A stretch of DNA of 47,260 bases from Myxococcales bacterium. GTDB taxonomy: Bacteria; Myxococcota; Myxococcia; Myxococcales; UBA5297. Below are positions 1-47,260 of this stretch, in pieces. Below the pieces are notes generated by a model that made no database searches, had not been told where the DNA came from, and was given only the letters and a program-made list of their open reading frames with translations. The stretch is from positions 1-47,260 of the forward strand of contig JAISIF010000028.1 in the NCBI GenBank assembly GCA_031262165.1. The letters run 5' to 3'. Within the stretch, counting starts at the first letter, position 1. The number at the start of each line of letters is the position of its first letter. Position numbers and translations under genes: made by a program.

Positions 1-14
1 GTGCTTCGGGGTGT

Positions 15-38
15 GGCGTCCCCCGCCCGGGGGACGCC
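15..38. other. Perfect GC-rich hairpin
   Basis: Arms GGCGTCCCCC and GGGGGACGCC flank a 4-base GCCC loop, giving a 10-bp perfect stem. There is no T-run after it, so it is not a typical intrinsic terminator. It may end or process a transcript from outside the window. Nothing else is recognised in bases 1-136. Confidence 0.5.
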
Positions 39-136
39 TTGCGACACAAACACGCGGGGCGTGCCACCCAACTCCCCGACACATCCCGATTCGAGATCAA
101 AAAAATAGAACTCGATCGCCCTGGGCCATCCATAGG

Positions 137-276
137 GTGTGTCCTCGAGTTCTCTCGTCGCTGCTTTGGTCCGTGAAACGCCAGACTTCGTTGCTTCTTC
201 GCTCACTTGGCTCAGGAAGCTCTCGCCTCTCCTTCCACGTCCTTCGCGGTGCTCGGTCCTAATGAAGGGATAAGCC
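137..276 (+). repeat. Dispersed MITE-like repeat, copy 1
   Basis: This copy carries the family core GTGAAACGCCAG followed by a TTCGTTGCTTC-type stretch, then the TCCTTCGCGGTGCTCGGTCCT region, and ends in AAGGGATAAGCCC, the family's terminal sequence. Its left end is worn. Other copies lie near 5446, 13410, 14874, 28342 and 39236. The termini resemble the end of the IS at 46945, so this is probably a non-autonomous derivative. It sits just downstream of the pncC-like gene. Confidence 0.7.
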
Positions 277-307
277 CTTGGCCGCCTGCTGAAGCGGCGA
301 GACAGAC

Positions 308-829
308 TCACCGCGACAGAGCGCTGGCCTTTCTCCGAATCGCCTCGATGGCGAAAAGCGCGGCACCCCATCGGACTGCGGCGCGATCCCCCTCGATCCA
401 GAGCCGAGTGAGTTGCTCGGCGCCCTGCCATGCGATGGCCACGTAGGCGGTTCCAACCGGCTCCGACGCGCTTCCCCCCGAGGGACCTGCCCAGCCCGTG
501 ATGGCCGCGCCGAGATCCGCGCCAGCTTTGTCGCGAGCGGCCTGGGCCAGGGCGCGCGTGACTGGCTCGGACACAGGGCCAAAGCGCGCGATGAACGCGG
601 GATCGAGGCCGAGAAGCGAGCTCTTGGCCCGCGTCTGATAGACGACCGCCGACGAGACCAGCGCCGCGCTCGCGCCAGCCACGTCGGTCAGCAGGGCTGC
701 GCACAGGCCGCCGGTGCAGGATTCTGCCAAGGCGAGCGTCTGCCCCGCGCTGATCAGCGCGCCGATGGCCTGGGCCGTCACCTCGTCCGCGCGCGCTCGG
801 AGAGCCTGGAGCTGTGCGCTGGAGATCAT
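308..829 (-). CDS. pncC: CinA C-terminal / PncC-type nicotinamide-nucleotide amidohydrolase
   Basis: The family deamidates nicotinamide mononucleotide to nicotinate mononucleotide in the cytoplasm, recycling NAD breakdown products. The protein shows the signature AESCTGG at about residues 35-41, SEPVTRALAQ in the middle, and ITGWAGPSGG followed by EPVGTAYVA. All are hallmarks of the CinA C-terminal domain, and no N-terminal MoaB-like CinA domain is present. From the chosen ATG at 829 it is 173 aa, close to the 160-170 of stand-alone PncC. An in-frame ATG at 868 would add 13 residues, and the longer reading to 1099 is Arg/Pro-rich with no family similarity. No convincing ribosome binding site is seen for either start. 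A dispersed repeat lies directly downstream. Confidence 0.9.
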   Translation of the reverse strand: MISSAQLQALRARADEVTAQAIGALISAGQTLALAESCTGGLCAALLTDVAGASAALVSSAVVYQTRAKSSLLGLDPAFIARFGPVSEPVTRALAQAARDKAGADLGAAITGWAGPSGGSASEPVGTAYVAIAWQGAEQLTRLWIEGDRAAVRWGAALFAIEAIRRKASALSR

Positions 830-1380
830 CGGGCAGGCCGTCTGAAAGGAATCGATGCTGGAGGGCATGGGGGTGGGTTTCGAGGGCGAGGCCGAGGCTG
901 GGGGTGGGGAGGAGCGAAGGGGAACGCCAGCGTCGGTCGACCGTGGTGGCGCCTCTCGTCGTCTCCTCTCTTTGCCGCATTGCGCCGACAGTAGGCATCG
1001 AGGAGAGCCATGACATCGGTCGAGGTCAGGTGCTCGGAGAGGCGTTGCGTGTGACGTCCGTCGTCTGCGGGCCACAGCAACATCTCGAATCGACATCAAA
1101 AAAACAGAGACTCGATGGGGCCTTGGGCGCGAGGTCGATAGAAGCGGAATCGCCTCGCTCGAGTGGCACGATCGGACGGACGATCCACCCTTTTTCCCCA
1201 GCTGTCCTGACCTTGGGCCGATGCCTACCCTGCGGGCAGGCGCAGTCAGGGAGCCAGTGAAAGGGCAGTCACCCGCCCGATCGTTCCGCTCGATCTTCAG
1301 AGGAGCGATGATCGGATGAGGCGCGGCGCGATGTCCGCTGCGCGCACAGGCTTCGTGTGCAGGTCAGGGGAGGTCGTGGG
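830..1380. other. Intergenic region between divergent genes
   Basis: This 550-base GC-rich stretch separates the leftward pncC gene from the rightward Pal-like gene. Reading frames exist on both strands but are Arg/Pro-rich, lack recognisable motifs and look like GC-rich shadows. It should hold both promoters, though no box is clear enough to call. Confidence 0.4.
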
Positions 1381-1983
1381 ATGAATCGAGGGTTTGGGTT
1401 GCTGCTGTGCGTGGCGCTGTCGAGTGTCGGGTTCTCCTCGGGGTGCGCCGTGGCGCGCGTGACCGTGGAGTCGGGTGGAGCCGTGAGGACGCCGGTGGCG
1501 GCCAACGAGGCGAATCAACATCAGGGTCCGCGCCAGGCGCCGTCCCAGCAGCAGGTGCCGGTCGTGATGCAGCTCGCGTTTGCCCCACAGGAGAATGAGG
1601 TGGCGCGGGCACAGCGCGAGATCGACGAGGCCACACGCGCGCTGGAGGGAACGGCGCTCTTCTTCGAGACCGACAAGTCCGATCTGTCCAAAGAGGGCAA
1701 GGTCAAGCTCTACCGTGTCGCCCAAATCCTTCGGCGCTACCCGGACTTCCGCATCCGCATCGAAGGCCACGCGGACGCGCGCGGCACCGTCGCCTACAAC
1801 GATGAGCTCGGGCAGAAGCGTGCCTGCAACGCCCGCGACTACTTGCTCTCGCTACAGGTGGACGCGCTCCAGGTGAGCTGCATGAGCTTCGGCAAGCAGC
1901 AACCACTCGCGCCCGGCAACACGGCCGCCGACTATCAGCTCAACCGGCGCAACGACATCGTTCCAGCCCAGGGCCGCAAGTGA
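1381..1983 (+). CDS. Pal/OmpA-family outer-membrane lipoprotein
   Basis: The 200-aa product starts with a signal peptide (MNRGFGLLLCVALSS) ending in a lipobox-like FSSGC, so it is probably lipidated. Residues about 20-90 are a low-complexity linker. The C-terminal 100 residues form an OmpA-like peptidoglycan-binding domain: ALFFETDKSDLS at its start, then IRIEGHADARGT and a late NRRNDIV. These are the conserved TDxxG-HAD and NRR segments that grip diaminopimelate. The role is envelope anchoring as in Pal. The start was chosen because GGGGAGG lies just upstream and it begins the signal peptide; an ATG or alternative start 24 bases earlier is possible. No Tol genes are adjacent, so the exact Tol-Pal role is unproven. 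Confidence 0.85.
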   Translation: MNRGFGLLLCVALSSVGFSSGCAVARVTVESGGAVRTPVAANEANQHQGPRQAPSQQQVPVVMQLAFAPQENEVARAQREIDEATRALEGTALFFETDKSDLSKEGKVKLYRVAQILRRYPDFRIRIEGHADARGTVAYNDELGQKRACNARDYLLSLQVDALQVSCMSFGKQQPLAPGNTAADYQLNRRNDIVPAQGRK

Positions 1984-2028
1984 GCGCGGTCGAGTCGGAT
2001 CGCGCGTCATGGGCGTCGTCCGAGGAGG

Positions 2029-2937
2029 TCACGCGCGCGCGGCGTCCTCGACGATGAGCGTGCCCGTTCCCTCGTTGGTGAAGATCTCGGCCAGCAGGCT
2101 GCCGTCCGGCTGATGGCCAACGAGGTGGACGCGCTGGACGCCGCCGTGAAGCGCCCGCGCCGCTGCCCGCGCCTTGGACTGCATCCTGAGATCGAGGGCC
2201 CCGCGCACCCGCATCGACTCCAGGCCCGCGAGATCGATGTAGGAGACGATCTCCCCGTCTGGGTTGGCCGGGTCTGACGGGAGGCCGCGCAGCTCGGTGA
2301 GGAAGATGAGCTTTTCTGCCTTCATCGCCACCGCGATCGCGGCGCTGGCCGAGTCAGCGTCGAGCGACAGGACGATGCCGTGCTCGTCGGCGGACAGCGG
2401 GCAGATGAGCGGGACGAACGCGCCGTCTGCCGACATCAGCGTCTCCAGCACCTTGGGATCCACGTCGATCACCTCGCCGACGAGATCCTGATCCGGTCGG
2501 AGCGCGCCATTGAGCAGCGGCGCGCGTTGGCGGGCCTTGATGAGCCCAGCGTCGATCCCGGTGATGCCCACCGTCGGAACGCCAGCGCCGCGAAAGGCCG
2601 AGATCATCTCGACATTGATCATGCCGGCGCAGGCCATCGTCTGGAGGTCGAGCGCCACGTCGTCAGTCACCGGGTGCCCATCGACGAAGCGTCCGCCCAC
2701 GTTCAGCCGTTCGGAGAGGAAGCCGAGCTGCGGACCTGGCCCGTGGACCAGCACCACCTGGATGCCGAACCCGCGCAGCACGCTCACCTGATCGGCGAGC
2801 TGCCGCTGGGCCGATCTGTCCGCGCAGAAGGCGCCTTCGACCTGAAGGACGAACGCCTTGCCTCGGTAGCGCTGGATGTAGGGCAGGGCGCGCACCAGGG
2901 CGCCGAGCATCACGTTGCGGTCATTGAAGGCGGTCAT
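2029..2937 (-). CDS. argB: Divergent acetylglutamate-kinase-like protein (amino-acid kinase fold)
   Basis: ArgB phosphorylates N-acetylglutamate in arginine synthesis. This 302-aa protein covers the whole fold: RALPYIQRYRGKAFVL near residues 16-31, GRFVDGHPVTDD, VGEVIDVDPKVLETLMSAD, AEKLIFLTELRGL, and LLAEIFTNEGTGTLIVED at the end. The nucleotide/phosphate loops are altered. The usual K-x-GG strand is replaced by QVEG (32-35), and HGGGPQ reads HGPGPQ (65-70). The N-terminal phrase also resembles the kinase-like domain of ArgA, but no acetyltransferase domain follows. It lies just downstream of argR on the same strand. ATG 2937 was chosen because the longer reading to 3069 adds unconserved sequence and would overlap argR. 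It may be a regulatory or altered-specificity paralogue. Confidence 0.75.
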   Translation of the reverse strand: MTAFNDRNVMLGALVRALPYIQRYRGKAFVLQVEGAFCADRSAQRQLADQVSVLRGFGIQVVLVHGPGPQLGFLSERLNVGGRFVDGHPVTDDVALDLQTMACAGMINVEMISAFRGAGVPTVGITGIDAGLIKARQRAPLLNGALRPDQDLVGEVIDVDPKVLETLMSADGAFVPLICPLSADEHGIVLSLDADSASAAIAVAMKAEKLIFLTELRGLPSDPANPDGEIVSYIDLAGLESMRVRGALDLRMQSKARAAARALHGGVQRVHLVGHQPDGSLLAEIFTNEGTGTLIVEDAARA

Positions 2938-3065
2938 GTCTCGAAAGGCCTCGGCCAAAAAAGAGAAAGGGCGGCGAACGGAGGCGCCCACCCCTGAGTT
3001 CGACGAGTCCGCTGAAGGGCAGCGGCTCGGTGCAGCACACTCTGGCAAAGCAAAGGGCGCGTGCC

Positions 3066-3518
3066 TCACCCCATCATCTGAGACAGCCGCGCCTCGACGA
3101 TGAGCTGCTCGCGTCGGCTCGATGTCGCCAGGAACACGGTGTCGTCGCCCGCAATCGTTCCGAGCACCTCGGGCCAGCTGGCTCGATCGAGCGCGACGCC
3201 GATGGCCGGCGCGAGCCCTTGCGTGGTGTGCAGCACGAGGAGGTTGGTGCCCGCCTGATGGAGGCTGCGCACCGAGCTGATGATCTCCCGCAGATCCGGC
3301 GCCATGTCGGGGACGAAAGGCTCGCCGATCATGTAGCGACCGCGGACCTTCACCACGCCCATCTCCTGAAGGTCGCGCGAGACGCTCGACTGATTCACCC
3401 GAACACCGGACGCCGAGAGGGCCATGAGGAGATCTTGTTGGCTGCCGATTTTGTTCGCTTCGAGGAGCTTTTTGATCAGCAGGCGTCGCGCCTCACGTTC
3501 ACTGGCATTTCCGCGCAT
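3066..3518 (-). CDS. argR: Arginine repressor ArgR
   Basis: A 150-aa DNA-binding regulator that senses L-arginine as a hexamer. The N-terminal winged helix runs REARRLLIKKLLEANKIGS with the recognition region VRVNQSSVSRDLQEMGV (about residues 38-55). The C-terminal arginine-binding/oligomerisation part carries GTNLLVLHTTQGLAPAIG and the signature GTIAGDDTVFLA. Length matches the family (about 150-156). The start at 3518 is preceded by AGAGGTG at suitable spacing; an upstream in-frame start at 3548 is less likely. It is followed on the same strand by the argB-like gene, and an ARG-box-like palindrome lies about 95 bases upstream, suggesting autoregulation. Confidence 0.93.
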   Translation of the reverse strand: MRGNASEREARRLLIKKLLEANKIGSQQDLLMALSASGVRVNQSSVSRDLQEMGVVKVRGRYMIGEPFVPDMAPDLREIISSVRSLHQAGTNLLVLHTTQGLAPAIGVALDRASWPEVLGTIAGDDTVFLATSSRREQLIVEARLSQMMG

Positions 3519-3611
3519 CGCTTCACCTCTGTGTTTCTGAGAGACCACCCGTCCAAATGCCCGTCAGAACCTCATCCAGGCTCACCACCGGTAGGCGCCT
3601 CTAGTGAAGCG

Positions 3612-3625
3612 TGCATAAAAATGCA
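3612..3625. promoter_or_regulatory. ARG-box-like palindrome upstream of argR
   Basis: TGCATAAAAATGCA is a near-perfect palindrome (arms TGCAT and ATGCA around an A/T centre). It fits the known ARG-box form TGAATwwwwATTCA with one symmetrical change. It sits about 95 bases upstream of the argR start in an A/T-rich stretch, where a self-regulatory operator would be expected. A partner box 3 bases away is not clear. Confidence 0.5.
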
Positions 3626-3980
3626 AATCCATATTGTTAGATCATCGTAATCATTTGAAATCACATGACTTTTGAGTTGCCGCCCGCATCCTCGCCAAAA
3701 AATCGTGCAAATATGCTGAAGGAGATGAAAGCGCGCGAGCACTCCCGAGGACGGGCTCTGGCGATATTTCCCCCCCGCCCTCTCCCCCTCTCAAGGGAAT
3801 CGGCCGCTCTCTCGATGCTTTGTGCTGGGTTTCCGCTTCGCTTCAACCCCAGCCAACCTACCGAGGCTCAACAAAAGCCCCCATCGAAGGCCTCTTGCCC
3901 GACACAGCCCTGATGCACACCCTCGCATCTCGGTCACAAGAAGGTCTTGGACGCGAGGCCAAAAGGGGAGAGCGGGGGAC

Positions 3981-4019
3981 GGCGCCACTTCACATCATGA
4001 GGAAGTGGCGCTGTTTTTT
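3981..4019 (+). terminator. Rho-independent-like hairpin overlapping the rsmG stop
   Basis: GCGCCACTTC pairs perfectly with GAAGTGGCGC (about a 10-bp stem), and on the + strand the stem is followed by TGTTTTTTA. The U-tract faces rightward although rsmG runs leftward, and its stop codon lies in the loop. No clear gene precedes it on the + strand. The 3660-3980 stretch otherwise shows no convincing gene. It may terminate a small RNA, or the T-run may just be lysine/asparagine codons of rsmG. Confidence 0.4.
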
Positions 4020-4663
4020 ATTCGTAGCCTGAGAACGCTCCTGTGAATTCCCGAGATCGGCAGCGTGTATTCCCAGGATTTGATGTCTGCCTCGGGAAAG
4101 GCTTTCCGAGCATTGGATGCGTCTGTCTCGGCGCCAAGCATCGCGATCACATCGCCCGGCGGCTGAACATAATGTTGCGCCAGGTCGAACCATTCGTCAG
4201 GCGCCTGAAATGCCCTCGAAATGGCGCCATCACAGAGGGGGATTCGCTCTCGCTCAGGGTTTTTCTCCGCGCGCGCCTGAATGGCTCGCACATTCTTGAG
4301 TGAGAGCGCGGCAATGGCCGCCTTCAGAAATCCCACCTTCTTGTGGACCGTCTCCACGAGCACCCATTGCTGCGATGGGTTGAGGATGGCCAAGGGAATC
4401 CCTGGCAGCCCACCACCAGAGCCGATGTCCACGACCGAGGCGAGCTCATCGACGGCAGGCGCTGCGCCCAGTGAATCGACGAGGTGCCGCTCCAATGCCT
4501 CTGCAGGATGGGTGATCGCGGTCAGATTGATCTTCTGATTCCACGACAAGAGCAGCGAGAGATATTGGCGCAATCGGGAATTCTGTTCTGAAGATAGAAT
4601 AATCCCGAGGGAGGCTGCCATTTTCTGGAGAGATTGTTCGTCTGCGAGAGGCATGGGCTTCAA
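3995..4663 (-). CDS. rsmG: 16S rRNA m7G527 methyltransferase RsmG
   Basis: This 222-aa SAM-dependent methyltransferase modifies G527 of 16S rRNA; loss gives low-level streptomycin resistance in studied bacteria. Visible family features are LLLSWNQKINLTAI (about 37-50), the cofactor loop VVDIGSGGGLPGIPLAI (about 81-97), VETVHKKVGFLK and ISRAF. Length is normal. Start ATG 4663 is used; ATG 4654 is an alternative, and neither has a strong ribosome binding site. The usual mnmG/parA/parB neighbours are absent. Upstream lies a 40-codon remnant of another leftward gene. Confidence 0.93.
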   Translation of the reverse strand: MKPMPLADEQSLQKMAASLGIILSSEQNSRLRQYLSLLLSWNQKINLTAITHPAEALERHLVDSLGAAPAVDELASVVDIGSGGGLPGIPLAILNPSQQWVLVETVHKKVGFLKAAIAALSLKNVRAIQARAEKNPERERIPLCDGAISRAFQAPDEWFDLAQHYVQPPGDVIAMLGAETDASNARKAFPEADIKSWEYTLPISGIHRSVLRLRIKNSATSS

Positions 4664-4741
4664 GTGGTCCGAATGGGCTGAGTTGAAACGCGGAGGTGGG
4701 TGCAGCCGTCGTGCGTGTCGAGGAAAAAGGAGAGCATCGCG

Positions 4742-4896
4742 TCAAGCCTTTTCGTCCAACGTATCCTCAATGACCGCGGGTTCGATTTTTTCGAGATACT
4801 CCTGTTCGGCATGACCATAGTATAGATCGCAGCTGTTTTTCTTGAATTCAACATCTAACGACATCTCGATGTATCCGAGAATGGAAACCGAGCGAC
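4742..4896 (-). pseudogene. C-terminal remnant of an unknown leftward gene, cut by an IS
   Basis: Reading leftward there is an open frame that begins ILGYIEMSLDVEFKKN, continues DLYYGHAEQEYLEKIEP and stops at 4742-4744 after DTLDEKA. The composition is protein-like and acidic. An internal ATG at 4864 would give a 40-aa product, but no ribosome binding site precedes it. The frame runs into the truncated 5' end of the decayed IS at about 4896. It is best read as the last 50 or so codons of a gene whose front was removed by the insertion and a deletion. No family is recognised. Confidence 0.5.
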
Positions 4897-5446
4897 ATGG
4901 AGCAAGCGAATTTTAATAAATTCGGTGCTCTATCCGGCAAAAACAGGCTGCCAATGGAGCATGGTTCCAAAGGATTCTCCTCTTCATCAAACGGTTTGGT
5001 CATTTTATAGAAGAGCCAAGAAGTCTGGATTATGGACGCGGCTCATGAAGGCATTAATCAGACTTGATTGCGAAAGGCGCGGAAGAAAAGTCGATCCATC
5101 CTTTTCGCTCATTGATTCACAGAGTGTGAAAACGATGGGGCCCGCCGAAGAGCGGGGGTTCGATGAAAAAATAAAGAGGAGAAAGCGGCACATTGTGACG
5201 GAACTGTTGGGCAATATATTGACCATGGTTGTTCACGCGGCAAATCCCCGTGATACGACGTAGGGTGGAGAAGTATTTCAGGTAGGCATTGAATGAATAC
5301 CCGAATCTTTTGGGTGTTTGCGCGGACACAGGATGTCGGGAAACATTCGAGAAAGTCCGTAAATATCTTAGGATTGAAGATCGAAATATCCGAGCGAATA
5401 AAAGAAGATTAGCCAAGGATTCATGGAATCATGACGACTTCCGAGG
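4894..5446 (+). pseudogene. Decayed IS5-family transposase, copy A
   Basis: Fragments of one DDE transposase lie in shifting frames. They include KTGCQW, HQTVWSFYRRAKKSGLWTRL, PSFSLIDSQSVKT (first catalytic Asp), EERGFDEK, HIVTELLGNI, then LGVCADTG (second Asp). A stop interrupts after NPRDTT. The coding start is missing: the match to the copy at 46170-46858 begins only at ATGGAGCAAGCG. About 85 bases holding the catalytic Glu segment (RWRVERTFSW in the other copy) are deleted, joining ISERI-like sequence directly to RRL. It merges with a dispersed repeat at 5446. It is not functional. Confidence 0.85.
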
Positions 5447-5541
5447 CGGGAGCTTCCAAACGGAAGTGAAGAGCGAAGCAACGAAGGCTGGCGTTTCACG
5501 GACGAGCGAGGCGACGGGATAATCGAGGGATGAGTCCTTAA
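5446..5541 (-). repeat. Dispersed MITE-like repeat, copy 2
   Basis: This copy carries GGGAGCTTCC, GCAACGAAGGCTGGCGTTTC, GGCGACGGGATAAT and the terminal CGAGGGATGAGTCCTTA. The left part of the family consensus is missing at the junction with the IS remnant, so this copy is truncated there. Confidence 0.75.
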
Positions 5542-5616
5542 AACTCGACCGCTCTGGAATCCGATCGCCTTGGCCTTGATCAGGGCGCCGTTTTGATTCA
5601 AGGGCCCGCGCCGATC

Positions 5617-5994
5617 ATGGCTTCCTCTGATTTCGAAGATCTCAAGGCACCGCTCTTCCGACTCTTTGGAAAGGTCGCGGCACCCAGAAACGGCGATGCC
5701 GGGGCGCTGACCTTTCTGATGCAGCCGCTGTGGCGTGAGGCCGTTGGACCGCTCGCCAGCCGGACCGAGCTCAAGACTTTCGCCGCAGGCCTGCTCCGCG
5801 TCGAGGTCGATCCCGCGTTTCTGGGCGACCTGCGGCGGGCAGAGGCAATGGTGCTCTCACGGCTCAACGCCCGGCTCGACGCGCGCTACGCGGTCCGGCG
5901 CATCGAGCTGTTGCCCGCGCCCTCTGGCGCGCCCGACGCGCGGCTCGCCTATGTGCGATCACCCCGAACCCAAGTGCCTCGCCCTCAGGGCTGA
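5617..5994 (+). CDS. DUF721 / DciA-like protein
   Basis: A 125-aa protein of the DUF721 family. Members (DciA) bind the replicative helicase DnaB and help load it where DnaC/DnaI is absent. The core LWREAVGPLASRT...FAAGLLRVEV matches the family pattern W-x-x-x-VG...H/R-T...G-x-L-x-V, followed by LRRAEAMVLSRLN and a basic tail. ATG 5617 was taken; a TTG 24 bases upstream is also in frame and the ribosome binding site is weak. It lies 31 bases before the 3-hydroxybutyryl-CoA dehydrogenase gene and may be cotranscribed. The functional call rests on a short motif, so helicase loading is inferred. Confidence 0.75.
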   Translation: MASSDFEDLKAPLFRLFGKVAAPRNGDAGALTFLMQPLWREAVGPLASRTELKTFAAGLLRVEVDPAFLGDLRRAEAMVLSRLNARLDARYAVRRIELLPAPSGAPDARLAYVRSPRTQVPRPQG

Positions 5995-6025
5995 GACACC
6001 TTCGCCACAACAGGAGATCGTATCG

Positions 6026-6874
6026 ATGGAGACTCAAAACTTGCTGGTCGCGGGCGCAGGTCAGATGGGCGCGGGCATCGCGCAGATCGCGCTCCAGGTA
6101 GGCTTCCACGTCACGCTCTACGACATCGCGCAGCCGCAGCTCGACGCGGCGCGCGCGCGCATCGAGGCCGGGCTCGACAAGGCGGACAAGCGCGGCAAGC
6201 TCGTCGGCGTCACGCTGGAGCAGGCCAAGGCAGCCTTGAACTCGACCACGGATTTCTCGCACCAGTGTTTTGACATGGTCATCGAGGCCGCGCCCGAGCG
6301 CGAGGCGCTCAAGAGCGAGCTTCTCGCGCGGCTCGCCCAAGTCGTGAAGGCGGGCGGCGTGCTGGCGACCAACACCTCGTCGCTCTCGATTACGCGGCTC
6401 GCGGCAGCCTCTGGGCGGCCCGAGGCATTCATCGGCCTGCACTTCATGAATCCCGTCCCGCTCATGGCGCTCGTCGAGGTCATCCCTGGCCTCGCCACGG
6501 ACGAAGCCACGCGGGCACAGGCCATCGCCTTCGTGACCGCGCTCGGCAAGACGCCCATCGTGTGCCGCGACGTGCCCGGCTTCGCAGTGAACCGCCTCCT
6601 CATCCCCATGCTCAACGAGGCGTGCTTCGCGCTGTTCGAAGGCGTGGCCTCGGCCGATGAGCTCGACGCGGCCATGAAGCTCGGCGCCGGAATGCCGATG
6701 GGGCCGCTCGCGCTCGCCGACCTCATCGGCCTCGACACGTGCCTGGCCATCATGGAGGTGCTCCAGCGCGACCTCGGCGACGACAAATACCGCCCCTGCC
6801 CGCTGCTCCGGCAATACGTGGCCGCTGGGTGGCTCGGGAAGAAGTCGGGCCGCGGCTTCTTCGTCTATGGATGA
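6026..6874 (+). CDS. 3-hydroxybutyryl-CoA dehydrogenase
   Basis: A 282-aa NAD(P)-dependent enzyme interconverting 3-hydroxybutyryl-CoA and acetoacetyl-CoA in butyrate metabolism or short-chain beta-oxidation. The Rossmann motif GAGQMG is at residues 10-15. The sequence ATNTSSLSIT and the catalytic HFMNPVPLM follow, then DVPGFAVNRLL in the C-terminal dimerisation domain and a GKKSGRGFF tail. Length is exactly the stand-alone enzyme (about 282). ATG 6026 has AGGAG at good spacing. The crotonase gene begins 82 bases on, so the two likely act in sequence on crotonyl-CoA and 3-hydroxybutyryl-CoA. Confidence 0.95.
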   Translation: METQNLLVAGAGQMGAGIAQIALQVGFHVTLYDIAQPQLDAARARIEAGLDKADKRGKLVGVTLEQAKAALNSTTDFSHQCFDMVIEAAPEREALKSELLARLAQVVKAGGVLATNTSSLSITRLAAASGRPEAFIGLHFMNPVPLMALVEVIPGLATDEATRAQAIAFVTALGKTPIVCRDVPGFAVNRLLIPMLNEACFALFEGVASADELDAAMKLGAGMPMGPLALADLIGLDTCLAIMEVLQRDLGDDKYRPCPLLRQYVAAGWLGKKSGRGFFVYG

Positions 6875-6956
6875 TGATCGCGGAGGATAACCGCTCCTCT
6901 CCCGCCAGCGGCGGTCAGGAGAGTGCCAACAGTCCAACCGGAAGGAGCTTCGACAC

Positions 6957-7745
6957 ATGGGACCGCACAACCTCAAGCTGGACATCGATCAGGATGGCAT
7001 CGCGCTGCTCACCATCGACCGTGAGGCGCAGCTCAATGCGCTCGACACGGCCACGCTGCGCGAGCTGAAGGCCGCGCTGCTCGCGCTCGCGGACATGTGC
7101 GATCCTGCGCCGCGCGTGCTGATCATCACCGGCGCGGGCAGGGCCTTCGTCTCGGGCGCCGACATCGCCGAGATGGCCAGGCTCACGCCCACGGAGGCGC
7201 TCGACTTTGCCGAATTGGGCCATGAGGTCATGGACCTCATCGAGGCGCTGCCCTTCCCGACGATCGCGGCGGTCAACGGCTTTGCCCTGGGCGGCGGCTG
7301 CGAGCTCGCGCTCGCGTGCGATCTCGTCTTTGCCTCGCACCGCGCCAAGTTTGCCCAGCCCGAGGTTGGGCTTGGGATCATGCCCGGCTTCGGCGGCACG
7401 CAGCGTCTGGTGCGAGCCATTGGCCTGCAGCGCGCGCGGAACATGATCTTCACTGGTGAGCCCATCACCGCGGCGCGCGCCGTCGAGATGGGGCTGGCGC
7501 TCGAAGCCATCCTCCCCGACGAGCTGCTCGAGCACTGCCGCAAGGTCGCGCGGAAGATCGCCACCAAGGCGCCGTTGGCGCTGGCGCAGGCCAAGCGCAC
7601 CGTCAACGCGGGCGCCGACGTGGCGCTGACGACGGGCTGCGCGCTGGAGCGGCAGGCTTTTGCGCTGCTCTTCGGAACGCACGATCAGAGGGAAGGGATG
7701 AGCGCCCACCTCGAGAAGCGCCGCCCCGAATTCAAGGGACGCTAG
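6957..7745 (+). CDS. Enoyl-CoA hydratase (crotonase)
   Basis: A 262-aa crotonase-fold enzyme that hydrates short-chain enoyl-CoA to 3-hydroxyacyl-CoA. The oxyanion-hole segments FVSGADI (64-70) and ALGGGCELA (110-118) and both catalytic glutamates (E116, E136 in QPEVGLGIMPGFGGTQRL) are present. The C-terminal HDQREGMSAHLEKR is the usual acyl-CoA hydratase tail. AAGGAG stands before the start. It pairs with the upstream dehydrogenase. Substrate chain length cannot be told from sequence, though the pairing favours C4. Confidence 0.94.
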   Translation: MGPHNLKLDIDQDGIALLTIDREAQLNALDTATLRELKAALLALADMCDPAPRVLIITGAGRAFVSGADIAEMARLTPTEALDFAELGHEVMDLIEALPFPTIAAVNGFALGGGCELALACDLVFASHRAKFAQPEVGLGIMPGFGGTQRLVRAIGLQRARNMIFTGEPITAARAVEMGLALEAILPDELLEHCRKVARKIATKAPLALAQAKRTVNAGADVALTTGCALERQAFALLFGTHDQREGMSAHLEKRRPEFKGR

Positions 7746-7947
7746 GGCGTGGCGCGGGTGACCTTCGCGCTGCCGATGTCGTTCTGAATCGAGAGGTTTT
7801 GTGTAAGGCGTGGCGTGCAGCGCCCTGCGGTCTGAATTCGACGACACGCCCTACACACATCCCTCATCGACATCGACTCCGACACCGAAGATGAGCGCTC
7901 GATGGTCTTCGGTCCTGCCGCGCGTCGATCGTCATCGCATCACTCCG
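7746..7947. other. Convergent intergenic region with a long inverted repeat
   Basis: The crotonase gene and the leftward lipoprotein gene converge here. GTGTAAGGCGTG near 7801 and CACGCCCTACACAC near 7845 are nearly complementary and could form a long-loop hairpin. No T-run follows. It may help end both transcripts. Confidence 0.35.
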
Positions 7948-9510
7948 TCATTCGATGACGGCCATGCCCGGGGTCAGGTTGGTGTCGGTAATGAAGCCAC
8001 CCTTGTCGCAGTAGGCCCAGGTCGCGCCGCTGTCCTTCGAGAACCGGAAGATGAAGTGGAAGGTGCCCTTCTGCGCGGTGGGGATGGCGGCTTGGTATTC
8101 GTGGTTGTTGCAGTCGTTGCCAGAGCAGATGAACGGCGCGTTGAACACTGCCTCGACCCACGTGAAGCGGTTCGATTCGATGGGGTAGGTGACCGTCTGC
8201 GCCGTGTAGCCCATCTCAGAGCGCATCCCAGACAGAGGCGTGTGATTGTCGACGTGCGTGCCGTATTCGTGGACCCACGCGTAGATCATCGGGGACGGCG
8301 CGTTTTGATCGAGCTGGATATCGGGGGGCTGCTGGGAGTGGCTCCAGCCATCGACGCCGATCCAATGGATACCGCACCACTGGACGAGCGAGGTCACCGG
8401 CGCGCACGCGCTCCCCGGCGCTGCCCATTGACCGTGCGGGCAATTGCACCGCGCCTGGTCGCCCACGGTCGAGCAGGTCGCGCCCGCGCCGCAGCTCATC
8501 GACGTGCAGGGATCGTCCGCCACACAGGTGTGGCTCGTGGTGTCGCATTCGGGCGTCAGGGGCGTAGCGGCGCAGTCGCCATCGGTGGCGCACTTGCCCG
8601 CCTGGAGAACGCAGTTGCCAGCGACGCACTGCTGGTAGCTGGCGTCGCAGTTGGTGAGGACGCACGGGTTCACGCAGGTGTGCGTGGCCGTGTCGCAGGC
8701 CGTGTTCGACGCCTGGCCAGCGCAGTCGGCGGTGACGTCGCAGCGGCCCGCGTTCGGCGCGCACGTCCCCTCGTGACACGACTGGTGGTTCTGGCACGTC
8801 ACGCCGTTGCAGGGATCGGTGGTCACGCTCGCCACGCAGTAGTTCGTCTGCGTGTTGCACTCGGGCTTGCCTGGCACGGTCGCACAATCGGTGGAGGTGG
8901 TGCAGCGCCCCTCGGCGAGCGCGCAGGTGCCGCCGACGCACGCCTGATAGGCCGCGCACGAGACGCCGCTGCACGGATCGACGCACAGGTGGCTGACCTC
9001 ATTGCACTTGGTCTCTGCGCCCGAGCCCGAGGCGCAGTCTGCGTCGAGATCGCAGAAGCCTGACTTGGGCTCACAGGTGGCGGCCTCGCCGTCCAGGGCG
9101 CACTGCTGATGGGCTTCGCAGTCGAGCGAATCGCAGCCATCGCCGTCGCCAGCGCCATCCTCGTCGGCAACGCAGCGGTGCTCGGTCGGGTCACAGATGG
9201 GCGTGTCGCCGCCGCAGTTCGCGCTGGAATCGCAGCGACCGGCCTGGGGTTCACAGTAGCCGCTCACACAGCGCTGGTAGGCGTCACATCTCACCGCGTC
9301 ACACGGGTCTGAGTCAGGGGCGGCGGCGCAGACACAGGCGCCGAGCGCGCCGTTGGCGCACAGCCGGGAGCCTGCCGCGCCCGAGGGGCACACGCACTGA
9401 GTGTAGGAGCCCTCGTAGCACGACGGCTTCTCTGAACCGGATTCGCCACAGCCCAGCGCGAACAGCATCGGCATCAACGAGACTAGGCACAGCCACCAGG
9501 GTCTTCTCAT
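7948..9510 (-). CDS. Cys-rich repeat surface lipoprotein
   Basis: A 520-aa predicted lipoprotein: signal peptide MRRPWWLCLVSLMPML with lipobox ALGC. Residues about 50-350 hold five to six tandem units of about 43-50 aa. Each runs roughly DPC..V.C..YQ.C..G.C....G.C....DC......C....H.CV, implying disulphide-stabilised modules outside the cell. The last about 150 residues are a different domain (start VQWCGIHWIGVDGWS, later HFIFRFSKDSGATWAYC), possibly a beta-sandwich binding domain. ATG 9510 was chosen because GGAGG lies 9 bases upstream and it starts the signal peptide. No enzymatic motif is seen. Cys-rich lipoproteins of this kind are common in Myxococcota; function unknown. Confidence 0.85.
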   Translation of the reverse strand: MRRPWWLCLVSLMPMLFALGCGESGSEKPSCYEGSYTQCVCPSGAAGSRLCANGALGACVCAAAPDSDPCDAVRCDAYQRCVSGYCEPQAGRCDSSANCGGDTPICDPTEHRCVADEDGAGDGDGCDSLDCEAHQQCALDGEAATCEPKSGFCDLDADCASGSGAETKCNEVSHLCVDPCSGVSCAAYQACVGGTCALAEGRCTTSTDCATVPGKPECNTQTNYCVASVTTDPCNGVTCQNHQSCHEGTCAPNAGRCDVTADCAGQASNTACDTATHTCVNPCVLTNCDASYQQCVAGNCVLQAGKCATDGDCAATPLTPECDTTSHTCVADDPCTSMSCGAGATCSTVGDQARCNCPHGQWAAPGSACAPVTSLVQWCGIHWIGVDGWSHSQQPPDIQLDQNAPSPMIYAWVHEYGTHVDNHTPLSGMRSEMGYTAQTVTYPIESNRFTWVEAVFNAPFICSGNDCNNHEYQAAIPTAQKGTFHFIFRFSKDSGATWAYCDKGGFITDTNLTPGMAVIE

Positions 9511-9963
9511 GGCACTCAACCTCCACGGGTCGTTGGGTCATTCATGGGTCGTTCGTCGACATCGCCAAAGTTGACATCGCCGAAAGGAAAGAAGAGGGAG
9601 CCGCGCTCACGGCGAGGACGAAGTTCGCTGCCTAGCAGGATTCCCAAGCGGCCTGGCAAAAAAGACTGGGCCATCATCGCGTCAAAGGGAGCGCGGGCCA
9701 CTGCCGGAGAACGGGCCTGAACGACATCGACCAGACCAGCGCCGACAGACTCAGCCGCCAGATCGATTCGCTTCGCTTCGATGCGGCCAGAGGGAGCGAG
9801 AGTCGGAACGATTGCTTCGAGAGCCTCCGCGCACCATCGCCACGCCCCACCAGCGACCTTGGACCTTGGGGAGCTGTAGCAGCACCAGCACGAGAGTTTT
9901 TTTCGTTTTAGCGGATCAGCGCTGTTCTGCGCGGCGCCCCATCGGCAGACGAGGCCCCACGAC
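9511..9963. other. Divergent intergenic region with an uncertain leftward ORF
   Basis: This holds the start regions of the leftward lipoprotein and the rightward HD phosphodiesterase. A leftward frame stops at 9516-9518, five bases before the lipoprotein ATG. Its last 110 codons are unusually protein-like (LAAESVGAGLVDVVQARSP, later FLPGRLGILLGSE), but no good start is visible unless it begins opposite 9964. It could be a small coupled gene or chance. Confidence 0.3.
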
Positions 9964-12825
9964 ATGGCCAGAGAGAGCAAGACCGAATCGCCTTCCCTCC
10001 CGGGAAAGGGCTCCAAGCCACCCGAGGCGCGGCCCTTCAAATACCGACTGCTCGGTCTCCTGCCACCCGACAGGAAGACGGTGGGCATCCAGCTTCTCAT
10101 CCTGATGGGGGTTGGCTTGGTCGCCTCGTGGCTCTTGGCGCCAGACTTCCTCTCCGCCGTGCAGCTCTACGACTTCGACGAGAGCTCGATCGGCAAAATC
10201 TCGCAGCGCGTCATCAAGGCCAACCGCGACTACGAGATCACCATCCCCATCCCCAAGGAGACGATGGAGCGCCTGCGCAAGGAGGCGCGGGAGACCGTCC
10301 TGCCCGTCTACAACGAGGACCTCTCGATCCCGCAGGCCGCGCTCGATCGGGTGAGCCGGGCCTTCGCGCTGATGCGCGACAGCATGGCCAAGGTGGACGC
10401 GCAGCTGGCTCAGGCCGAGGCCGCGCGCCAGCGGTTGAGCGAGAGTGCGCTCACCGCCGCGAAGGCCGTCGCCGAGGCGCCCTCGGACAAGGCGGCGGGT
10501 GTCGAGACGCAAGAGGCGCAAGCGCCACGAGAAGCGCTGCCACCCGAGCTCAACGATGAGCTCCCAGAAGCGGCCGAGCGCCAAGCCACGTCCGCGGCGG
10601 TGCAAACGCCGCTGCCCACCGAGAATGCAGGGGGCGTTGCGCCGCCGCCAGCCGAGCGGGAGCGGCTCTATCGGGAGGCCTTCTTCAGCAAGCGCGACGA
10701 GTGGCAGAAGGCGATGGAGCTCCAGCTCGACGACGAGCAGTTCGAGATCCTGGTGGCCGATCACTTCTCTTTGGAGAGCGAGCAGATCATCCAGGACCTC
10801 ATCCGCGCCGCCTATGACAAAGGCGTCGTGGAGAGCCGCGAGCGCCTCTCCATCCTGTCCAAGCAGGGCATCACGATGCGCAAGATCATGCGCAAGGGCG
10901 ACGGCTCGACCGATATTCGCGAGGCCACGTTCGGCCAGGACGACATGCTGGAGATCCGGGAGCTGCGGGACTTTTCCCAGGACCCGCTCTACTGGCCGAC
11001 CGAGCTCCTCAGAGAGCTGCCGCCCAAGCCCGCGAAGCTCAGGCAGACCCTGCTGCAGATCGCCAGTCGCCAGGTGCGCATCAACGTGAGCTACAGCCCG
11101 CAGGAGACGGAGCAGCAGCGTCAGCGCGCGAGCGAGTCGATCAAGCCCGAGGTGCGCGTCTTCAAGAAGGGCGAGAAGATCATCGGCGACGGCGAGAAGA
11201 TCGAGCCGGAGCACATCGCCGTCTTCTCCGCGCTCAACCAGCAGGCAGGACCGCAGGACATGGCCAACGCGCACCTGGGCGTGGCGCTGATCGCGATGCT
11301 GCTCATCGTCGTGGTGCAGTGGTTCGCCCAGCGCTCGCTGCACCTCTACCGGGCGATGGCCACCAAGGACGCGCTCTTCGTCACCACGACGCTCATCCTG
11401 ATGCTCCTGGTGGTGAGGCTCGTCATCCTCATCGCCGACAGTCTCCAGGTCCGCTTCGAAGAGACCAGCGCCGAGGTCCTCTATTACCTGGCGCCCTTTG
11501 CCGCTGGGGCCATGCTCGTCCGATTCATCCTTTCGGCGGAGGCCTCGCTCGTCTTCACCGTGATCTTCTCGGGCCTGGCGGGCATCGCCTCGGGCAACTC
11601 GCTCGCGATCACGCTCTACGCGCTGGTCGGCTCGCTCGTGGCCGCCAACCGGGTGGCGCGCGCCAACGACAGAGCGGCCCTGTTCAAGACCGGTCTGTGG
11701 ACGGGTGCGGCCAATGTGCTCGTCGTCATCTTCCTCTCGCTCATCAGCGCGAAGATGGGCGCGGGCGAGACGATGTTCGCGGCCCTGTGCGCCTTCCTCA
11801 GCGGTGCCCTGGTCGTGCCCTTTCTCGTCATGGGGCTCACGCCGCTCGTCGAGGCGCTCTTCGGCTACACGACGGACATCAAGCTGTTGGAGCTCGCCAA
11901 CCTCAACCACCCCGCGCTCAGGGAGCTGATCCTCCAGGCCCCGGGCACCTACCACCACTCGATCATCATCGGCTCGCTGGTCGAAGCCGCGGCCGAGGCC
12001 ATCGGCGCCAACAGCCTCCTGGCGAGGGTGTGCGCCTACTACCACGACATCGGGAAGGGGAAGAACCCCATCTACTTCGCGGAAAACCAGCGCGGCGAGA
12101 ACAAGCACAACAAGCTGGCCCCGCAGATGAGCGCGCTCATCGTCAAGCGACACGTGACGGACGGCATGGAGCTGGCGCGCCAATACAACCTGCCCGCGCC
12201 CGTCGCCGCCGCCATCCCACAGCACCACGGCACTCGCCTGATCAGCTTTTTCTACAGCAAGGCCATCGCGGAGCAGGAGGGCAAGGCCGATCCGCAGACC
12301 GTCGATCCGAGCCTGTATTCGTATTCGGGCCCCAAGCCACAGTCGCGCGAGACGGCGCTCGTGATGATGGGCGACGTGGTCGAGGCCTCGTCGCGCGCCA
12401 TTCCGAACCCGACGCCAGCCAAGCTCCAGGCGCTCATCCAGACGGTCATCCACGGCGTGTTTTCCGAGGGCCAGCTCGACGAGTGCGACCTGACGCTGCG
12501 CGATCTGAACGAGATCGGTCGGGCCTTCTTCCGCGTGCTCGGCGGCATCTACCACTCGCGGCCCGAGTACCCGGCGCAGGCCTTGTCCGGGGACCGAACG
12601 CTCGTCAGCGACGTCAAAGCTCTCCCGCCGCAGCAGGGTGAGGCAGTGGCGTCCAACCCCACCCCCTCCTCGGCCTCGGCGGCCCAGACCACCCCCCTGC
12701 CAGCGCAGGGCGACGCGACGCCAGCCACAGAGCCGCCTGCTGCTCGTGAGGCCAAGGCTGCGGAGGCGAGGATCTGCGAGACGACGACTGCCAAGGTGAG
12801 CGCCAGGCTCGACTGGGCAGACTGA
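9964..12825 (+). CDS. 7TM-HD (PgpH/YqfF-like) phosphodiesterase
   Basis: A 953-aa membrane protein of the family whose studied members hydrolyse cyclic di-AMP. Order: cytosolic N-tail with a TM at about 40-60 ([19 protein letters not shown]), a large extracellular 7TMR-HDED domain (about 70-430, with an Ala/Glu-rich insertion near 140-230), then a seven-helix region (about 440-640). The cytosolic HD domain has TYHHS (about 661), the metal-binding [10 protein letters not shown] (about 692) and AIPQHHGT (about 750). It ends in an Ala/Pro-rich tail. It is longer than most homologues, mainly through the low-complexity insert and tail. The 3-aminobutyryl-CoA lyase gene follows 56 bases later. A c-di-AMP substrate is inferred; no cyclase gene is in the window. 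Confidence 0.9.
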
Positions 12826-12881
12826 TCGCCGCCGGACTCCCCCCCCCCTACGTTCACTTCGAGCACTTCGAGGAAGAGCCC

Positions 12882-13292
12882 ATGACCAACGAGACGAACA
12901 CTCCCCACCGCTCCCTCATCCGCGTCCGCATCAGCGCCCACGACGCCCACTACGGCGGCGGCCTCGTGGACGGCGCGCGGATGCTCAACCTCTTCGGCGA
13001 CGTGGCGACCGAGCTCCTCATCCGGTTGGATGGCGACGAAGGGCTCTTCCGCGCCTACGACAGCGTGGAGTTCCTCGCGCCCGTTCAGGCGGGCGACTAC
13101 ATTGAGGCCATCGGCGAGATCACGTCGATCGGGAACACGTCGCGCCGCATGATCTTCGAGGCACGCAAGGTGATCACGGCAGCCGCGGGCAGCGACTCGG
13201 CAGCTGAGGTCCTGGCCGAGCCGATCGTCGTCTGCCGCGCGAGCGGGACGTGCGTGGTCCCGAAGGACAAGCAGCGAGGCAAGACGCGCTAG
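12882..13292 (+). CDS. kal: 3-aminobutyryl-CoA ammonia-lyase
   Basis: A 136-aa hotdog-fold protein. The run [19 protein letters not shown], then [40 protein letters not shown] and [13 protein letters not shown] is characteristic of Kal, which releases ammonia from L-3-aminobutyryl-CoA to give crotonyl-CoA in lysine fermentation (known from Fusobacterium and Cloacimonadota-type pathways). Length fits. GAGGAAGAG precedes the ATG. None of the other lysine-fermentation genes (kamA, kamDE, kdd, kce) are in the window, but crotonase and 3-hydroxybutyryl-CoA dehydrogenase genes lie 5-6 kb upstream and would use its product. Confidence 0.9.
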
Positions 13293-13409
13293 AGAGCGCG
13301 AGCACCGAGAGGCTTCGATCTGTTCGATTACCCCGTCGCTTCGCGTCGGCCCTCTTCCAATGAGTGGGCGAGGGAAATGATCTCGTGAGCCATCAGGAGT
13401 CTCCCTCTC

Positions 13410-13572
13410 AGGACTTATCCCTCGATTAGGACCGGGCATCGCGAAGGACGGGGAATGTCCGGCGAGGCGCGAGGTGGGAGCTTCCAGTTCCAGAGGGAAA
13501 TGAAGAGCGAAGCAACGAAGGCTGGCGTTTCACGGACAAGTGGGGCGACGGGATAATCGATGGAGAAGTCCT
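13410..13572 (-). repeat. Dispersed MITE-like repeat, copy 3 (full length)
   Basis: The best-preserved copy: it starts AGGACTTATCCCTCGATTA and ends ATGGAGAAGTCCT, so the termini are inverted repeats. Inside are GCGAAGGACGGGGAATGT, GGTGGGAGCTTCCAG and GCAACGAAGGCTGGCGTTTC. It lies between kal and the downstream end of the leftward RHH gene. Confidence 0.85.
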
Positions 13573-13646
13573 GAGCGGGAGCGGGCTGCTGCTCTCTCGA
13601 CCCGTCCGCGCATCGACACGATCCAATGACATCGAATCGACCGACT

Positions 13647-13835
13647 TCAACCGTTCAGCTGCCCTGGCGCCTGCCTCGGAACTGGCGCCTGATACTTGGT
13701 GAGCAGATCCTCGATGGCCTCGCGCAAGTATTCGCTCTGACGGACGCGCGTCTTGCTCGACAGGCTCTTGAGCGCCTGAAGGTTGGGCTTGGGAAGTCGG
13801 AAGACGATGGAGATGAGCCGTGACGTTGGTTCCAC
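13647..13835 (-). CDS. Small ribbon-helix-helix (CopG/Arc-like) regulator
   Basis: A 62-aa protein. After a short N-arm, residues 7-14 (LISIVFRL) form the beta-ribbon, KPNLQALKSLSSKT the first helix and RQSEYLREAIEDLLTKY the second, the standard RHH DNA-binding pattern (S-E-Y-L-R-E-A-I). The start is GTG at 13835, chosen because AGGAGG lies 6 bases upstream. Such proteins act as antitoxins or self-regulating repressors, but no toxin-like partner lies next to it. Downstream is a full-length MITE. The target is unknown. Confidence 0.8.
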   Translation of the reverse strand: MEPTSRLISIVFRLPKPNLQALKSLSSKTRVRQSEYLREAIEDLLTKYQAPVPRQAPGQLNG

Positions 13836-14169
13836 GAGGAGCCTCCTGTGAATGAATGTAAGCCATCAATCACCTTTTCCTACATAGAACCACAAGTCGC
13901 CACATGCTCAAATTTTTGGACGCACTTTTTCGATCTGGGCTCAACTCTCATCCGCGAATGGCCTCGATGCCCAATGGGAGTCGCCTGGAATTCTGACTCC
14001 CGCTTCATCTGTTTTCTTTGTCACTGGGCATTTGGGGTAATTTTGGACGTTTCGTTGCCCGGAGCGGTTTCAAAATTCCTCAGGAGCCCCCTTCCTTCGA
14101 GCGCGATTTTGTTCTAAGTTCCCGCGCCCTTCTTTTTGGGTTTTCTTTTTTTGTCGGAGGCTTTTTCGA
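13836..14169. other. Divergent promoter region
   Basis: Between the leftward RHH gene and the rightward zinc-ribbon gene. It is somewhat A/T-richer than its surroundings, with pyrimidine-rich runs near 14130-14155. GGAGG at about 14156 serves the 14170 gene. No coding frame looks real; promoters for both genes are expected but no box is clear. Confidence 0.4.
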
Positions 14170-14667
14170 ATGGCTGAAATGATTGAACCAATTGTGGTGG
14201 ACACGGTGGTGGACGTCGGCAGCGAAATCGAGGCGAAGTGTTCCCGATGCAAGCTGGACCTGATGCACACCGTCGTCGCGATGCTCGAGGGCAAGCCGCG
14301 GCGCGTTCGCTGCCTGACTTGTAGTGGCGATCACATTTATCGGATGCCGGCCTCCCTCAAGGCAGCGAAGGCTGCCGAGCGCAAGAAGGCCGCCGCCAGC
14401 AAGAAGAGCAAGGCGGCCAAGAAGGGCAAGACGGGCGGTCGTGGGGAAGTGCCCGACTTCGAGACGCTCGCCGGTGGCAAGCGCATCGACAACCCGCGCC
14501 CCTACGCCATGACCGAGCGCTTCGTCGGCGGCGAGATCATTGAGCACCCCATGTTTGGCATCGGCATCGTGGCCGTGGTGCGTGGACAGGACAAAATCGA
14601 CGTCTCGTTCCGCAAAGGCGTCCACACGCTCCTGCACAACCGGACGCTTCCCCTCCGGACCAATTGA
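14170..14667 (+). CDS. Zinc-ribbon protein with Lys/Ala-rich linker, function unknown
   Basis: A 165-aa cytosolic protein in three parts. Residues 20-60 hold CSRC (24-27) and CLTC (48-51), a likely zinc ribbon. Residues 62-90 are Ala/Lys-rich and strongly basic, like histone-H1-type tails. Residues 110-165 hold a conserved-looking block, FVGGEIIEHPMFGIGIV then KIDVSFRKG and LLHNR, resembling small SH3-like domains seen in transcription-associated proteins. GGAGG lies upstream and an intrinsic terminator follows, so it is a single-gene unit. The architecture suggests binding to nucleic acid or RNA polymerase. That is inference; the family is not one I can name. Confidence 0.8.
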   Translation: MAEMIEPIVVDTVVDVGSEIEAKCSRCKLDLMHTVVAMLEGKPRRVRCLTCSGDHIYRMPASLKAAKAAERKKAAASKKSKAAKKGKTGGRGEVPDFETLAGGKRIDNPRPYAMTERFVGGEIIEHPMFGIGIVAVVRGQDKIDVSFRKGVHTLLHNRTLPLRTN

Positions 14668-14692
14668 CCGGACGATTCACGTTTGGATTTCC

Positions 14693-14724
14693 AAAAGCCT
14701 CGCCATCACTGGCGGGGCTTTTTT
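14693..14724 (+). terminator. Intrinsic terminator after the zinc-ribbon gene
   Basis: AAAAGCC-CGCCA pairs with TGGCG-GGCTTTT around a 4-base loop, followed by TTTTTT. It lies 26 bases after the stop codon. Confidence 0.9.
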
Positions 14725-14873
14725 CGTTGCCGTGTTCGTTTCGTCTGGCTCAGCAACAAGGGAGGAAGGCGGCAAAGCCGACTGGGGGCGGGTAGCAGGG
14801 AAGGGGCATGTCAATCGAGCACACGCTCGGCCTGCCTCTACACCTCCAACTCCGTGACATTCGAAAAATTGAG

Positions 14874-15041
14874 AATAAGGGCTCACCCTTCCATGAGGAC
14901 CTTTGCACCGCGAAGGACGGGGAATGTCAGGCGAGGCGCGAGGCGGGGGCTTCCAGAGAGAGGGAAGCGACCAACGAAGCAACGAAGACTGGCGTTTCAC
15001 GGACAAGTGGGGCGACGGGATAATTGAGGGATAAGTTCTAA
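14874..15041 (-). repeat. Dispersed MITE-like repeat, copy 4
   Basis: This copy shares GCGAAGGACGGGGAATGTC, GCGAGGCGCGAGGCGGG, GCAACGAAGACTGGCGTTTC and TGGGGCGACGGGATAAT with copy 3, and ends GAGGGATAAGTTCT. The left terminus is worn. It inserts between the zinc-ribbon and AgmX-domain genes. Confidence 0.8.
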
Positions 15042-15194
15042 AGGTTGCCCGGTCTGCATGCGCCAATCTCTTCACAAGTGTCGCGCTTCAGGCGAAACTG
15101 TCGCTTTTTGCGCGCTCGCGTCCGTTCCTTGCTGACGGATTCGGCCGATCCGAATCGCCCCTCGCCCTGACCAACTCGAAAGGAACGACGCCAC

Positions 15195-15728
15195 ATGAGA
15201 GCCTTCTTCCTCGGCCTGGCCATCACGCTGCTCCCGGGCCTCGCGCTGGCCCAGACAACCTCCACCAAGAAGTCTCCAATGAGCGCGGAGCCAAGGGGGA
15301 TGAGCGCCACGGGAATGGGCTCTGCCTCTTCTTCTGGAGGACGCGCCTCACCGCGCGCGACGACGGCTGCCAAGCCCGACATCGCGACAGAGGACGAGTT
15401 GGCGCCGCTCGACGTGAGCAACATGCTCTTCGACGCCCACTCGATCCGCCAGGTCGTGCAGCACCACATGCCCCAGATCCAGGCGTGCTACGAAAAGGTG
15501 CTCTCCACGAGCGGTCAGCGCATCGAGGGACGCGTGGTCGTCGGCTTCATCATCGACGTCACTGGGACGGTGGTGGAAGCGAGGCTCCTGCCGAAGAAGA
15601 GCTCGCTCTCCGATGAGCGCGTCATCGACTGTGTGCTGTTGCGCGTCCGGCGGCTGGTCTTCCCCAAGCCCCCCGACAACCGCCGCTATCCCATCGAATT
15701 TCCTTTCGAGCTGTCGGTCAAGAAGTGA
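15195..15728 (+). CDS. Secreted protein with AgmX/PglI C-terminal domain
   Basis: A 177-aa product with a cleavable signal peptide (MRAFFLGLAITLLPGLALAQ), a Ser/Ala/Met-rich linker to about residue 70, and a C-terminal domain of the AgmX/PglI type. That domain shows VVQHHMPQIQACYEKVLS, GRVVVGFIID, VDARLLP-like EARLLPKKSSL, and VIDCVLLRVRRLVFPKP with paired Cys residues. This TonB-C-like module is common in Myxococcota envelope proteins, named after an adventurous-gliding gene, and its biochemical role is not established. AAAGGA stands before the start. A second copy of the same domain ends the FHA protein at 24903-26651. Confidence 0.85.
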   Translation: MRAFFLGLAITLLPGLALAQTTSTKKSPMSAEPRGMSATGMGSASSSGGRASPRATTAAKPDIATEDELAPLDVSNMLFDAHSIRQVVQHHMPQIQACYEKVLSTSGQRIEGRVVVGFIIDVTGTVVEARLLPKKSSLSDERVIDCVLLRVRRLVFPKPPDNRRYPIEFPFELSVKK

Positions 15729-16002
15729 GCACTCGAAAGTCTCTTTGGAGCAATGCCGCTCTCTATGCGCGGCATCGAGAGCGAAACGATTCGGGATCAT
15801 TGCCTCTGCCAATCGATGATTCCTGAGGATTGCTTCATCGCTGCGGTTGGAGAGCGGGCCTGATTTTTATTTTCTAAAATAGAATCAAAAACACACCACG
15901 ATGGAATCAACAAATTCTGACAGCCCCGAGGCGCATGGAAAGCACTGCCTACGGACGATCGGAAATCCCCCCCCCCCTCACTCACCAAAAGGAACGCGGC
16001 AG

Positions 16003-17937
16003 ATGAGCTCTTTGCAGAGAAAAATGAGGAATTTGTTTTTGACCGTGGCCATCGCCGCCACGAGTGGATTCATTTGGACCGCCTGTGGTGGTTCGGACGA
16101 CGCGCCAACGGGGCTCTGCGGCGACGGTATCGTGCAATCCAGCCGAGGCGAGCAGTGCGACGACGGGGCAGAGAACGACGACAGCGGCCCCTGCCGGACG
16201 GACTGCACCTCGTGCGCTGTCATCGATGTGGAATCAGCCTGCCTCGTCGTTGGCGCCGAATGTGGCGCTGTCCAGGCGCTCGACAACTGCGGCCAGCTCC
16301 AGCAGATCGACTGTGGCGAGTGCAGCGGCGAGAACGTGTGCGACCCGGGCGAGAACGTCTGCACGGCACCGAGTGTGTGCGCGATAGACACGGCGCCCTA
16401 TTGCGCCTTCTCTCGCTGTGGCGCAGCCACGGCCATTGACAACTGCAACGAGTCCGTCCTCTTCGATTGCTCGGACACGGAAGGCGTGACGGTGGTCGAT
16501 CCCCTCACGGATCTGACGCCGATATCGACGACTTCGTCCACCACTCGTGAATACGTCGGCCCGGCCTATCCATGGGACGCTACCCATCGGATCGGCGTGG
16601 TGGAGCAGGGCGAGGTCTTCCTCTATCTATTGTTCAAATCGACTCTTGAAGTGGGCCAGTCTGGCCAACTCAGCATGGTGACGACGACCGCCATAGGCGA
16701 TTCATGTGAGACGGATTTCTGTGCCATCGTCGCCAAGCGAAATGACAAACTCGTCTATTGGTATGACTCGATCTCTGGCTCGGCTACCATCGTATCGCTC
16801 AATCCCCTCCGTATCGAAGTCGAGGATGCCTATTTCTCGGAATACGTCGATGCCTCCGCAGGGAAGAGCTGCCTAACCACCCCCGTCGATTTCATCTATT
16901 CTTATGGCATTACCTGCGATCCAAACGGCGTCGATGAATACAATCAGCAGATATTTGGCACGGAATCACGAGGCTATGGTTACGAGGAGCCCACGCAATA
17001 CCAGATTGGCGATGATACCTTCGACTACGATCAGGTCGTCTATTATTACAACTCCCAGGACGTGTATGTTTACGTCGAACTCAATAATTTTTGGCGAGGT
17101 GACTCCAGCGGAATCCCACTAAGTACGCCTATTGCTATCGATACATTGGGTGGATTCGACAGCGAAGGTTACCCTTACTGTGACTCCCAGAGTTGCCTGA
17201 TGATCTATGGTGACGCTCAATACAATGCCTATGCGGGCACGATAGAGCTCACCGAGCGTGGTGAGGCTGGTCTGGCTGGAACCGTCACGGATGCCCGTTT
17301 TTATATGGTCGAAGCGACGAGCGTGGCGCCAGAGGAATGCCAGACGCCAGCGATTGGCTTCTCGTTCGAAACCACGCCTGGGACCTATACGACCACGCAG
17401 AACGAGGAGATACCGTATTACCGGAATTATGGGGAGACGTTCTCGTGGACGTCACCATGCACGGCGGATCTCTTCGACGACTTCCCGCCGTCGAACGAGC
17501 TTCAGGGAAAGACGTATCGCCTGGCATCACCAGCTTCACAGGGATGGAGCGAGCTAGAGTTTATGTCGACTGAACTCGATCCAGCGACAGATTACTTTCT
17601 CGTGAATATCAATGATTATTATGGAAAGGCCCCGCCATTCACAGAGGGAACGCTGAAGACATTCAATGATTATCAGCTTCATCCTCATACGAGCGATTGG
17701 GAAATCATCGACGGTTATCCGTATTGCCTCTCTTCGACCTGCCTCGGGTATGTGCTTTCTGGAATTCTCTACAGCCCGGGCACGGGTTCGCTCTCCGTCA
17801 CCTCTATCGACACCACATTCGCGGGTAGTGTGTCGGATGCCATTTTCTATGGAACCGACATCATCGAGGAAGAAGAGTTTATCTGCATCCATTCACCCGT
17901 CAGCTTCAGCTTTTCTGGGGAAATTCAATCGGATTGA
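16003..17937 (+). CDS. Large Cys-rich surface lipoprotein A
   Basis: A 644-aa predicted exported protein. After a signal-peptide-like start (RNLFLTVAIAATSGFI) comes WTACGGS, where Cys is probably lipidated although Trp at -3 is unusual. The N-terminal about 110 residues are Cys-rich, including CGDGIVQSSRGEQCDDG, a DUF4215-type repeat typical of Myxococcota surface proteins. The remaining about 500 residues are Tyr/Asp/Ser-rich, with two loosely repeated segments (FYMVEATSVAPEECQTPAIG near 440 and FYGTDIIEEEEFICI near 615). Their codon use is more A/T-rich than in nearby enzymes. ATG 16003 was taken because AAAGGAA lies upstream. No enzyme motif is recognised. It is followed by a terminator. 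Confidence 0.82.
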   Translation: MSSLQRKMRNLFLTVAIAATSGFIWTACGGSDDAPTGLCGDGIVQSSRGEQCDDGAENDDSGPCRTDCTSCAVIDVESACLVVGAECGAVQALDNCGQLQQIDCGECSGENVCDPGENVCTAPSVCAIDTAPYCAFSRCGAATAIDNCNESVLFDCSDTEGVTVVDPLTDLTPISTTSSTTREYVGPAYPWDATHRIGVVEQGEVFLYLLFKSTLEVGQSGQLSMVTTTAIGDSCETDFCAIVAKRNDKLVYWYDSISGSATIVSLNPLRIEVEDAYFSEYVDASAGKSCLTTPVDFIYSYGITCDPNGVDEYNQQIFGTESRGYGYEEPTQYQIGDDTFDYDQVVYYYNSQDVYVYVELNNFWRGDSSGIPLSTPIAIDTLGGFDSEGYPYCDSQSCLMIYGDAQYNAYAGTIELTERGEAGLAGTVTDARFYMVEATSVAPEECQTPAIGFSFETTPGTYTTTQNEEIPYYRNYGETFSWTSPCTADLFDDFPPSNELQGKTYRLASPASQGWSELEFMSTELDPATDYFLVNINDYYGKAPPFTEGTLKTFNDYQLHPHTSDWEIIDGYPYCLSSTCLGYVLSGILYSPGTGSLSVTSIDTTFAGSVSDAIFYGTDIIEEEEFICIHSPVSFSFSGEIQSD

Positions 17938-17965
17938 TGCAAATCCTTACTCGAACCTCGAAACG

Positions 17966-17999
17966 AAGGGCGGATCTCAATGTGGTCCGCCCTTTTTTC
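17966..17999 (+). terminator. Intrinsic terminator after lipoprotein A
   Basis: GGGCGGA pairs with TCCGCCC around a 10-base loop, followed by TTTTTT. It sits about 30 bases after the stop. Confidence 0.92.
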
Positions 18000-18109
18000 A
18001 CGAGCACGTGGTTCATCGGCCGATCTGTTGACCTGCCACGACCTTTCCTCGATAAGGCCCGCCCACTGTTTTTTGATCCCATCAACCCTCGTCTGCAGGA
18101 GCCCAAGTC

Positions 18110-20143
18110 ATGTCACCTCGCCTGACATCCCTCGCTCTCATTGCCCTGCTCTCCTTGACCGCCTGTGGCGGTGAAGACGATCCCAGCCCTCCCTCCACCG
18201 ATCTCTGTCAAGGCCGATGTCTCGCCAACCAGGTCTGTGATCAGGGACAATGCGTCGCCTGTATTTCCAATGCACACTGCACATCGAGCGCTGCCCCCTA
18301 TTGCCGCCCTGCCGACAATATATGTGTGCAATGCGTAGATGAATCACACTGCGACAATGGAGAGGTTTGTCAAAACGCGCAGTGCGTCCCGGGCAGCACC
18401 TCCCAGGATGAATGCTCGGACGATTTGGACTGCGCGGGCGAGTCGGTCTGCGAGGAGGGTGCTTGCCAGCCCTGCCGAATCGGGACCTGCAATTTGGCTG
18501 GCGACTCCAAATGCCAAGCGGCGACCATTGGTGGAAGCCCTTCCTGGACGCTCTGTCCTTCGGGGGCGTGCGACAATGGACTCTGCGCAGATGTTCAGAC
18601 TGAATGTGATCCCGAGAGATGCGACAGCGGCTCGGCGCGCTGCACCAATGAGGGCAAGATCGAGAATTGTCCCTCGGGTCACATCTGTGAAGCCAACATC
18701 TGTAAAGATCCTACATCACAATCCGACTGCACGCCTGGGCAGTGTGCCAATATAGACGCGAGCTGCTCGACCACTGGAGCGATCATTGCGTGTGGCTCTG
18801 GGAGATATTGCTCTGCCAATGCCTGTGTCAGCTATTGCGGCGATGGCATCGTGAACAATGGCGAGGCTTGTGATGGCGCCAACCTGAACGGAAAGACATG
18901 TGAGACGCTCCCGGGTTCTTCCTTCACAGGCGGAGTGCTGAGCTGCTCCTCGTCGTGCGCATTCAATACTTCCGGCTGCACAACCATTCAGCAACCCAGC
19001 GGAATTCAAACAGCGCGTGACGCTGTGACAGGGACGACACCAGCCCCTGTCAACATCAACATCACGAACGCGGTCGTGACGTATGTGCGGCCTCAGCAGG
19101 GCAATGACGACGCGGGTTTCTTCCTTCAGGAAGGGCCGACAGGACCAGCCATCTTCGTCAACGCGAATGCGGGACCTGATTCTCCAAGCGTTGGCGATCG
19201 AATTTCGCTGACGGCGACAGAGGTCGTTCTGAAAGAAGTCGATCGAATCACCGCTTATTCCGGGTATTCAAAGACGGGAACTGTCGATCTAATGAGTTAT
19301 TACCAGGATATTTCCGAAGCAGCGGACATCACGACTATCGACAAGTATGAATCCGAATTGATCGTCACCTTCGTCACATTGACAGGAGATTTCGATAGCC
19401 TTGGTAGCGCCGGAACGGGATTCAAAAAGGCCCCCATCAAGACAGATGGATATATTCCAACATCACCTTCCCGTGATTTCGTTCTGCGAATACCAACCGC
19501 TATGGCGACAGCGATTTCTGCGGAAGCTGCCGCGCTCTCCAAGAAGGTGATTGGCTGTGAAGTTTATGTCGAAGGACTTTATTGGGGGTATACGACCACT
19601 ACCCTTTCGGACACGCAGCTCACCATCTATGAACAAGACGAAGAACTCCTCGTGGATTGTTCGAATGCCGAGAATTTGCCTGTGATCCCAGAGGATTGGG
19701 ATTATACAGAGACGTTCTCCTTGATAACAAATGTGTCAAACAGTTATACGGTAGCAAATAATTACACGAATAACGGAATTACATGGATAATTAAAGGTCG
19801 GACGCTGATGACGGAGTCGGCGACCAATTACTCTCTGAGCGAAGCCGATGGACAAGGCGTCATCCTGAAAAAGGCGAGCGAAGTCGAAGCCTCTGGATTG
19901 ATGCAAGGGGTTTCCTCCATTGCCTTTGATTATAGAATGTGGAGCGCGACGACTGTCGTCACCATTGAATTCTTCAATTCAGCCGGAGACCCGCTCGGAA
20001 CGCTCGTCACGGAGACACTCAACAGTACTTCAAAAACGACCTATCACAACCCTGTCACTTACAGCGATGTAAAGAAATTCAAAATCACGGCGTCGAGTGA
20101 TAGCCGCGTCATTATTGATAATGTCCGTTGGAAAAATGAGTGA
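18110..20143 (+). CDS. Large Cys-rich surface lipoprotein B
   Basis: A 677-aa lipoprotein with signal peptide LTSLALIALLSL and lipobox LTAC. Residues 30-290 hold about eight short Cys units (C....CDNG.VC.N..C types) ending in CGDGIVNNGEACDG. Residues about 300-480 contain an OB-like DUF5689-type stretch (ITNAVVTYVRPQQG, FFLQEGPTGPAIFV). The C-terminal about 130 residues (start DYTETFSLITN, then GITWIIKGRT, FDYRMWSATTVVTIEF, VIIDNVRW at the end) resemble a beta-sandwich attached to secreted nucleases and adhesins in other bacteria, though no nuclease motif is present. Flanked by its own terminators. Role unknown, surface attachment or binding likely. Confidence 0.83.
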   Translation: MSPRLTSLALIALLSLTACGGEDDPSPPSTDLCQGRCLANQVCDQGQCVACISNAHCTSSAAPYCRPADNICVQCVDESHCDNGEVCQNAQCVPGSTSQDECSDDLDCAGESVCEEGACQPCRIGTCNLAGDSKCQAATIGGSPSWTLCPSGACDNGLCADVQTECDPERCDSGSARCTNEGKIENCPSGHICEANICKDPTSQSDCTPGQCANIDASCSTTGAIIACGSGRYCSANACVSYCGDGIVNNGEACDGANLNGKTCETLPGSSFTGGVLSCSSSCAFNTSGCTTIQQPSGIQTARDAVTGTTPAPVNINITNAVVTYVRPQQGNDDAGFFLQEGPTGPAIFVNANAGPDSPSVGDRISLTATEVVLKEVDRITAYSGYSKTGTVDLMSYYQDISEAADITTIDKYESELIVTFVTLTGDFDSLGSAGTGFKKAPIKTDGYIPTSPSRDFVLRIPTAMATAISAEAAALSKKVIGCEVYVEGLYWGYTTTTLSDTQLTIYEQDEELLVDCSNAENLPVIPEDWDYTETFSLITNVSNSYTVANNYTNNGITWIIKGRTLMTESATNYSLSEADGQGVILKKASEVEASGLMQGVSSIAFDYRMWSATTVVTIEFFNSAGDPLGTLVTETLNSTSKTTYHNPVTYSDVKKFKITASSDSRVIIDNVRWKNE

Positions 20144-20167
20144 CCTCGCTTGAATGACTCCCATTTC

Positions 20168-20211
20168 AAAAGGCCTTCGGTGATAGCCGCGCACCGAGGG
20201 CCTTCTTTTTC
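20168..20211 (+). terminator. Intrinsic terminator after lipoprotein B
   Basis: AAGGCCTTCGGTG pairs with CACCGAGGGCCTT with one mismatch, followed by CTTTTT. Located about 25 bases after the stop. Confidence 0.88.
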
Positions 20212-20313
20212 TCCAACCGTGCATATTGACAACGATATGCACGCCTCTCATAAGGCCGCTCGCTGTTTCCCTCCTCCCCCCAACCACTTCGTCCTCGCGA
20301 AGGAGTCATCCCC

Positions 20314-21327
20314 ATGAAGATCAAGCTGATTCTGCCCCTTGCCGCCAGTTTCGCTCTCGGATTTGCCGCCTGTGGCGATGATAAAGATGACAAAGACAAC
20401 AATAACAATACCGAAAAAGAGTGCACGCTGAATTCAGATTGCGCGAGCCGTTCAGATGGCAAGACTGAATGCAATACCACGACAAACAAGTGTGTTGCGC
20501 CTGAGATTGAGGAGCCAGAATGCACCCAGCATTCAGATTGCGCTGGCCGTTCGGACGGCAAGACCGAATGCGATACAACGACAAATAAGTGCGTCGCCCC
20601 TCAGGTCGTCGATCCGGAATGCACCACGGATGAGGATTGTGCGGATAACGCAGAGGGCAAGACCGAGTGTGACACAGATGCCCAGAAGTGCGTCGAGCCG
20701 CAGGGCACACCTGCCATCAAGATTAGCCAAATTTATTTCGGCGGTATTCCTGTCGCCAAGGGAACTTACGATGGGCAATATGTCGAGCTCTTCAATGCAG
20801 GAGATGCCGAAGCCGATCTATCGACCTATAGTTTTCTCTTTGGTGGAAAAGAAGGAAACATCAGCTCCATCTTTGCTTTCGCTGGGTATTGCTCGGAAGA
20901 TAAATGTCTTGTTCCCGTTGGCGGATATTTTCTAGTCAAAGTGAGCAGTGTGTCCGAAGCGGCCTTCACCGCAAGTGAGACTTCAGCGCTCGATGCCGAC
21001 ATCGATCTCGACTCCAATAATAGTATTGGCTGGCAGGGCGTCTTTGCCATCGTCGAAAACAATCAGCTCGCCAATGGTGCCCTCTGTGCTGATACGAAAG
21101 CCGCCGCAGCCGATCTTCTGGGAGTCGACATCAATTCCTGTTTTGAAGGCGTCGGCGCGCCCAGCGGTATTACGACAGCGGGAGAAACAGCCAATCGTGG
21201 AACAAAAGCCTATACCCGCAAGGACAATGGCTGCATGGATACGAATGACAACGCGGCTGACTTCACAGTTGAAGATGCAAATCCCCACAATAGCAAAACA
21301 CTGCCCGTTCCTTGCGCTGCCGAATAA
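20314..21327 (+). CDS. Surface lipoprotein C with lamin-tail-like domain
   Basis: A 337-aa lipoprotein: signal peptide ending GFAAC and then an Asp/Asn/Lys-rich stalk. Three near-identical Cys units of about 36 aa follow (ECT.NSDCA.RSDGKTEC.TTTNKCVAP). Residues about 135-330 form a lamin-tail (LTD)-type domain: IKISQIYFGGIP, QYVELFNAGDAEADLSTYS, SIGWQGVFAIV and the closing Cys residues. LTD domains occur on many exported bacterial proteins and probably mediate binding. AAGGAG precedes the ATG. The near-identity of the Cys units at DNA level (CCGTTC.GA.GGCAAGAC repeated) points to recent tandem duplication. Confidence 0.85.
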   Translation: MKIKLILPLAASFALGFAACGDDKDDKDNNNNTEKECTLNSDCASRSDGKTECNTTTNKCVAPEIEEPECTQHSDCAGRSDGKTECDTTTNKCVAPQVVDPECTTDEDCADNAEGKTECDTDAQKCVEPQGTPAIKISQIYFGGIPVAKGTYDGQYVELFNAGDAEADLSTYSFLFGGKEGNISSIFAFAGYCSEDKCLVPVGGYFLVKVSSVSEAAFTASETSALDADIDLDSNNSIGWQGVFAIVENNQLANGALCADTKAAAADLLGVDINSCFEGVGAPSGITTAGETANRGTKAYTRKDNGCMDTNDNAADFTVEDANPHNSKTLPVPCAAE

Positions 21328-21361
21328 TCGCATCTGAATAAAAGTAGTTGGTGAGATATAA

Positions 21362-21403
21362 AAACAGCCGATGCCCTTACAAAAGGCGTCGGCTGTTTTT
21401 TTG
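21362..21403 (+). terminator. Intrinsic terminator after lipoprotein C
   Basis: AACAGCCGATGCC pairs with GGCGTCGGCTGTT (one mismatch) around a short loop, followed by TTTTTT. Confidence 0.92.
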
Positions 21404-21459
21404 CGCGCAAAAAACTCCTTGGAGCGATTCTAAAAACCAATCGTCCGACAACATAACCT

Positions 21460-21542
21460 CATTGCGAGGACGGTCGTTCGTCGTCGTCAATGATTCCCAG
21501 CATTGCCTCGTCGCCTTCGCTCCTCGCAATGGCGGATCGTTT
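21460..21542. repeat. REP-like palindromic repeat
   Basis: CATTGCGAGGA (21460-21470) and TCCTCGCAATG (21521-21531) are exact inverted arms about 50 bases apart. The piece CGCAATGGCGGATCGTTT (21525-21542) recurs with one change at 29377-29394. This resembles the widespread REP-type extragenic palindromes. It lies between lipoprotein C and the end of tatC. Confidence 0.55.
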
Positions 21543-21635
21543 GGCGATTCAAGCAATGTGCAGAACGCAGAACATCGACGGAGGGACGATTATCGACCAC
21601 CCGTGCGCAAATATTGGTCGCCATCGCAACCGCCT

Positions 21636-22925
21636 TTAGGGCCTGTCGCCTTCGACCTTTGACTCATCTACGTCGCCCTCTGCGTCCAGCAGAGCCTCGG
21701 CCCGCTGTCGCCGCCGCTCAAAGACAAAGACGAGCAGGGCGCCGATCTCGAAACAGACGAGCATGGGCACGGCCATGAGCGAGAGGTTGATCAGGTCACC
21801 TGTGGGCGTGATGAGCGCCGCCACGACCACGCAGCCGACGATGGCAAAGCGTTGGGCCTTCTTGACCCAGGCAAACCGCAAGAGCCCGAGCAGCGCGAGC
21901 GCGGCCATGAGGAGCGGCAGCTCGAAGATCAGGCCAAAGGCGAGCTCCAGCACGAGGACGAGTGAGAGCTGCTCGCGCATCGACAGCATGGGGCGCGTCC
22001 ATGAAGCCTGCGCAGCGTTCTGTTGGGCGTGCGCCAGGCGCTTGTGAGTATCCCAGAGGGCTGCCCAGGCCTCTCGCTGCCCCGACGCGGTTCCAAGGAG
22101 CGCGGCCGTCTCGTCGAGCTTGAGGCTGGCCTCTGCCCATGCCCGGTCTGCGAAGAGCGCCCTTGCCTGCGCATGCTGTTCGATGACGAGGCGCAGCGCT
22201 TCAGCAGAGGGCAGGCGGGTGACGGCAGCGTCGAGCAGGCGCTCGAAACGCGTGAAGCGCTCGACAAGATCCGAAGTGGCGTTGCCCTCTGTCGCCGCCT
22301 TGCCGATGGCCTCCGTGGCGCGCCGCGCGAGATCGAGGGCGCGCGCTCCCTCGCCGATGAGCCAGAGCCGCCCCGCGTCCGAGGCCAGGGCATCGGCCTT
22401 CTCGACACGCGCGGACAGCTCGATGGCCGTCTCGCTCGGCGCGAGCAGGAACGAGAACATCGAGGGCAGGACCGCGACGTAGCAGAACGCCGATCCCAAC
22501 AAAAAGAAGAGCGAGCCGAGTGTGACGAACGGCGCGAGCAGGCGCCGCTCGTTTCGCAGCAGGCCAGGCGCCACGAACTTCCAGAGCTGGAACAGGGCCA
22601 CGGGCGTGGCCAGGAAGAGCCCGGCGTAGAGCCCGACTTTGAGCAGGACGTTCAGCTCCTCGATGCTCGACGTGTAGATGAGCGAGCGGCTGTCCTCGGG
22701 CAGCGCGTCGAGCACTGGCCGCATCAGGAACTCGAACAGCTCCCGTGCGAACACGAGCGAGAGCGCTCCGAGCGAGAGCACAGCGAGCACGACCCGAATC
22801 AGGCGCGTGCGCAGCTCGGCGAGGTGCTCGAACAGGGAGAGATGAAGCCCGTCGTCCACGTCCACCTCGCTCCTCTCAGATGCCCGCGTCTGGCCTGTGC
22901 GGCGCGCGGTCGGGAGGCCCGTCAT
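21636..22925 (-). CDS. tatC: Sec-independent translocase TatC with large periplasmic insertion
   Basis: TatC is the multi-spanning receptor for twin-arginine signal peptides. Conserved parts are present: SLFEHLAELRTR at 30-41, TM2 then KFVAPGLLRNERR at about 116-128, TM3 to LPSMFSFLLAP, PMLSMREQLSLVL at 312-324, FELPLL and ITPTGDLINLSLMAVPML at 372-389. Normal TatC is about 250 aa; this is 429. The extra about 147 residues (about 164-310) lie in the loop between TM3 and TM4, which faces the periplasm. They are Ala/Glu/Arg-rich, helical and probably coiled. The start overlaps tatB; GTG 22952 is an alternative. Organised behind tatB and a membrane protein. Confidence 0.92.
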   Translation of the reverse strand: MTGLPTARRTGQTRASERSEVDVDDGLHLSLFEHLAELRTRLIRVVLAVLSLGALSLVFARELFEFLMRPVLDALPEDSRSLIYTSSIEELNVLLKVGLYAGLFLATPVALFQLWKFVAPGLLRNERRLLAPFVTLGSLFFLLGSAFCYVAVLPSMFSFLLAPSETAIELSARVEKADALASDAGRLWLIGEGARALDLARRATEAIGKAATEGNATSDLVERFTRFERLLDAAVTRLPSAEALRLVIEQHAQARALFADRAWAEASLKLDETAALLGTASGQREAWAALWDTHKRLAHAQQNAAQASWTRPMLSMREQLSLVLVLELAFGLIFELPLLMAALALLGLLRFAWVKKAQRFAIVGCVVVAALITPTGDLINLSLMAVPMLVCFEIGALLVFVFERRRQRAEALLDAEGDVDESKVEGDRP

Positions 22926-23370
22926 CTCTTTCGACTTCGCTTTTGGAGGCACGGTTCGATTCGAGGTTCGCGCTGTCCAAGCTCACGGAGAGCGGCGCAA
23001 GGGGCGCGAGCGCGTCAGCCTCGGCTCGATCGCCATCTCCAATCGGTGCCTCGGAATAGGCAGAGGGCGCACCCTCCACTGCTGATGCCTTTGACGCCGC
23101 AGGCTGCTCGTCGTCCGCCGTCTGCGTCTGCCCTCGAGGTTTCTCGGGCGCCGCAGATGGGGCTGCTGGAGGCGATGCGGGCGCTGGTTTCGTCACAGCC
23201 TCGCTCGCCAGATCCGTCTCCAAACCTGCCTTTAGCTCCTGGGTCGCCTGCCGCAGCTCTCGGAGGGTCTTGCCGAGCCGACTGGCCAATCTGGGGAGCT
23301 GATGGGGCCCGAAGACGATCAGCGCCACGAGCAAGATGACGAGAATTTCGACGACAGACAGACCAAACAT
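22876..23370 (-). CDS. tatB: Sec-independent translocase subunit TatB/TatA
   Basis: A 164-aa single-span protein. The start MFGLSVVEILVILLVALIVF is the membrane helix, then the FGPHQLPRLASRLGKTLREL hinge and amphipathic helix, with a Pro/Ala/Glu-rich tail. GPHQLP with the long tail suits TatB, but a TatA role cannot be excluded because no separate tatA is in the window. GAGGAAA precedes the ATG. The end of the gene overlaps the start of tatC by about 50 bases, so the two are translationally linked. Confidence 0.9.
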   Translation of the reverse strand: MFGLSVVEILVILLVALIVFGPHQLPRLASRLGKTLRELRQATQELKAGLETDLASEAVTKPAPASPPAAPSAAPEKPRGQTQTADDEQPAASKASAVEGAPSAYSEAPIGDGDRAEADALAPLAPLSVSLDSANLESNRASKSEVERDDGPPDRAPHRPDAGI

Positions 23371-23469
23371 GGGCTTCGTTTTTCCTCGGGCAAGGCGGAG
23401 CGCTGGAGTTGGAGCAAATCGGATCGGCACCGAGCGCAACGCCCCGAGCGCCTCGAAAAATTCGAGGCG

Positions 23470-24156
23470 TCACGAGGCCTGATCGATCTGTGCTGGCCGA
23501 GCTTGTTCGGGCTGTTCGGCTCCCTCGGTCTGGTCGAGCGCTGGAACAGCGCGCTCTGGATCGACCTCGGGCCTTGGCGCTTCCTCTGGCTCTGGTGCCG
23601 CCGCAGTCTCTGTCTCCTTGAGCTGCTTGGAGATGGCCTCGAAGTCGATCTGGGAGAGCGGTTGCGGGAGGGGTTGAGGCGCGGAGGGCGAGAGATCCGC
23701 CGGGAGCTGCTCCTGCGCGAGCGCGACGCGGGCCCCCCTTCCAAAAGTGATGATGGAGATGGCCATTCCGAGAACGATCGAAGCGATCCTGAAGCCGACA
23801 TTGACGAGGTCGAGCCCTTGACCGTCGTCCAGGATGTATATGAGCGACAGCGGCAGGAACTGGATGCCCATGAACATCGCGAAGACAAATTTCCACTTGT
23901 TCGACATGAAAATTCGTCCTGCGACGTAGGCCGTGATCGGCGCCAACAAGAGCACGTCGGTCCACTCGATCAACTGACCGAGGACGAAGGCCAGGGGGCC
24001 GCTCAACACGCCTCCCATGTATTGCAGCAGCTGAGAGAAGGTCGCGAGCTTCAAGAGCATCACGCCGAATCCGACACAAGCGCCCAGCATGGTGAAGCGG
24101 ATGAACTGGGCAAATTTGGACGGGGCTTTGGGGGACTTTCGTTTGAAGGTTTTCAC
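23470..24156 (-). CDS. Four-helix membrane protein of unknown function, upstream of tatBC
   Basis: A 228-aa protein starting at GTG 24156. Residues about 20-145 hold four hydrophobic spans (FTMLGACVGFGVMLLKL; LSGPLAFVLGQLI; FVFAMFMGIQFLPLSLIYIL; IASIVLGMAISIITFG). The last about 80 residues are Glu/Pro-rich and soluble, ending in acidic and Gln-rich sequence. No family is recognised. It ends 99 bases before tatB on the same strand, so it may be the first gene of a tat operon and could help the Tat machinery or only share its promoter. No good ribosome binding site is seen. Confidence 0.8.
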   Translation of the reverse strand: MKTFKRKSPKAPSKFAQFIRFTMLGACVGFGVMLLKLATFSQLLQYMGGVLSGPLAFVLGQLIEWTDVLLLAPITAYVAGRIFMSNKWKFVFAMFMGIQFLPLSLIYILDDGQGLDLVNVGFRIASIVLGMAISIITFGRGARVALAQEQLPADLSPSAPQPLPQPLSQIDFEAISKQLKETETAAAPEPEEAPRPEVDPERAVPALDQTEGAEQPEQARPAQIDQAS

Positions 24157-24473
24157 GGGGCGCGCACTCTAGGATTGAAAAGCAAAAGCGCAAGAAGCCG
24201 CCTGAGCTGTTCGAATCAGCCTGTTGGACATCGAAAAAGGGGCCTTCAGCGCCCCTCTCTCCAATCCTCTCCTGCAAGCGGGAGAGGGCGTTTTCAGTGA
24301 ATGCAGGATGTCAGAAGCCCTCTTCCCCACTCGTGAGTGGGGGCTCCCGAAGGGAGGGGAGCGCGCGTCACGGTCGTTCCCCACCGTTGAAAAGCGCTCG
24401 CCGTCGTCTATAGTCCGCCGCTTTTTTCAGCCCTCCCTCCCTGTTCCCTCTCTCTTCTCTGGTCGACGAATTC
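24157..24473. other. Divergent intergenic region with hairpins
   Basis: A 317-base gap between the leftward membrane-protein gene and the rightward envelope cluster. At 24234-24256 a stem (GGGGC with GCCCC reading leftward) is followed by TTTTT on the minus strand, a possible leftward terminator with no gene in front of it. Further hairpins are CCTCTCC..GGAGAGG (24274-24295) and CCCACTCGTGAGTGGG (about 24327-24342). No coding frame is convincing. Confidence 0.4.
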
Positions 24474-24806
24474 ATGCCTGCTCTCACCTTCTCCAGACGC
24501 CGCCTCGGCTTGATCGGAGCGCTCGTCCTCGCCTTGGTAGCCTCGATCGCCCTGTGCCCGATCCGCGCGGAGGCAGAGGAGGCAGCCGCAGCGGGTGAAC
24601 CAAGCGCGCCCCCCGCCGAGACGCCGCCCCAGGTCGTCTATGAGAAGAAGACCGTGCTCGACTTCAGCGACGTCACCCTGGAGGGCGAGCTGACGCGCCC
24701 CGAGGGCAGTTACCTGCTCAACCGGAAGAAGGCGCGCTTCGGCAGCCTCGTGCAGCTGCGCGCCGACTTCCTGCCCGAGCTCCAGAAGTCGATCGACAAT
24801 CTCTGA
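24474..24806 (+). CDS. Small secreted protein paired with an FHA-AgmX gene
   Basis: A 110-aa protein with a signal peptide (LGLIGALVLALVASIALC) and a short Pro/Glu-rich linker. The 50-residue conserved end reads KKTVLDFSDVTLEGELTRPE, then YLLNRKKARFGSLVQLR and LPELQKS. I recall related small proteins beside FHA/AgmX genes in Myxococcota, but no function is established. It ends 96 bases before the FHA-domain gene and likely shares its transcript. Interaction with that protein in the periplasm is plausible but not shown. Confidence 0.75.
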   Translation: MPALTFSRRRLGLIGALVLALVASIALCPIRAEAEEAAAAGEPSAPPAETPPQVVYEKKTVLDFSDVTLEGELTRPEGSYLLNRKKARFGSLVQLRADFLPELQKSIDNL

Positions 24807-24902
24807 ATCTGAAGCCGCTGGGCGCCGCTCACCCGCAAGCGATTCGGATTCGGATCCAGGAGGGGACGGGCGCCGGGGTTCTGGAACTGGAATCTGAACG
24901 CG

Positions 24903-26651
24903 ATGGCAATGGCCCAAGGCGGTGCGTCCGCTTCCGACACACGCGACGAACATCGCCCTGACGCTGGCAACGGCGTGCCGCAGCCATCTCCCACGCCCGT
25001 TCGTTCGGTAGGGGGCCTGTCAGGCAGTCTGTGCCGACTGACGCTCGACATCTTCGACGATAGGGGTGCGCGGCGTCGGGCCGTGTTCGATCCCGTCGAG
25101 AGCCTGCTCATCGGAGCTGGGCGTTCGGCGGGCCTGCGGCTCGCGGATCCGTCCGTGGCACAACTCCACTGCCTGCTCAAATTCGAGCTGGGCGAGTTGA
25201 GCCTGCTCGACCTCGGCAGTGTGCGCCCGACGCTGATCAATGGCGCGCCAGTGCAGGGCCAAAGGCCGCTCTCGCTTGGTGAGCGCATCTCGATCGGCGC
25301 TCAAACGATCGAGATCGTTGCCATCGAAGAGACGCGCTTCACCGCGCCGCGCACGTCCAAGACCAAGAAGAGCAATCCAGTCGTGGAGGCTCGCCTGTTC
25401 TGGAAGGACACGCTCCTGGCGGTCGCGCAGTGCGGCAGCGGCGCGCTGTGCTTTGGACCAGACAGCCCGCTGAGCTCGCCCATCGCTCGGCTGAAGAAGG
25501 ACGGCACCGCGACGATCTCCGTGCCGCCCGGCGCCCAGATCATCGGTGGCGCTGCGCGCGCGGCGACGGCGACTTCGGTCTCTGACGAATCGACGCTGCG
25601 CCGAGGCGAATCGACGCGCATCGCGTGGGGCGATTTCGAACTCGACGTGCGCGTGGCCGAGGCGCCGCCGCGCCTGACGCCCGAGCCGTTCGAGCTCGAT
25701 CCGCTCCTCCCGCTCGTGCTCATCGGCCTGGTGGCACTCGCCGTGTTTGCCTGGCGCGTGACCGAGGCGAGCTTCGACGAGGTGGCCTGGGCCGACGACT
25801 TCTTCGGCGACGCCAAGCAGATCGAGCGCTGGGTCATCGCGGTCCAACCGCCCACACCCAAGCCCATCGAGAAGGTGGCCGAAGAGACGGCACAGACCTC
25901 CTCCGATGACCTCGACGATCGGCGCGCGCGTGGTCCGCGCGACGCGGCGCCGGGCAAGCCCGGCCAACCTGGCGAAAAGGCGCCCAAATCGCGCGAGCAG
26001 ATACTGCGCGCTGGACTCCTCGGCGTGATGGGCAGCGGCGGTGGCGCTGGCCTCGCGGGCGTGCTCGGCGGCGCGGGCAACTTTGGCGCTGGGCTCGACG
26101 CGGCACTCGGCAACCTCAAAGGCGGCAATATGGCCCTGGCAGATTCGGACGGCCTGGGCGGGCTCGGCCAACGAGGGATGCCCGGTGGCGGCAGCGGCGG
26201 GCTGGGGATCGGCGGCTTGGGCACGGGCCTCGGCGGTGGGGGAGGAGGCGCTGGCGGAGGTAGTGGTGGCGGCGGAGGTGGTGGTGGACTCGGCCAGAAG
26301 AAGGCGATGCGGCGACAGGTCGTGCCGGGCAAGAGCGTGTTGGCGGGCTCGTGTGAGCGCGAGGTCATCGGCGCGGTCATCGGCAAAAACGCGCGCCAGG
26401 TCCTCGCCTGCTACGAGGCCGAGCTCACGCGCGCGCCACACTTGGCGGGCAAGCTCGCGGTCCGCTTCACCATCGAGCCTACGGGCAGGGTCAGCGATCT
26501 GGAGATCGCCGAATCGACGCTCGGCAATCCCAGCGTCGAAAGGTGCGTCGTCAGCCGCATCCAGCGCTGGCGTTTTCCTGAGCCCAAGGGCGGTGGCCTG
26601 TGCGTCGTGAACTACCCGTGGGTCTTCCAGCAGGCGGGAGAGGGCGGCTGA
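24903..26651 (+). CDS. FHA-domain transmembrane protein with AgmX/PglI C-terminal domain
   Basis: A 582-aa protein. Cytosolic FHA domain at about 65-142 (SLLIGAGRSAGLRLADPSVA, HCLLKF, LLDLGSVRPTLING, LGERISIG), which would read phosphothreonine. A second beta-rich segment spans 155-250. A transmembrane helix at about 266-285 (LDPLLPLVLIGLVALAVFAW) is followed by an acidic linker and a Gly-rich region (about 345-470). The AgmX/PglI domain is at about 480-575 (CEREVIGAVIGKNARQVLACYE, VRFTIEPTGRV, VERCVVSRIQRWRFPEP). It would link cytosolic phospho-signals to the periplasm. Follows the small secreted protein and precedes a beta-barrel gene, forming one cluster. Confidence 0.88.
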   Translation: MAMAQGGASASDTRDEHRPDAGNGVPQPSPTPVRSVGGLSGSLCRLTLDIFDDRGARRRAVFDPVESLLIGAGRSAGLRLADPSVAQLHCLLKFELGELSLLDLGSVRPTLINGAPVQGQRPLSLGERISIGAQTIEIVAIEETRFTAPRTSKTKKSNPVVEARLFWKDTLLAVAQCGSGALCFGPDSPLSSPIARLKKDGTATISVPPGAQIIGGAARAATATSVSDESTLRRGESTRIAWGDFELDVRVAEAPPRLTPEPFELDPLLPLVLIGLVALAVFAWRVTEASFDEVAWADDFFGDAKQIERWVIAVQPPTPKPIEKVAEETAQTSSDDLDDRRARGPRDAAPGKPGQPGEKAPKSREQILRAGLLGVMGSGGGAGLAGVLGGAGNFGAGLDAALGNLKGGNMALADSDGLGGLGQRGMPGGGSGGLGIGGLGTGLGGGGGGAGGGSGGGGGGGGLGQKKAMRRQVVPGKSVLAGSCEREVIGAVIGKNARQVLACYEAELTRAPHLAGKLAVRFTIEPTGRVSDLEIAESTLGNPSVERCVVSRIQRWRFPEPKGGGLCVVNYPWVFQQAGEGG

Positions 26652-26706
26652 GATCCGCGCATGACATCGACTCCGACTCGGATCCGACAGTGACAGCGAG
26701 AAGCCC

Positions 26707-27345
26707 ATGACGACGACGCCCATCTTTCTTCGAGCCTTCGCGGTGGCCGCCGTGATCATCTCCGCTCTGCCCGCGCGCGCGGCGACACCAGCGCAGGGCG
26801 AGCCGCAAGAGCTGCGCGCTGGCCTGTTCCTGGACGTGAATCTCGGCGCGCTGACCGCGTTCGGTGGATGGCGGCTGTCGGATGGCGCCCAGATGCCCTC
26901 GCCTCCCTCACCCTATCTACAAATCGGCGTGGGCTATGAGGCCCAGCCCTGGTTGGCCGTTGGGCTGACCTTTGGGTTGGGCGCGTCGAGCGACCGTTGC
27001 CTCGGCACGATGACGGCCCAGGGGACGTGCGTCGAGAGCGCCTCGGACGCGCGCAGCGTGGCGAGCGACTTCACGATCGCACTCCTCGGTGCCGAGCTCT
27101 CCTACCGCCACGCACTCTCGCCGAGGCTGCGCCTGAACCCGCGCCTGCACCTGGGGTGGACCTTTCTCGACCCCATGCCTCGGCTGGATGTCGACGGCGG
27201 CTTCCACGCAGGTATCGCGCTCGGCCTCGAGTGGGCCACGCCGCTCGATCATTTCACCCTGGGACTGGAGCTCGATTGGCGATTCATCGTCGGCCCCAAT
27301 CTGAACACCGTCGGCATTTATCCACGGGTGAAATACACATTTTGA
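26707..27345 (+). CDS. Outer-membrane beta-barrel-like protein
   Basis: A 212-aa exported protein with signal peptide (FAVAAVIISALPARA). The mature part shows alternating hydrophobic strands with aromatic girdles (LFLDVNLGALTAFGGW, YLQIGVGYEAQPWLAVGLTF, LGAELSYRHALSPRLRL, LEWATPLDHFTLGLELDW) and the final strand ends in Tyr-Thr-Phe, the usual C-terminal outer-membrane signal. An 8-strand barrel is likely. It begins 55 bases after the FHA protein and is probably in the same operon, which would place FHA, AgmX and barrel in one envelope-spanning unit. Confidence 0.8.
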   Translation: MTTTPIFLRAFAVAAVIISALPARAATPAQGEPQELRAGLFLDVNLGALTAFGGWRLSDGAQMPSPPSPYLQIGVGYEAQPWLAVGLTFGLGASSDRCLGTMTAQGTCVESASDARSVASDFTIALLGAELSYRHALSPRLRLNPRLHLGWTFLDPMPRLDVDGGFHAGIALGLEWATPLDHFTLGLELDWRFIVGPNLNTVGIYPRVKYTF

Positions 27346-27516
27346 TTTCGTCTATTTGGAAATAAAGAGAGATTGTTTTATTGTCTTTTGTTATATGATT
27401 AATGAGCTCCCAAGAAATAGTCACTCCGAGTATTGGTAGATTTCTCAGTAGAATAGATATGTATGAAGATGAATCTGACCTCCTCGTGTCTTGACTGAAT
27501 CATCATGTTGAAACCA

Positions 27517-27724
27517 AGGGCTTATTCCTCAATCATCCCGTCGCCCCTGCTTCTCTCTTATATTCTTTATTCTCATCGCACTTGGCTTTGAAATTAAAGC
27601 TTTGATGGCTTTCCATAATTCATCTGAAATGATCCAAGATTTTGCCATGGCTGCCTCCTTGAGGTAGGAAAGAGCACCTGTCCGAGAGTGAGACGTTGCA
27701 TCAACTTATTCAGGGATAGGCTCT
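27517..27724 (-). mobile_element. Internally deleted relic of the IS that begins at 46945
   Basis: Read leftward, it starts GAGCCTATCCCTGAATAAGT and keeps the CAAGGAGGCAGCCATGGCA ribosome-binding and start region. It then encodes MAKSWIISDELWKAIKALI before a 1-base frameshift. At AAGCAGG it jumps to GGCGACGGGATGATTGAGG and AATAAGCCC, the right end shared by the MITE copies. The first 130 or so bases align base by base with 46947-47130. The upstream 27346-27516 stretch is A/T-rich with no gene seen. Confidence 0.85.
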
Positions 27725-27755
27725 AAAGAACCGAATCTCCAGGGAGTCCCTCGAC

Positions 27756-28343
27756 GTGATCCGCACCATCAAAAACGTCGCCCTCACGGGCCGCCGCGTG
27801 TTCATCCGCGTCGATTTCGATCTTCCGCCGGGCCCTGGCCAGCGCCCGTTCGACGAGGCGCGCATCGACGAGGCCCTGCCCACGATTCGTTACGCCTTGG
27901 AGCAGAAGGCGCGTGTGATCCTGGCCACGCACCAGGGCAACCCAAGGGCAAAGTGGACGGCTGCGCGGACACTCGAACCCGTGGCCCAGCGGCTCGTCGA
28001 ACGGCTCGGTCGCGAGGCCAAGTTTGCCGACGACTGCATCGGTGACGGCGTGCGCAAGCTCGTCCAGGACATGCGTGACGGCGAGCTGCTCATCCTCGAA
28101 AACCTGGCCATCAACCCAGGCGAAATCCAAAACGAGCGCGCCTTTGCCGAGCGCCTCTCCGAGCTCTGCGACGTCCTCGTCAACGAGGCCTTCGGTCAGG
28201 CCAACCGCGCGCTCGCCTCCACGACCACACTGCCGACCCTCGTCCAGGACGCGTGTGCTGGCCTCTACTTCCTCAAAGAGGCCAACCGCCTGGATGCGGC
28301 CAAGGTCAAGCTCCTGCCCGCGTGTGAAGCACTCTCGGCATAA
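27756..28343 (+). pseudogene. Phosphoglycerate kinase N-terminal-half relic
   Basis: The 195-aa frame (GTG start, AGGGAG upstream) matches only the N-terminal domain of PGK: RRVFIRVDFDLP, RIDEALPTIRYALEQKARV, ATHQGNPRAKW, LLILENLAI and VNEAFGQANRALAST. Full PGK is about 395 aa; the nucleotide-binding C-domain is absent. Several 3-phosphoglycerate contacts are changed: HLGRP reads HQGNP, ENLRF reads ENLAI, and NDAFGTAHRAHAS reads NEAFGQANRALAS. The stop TAA lies at the edge of a MITE and an IS relic sits 30 bases upstream. It cannot act as a kinase as it stands. Either a paralogue cut by the MITE or a kept single-domain protein. Confidence 0.8.
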
Positions 28344-28464
28344 GAACTTATCCTTGAAACGCCAGCTTTCGTTGGTCGCTTCCCTCTGCAAGCTCTCGTT
28401 TCGCCCCTCTTCTAGATTTCCCCGTCCTTCGCGTTGCTCGCTCCTAATTGTAGGGATAAGACCT
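28342..28464 (+). repeat. Dispersed MITE-like repeat, copy 5
   Basis: It starts AAGAACTTATCC, holds TTGAAACGCCAGC, GCAAGCTCTCG and CCGTCCTTCGCGTTGCTCG, and ends AATTGTAGGGATAAGACC. It appears to supply or abut the stop codon of the PGK relic. Confidence 0.8.
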
Positions 28465-28591
28465 AGAGCATCTCAAAAACCAATTTTTGAAGGCTGCATC
28501 AGAGGGGAGCCGTGAAGCAGGGAATGGTAGCTCGACGAGATGATTAGATTGGATTCTCCAAAAAGCGTCTTTCGACCCACAGGAGGGTGAT

Positions 28592-28963
28592 ATGAAAAAG
28601 TGTTTCGTATTTTTTCTTGGTTTCGTTTTGTTGTCTTTGCCATTGATGACCGCCCACGCGCAGGAAGGATTCAATGGACCAGGCAGCGCGACACAATCGA
28701 CCCCGAAGACGATCAGCGAAGCAAAAAAACTTCCGGATGATGCGTGGGTCGTTCTGCGTGGCAAAATAACCCGGGCGTTGGGTGATGAAAAATATGAATT
28801 CCGGGATGATACAGGCACGATCACGGTAGAGATCGACCAAAAAGTTTGGAGGGGTCTCTCCGTCGATGAAAAGATACTCGTAGAGATACAAGGTGAGGTC
28901 GATCGTGACTTGATGAGTGTAGAGATAGATGTGAAAAAAATAACCATTTTATCCAATAAATAA
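28592..28963 (+). CDS. Secreted OB-fold (YgiW/YdeI, BOF) protein
   Basis: A 123-aa periplasmic protein of the NirD/YgiW/YdeI family (bacterial OB-fold, DUF388). After signal peptide FLGFVLLSLPLMTAHAQ come GFNGPG, ISEAKKLPDDAWVVLRGKI, KYEFRDDTGTITVEID and VEIQGEVDRD, all typical. In enteric bacteria such proteins are linked to envelope stress and cationic-peptide or peroxide tolerance; the molecular role is not settled. GGAGGGTGAT precedes the ATG. The gene is markedly A/T-richer than its surroundings and sits beside mobile DNA, which suggests acquisition. A terminator follows. Confidence 0.9.
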   Translation: MKKCFVFFLGFVLLSLPLMTAHAQEGFNGPGSATQSTPKTISEAKKLPDDAWVVLRGKITRALGDEKYEFRDDTGTITVEIDQKVWRGLSVDEKILVEIQGEVDRDLMSVEIDVKKITILSNK

Positions 28964-28996
28964 TGATGACACGATGAGTCATCGTCATCATCTGTG

Positions 28997-29024
28997 GGCG
29001 GCCGATCGAGGCCGCCTTTTTTTT
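28997..29024 (+). terminator. Intrinsic terminator after the OB-fold gene
   Basis: GGCGGCC pairs with GGCCGCC around GATCGA, followed by eight T. A smaller GATGAC/GTCATC hairpin precedes it. Confidence 0.93.
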
Positions 29025-29039
29025 GTCCAACACAAACGG

Positions 29040-29609
29040 TCCATTACATCCTCATCGCGATGAAGGGAGTGCGAGTCAATTCTTCATTTTAGTAAGGAAA
29101 TCCCCGGCGTTACCGGGGGCTGAAAAAGTTTAACCTTTACGGAAATTGGCTTCATTCCATATTTTTATAAGGTTGAGAATATAAAAAACTATAATTTTAA
29201 AAGAACTTGCCTTTTAGTGCATGGTTTAAGTCGGAATTAGAAGTCTGGCAGAGAATGTTTGAAAAACGCCTCGAAAAGGCCTCTTTGAGAGGCCAGCGGC
29301 GACAAGTCCCCGACATTGCCGGGGGGATCATTACTCAGTGACGATAAACGCGACAGACAAAATGAATTGCTTCGATCGCAATGACGGATCGTTTCTCTCG
29401 ACTTCACCCCAACTCAATCGACAGACCGCGAATAACTCCAATCCCCCGCGCTGTTTCCTGACATTCGGCATCACTGTCGCCCTGCCCTTCCCCGTCTTTT
29501 TTCCCCCAGACGTCTCTAGGAGTGTATAGGCGCGCGGCCTTCAGGCAGCCCTCCCTCTCCCAACCGGGTGATTGACTTTCCGCTCTGCCTGCCTGGAGGC
29601 GACGCGCCG
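29040..29609. other. Intergenic region with paired hairpins and a REP fragment
   Basis: Two look-alike stems, CCCCGGCGTTACCGGGGG (29102-29119) and CCCCGACATTGCCGGGGG (29309-29326), enclose a strongly A/T-rich stretch. A third stem, GGCCTCTTTGAGAGGCC, lies at 29278-29294. CGCAATGACGGATCGTTT (29377-29394) repeats a piece of the REP element at 21525. No coding frame looks real. Confidence 0.5.
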
Positions 29610-29645
29610 ACCGCTCCTGACGAATCCGGGGCGGTTTTTCTTTTC
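29610..29645 (+). terminator. Attenuator-like terminator in the helicase leader
   Basis: ACCGCTCC pairs with GGGGCGGT (one T-G wobble) around a 10-base loop and is followed by TTTTTCTTTT. It stands only about 34 bases before the chosen start codon of the DEAD-box gene, so it lies inside the mRNA leader instead of after a gene. This fits attenuation, possibly controlled by the helicase or by temperature; the mechanism is inferred. Confidence 0.6.
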
Positions 29646-29678
29646 TCCCCCATCCCGGGGGCCATGTCAGGAGTTCCC

Positions 29679-31499
29679 ATGTCCGCAGTAGAAATGACGA
29701 CACCAGAGATCGACTCGATCGGCCCAGAACCAATCGAGGAGACCACCGCCGAGGCCAGCCCCTCCCCTGTCTCTCGCATCGAGTTCGACGAGCTGGGCTT
29801 GTCCGACGAGCTACGCCGCGGCATCGCCGAGCACGGCTACACGCACGCGACGCCGGTCCAGGCCCGCGCCATCCCACTCGCACTCGAAGGCACGGACCTC
29901 ATCGTCCGCTCCAAGACCGGCACGGGCAAGACCGCGGCTTTCGGCATCCCGCTGCTCGAAAGAATCCCGGCTGGCACGCGCGCGCCCATGGCCCTCGTGC
30001 TCTGCCCCACGCGCGAGCTCGCGCTCCAGGTCGCCGAAGAGCTGACCGCGCTCGGCCAGCACAAGGACGTCCAGGTCGCGGCGATCTACGGCGGCACCTC
30101 GATGCGCCAGCAGTTCGACGCGCTGAAGCAAGGTGCCGAGATCATCGTGGGCACACCCGGCCGCGTCTATGACCACATCCGGCGTGGCACGCTCGACCTC
30201 TCCAGCGCGCTGTTCGCCGTGCTCGACGAGGCCGACGAGATGCTCAGCCAGGGCTTCTACGAGGAGGTGACGCGCATTCTCGAACACCTGCCGACGAGCC
30301 GTCAGACCCTGCTCTTCTCGGCCACGGTGAGCGACGACATCGAGCGACTCATCCAGCGCTTCTGCCGCGACCCAGAGACCATCCTGCTCTCGGGCGACGA
30401 CTACACGGTCGAGGGCATCGAGAACGTCCGCTACTTCACGGTGGACGACTACCCCAAGCCACGCAACCTCATCTACCTGGTCGAGATCGAGAGGCCCACG
30501 AGCGCCATCGTGTTCTGCAACACGCGCGACGACACCTCGCTCGTCAACGCAGTGCTCACACGCAACGGCTTCGACAGCGAGATCCTCAACGGCGATCTGC
30601 CGCAAAAGCAGCGCGAGCGCGTCATGGCCAAGGTCAAGCGCGGTGACCTCAATTTCCTGGTCGCGACCGACATCGCGGCGCGCGGCATCGACATCAGCGA
30701 CCTGTCGCACGTCATCAACTACTCGCTGCCCGAGGACCCCGCCGTCTATCTGCACCGCGTGGGGCGCACGGGCCGCATCGGCAAGAAGGGCGTGGCCATC
30801 TCGCTCGTGTCTGGCCGTGAGCTCTCGACCCTCTCGGCGCTCGAGAAGCGCTTCGACATCCACTTCACCGAACGCAAGCTGCCGACGGTGGAGCAGGCGA
30901 GCGCGCTGTGGGCCGAGCGTCACATAGGCGCGCTGCGCGAGGTTGCCCGAAGCTCGATCTACGAGTCGATGCTGCCCCTCGTCGAAGCGCTCAAGTCGGC
31001 CAAGGACGGCGACATGCTGATCGCCGCGATGCTCAAGAACTTCTTCGACCAGCGCAGGATCGAGAAGGCGCGCGCCGCGGCATTGGCCGAGAGTCAGCCC
31101 GAGGTCGAGGTCAAGCCGTCCATCGCCGCCAAGAAAAAGTCTGGCCGCGACAAGGCGCCGCTCCGGGGCGCCTGCTTCGAGGAGCGCCCGCCCAAGGCCG
31201 ATGCCGACGAGGCCGAAGCCAGGTCGGACGAGGTCCGCCTGTGGACGAACATCGGCGAAGGCGACGTGAAGGATGAGACCACGTTTCGAGAGATCCTCAT
31301 CGCCAACTCGGGCATTGCGCCGGACGAGCTCGTGCGCATCGAGCTGGGCAAGGATTACGGCGCGCTGTTCGTGAAGCCAGGCGTCGAGGAGAAGCTCCTG
31401 GAGGCGAGCGGCTTCTGTCTGGGAACAGACCCGACGGACAAGGACGTCACCATCGAGCGGCCTCGCAAGAAGCGGGCAGCGCGGCGCAGTCGGCGGTGA
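29679..31499 (+). CDS. DEAD-box RNA helicase (DeaD/DbpA-like)
   Basis: A 606-aa ATP-dependent RNA helicase. Motifs in order: F-x-x-L-G-L with the Q motif ATPVQARAIP (about residues 58-67), SKTGTGKT (about 77-84), PTRELA, GGTS, TPGR, LDEADEM (about 180), SAT, then the second domain with ATDIAARGIDI and HRVGRTGRIGKKG. The C-terminal part ends with a DbpA-type RNA-binding module (RLWTNIGEGDVKDETTF, ALFVKPG) and a basic Arg/Lys tail. Such enzymes aid ribosome assembly or cold-shock RNA unwinding. AGGAG sits 6-7 bases before ATG 29679; earlier in-frame starts at 29568 and 29664 fall in or just after the attenuator-like hairpin. Confidence 0.95.
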   Translation: MSAVEMTTPEIDSIGPEPIEETTAEASPSPVSRIEFDELGLSDELRRGIAEHGYTHATPVQARAIPLALEGTDLIVRSKTGTGKTAAFGIPLLERIPAGTRAPMALVLCPTRELALQVAEELTALGQHKDVQVAAIYGGTSMRQQFDALKQGAEIIVGTPGRVYDHIRRGTLDLSSALFAVLDEADEMLSQGFYEEVTRILEHLPTSRQTLLFSATVSDDIERLIQRFCRDPETILLSGDDYTVEGIENVRYFTVDDYPKPRNLIYLVEIERPTSAIVFCNTRDDTSLVNAVLTRNGFDSEILNGDLPQKQRERVMAKVKRGDLNFLVATDIAARGIDISDLSHVINYSLPEDPAVYLHRVGRTGRIGKKGVAISLVSGRELSTLSALEKRFDIHFTERKLPTVEQASALWAERHIGALREVARSSIYESMLPLVEALKSAKDGDMLIAAMLKNFFDQRRIEKARAAALAESQPEVEVKPSIAAKKKSGRDKAPLRGACFEERPPKADADEAEARSDEVRLWTNIGEGDVKDETTFREILIANSGIAPDELVRIELGKDYGALFVKPGVEEKLLEASGFCLGTDPTDKDVTIERPRKKRAARRSRR

Positions 31500-31678
31500 A
31501 CCACCGACTCGCTGGCGCGTAGGGGCTGCCACACAGCCCCCTCTCTCTCCCCCTCATCCCTCTCGATCGACACACACCGAACATCCTCCCTCGCCCGCTT
31601 GTGGTGAAAAAGGGCGGTCGCGAGGTGCCGGGAGAGGGAAATCAACACAACACGACACACCACGACATCAGGTGCTCC

Positions 31679-33190
31679 ATGACCACCTCCCCTGTGATCA
31701 TCGACGGAAACACCCTCACCCTCGAAGATGTCTCGCGCGTGGCGTTCGACCGCGCCGAGGTCGTCCTCGACGAAGCAGCAGCTCGCCGGATCGACGCTGC
31801 CCGTGCGCTCGTGGATCGCGCCGCGGCAGGCGATGCGCCGGTCTATGGCGTGAACACGGGCTTTGGCACGCTGGCCGAGACCCACATTGCCCATGAGGAT
31901 CTCAGCCGACTCCAGCGCAACCTCATCCGCTCACACGCAGCTGGTGTCGGCGATCCGCTGAGCCTGCCCGAGGCGCGCGCCCTGATGCTCTTGCGCGCGA
32001 ACGTGCTCGCCAAGGGCTACTCCGGCATCCGACTCGCTACGGTGCGCCTGCTCATCGACGCGCTCAACCGTGGCCTCGTGCCCGTGGTCCCAGAGCGCGG
32101 TTCGGTCGGCGCATCAGGCGATCTGGCACCGCTCGCTCACCTGGCACTCGCGCTCATCGGCGATGGCGAGTTCTTCCTCGATGGCGAGCGCCTGCCTGCC
32201 CGCGACGCTTTGAATCGCGTCGGCCTCGCGCCCTGTGAGCTCCAGGCCAAGGAAGGGCTCGCGCTCGTCAACGGGACGCAGGCCATCTGCGCCGTTGGCA
32301 CGCTCGCCTGCTTGCGCGCCCAGAGCCTCTGCCGCCTCGCTGACCTCGCGGGCGCCATGACGCTCGAAGGCCTTCTCGGCTCGCACCGTCCCTTCCTCGA
32401 TCAGATCCACGCCGTTCGACCGCACGCAGGACAACGCGAGGTGGCCTCTCACCTTCGATCGATCCTTGCCCAAAGCGAGCTCGTCGAGAGCCACCGCCAT
32501 TGCAAGAAGGTCCAAGACCCCTATTCGCTGCGCTGTATGCCGCAGGTCCACGGCGCGGCGCGCGACGGCGTTCGGTTCACTCGACAGGCGCTCGACATCG
32601 AGATCGACTCGGCCACCGACAACCCGCTCGTGTTTGCCGAGGACGGCGAGATGATCTCTGGCGGCAATTTCCACGGTCAGCCCGTCTCGCTCGCCCTCGA
32701 CGTGCTCGCGATGAGCCTCACGCAGCTCGCGGCCATCAGCGAGCGACGCATCGAACAGCTCGTCAACCCAGCGCTCTCTGGTTTGCCGCCCTTTCTGACG
32801 CCGAACAGCGGCCTGAACTCGGGCTTCATGATTGCGCAGGTCTCGGCCGCCGCGCTCGTGGTCGAAAGCCGCATCTTGTGCCACCCCGCGTGCGTGGACT
32901 CGATCCCCTCCTCGGCAGGTCGTGAAGATCACGTCTCGATGGGCATGACCGCAGCCCTCAAGGCGCGACAGGTCATGGGGTTTGTCCGCACCGTGCTCGC
33001 CATCGAGATGCTCGTGGCCGCGCAGGCGCTCGACTTCCAGCACCCCAGGGGCAAGGCAGGGCAGGGCGTCGAAAAAGCCTTCGAACGCATCCGATCGAAG
33101 GTCCCGTTCATGGACGAGGACCGAGAGCTCCATCGCGATATCCGCACCGTCGAAGAATTGATTGATGCGGGCGCATTCGATGATTTGTAG
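31679..33190 (+). CDS. hutH: Histidine ammonia-lyase
   Basis: A 503-aa enzyme that converts histidine to urocanate and ammonia, the first step of histidine breakdown. [16 protein letters not shown] places the Ala-Ser-Gly triplet that forms the MIO electrophile at residues 145-147. [11 protein letters not shown] (56-66), [15 protein letters not shown]-like [23 protein letters not shown] and [11 protein letters not shown] are all present. Length is normal. The start at 31679 begins the family's usual N-terminus; the ribosome binding site is weak. No hutU, hutI or hutG is nearby. Confidence 0.96.
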
Positions 33191-33229
33191 GGATTGTTTT
33201 TTAATGATTTGAATATATTGAAAAAAAAT

Positions 33230-33270
33230 AAAAATGCGCCTCCGAGATCTATTGGAGACGCATTTTTTAT
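33230..33270. terminator. Bidirectional terminator between hutH and a lipoprotein
   Basis: AAAATGCG-CTCC pairs with GGAG-CGCATTTT (one internal mismatch). T-runs follow on the + strand (TTTTTTATTT) and, reading leftward, TTATTTTTTTTC follows as well. It serves two converging genes. Confidence 0.88.
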
Positions 33271-33302
33271 TTATAAGCGTCTTGATCTGTCTTTCTTTTT
33301 AA

Positions 33303-33860
33303 TCAATAGTATCCAGCGCCTTGCAGTGATATGCCAATTTCATCGTCATCAGAAATTATATAGTCCACATATACATCTATCCACATGCCGTTGTATTTGT
33401 AGCTCCATGTCATGGCAAATCCAGCCCCGCCATTCAATGCTTCATAGGACTCGACTTCAGTGGGATTATGGTCACTCCCCGTGTAGTTGGTGTAACACTT
33501 ACCGTCAGCGGCGATGGATTTGGTGTAGTCGAACATCCGGGTATTGTAGGCCAAACCGACCTCAGTAGAGATAGCCTCATCAGAATCCTCTTTGTAGGCG
33601 GCCTGTCGGTAGTAAACTGTCGAATCGACCTTGTTGCCGTATTTAGTTGTATATTCATCTTCCGTGGCGACATTTGGCTTGACTTGATCCAGACTCAAAC
33701 CGAATTGCTGGAACGCAGCAGAGGGGTCGGTGCTATTATTATTATTGTTGTTATTATTGCTGTTGCTATTCTCCTTTTCATCATCCCCACCACAGCCCAT
33801 CATGGGAGCGGCCAAAAGAATACCTAGCAACACCGCGACCAGCGAAAATATCTTCTTCAT
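33303..33860 (-). CDS. Small lipoprotein with asparagine run
   Basis: A 185-aa predicted lipoprotein: signal peptide IFSLVAVLLGILLAAP, lipobox MMGC, then an acidic start and an Asn-rich run (SNSNNNNNNNNS) encoded by a tandem trinucleotide tract near 33735-33770. The rest (about 45-185) is a soluble Tyr/Asp-rich domain with AFQQFGLSLDQVKPNVAT and a late WSYKYNGMWIDVYVDY. No family is recognised. GGAGGG precedes ATG 33860. The trinucleotide tract could vary in length by slippage without breaking the frame, changing only linker length. Confidence 0.82.
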   Translation of the reverse strand: MKKIFSLVAVLLGILLAAPMMGCGGDDEKENSNSNNNNNNNNSTDPSAAFQQFGLSLDQVKPNVATEDEYTTKYGNKVDSTVYYRQAAYKEDSDEAISTEVGLAYNTRMFDYTKSIAADGKCYTNYTGSDHNPTEVESYEALNGGAGFAMTWSYKYNGMWIDVYVDYIISDDDEIGISLQGAGYY

Positions 33861-34077
33861 TTTGAAACCCTCCATCCTTCGATTGGTTGATACCGGCCCT
33901 TTGTGAACACCTGCGCATGTCACACTCCCCCAAAGGGTGAGCCAATAAACAATGGCGGCAGGCGGCGGGGCTCATATACGTTTGCTCGATTGAATGTCAC
34001 CCCCTCCCCCAACGATTGTTCCAAACAGAAGTCTCGCTTTCCCGTCTCGCTCCCTCCTCCCAAAGGACTTTGCCGCC

Positions 34078-35727
<1,650 letters not shown>

Positions 35728-35893
35728 GCACCCGCAGTCGTCTTTTTGACAAAGTGGCGAGTTTTCATGCAGGGGTGAGTGGTTCTTCGCCTCTGTATTT
35801 CATTGGGCGCAGCATTATCTGGCGTTCGGACAATGGCGCGATTGACCACGCCATTTTGTTTTTTGGATAGCTGACAAGGAAAATGGATTTTAG

Positions 35894-36514
35894 ATGGGAA
35901 TTTTAATTGATTTCCTAAACTATATTTCGCCCTACGGGATTTATAGTTATTTTATTATGCTTGGAGTTTTGATGGCATGTGGTTTTGGTTTGCCCATGCC
36001 CGAAGACATTGTTCTCATCAGCGGGGGTATTCTGGCAGCCAGAGGCATTTGCCGTTTCGAAATCGTCTTGGCCGTCTGCATGGCTGGGGTTTTGATTGGT
36101 GATGGAAGCATTTATTTCATTGGCAGAAAATTAGGAGAGCGTGTCCGAACCGCTTGGATTTTCAAACGTGTCGTCCGAGGCAACATGGACGAAAAGGTGG
36201 CGAGGGCATTTGCCAAATATGGTTCCAAAATCATTTTCGTCGCTCGATTCATGCCTGGCCTCCGAATGCCCATCTTTATGTTTTCAGGAATTTATAAGGT
36301 TAAACCTCAGGTTTTCTTTGGTCTGGATGGTTTTGCCGCGCTCATCTCTGTTCCACTCTGGATCTTTGTCGGAAAGTTCTTCGGAGAGAATTTGGAGCTC
36401 CTCGAACAAAAGATGAGGCAATTTCAATATGGAATGTATGGCGTCATCGTGGCGATATTATTGATTCTTGTCGCTGCTTCTATTTTGAAAAAGAGAATCC
36501 TGTCGAAAATATAA
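35894..36514 (+). CDS. DedA-family membrane protein
   Basis: A 206-aa inner-membrane protein of the DedA/SNARE-associated (VTT) family, implicated in lipid-carrier (undecaprenyl phosphate) or phospholipid translocation and membrane potential. Features are the re-entrant GFGLPMPEDIVLISGGILAA (about 31-50), GDGSIYFIGRKLGE, the charged FVARFMPGLRMP typical of the F/Y-x-x-R-x-x-P-G-x-R signature, and four further hydrophobic spans. Length fits. A/T-richer than neighbours and followed by a decayed IS, so possibly acquired. The ribosome binding site (AAGGA) is 15 or so bases away. Confidence 0.9.
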   Translation: MGILIDFLNYISPYGIYSYFIMLGVLMACGFGLPMPEDIVLISGGILAARGICRFEIVLAVCMAGVLIGDGSIYFIGRKLGERVRTAWIFKRVVRGNMDEKVARAFAKYGSKIIFVARFMPGLRMPIFMFSGIYKVKPQVFFGLDGFAALISVPLWIFVGKFFGENLELLEQKMRQFQYGMYGVIVAILLILVAASILKKRILSKI

Positions 36515-36618
36515 GGACTCCTGCTTAGAATGGTTGAATAGTTCTTGGCCACCGACAATTAAAAAGCTCAAGGCGCCATGCGTCCGCTATGGATGCAATT
36601 CTCCAATAGAAGTGAACA

Positions 36619-37075
36619 TGGATCGCATCAAAACTTGGGAAATCTCTGAGGAATTCTGAGCCAAGCAGAACCTTTGATTCCAAGACTCAAAAAAACAGAG
36701 GGAGAGACATCTCAACGCTAGTCGGGTGGCGAGTAAAAATCGAAGTATTCGAATAGGATCCATTTTGCTGTGATTGTATATATTTTGAGAAGTGGAATCA
36801 CTTGAAATACATTGCCGAGCGAGAAGTTTGAAGGCCTCGGCTCATCACAGATGTCAAGAATGGACAGGGGCAGGATTTCTCCATGCGCTCTGGAAAAAAG
36901 GGCTGACGACGAATGGGAAGCCGCAGCTAGAAGAAATAGCGAGGCGCCCTTGGCAAGAGAATCCGCCGCTCTGAATCCAACGGATCGCGGAAAAAAGAAC
37001 GAAACGAAATATGCTGACAGAAGGAAATGGGGTCCCGTTGGCTATCATTATAGCTGTATAAAGAAGAAACACTAA
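36619..37075 (+). pseudogene. Heavily decayed IS5-family transposase
   Basis: Pieces in alternating frames spell one transposase N-terminal half. They are KTWEISEEF, a Gly-rich KSKYS-like segment, IYFEKWNH, YIAERE, then CQEWTGAGFLHALWKKGLT, LEEIARRPW, NPTDRGKKNETKY and MLTEGNGVPLAIII. Compare IS5-type proteins, which read DEFW, QEW..AG....LWK.GL, PTDRGKKG and G.PL. At least four frame changes and several stops are present. It is the same broad type as the element at 47024. The flanks 36515-36618 show nothing else. Confidence 0.75.
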
Positions 37076-37444
37076 TCAGCTGTTTCCAACAACACCGAGG
37101 TCCGCCATGTTTTACTTACGAAAAGACATGGGCAAATCTCAAGAGGCGGCTGGGCGATAATATTTTTCGACATAAATTTTTGGAAGATGCTGTTTATGAA
37201 TGCCTTGAAGGTCAGCGTTTTTTTTACACGTCTATAGAAATTCCAAGAAAGATTATCACATGCTCTCCCGAGTGAAGATGCCAGGAGCGGCAAGAGAGTC
37301 TTTTCGAGTGATTCTATAGAATGAAAATTCAAGATGTTATATCAATGGCAATTCAATCAAATTCTCGGTTGTGTCCAGGGCGCTGCCGTGTCAGTTGCGG
37401 CGTTTTCTCAGTGACACCCAGAGTGAAACGAAAGGTCCCCACGC
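37076..37444. other. Intergenic region before the peptide transporter
   Basis: About 370 A/T-rich bases between the decayed IS and the transporter. A leftward 86-codon frame (37072-37332) has no recognisable motif and no ribosome binding site. The stretch may be the rest of the dead IS. GAAAGG near 37431 is the transporter's ribosome binding site. Confidence 0.35.
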
Positions 37445-39163
37445 ATGTTCAAGAACCACCCGAAAGGTTTGCCTGTCCTCTTCTTTACCGAGATGTGGGA
37501 GCGTTTTGGCTTCTACCTCATGCTCGGCATCTTCTTCCTCTATATGACCGCCGATGGCGCGATCGGGGGCCTTGGGCTCGACGGGAAGACGGCGGCCGAC
37601 ATCTACGGGACCTACATCGCGCTCGTCTATCTGACACCCTTCGTCGGTGGTCTGCTCGCCGACCGCATCTTTGGCTATCGAAAGACCATCGTTGTCGGCG
37701 GCATCCTGATGGGCCTGGGCTACCTGGGCCTGGGCATCCCGAGAGAGGGCACGGACATCACCCTGTGGCTCTCGCTCTTCCTCATCATTCTCGGCAATGG
37801 CCTGTTCAAACCCAATATCTCGACATTGGTTGGAAATATTTACAATAATCCACAATATGGCGCCAAAAAGGATTCAGGATTCAATATATTTTATATGGGG
37901 ATAAATATCGGCGCATTTGTCTGTAATTTCATCGCGGCGATTCTTCGCAATTCTTTTGGTTCGTTCAGCCCGGCCTTCATCGCGGCGGGTATCGGCATGT
38001 TCGTGGGCGTGGTCTGGTTCCTGTTCGGCCAGAAGCACACGGTCGAGGCCGACGTGCTCAAGCCTGCCAAACCAGAGGACGAGTCGGTGACAAAGATCCT
38101 CGTCAAGGTGTTCGGGCCAGCGCTCGCCTTCGCACTCTTTGGCTGGTTCGGCATCCAGGCCGTGACAGCGGCCATCAGCGGCACGCCCTCGACGCTCTTT
38201 GGCTCCCCCGCCTCGGACGCCTTCCTCTTCGCCTGCATCCCCGTCGTCTTTTTCTATGGCTCGCTCTGGTTCCGCGCCAAGGGCGAGGACCGCGAGCGCC
38301 TGGGCGTGCTGCTGCCCATCTTCGCCGTCGTCATCGTGTTCTGGGCCATCTTCCACCAGAACGGCTCGGCGCTGACCGAGTGGGCGCGCGACTACACGAA
38401 CCGCGAGCTGCCCTCGGCCATGACGGGCGTCGCCGACACGCTGCGCCTCGTCGAGCAGGTGGATGTCCCGAAGGCGCTCCCCGCCTCAGTCGAAGGAACG
38501 CCCAACTACTTCCACAACATCCCCCGCTCGGAGTGGCCGTCTGATGCTTCCAAGCTCCAGCTCCTCTCGACGGAGATCTTCCAGTCGGTGAACCCGTTCT
38601 TCGTCGTGTTCCTGACGCCGCTCGTCGTGGCCTTCTTCGCCTTCCTCAACCGGCGCAAGAAGGAGCCCTCGACGCCCGGCAAGATCGCGCTCGGCCTGTT
38701 CATCACGGCGCTCTCCACGCTCGTCATGATCGCGGCGACGTTCGTGACGGACAACGGCGCGACCAAGGCCTCTGCCCTCTGGCTCGTCGGGACCTACGGC
38801 GTCATCACGACGGGAGAGCTGTTCCTGAGCCCGATGGGTCTCTCGCTCGTCTCGAAGGTGAGCCCTGCTCGCCTGACGTCGGTGATGATCGGCGGCTGGT
38901 TCCTCTCGACCTCGATCGGCAACAAGCTCTCTGGGATGCTCTCTGGCCTGATGAACGCCTTCGACCACAAGTCGGGCATCTTCTTCATCAACCTGGCGGG
39001 CGCTCTGCTCGCGACCGTCCTCATCACGCTCATGCTGCCGCGCCTGCGCCGCGTCATGGAGAAATACACGCAGGCGCCTGTCGCTGAACGACCTGCTGCC
39101 GAGGCCTGTCCGAACGAATCGAGCTCAGACGCGCCAGACACCAAAGCGGTCACTGGTGAATGA
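37445..39163 (+). CDS. Proton-dependent oligopeptide transporter (POT/PTR family)
   Basis: A 572-aa inner-membrane transporter importing di- and tripeptides with protons. The N-terminal signature is complete: FTEMWERFGFYLMLGI (TM1, the ExxER proton/substrate motif), then LTPFVGGLLADRIFGYRKTI and the GNGLFKPNISTLVGNIY segment, with FNIFYMGINIGAFV (the PTR2 FYxxINxG motif). TM spans follow to about residue 560, with a long loop at about 315-365. Two short stretches near 37810-37940 use A/T-rich codons. Peptide uptake would feed the amino-acid catabolic genes in the window. GAAAGG precedes the ATG. Confidence 0.95.
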   Translation: MFKNHPKGLPVLFFTEMWERFGFYLMLGIFFLYMTADGAIGGLGLDGKTAADIYGTYIALVYLTPFVGGLLADRIFGYRKTIVVGGILMGLGYLGLGIPREGTDITLWLSLFLIILGNGLFKPNISTLVGNIYNNPQYGAKKDSGFNIFYMGINIGAFVCNFIAAILRNSFGSFSPAFIAAGIGMFVGVVWFLFGQKHTVEADVLKPAKPEDESVTKILVKVFGPALAFALFGWFGIQAVTAAISGTPSTLFGSPASDAFLFACIPVVFFYGSLWFRAKGEDRERLGVLLPIFAVVIVFWAIFHQNGSALTEWARDYTNRELPSAMTGVADTLRLVEQVDVPKALPASVEGTPNYFHNIPRSEWPSDASKLQLLSTEIFQSVNPFFVVFLTPLVVAFFAFLNRRKKEPSTPGKIALGLFITALSTLVMIAATFVTDNGATKASALWLVGTYGVITTGELFLSPMGLSLVSKVSPARLTSVMIGGWFLSTSIGNKLSGMLSGLMNAFDHKSGIFFINLAGALLATVLITLMLPRLRRVMEKYTQAPVAERPAAEACPNESSSDAPDTKAVTGE

Positions 39164-39189
39164 TCGAATCATCGAGGTTTTTTATTGAG

Positions 39190-39211
39190 AGGGCGTCATT
39201 CGTGGCGCCCT
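39190..39211 (+). terminator. Possible weak terminator after the transporter
   Basis: AGGGCG and CGCCCT form a 6-bp stem around a 10-base loop, followed only by TTCG. It sits about 27 bases after the transporter stop. Weak as an intrinsic terminator. Confidence 0.4.
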
Positions 39212-39235
39212 TTCGAGTTGTTCAATGGTGCTTCT

Positions 39236-39375
39236 AAGGACGTATCCCTTCATTATCCCGTCGCCAAAGCTCGTCCGTGAAACGCCAGACCTCGTTGCTT
39301 CGCTCTTCGCTTCCGTCTGGAAGCTCAAAGCCCCGCGCCTCGTCTGACATATTTGAAAGGATTGACGCGGATAAG
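39236..39375 (+). repeat. Dispersed MITE-like repeat, copy 6
   Basis: It starts AAGGACGTATCCCTTCATTA, then ATCCCGTCGCC, GTGAAACGCCAGACCTCG, GCTTCGCTCTTCGCTTCCG and CCGCGCCTCGTC, and ends near GCGGATAAG with a worn right terminus. It marks the left edge of the A/T-rich island. Confidence 0.8.
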
Positions 39376-39502
39376 AAGCAAAAAAGACGGCGTGATGACG
39401 CACTGCGTTTGATTCAAGGAGGGGCGCGATGACGCGATGAGTTGCGCTCGGGACATTTCCGGGCGGCTTACCCACATCGCCATCCCTAAAAATCGATTGG
39501 AC

Positions 39503-42157
39503 CTACGTTTTGATTTGCTTCTCTTTCCCAGAAATCTCCTTCATCAATTCAAATAAATCATCTGCCGCGCTTCCAGCATCTTTGAGGTGGAATTGACACC
39601 ACAGCTTAGCCCAATCTGGAGTGAATTCATTCTGACGAATCAACTGGGCGAGCACACTCCAATGAGAAACGGGCGCACGCTCGAACCAGGCGCGCGCATT
39701 ATCCGAAGTCTCCTGCGATTTGAGGAGTCGCTCCGCTTCGTTCAGCGCTTTTTCAGGATGAATTCTCCAGATGTGCGCCGCGAATTCATATACCTTCATA
39801 GTATTTGCGGTTCGAAGCGCTTCCAGGATTCCATCGAAAAGGAATTCGTTTTCTTCAATGATTTCTGGCGTCAAAAAGGGAAGAAGTTGTTCCGCTTGAA
39901 AGGCGTCGGAGGCCTGTTTCGGGCTATTCAAAATCCAATCTTGAATCAATCCCAAGCGAGTCTGCGTTGGTAGGAGAGACAATTCCTTGGGATCATTTGT
40001 GCCGATCTCCCAAAGCCCATGATTTTTAGATGTTTGAACAAGTGCTTCCAATGGCAAGGTCTCAAGTATTGTTTGGACGAGCGATCGATGATGAGAGCTG
40101 AGCCATGAGATTCGCCCCGCAACAGTGGACGATTTCGTTTTAGGAGATCCGTCGAGAAGTCTCCAAAATTTCTGAGAAAACTTTCTTTTGAAATCAGTGT
40201 CTTTTCCAGAAAGATTTCTCTTCAAAAACTTATCTGCGGACTTGTTTTGTTGTTCCAAGATATTTTTCGGAAGAGGCCATTCTTTTTCGGATAGAAGGAG
40301 CGCCGGAATGAAGAGAGCAGGGGTGTCATCGACAGATTCCGGCAACTCCAAGTTCGTCATTTTCTCGAGAAGTTGGATGGACAATTCGAAGAGATCATCT
40401 GAATCGATCCACCAATTCCCTGAGCTTGGATAAATTTCGGAGAGCCGCAATTGTTCCAGATTCCATCCTGGGAAGATCCAGCGATAGATTTCTGGGATCT
40501 CCACGCCTTCAGGCTTTTCAGAGTTCAAACTAATTGTCCAACCCATCTTTAGAAAAGCCGAAAGCCGTTTACAACTGCTAACACCCTCCGTCCCCAACAA
40601 GGGAAATTTGAACGGAGTTCCGACTAAAGGGATCCCATAGTTCTCCAAGTTTTCGAAGAATTGATTCCAAGGAATGGCATTCACGAGTTTCTTGGATTTC
40701 ATGGGGTTTTTGGGCCAGCTGTCAGAGTGGTTTCCGATGAAGAAAATCAGTGTTTCGAGCGCTGCAAAGCCCTCCAATGTTTCTGAATCCAGAGAATCAA
40801 AAAATTTCTTCAATTTATCAGGATCGAACTTCAAGAAATGCTCACTCAAAAAATAATCTATCCATTGAGACCTTGAGTGATCAGCGGCCGCCCAGCCCCA
40901 ATCTTTGGCATCGTCAAAATCCAAATCAGGTAATTTCTCTGATTCCTCGGGAGAGAGAATTCCTGCGGAAACCCAACTTGGGAACACCTCGAAGCCCTCT
41001 CCAGCAGATCGAAGCCAGCCCATTTCTTTCAATGAAAAATATCTTTGTGCAGTCTGATCTTTGTTTTCATTTTCACTCTTCAATGAATCAAAGATTTCTT
41101 TGAAGGAAATTTTTTCCCAGCACAGTGCTCTATTTTTAAAAAGCTGAGAAATCGATTTTCGATAAATCTCGAGATCATTTTTCTGAATCATTGTCGAATT
41201 ATGACTGAATTGTGAATTCATCCAATTCACGGCGCGCTCGTAAAGGAAAATCTCTTGCTCGGGATCGCGGTAGAATTCCGCACAGAGAGCGATGAGCTCC
41301 CCCGGCGTGCGCACAAATGGATCGAGATGGCTCTTCTGAATCCATTCAAGAATTCTCTCTTTGACTTCTGAATTCCATTTACCAGGTCTCAAGGAGTTTC
41401 GAATTCGACCATCCATCCATCCAAGGAGGCGTTCTCTCCATTCAGAGATGAGTGATGGTTTTAAGTATGACAATGATTCATCTATGATTGGATTTTTAAA
41501 TGGCGCAAGAATGACGACGTCATTTGAGTGGCTTTTTAGTGTCCGAATTTTGCGTTCGATTTTGAGACTATTTCCGTTCGAAGAATCAATTGAGCAGATG
41601 AATGGGAGCGCATTGGCTGGCGTGCATTCAATGTCTGTCAGGTCTTTAGCGAAACACGCATGGACTTCATTGGAATACCATTTTTGAAGCATTTGAATGG
41701 TCAGCGTCTTTCCTCCGCCAGGGGGAATGCACAGCCAGAGAAAGCTCGACTTTCCGGTCAAATGGTTGGCCACGATTTCGAAAAGTGTCTTCGGGCGCTC
41801 AATACTATTGCTTGAGTGTGGCTTCCAAATTGGCTCAAGTCCATCATTTATAGAAATAGGTGTGAGCTCAGGGAATTCACGAAATTGAATGAGATTGTCG
41901 GGCGGTGAGAGGATTTCGTCTTCGGAGAGTCCGACGAGTTCACAGAGTGTTTTCAAGAAATTTGGATGCGTTCTCCACCAATTGATTCGAGCTGGACTTT
42001 TTTGTTCGATCAATTCTCCAATTTTGATGGCCAGTGATTTTTCATTTGGTTTGTCTTCATCAGTCAATCCGAGTTGCTTTCGGATTTGACGCGCACAGCT
42101 CAAATTTTTTCCTTTGAATTTGGCCTGGACTGCTTTGTCGAGAGATTCATTGCCCAT
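39503..42157 (-). CDS. Large P-loop NTPase-like protein, function unknown
   Basis: An 884-aa soluble protein. Residues 1-90 are helical and end in a HTH-like LKTLCELVGLSEDEIL. A P-loop, CIPPGGGKT (about 143-151), follows a hydrophobic strand; it lacks the usual leading Gly/Ala of GxxxxGKT. A candidate Walker B strand is NDVVILAPF. RTPGELIALCAEFYRD (about 293-308) resembles the boundary between NTPase and winged-helix parts in STAND-type ATPases, and the segment to about 400 looks like a winged helix. The last about 450 residues are Trp/Leu-rich helices like HEAT or similar repeats. Base composition is far A/T-richer than the nearby chromosome. It faces away from two tiny genes across a 255-base gap. 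Domain order suits a STAND-like sensor or defence ATPase, but that is inference. Confidence 0.8.
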   Translation of the reverse strand: MGNESLDKAVQAKFKGKNLSCARQIRKQLGLTDEDKPNEKSLAIKIGELIEQKSPARINWWRTHPNFLKTLCELVGLSEDEILSPPDNLIQFREFPELTPISINDGLEPIWKPHSSNSIERPKTLFEIVANHLTGKSSFLWLCIPPGGGKTLTIQMLQKWYSNEVHACFAKDLTDIECTPANALPFICSIDSSNGNSLKIERKIRTLKSHSNDVVILAPFKNPIIDESLSYLKPSLISEWRERLLGWMDGRIRNSLRPGKWNSEVKERILEWIQKSHLDPFVRTPGELIALCAEFYRDPEQEIFLYERAVNWMNSQFSHNSTMIQKNDLEIYRKSISQLFKNRALCWEKISFKEIFDSLKSENENKDQTAQRYFSLKEMGWLRSAGEGFEVFPSWVSAGILSPEESEKLPDLDFDDAKDWGWAAADHSRSQWIDYFLSEHFLKFDPDKLKKFFDSLDSETLEGFAALETLIFFIGNHSDSWPKNPMKSKKLVNAIPWNQFFENLENYGIPLVGTPFKFPLLGTEGVSSCKRLSAFLKMGWTISLNSEKPEGVEIPEIYRWIFPGWNLEQLRLSEIYPSSGNWWIDSDDLFELSIQLLEKMTNLELPESVDDTPALFIPALLLSEKEWPLPKNILEQQNKSADKFLKRNLSGKDTDFKRKFSQKFWRLLDGSPKTKSSTVAGRISWLSSHHRSLVQTILETLPLEALVQTSKNHGLWEIGTNDPKELSLLPTQTRLGLIQDWILNSPKQASDAFQAEQLLPFLTPEIIEENEFLFDGILEALRTANTMKVYEFAAHIWRIHPEKALNEAERLLKSQETSDNARAWFERAPVSHWSVLAQLIRQNEFTPDWAKLWCQFHLKDAGSAADDLFELMKEISGKEKQIKT

Positions 42158-42219
42158 GATGTTCTCAGGATGGATGGTGTGCCTGCACCAGCACAGAAAT
42201 CTGCTTCAGATGTCCCACA

Positions 42220-42269
42220 TTTATCTACCCGGAGGCTCTCTTAAGTCAAGAAGACTTTAAGTAGATAAA
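42220..42269. promoter_or_regulatory. Nested inverted repeat in the divergent promoter region
   Basis: TTTATCTAC (42220-42228) matches TAGATAAA (42262-42269) as an outer arm, and CTTAAGTC (42240-42247) with GACTTTAAG (42253-42261) forms the inner arm. Related GTAGA pieces continue to about 42293 (CTACGAGTAGACATGTAGA). A protein operator or control hairpin for the large leftward gene or the rightward small genes is plausible; no -10/-35 boxes are clear. Confidence 0.45.
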
Positions 42270-42412
42270 CTTTCTACGAGTAGACATGTAGATTCTTCAG
42301 ACCTGAGGAGCAAGGGATCGCTTGACAGCCACTTTAGGGAGGCTAGACTGGTTTTTCTTCACAGCAGAAAGCTGCAGAGTCTATCAAAATCAACTTCTCA
42401 AGGAGAAATGAG

Positions 42413-42574
42413 ATGTCGAAAAGCGGATCTGGAGGCGGTAAAGGCGCTGGTCAGGGTAGTTCCGGTGGCAAAGGAGGAGGCGGTGGTCGCGGCCAAGGTA
42501 ATGGTGGCGGCTGGCCTTCAGGGACGGGCAATCCTTCGGGCGGTGGTCGCTCGAATGCCCCGCCGTCAAAATGA
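42413..42574 (+). CDS. Tiny glycine-rich protein
   Basis: A 53-aa frame, MSKSGSGGGKGAGQGSSGGK then Gly/Arg/Gln/Asn-rich sequence ending SNAPPSK. AAGGAG lies 7 bases before the ATG at 42413. More than 40% is Gly, with Lys and Arg giving a basic, disordered chain, like RGG-type nucleic-acid-binding tails. Third-base choice differs from a random GC-rich frame (many GGT/GGC). It begins the rightward pair divergent from the 884-aa protein. Function unknown. Confidence 0.65.
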   Translation: MSKSGSGGGKGAGQGSSGGKGGGGGRGQGNGGGWPSGTGNPSGGGRSNAPPSK

Positions 42575-42657
42575 CGGCATTTAACCACGAATCTCGTTCG
42601 TATTGGATTGGGCAGTCCAAAAGAGGTTCTTTATGAATTCATGAAAGGATGAAAAAA

Positions 42658-42795
42658 ATGAATGAAAAGCCGCAAAATCCGAATGATCAACGTGCTGACG
42701 TGAAGAATCCAAACAATCCTGCATTTGAGAAGGATCGTTTGAATCGTGAAAAGGAAGGGCATGGGAATGCGCCCCCGCCCGCACCGAAGAAGTAA
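42658..42795 (+). CDS. Tiny Asn/Pro-rich protein
   Basis: A 45-aa frame starting MNEKPQNPNDQRADVKNPNN, then AFEKDRLNREKEGHG and an Ala/Pro/Lys tail. AAAGGAT is 8 bases before the ATG at 42658; an in-frame ATG at 42649 is possible. NPNNPAF resembles the NPNN-type repeats of small abundant proteins in other proteobacteria, whose roles are unclear. It is 83 bases after the glycine-rich gene and both end at the terminator at 42821. Hydrophilic, no membrane span. Confidence 0.65.
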   Translation: MNEKPQNPNDQRADVKNPNNPAFEKDRLNREKEGHGNAPPPAPKK

Positions 42796-42820
42796 CTCTT
42801 CAAATTCATAGCGTTGAAAG

Positions 42821-42860
42821 AAATCCCTCGGGTCTATCAAAAGGCCCGAGGGATTTTTTA
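42821..42860 (+). terminator. Strong intrinsic terminator after the two tiny genes
   Basis: AATCCCTCGGG pairs with CCCGAGGGATT around a 10-12-base loop, followed by TTTTTT. It closes the small-gene transcript, supporting that these genes are expressed. The 42861-43061 gap to the next gene shows nothing else. Confidence 0.93.
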
Positions 42861-43061
42861 TGAACAGCGATTGATTTCAGGGGAAGTCTTCGATTGTTTT
42901 CGAAATCCCTCAACGGCCTGTGGAGCCAAATCCGCCGCTGCCTCGTTCGGTTGCATCGAGGGCATCGAGCTCAATCTAGATTGCCTGGACCACGGGCGCG
43001 ACGACGAGCTGGGCGATACGCTCTCTGCGTTCAGCGCGAAACGTCTCGTGGCTCAGCCGGG

Positions 43062-43994
43062 TTAGAAGGCGGCGCCCAAGCTCACGGTGAACTGGAGGTC
43101 GTTGTAGTATTGGCGCCTGTGGCCGGTCAGCTCGATGCGTCCCGACAGACCAATGACGTCATGGAAGAAGAACATCGTGTGAACGCCGATGCCATAGACC
43201 AGGCCGCCGCGCACGACGCTCCAACTGCCCGTGGATGTGCCCGTGGCGTATCCGATGTCGTAGTCCACACTACCGACATAGAGCGCTGGGCCGAGCTTGC
43301 CGTAGAGCAGGAGGCGCCAGAGCGGGTAGCCGAAGATGACCGCGAGCGAGAGGTTGTCCTGGCTCTGTGTGACGCGGGTCAGCTTCGTTCCCTCATCACC
43401 GCCAGCGCTGAAGGGATGGAGCCAGGAGAATTCGAGCCACAGGCCTCGGTGAAGGAGCGTGAGCTCTGGATCGAAGAGCATCCGGCCCAGATTCCAGCCC
43501 ACGGAGATCCCCAGGCCAAACTTGGCGTCCAGATCGCCCAGAGAGCTCTGGCGAAAGTAGCCCCCAAGCGTGAGCTCCGCGGTCATGCCCAGGTTCTTCT
43601 TGTTGAAGTAGCTGCTGAGCGGAAAGCCGTATTCGTCCCTGTCGTCCTCTTGGGGCTCATCATTCTGCGGCCTGATGTCACCCCAGAGCTCGCCGTCATC
43701 CTCATCGTCATATTGGGAGGAGGTCGTGCGGCGATCCTTGAAATAGCTCTCCTCTTCCTCTTCCGTGTTCTCATCTTCGAGCAGGGCTGGCGCAGAGCGG
43801 CTGTCCCCATCAGAAGAAGCACCGTCATTCTCGTCGCCATCGCGCGATTCGAAGGGCGCGGGGTCGCTGTCGGAAGAAGAGGGCGACGAGGAATACGAAT
43901 CCTCCTCGACGTCCCAGGCCTGGGCTGGCAGCGAAACCCCCAGCACGAAGGCCAGCACCAAGACGAGGTTCAGCATGGTCCATCCTGTTTTCAC
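43062..43994 (-). CDS. Outer-membrane beta-barrel-like protein with acidic linker
   Basis: A 310-aa exported protein. Signal peptide LNLVLVLAFVLGVSLPAQA, then about 110 residues rich in Ser, Asp and Glu (SSSPSSSDSDPAPFES; ENTEEEEESYF), and a C-terminal barrel-like domain of amphipathic strands (MTAELTLGGYFRQSSL, KFGLGISVGWNLG, LSLAVIFGYPLWRLLLYGKLG, LVYGIGVHTMFFFHD) ending in Phe. GTG 43994 was chosen: GGAGGTG lies just upstream and GTGA overlaps the stop of the preceding protease gene, giving translational coupling. An ATG at 43976 is an alternative. No family is recognised. Confidence 0.78.
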   Translation of the reverse strand: MKTGWTMLNLVLVLAFVLGVSLPAQAWDVEEDSYSSSPSSSDSDPAPFESRDGDENDGASSDGDSRSAPALLEDENTEEEEESYFKDRRTTSSQYDDEDDGELWGDIRPQNDEPQEDDRDEYGFPLSSYFNKKNLGMTAELTLGGYFRQSSLGDLDAKFGLGISVGWNLGRMLFDPELTLLHRGLWLEFSWLHPFSAGGDEGTKLTRVTQSQDNLSLAVIFGYPLWRLLLYGKLGPALYVGSVDYDIGYATGTSTGSWSVVRGGLVYGIGVHTMFFFHDVIGLSGRIELTGHRRQYYNDLQFTVSLGAAF

Positions 43995-45301
43995 AGAGCA
44001 CCTCCATTCGATTTCTGTGCGCACATGCCAAAGGAGGCAACCCCGTCGCAGCTCGGAAGCTCGTTCTTCGTGTAGCCGAAGTGATCCATGAAAGCGCCGC
44101 AGACGGCATCTTTGACCTGATTATCCGCTATCTTGCTGGCGATGGCGTTGAGCGCCGTGGACAAGTTGAGATGAGAGGCGCGCGGCACGATGAAGTCCCC
44201 ACCCGTCGTGAGCTCTTGCAAGTAGAGCTGTCGGATGCCGCCCATCTTCTCATCCTTGAGCGCGTCGAGGATACCGGTCGAGACCCGCCTCCAATTCAGG
44301 GGGTTGTTGACGCCGAGGCGCTGGACCGCCGCATAGAGCGCCGAAGCCACGACAGAGCCCAGCCGATAGGCATACCCTTTCAATGAGAAGACATCCGTTG
44401 GGCCTTGCATGACCTGCTGGTTGATCGTCACCGTCGCGTCGCCCGACTGGACCTTCGGGGGATAGCAATGCTGCTTCGAGATATCGCGTGAGCTGGCGAG
44501 CGACGCACTCATCGAGTGTTCCATGAAGGCCGGATCGCACGCGTCCATATTCTCGCCGCAGGTGATTGCCGCGCCCATGAAGTCGGCCAGGCCCTCGTTG
44601 AGCGCTGACATGGCGTTGACGGTCTCATTGGAGGTCATCATGGGATCGGAGATGTAACAGTCGCCCAACCCACAAACTAAATGGTCGAAAACAGCGTGGG
44701 TGAATTCGTGCCCCATGACCCCCAGGTTGATGGCGAGCGGGAGCGCCTGAAACTCGTCGAAAGGCAGGACCGCGAAGCCATCGATCGCCGAAGAGAAGAA
44801 GGCATTGTCTTTCATCTCTGTCGTTTCATAACCATCCGGCGAAGTATCACTCGGCGAAGGCATCAATACTTTCGGAAAATAATAGAGATTTCTTTTTCCA
44901 AACTCTACTCGGTCGAGGCCGCTCTCCTCGAAGAACAGGACGGACCGCTCCAGATTGTAATAGGCCGTCACCATGTTGAGCGAGTGAAAGTCAGCGGGGA
45001 CGAGCACGCCGTCTACGTCGATCAGATCGACTTTGACGTCGCCGCCCTCGTCCAGGAACAGGCTCTTCACAGGCTTCGTGAGGTCCATCTCTGCGCGACC
45101 TATGACTTTGGCGACGCTGCCCTCGAGGGTGACGATGTCGTCGATCGTCTTGAGCTGGACAGGGGCGCGGTCATAGCGCTTCAGGTCTGGCTGATAGGTA
45201 AGGACGAGAACCTTGGTGTTCTCGTCGGCGGAAGGCGCGCACGCCACAAGGGCGCAACACAGCGCGAGGGGGAGGGGGATGGCAGAGAGTGAGCGGAACA
45301 T
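43991..45301 (-). CDS. Zinc metalloprotease-like lipoprotein
   Basis: A 436-aa lipoprotein: signal peptide IPLPLALCCAL with lipobox LVAC. The mature part carries LGVMGHEFTHAVFDHLV, a HEXXH zinc site at residues 198-202, and ALNEGLADFMG with a likely third ligand at E236, the spacing of thermolysin-type gluzincins. Late cysteines (VCGAFMDHFGY, LPSCDGVASFGMC) suggest disulphides. It would act at the outer membrane or cell surface. It is coupled by a 4-base overlap to the barrel gene downstream, so the two probably work together, for example with the barrel as partner or substrate. Exact specificity is unknown. Confidence 0.85.
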   Translation of the reverse strand: MFRSLSAIPLPLALCCALVACAPSADENTKVLVLTYQPDLKRYDRAPVQLKTIDDIVTLEGSVAKVIGRAEMDLTKPVKSLFLDEGGDVKVDLIDVDGVLVPADFHSLNMVTAYYNLERSVLFFEESGLDRVEFGKRNLYYFPKVLMPSPSDTSPDGYETTEMKDNAFFSSAIDGFAVLPFDEFQALPLAINLGVMGHEFTHAVFDHLVCGLGDCYISDPMMTSNETVNAMSALNEGLADFMGAAITCGENMDACDPAFMEHSMSASLASSRDISKQHCYPPKVQSGDATVTINQQVMQGPTDVFSLKGYAYRLGSVVASALYAAVQRLGVNNPLNWRRVSTGILDALKDEKMGGIRQLYLQELTTGGDFIVPRASHLNLSTALNAIASKIADNQVKDAVCGAFMDHFGYTKNELPSCDGVASFGMCAQKSNGGAL

Positions 45302-45426
45302 GGGGACGGCCCTCTAGCAGTTCTGCGGTTCGAGAGGCAACGCGCGGGCTGGGGAGAATCGTTCGCGCGGGCAACTGGGGACTATGGTCTGATATTAACG
45401 GACTGATCTGACATTCCGGCAGGGGG

Positions 45427-45453
45427 AGAAGGGCACGGCGCTCGTGCCCTTCT
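45427..45453. other. Perfect hairpin between secreted-protein genes
   Basis: AGAAGGGCACG and CGTGCCCTTCT form an 11-bp perfect stem with a 5-base loop. T-tracts are short on both sides. It lies between the coiled-coil gene (leftward, ending at 45537) and the start of the protease gene, and may end the first transcript. Confidence 0.55.
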
Positions 45454-45536
45454 CACACTCGAATCGATTCATTCGAATAAACGAAATAAACAATTCAATA
45501 GATCAATCAAAATAAACTCTTCTCAAATCCAAGATA

Positions 45537-46025
45537 TCATTCGCCGCGCTCTACCATGACCCCGCCGCCTTCGACAGTCATGGATCGCCCACCCTTCTGA
45601 TCGCCACGCTCGATCTCGACCTGGGGGCTCTCGGACGAACCGGCCTGTTCCTCGGCCTTCTTCTTCTCGGCCTCGGCGGCCGCCTTCTTATCGGCCTCGA
45701 TCTTTTTGGCGTGCTCCTCACGCGCCTTTTCCGCGGGAGAATTTTTCGTCGCGCGCATCATCGCCGTATTGTATTGACTCATGGGAACATTGTTCTCTTT
45801 GAGAACTTCCTTGTCGATGGCGACGCCTTTCCTTTCATATTGGACGCGCTCGGACGAGGACATCTCTTTGAGGTCCTTTCCTCCGAATTCCTTGTCGCGG
45901 AGCTCTTTCTTGCGAGAATCCATTTCGGCGGTCAGCTGCCCTGCCTTTTCCGGGGAAACCGCGGCCAAAACGCCAGCGGGCAGCAGGAGAATGAGGGAGC
46001 ACAGGGCCAGGGCAATGCGTTTCAT
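45537..46025 (-). CDS. Secreted charged coiled-coil protein
   Basis: A 162-aa exported protein: signal peptide IALALCSLILLLPAGVLA, then a highly charged helical region (about 25-130), including DSRKKELRDKEFGG and KAREEHAKKIEADKKAAAEA. The polar tail has Gly-rich repeats (VEGGGVMVERGE). GGAGG sits 7 bases before the ATG. No family is recognised; the long Lys/Glu/Ala helix suggests a periplasmic spacer or binding protein. It may be upstream in the same direction as the protease and barrel genes, though a hairpin separates them. Confidence 0.78.
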   Translation of the reverse strand: MKRIALALCSLILLLPAGVLAAVSPEKAGQLTAEMDSRKKELRDKEFGGKDLKEMSSSERVQYERKGVAIDKEVLKENNVPMSQYNTAMMRATKNSPAEKAREEHAKKIEADKKAAAEAEKKKAEEQAGSSESPQVEIERGDQKGGRSMTVEGGGVMVERGE

Positions 46026-46169
46026 GTGAGACCTCCGTCAGATAGAGAAATACCTCGGGGAAGAGAAAGGGCTGCCAAGCGCGGCGGCGCTGTTTCCGCC
46101 AACGGCACGTCAGCGTCAAGACGTCATGACGCCAGGCCAGAGCGGTCGAGCTCTCAGAATCTGTATTCA

Positions 46170-46858
46170 AGCCTTGAACAGCCGTCTCAAGAGGAGCGCG
46201 ATAGACGAGATTTCCACATAGCTCTCCTCGAAAGTCGTCATGATTTTATAATCCTTGGATAATCTTCTATAATTGTTCAGCCATGAAAATGTTCGTTCGA
46301 CACGCCAACGCTTGGGCAGTGTTTCAAATTCATGTTTTATTCGGTCAGATATTTCGACCTTCAATCCTAAACGCTTTGCGGCATTCCCGAATGTTTTCCG
46401 ATAGCCCGCGTCCGTGCAAACACCCAAAAAGATCGGATATTCACTCAATGCCTTTTAAAATACTTCGCCACCCTGCATCGTATCATGGAGATTTGCCGCG
46501 TGAACAAGCACAGCAAATATATTTCTTAATAGATCCGTCACGATGTGTAGCTCTCTGCCCTTTATCTTTTTTTTCATCGAACCCCCGCTCTTCGGCGGGC
46601 CCCAGCGAGAAGGATGGATCGGCTTTTTTTTCGCGCATTTCATGATCAAGTTTGACCAATACCTTCATGAGCCGCGTCCATAATCCAGATTTCTTGGCTC
46701 TTCTGTAAAATGACCAAACCGTTTGATGAGGAAGAAAATCCTTCGGGATCATTCTCCATTGGCAGCCTGCTTTTGTCAGATAGAGCATCGCATTCATTAA
46801 AATTCGCTTGCTCCATCGCTTGCCATTGAGCGTCCGTCAAATCTGTAGAGTAACTCAA
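46170..46858 (-). pseudogene. Decayed IS5-family transposase, copy B
   Basis: Reading leftward in three frames: MSYSTDLTDAQWQAMEQANF, then AMLYLTKAGCQWRMIPKDF and KKSGLWTRLMKVL up to PSFSLGPAEERGF, and LGVCTDAGYRKTFGN with RWRVERTFSWLNNYRRLS and YVEISSIALLLRRLF. The second Asp (CTDAG) and the catalytic Glu (RVERTF) survive. The segment with the first Asp (LIDSQSV in copy A) is deleted, and frameshifts separate the pieces. TTG 46858 is the apparent start. It is not functional, but together with copy A it rebuilds the parent protein. Confidence 0.88.
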
Positions 46859-46944
46859 AATATTCTCCTTGCGGAGTATATTGAAGAGACGCCCATCTAT
46901 ATCAGGATGAGAGGGGTTGTCTTGGCTTGAATACGACTTCTGAA

Positions 46945-47260
46945 TTTAGGACTTATCCCTAAATAAATTGATATAAAAATCCCCTCTAGGGTAGGTGCTA
47001 TTTCCAACCTCAAGGAGGCAACCATGTCAAAATCTTGGACCATTTCAGATGAATTCTGGGAAACCATCAAAGATTTAATTCAAAAACCAAAGCGTGATGA
47101 GAATAAAAAATATAAGAGAAAAGCAGGCGGTGGGCGAAAGTCTCTCGACCCTAGAAAGGTTCTCGGAGGAATATTTTATATTCTGAGAACGGGTGCTCAA
47201 TGGAATTCCGTTCCTCGAGAATATGGAAACTCGAGCAGCATTTATAGATATTTTCAAAAA
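46945..47260 (+). mobile_element. Left end of an IS5-family element, cut by window edge
   Basis: It starts AGGACTTATCCCTAAATAAA, an end that matches the MITE termini and the relic at 27517-27724. A leader with CAAGGAGGCAACC precedes the transposase ATG at 47024. The right end lies outside the window. If complete, this could be the parent able to move the six short copies. Confidence 0.8.
47024..47260 (+). CDS. IS5-family transposase, N-terminal part (partial)
   Basis: The first 79 residues are open to the window end: MSKSWTISDEFWETIKDLI, then KRKAGGGRKSLDPRKVLGGI, FYILRTGAQWNSVPREYGN and SSSIYRYFQK. This is the DUF4096-type N-domain of IS5-family transposases; the DDE catalytic core would lie beyond 47260. 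AAGGAGG stands 8 bases before the ATG. No stop or frameshift is seen in this part, unlike the other three IS copies. Confidence 0.88.
   Translation, partial: MSKSWTISDEFWETIKDLIQKPKRDENKKYKRKAGGGRKSLDPRKVLGGIFYILRTGAQWNSVPREYGNSSSIYRYFQK

Follow-up and report, generated by a model that had tools for sequence, protein, structure and literature searches.

The A/T-rich block analysed here carries a member of a real, undescribed family of large Myxococcota proteins with a degenerate STAND-like core, beside which small partner genes recur and differ from branch to branch. With a probability of roughly 40%, such a large protein could be an autoregulated sensor in which an HTH-like region is joined to an inactive STAND module and which controls an interchangeable small partner. 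The window, that is, the whole analysed stretch of 47,260 nucleotides, is a contig of a 3.0-Mb genome that is 96% complete. The initial annotation had placed in this block one large leftward gene and two rightward tiny ORFs sharing one strong terminator, and all of these are present. The features are as follows.

39,234–39,350, no strand: high-copy interspersed repeat of ~117 bp left of the large gene (copy count in the genome)
39,503–42,157, minus strand: large gene, 884 aa (ORF call, homologues, AlphaFold2 secondary structure)
41,705–41,728, minus strand: codons of the P-loop IPPGGGKT, residues 144–151, atypical and unconserved across the family
42,224–42,292, no strand: five TCTAC/GTAGA half-sites between the divergent genes, a candidate operator not significant in the tests run
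42,322–42,349, plus strand: promoter-like TTGACA-16-TAGACT 5' of the tiny genes (consensus match only)
42,413–42,574, plus strand: tiny Gly-rich ORF, 53 aa (ORF call, AAGGAG upstream)
42,658–42,795, plus strand: tiny Asn/Pro-rich gene, 45 aa (ORF call, tiny-family profile)
42,818–42,859, plus strand: terminator hairpin 3' of the tiny genes (inverted repeat)

The large-protein family and its degenerate P-loop

The large protein consists of an HTH-like helical N-terminus (residues 1–85), a degenerate P-loop domain (residues ~125–220), and a helical remainder. As first annotated, it belongs to no known family: there were no matches in Pfam, NCBIfam, PADLOC, or PHROGs, and the best E-value among PDB sequences was 1. 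Profile searches were seeded by a relative from a congener, which is 31% identical to the window protein. This yielded 17 relatives in 15 other genomes, all Myxococcota, which share 15–31% identity with the window protein. The family occurs in 16 of the 195 genomes of the phylum and is scattered within genera. None was found beyond Myxococcota in 384 genomes reaching past the phylum, a search limited to scoring the two best candidates of each genome, so that distant members could be missed. No copy was found in viral contigs, phages, or plasmids.

The atypical P-loop is present in the window protein, but the working NTPase first proposed is not borne out by the alignment of 18 members. The Walker A Lys is kept in the proteins of the window, of G001 (a same-genus genome matching Myxococcales bacterium UBA1203), and of G088 (C67). 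Most relatives carry Arg in its place (GSGRT), the L014 protein has Gln in the P-loop (GTGQR), and the motif is lost from the L030 protein. The alignment contains no conserved DD or DE pair as Walker B, and the strands end in variable residues. Because the Lys is kept in only 3 of the 18 members, the NTPase site is degenerate across the family, and most members look catalytically dead.

The fold was approached with two low-confidence AlphaFold2 models from three sequences (pLDDT 57.7 and 50.2). Both consist of a helical N-terminal bundle, a core at residues 139–219 with the order beta/P-loop/alpha/beta/beta/alpha/beta, and then helices. Residues 440–884 are modelled as entirely helical, with pLDDT 70–89 in most ten-residue blocks after 640. 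When the N-terminal model was submitted to Foldseek, almost the whole ranking consisted of AAA+/STAND proteins (RFC, ORC, and the NB-ARC proteins NRC1, NRC4, and Sr35), none of them significant. Clamp loaders, ORC, NB-ARC, and resistosome proteins headed the ranking (best E 2.5e-3, TM ≤0.26). Other weak Foldseek matches of the large protein included Avs4, at rank 3 of a separate ranking (E 4e-2), and NLRC4, NB-ARC, and HEAT-type proteins. A PDB profile search with the P-loop region gave no significant match (best E 0.16–0.18). These models and rankings point to a likely AAA+/STAND origin of the core, followed by a helical half, in agreement with the large, mostly helical protein with a STAND-type core that had been annotated. 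In the N-terminus, the helix pattern of an HTH fits by eye, with pLDDT 64–81 for residues 21–80 of a low-confidence model; Pfam HTH matches had E-values of about 0.1, and no HTH-family match in PDB was significant. A single profile match fell below 0.001, with a chain named 'CAP REPEAT', but only as a sum; none of its stretches was significant by itself.

The large gene is single-copy in the window genome and looks foreign. It has probably been acquired laterally, because the GC content of the block is 42–46% compared with ~66% in core genes elsewhere in the window, and its third-position GC is 0.47 compared with 0.76–0.90 in other genes. In G001, G002, and G004, the POT transporter flank was found without the large gene adjoining it, and no clean junction emerged because the opposite flank differs. 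Of the MITE annotated on the left, a short high-copy repeat remains, which occurs at least 40 times in the window genome and is absent from two congeners; it is graded here as an interspersed repeat. At its right end (46,167–46,858), the window has short leftward ORFs that resemble, by eye, fragments of an IS transposase.

The tiny genes and the other partners

The terminator behind the tiny genes has arms of 18 nt that are 89% complementary, a loop of 6 nt, and a following T run; a generic terminator scan left this hairpin unflagged, and an Rfam scan produced sub-threshold matches only. Promoter-consensus matches in the region were as frequent as expected by chance (3 observed, 2.9 expected). 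The 53-aa ORF, a putative gene, is preceded by a good Shine-Dalgarno sequence and the promoter-like site. No homologue of it was found, and it can no longer be counted as a conserved part of the locus. The second ORF would encode 48 aa from the ATG at 42,649, and Shine-Dalgarno spacing favours the ATG at 42,658, which gives 45 aa.

The 45-aa protein is not an orphan. With an HMM built from 11 tiny proteins, the window excluded, it was detected at E=5.7e-9 among 574 window ORFs, the next best having E=2.1. Judged by this match, it is the product of a real gene of a widespread, uncharacterised family, which is present in 56 of the 195 Myxococcota genomes, usually in one copy. The members are hydrophilic, with recurring D-x-R-[SA]-x-x-x-NPNN units. 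In Myxococcaceae-type genomes, the gene usually occupies a conserved chromosomal place with no large gene beside it; at this position (e.g., L110:6590-6781 and L112:6405-6632), it adjoins a gene for a ~140-aa protein starting MKTVTYERSGRTNTGAQA. Plasmids of Massilia and Acinetobacter encode similar tiny proteins, though the E-values are weak. On the Massilia sp. H6 plasmid NZ_CP103373.1 (L059:2998-5089), the tiny-family gene lies directly upstream of a gene for a 622-aa hypothetical protein, with IS elements around. In G097 (L077:3037-3981, 5758-5937), it lies 1.8 kb from a CD-NTase-like gene, by eye a CBASS-type nucleotidyltransferase. No tiny protein was found in phages or viral contigs, and nothing was found in the literature on the NPNNPAY motif or on asparagine-rich small proteins of Myxococcus.

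The tiny gene lies beside the large gene in four genomes (the window genome, G001, G088, and G166), and in a ten-genome search with the first profile, the adjoining copy was the only significant one in each of them. It is divergent from the large gene in G001 (starts 241 bp apart), in G088 (186 bp), and in the window, where the 53-aa ORF lies between; in G166, it follows the large gene by 48 bp. At about one copy per 3–12 Mb, this adjacency would hardly recur by chance. Because the tiny family is common and usually sited without the large gene, the tiny gene counts as an associated rather than a dedicated partner.

Other branches have other neighbours. In one branch, 7 of 11 loci have a DUF4145-type gene divergent from the large gene; identity among the large proteins there is only about 33–55%. 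The four partner proteins scanned matched DUF4145, a HEPN-superfamily domain (PMC3710099), above the gathering score. The DUF4145 partners may not be RNases, because the HEPN R-X4-6-H motif is missing: GNAxxH is kept in most of them, and the Arg is absent from its canonical place. At two loci from different families, a divergent DUF4258-like gene (E 1e-4 and 2e-3, below the Pfam cut-off) is followed by a B12-radical SAM gene; DUF4258 is a RelE/ParE-superfamily domain (PMC11980606). Because G166 carries DUF4258, radical SAM, and tiny genes together, yet its large protein falls into the half of the tree that contains the DUF4145 branch, and the remaining tiny-linked members lie in the other half, in a tree with long branches, repeated exchange or loss of partners is probable. 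Peptide maturation by radical SAM proteins was rejected as a general mechanism; such a gene adjoins the large gene in no more than three relatives, and the window lacks this adjacency.

The neighbourhood is thus recurrent, as anticipated, in the tiny gene of four genomes, but the neighbour differs by branch, and the fixed three-gene system of the initial annotation finds no support. This variability also fits a reading without any system, in which a laterally acquired orphan regulator happens to lie beside a common gene for a small hydrophilic protein and the partners are coincidental hot-spot insertions. The usual siting of the tiny family elsewhere and the loci without a recognisable partner (L027, L047, L048, L055, and L056) agree with it. 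However, the tiny gene, though roughly single-copy, adjoins the large gene in both halves of the tree, and the DUF4145-type gene has stayed beside large proteins that have diverged widely. Mere coincidence is therefore doubtful.

Promoter repeats and the proposed mechanism

In the DUF4145 branch, two CAATTG palindromes 11 bp apart precede the large gene. With one mismatch allowed per palindrome, ten loci totalling 122 kb contain nine pairs at this spacing, each of them within 130 bp upstream of a large gene, including large-gene loci without DUF4145. Other promoters carry repeats of their own: three GCATGCATA-like units at 11-bp spacing in L030 and two CATTTCGAAG units at 10-bp spacing in L013, neither arrangement being matched in 500 shuffles. 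The best repeat of G001 has a p-value of about 0.03, but it is sited in the ribosome-binding region. In the window promoter, neither a tandem dyad (p 0.70) nor the TCTAC/GTAGA cluster reached significance.

The paired repeats look like operators of a regulator that binds to one face of the DNA. The HTH-like N-terminus, together with repeats that accompany the gene, leads us to infer that the large protein itself is this regulator, and the window member may work like that of the clear-operator branch. In the preferred reading of an autoregulated sensor, the large protein would bind the tandem dyads in its own promoter through its N-terminal region and keep both itself and the neighbouring small gene at a low level. 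The helical half probably senses a trigger, upon which the large protein would release or activate the partner. The degenerate AAA+/STAND domain would be unable to work as a normal NTPase in most members. The partner slot would be filled according to branch, with the tiny protein in the window and with DUF4145 or DUF4258 plus B12-radical SAM proteins elsewhere. It is unlikely, though conceivable, that the locus is a modular switch for conflict or stress. Interchangeable small effectors, Asn/Pro-rich and probably disordered tiny proteins among them, would then be under the control of one family of inactive-STAND HTH proteins.

Comparison with known systems

The locus might instead encode an active STAND anti-phage sensor, whose helical half recognises a phage component, whose ATP-driven oligomerisation triggers the response, and whose tiny proteins are effector or antitoxin. 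The Foldseek ranking with Avs4, NB-ARC, and NLRC4, the P-loop Lys kept in the window member, and a patchy distribution and low GC that suggest lateral transfer are compatible with such a role. Like Avs sensors, the large protein combines a P-loop with a helical C-half; unlike them, it has no recognised effector domain, and the P-loop is lost in its relatives. PADLOC found no families for the window protein or for ten scanned relatives. The neighbourhood of the window locus showed no defence gene, so that the defence-island setting once proposed finds no support, and phages and plasmids yielded no copy of the large gene. Together with the P-loop Lys lost from 15 of the 18 family members and the missing Walker B pair, these results make an anti-phage sensor quite improbable.

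Predicted conflict systems of multicellular bacteria include inactive STAND proteins, and there is precedent both for such modules and for their combination with HEPN effectors (PMC7159879, PMC8195603). In the MoxR-vWA ternary systems described by Kaur et al. (2020, PMC7159879), the third component can be an iSTAND protein, and the FtsH subset includes a radical SAM protein by which a peptide effector is likely modified. The large protein would be such a third component and the tiny peptide the radical SAM substrate if the gene row of G001 were representative, where Pfam matches give the order tiny gene, large gene, B12-radical SAM, 507-aa protein, MoxR, and vWA. The row lies at L005:10362-18507 and L153:298-3755, and its MoxR is RavA-like. 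This is very unlikely, since no MoxR homologue was found in the window genome, no MoxR or vWA was recognised near the window locus among the part of the window ORFs scanned against Pfam, in G088, G097, and G186 MoxR does not adjoin the family gene, and BLAST detects no similarity between the radical SAM protein of G001 and its counterparts in G166 and G186. The locus is reminiscent of these systems in G001 alone, by analogy of gene order. With iSTAND and iSTAND2 (Kaur et al. 2020, PMC7159879; 2021, PMC8195603), the family shares eroded NTPase motifs in a STAND-like module, an added N-terminal domain, and an occurrence in multicellular bacteria. It differs in that adjacent MoxR-vWA genes are absent except in G001, that the N-terminus is HTH-like instead of Death-like or EAD, and that the large protein has no Pfam match.

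The autoregulated sensor also resembles HTH-controlled toxin-antitoxin modules (RelE/YiaG type; HEPN/MNT), in which DUF4258 and DUF4145 partners next to an HTH-like protein and tandem dyads in the promoter would find their counterparts. Here, however, the controlling protein has about 900 aa, the partners are divergent, and the HEPN catalytic motif was not found. MalT-type STAND regulators combine a DNA-binding region, a P-loop domain, and helical repeats in one chain, with the HTH at the C-terminus. The large protein would have the same three parts in one chain, and nearby genes are likely controlled in both cases, whereas its P-loop is degenerate, its HTH-like region is N-terminal, and no sequence match connects the two. 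The family is best seen as an undescribed one that joins a degenerate STAND-like core to interchangeable small partners and, in one branch, to promoter repeats, with a function that is predicted only.
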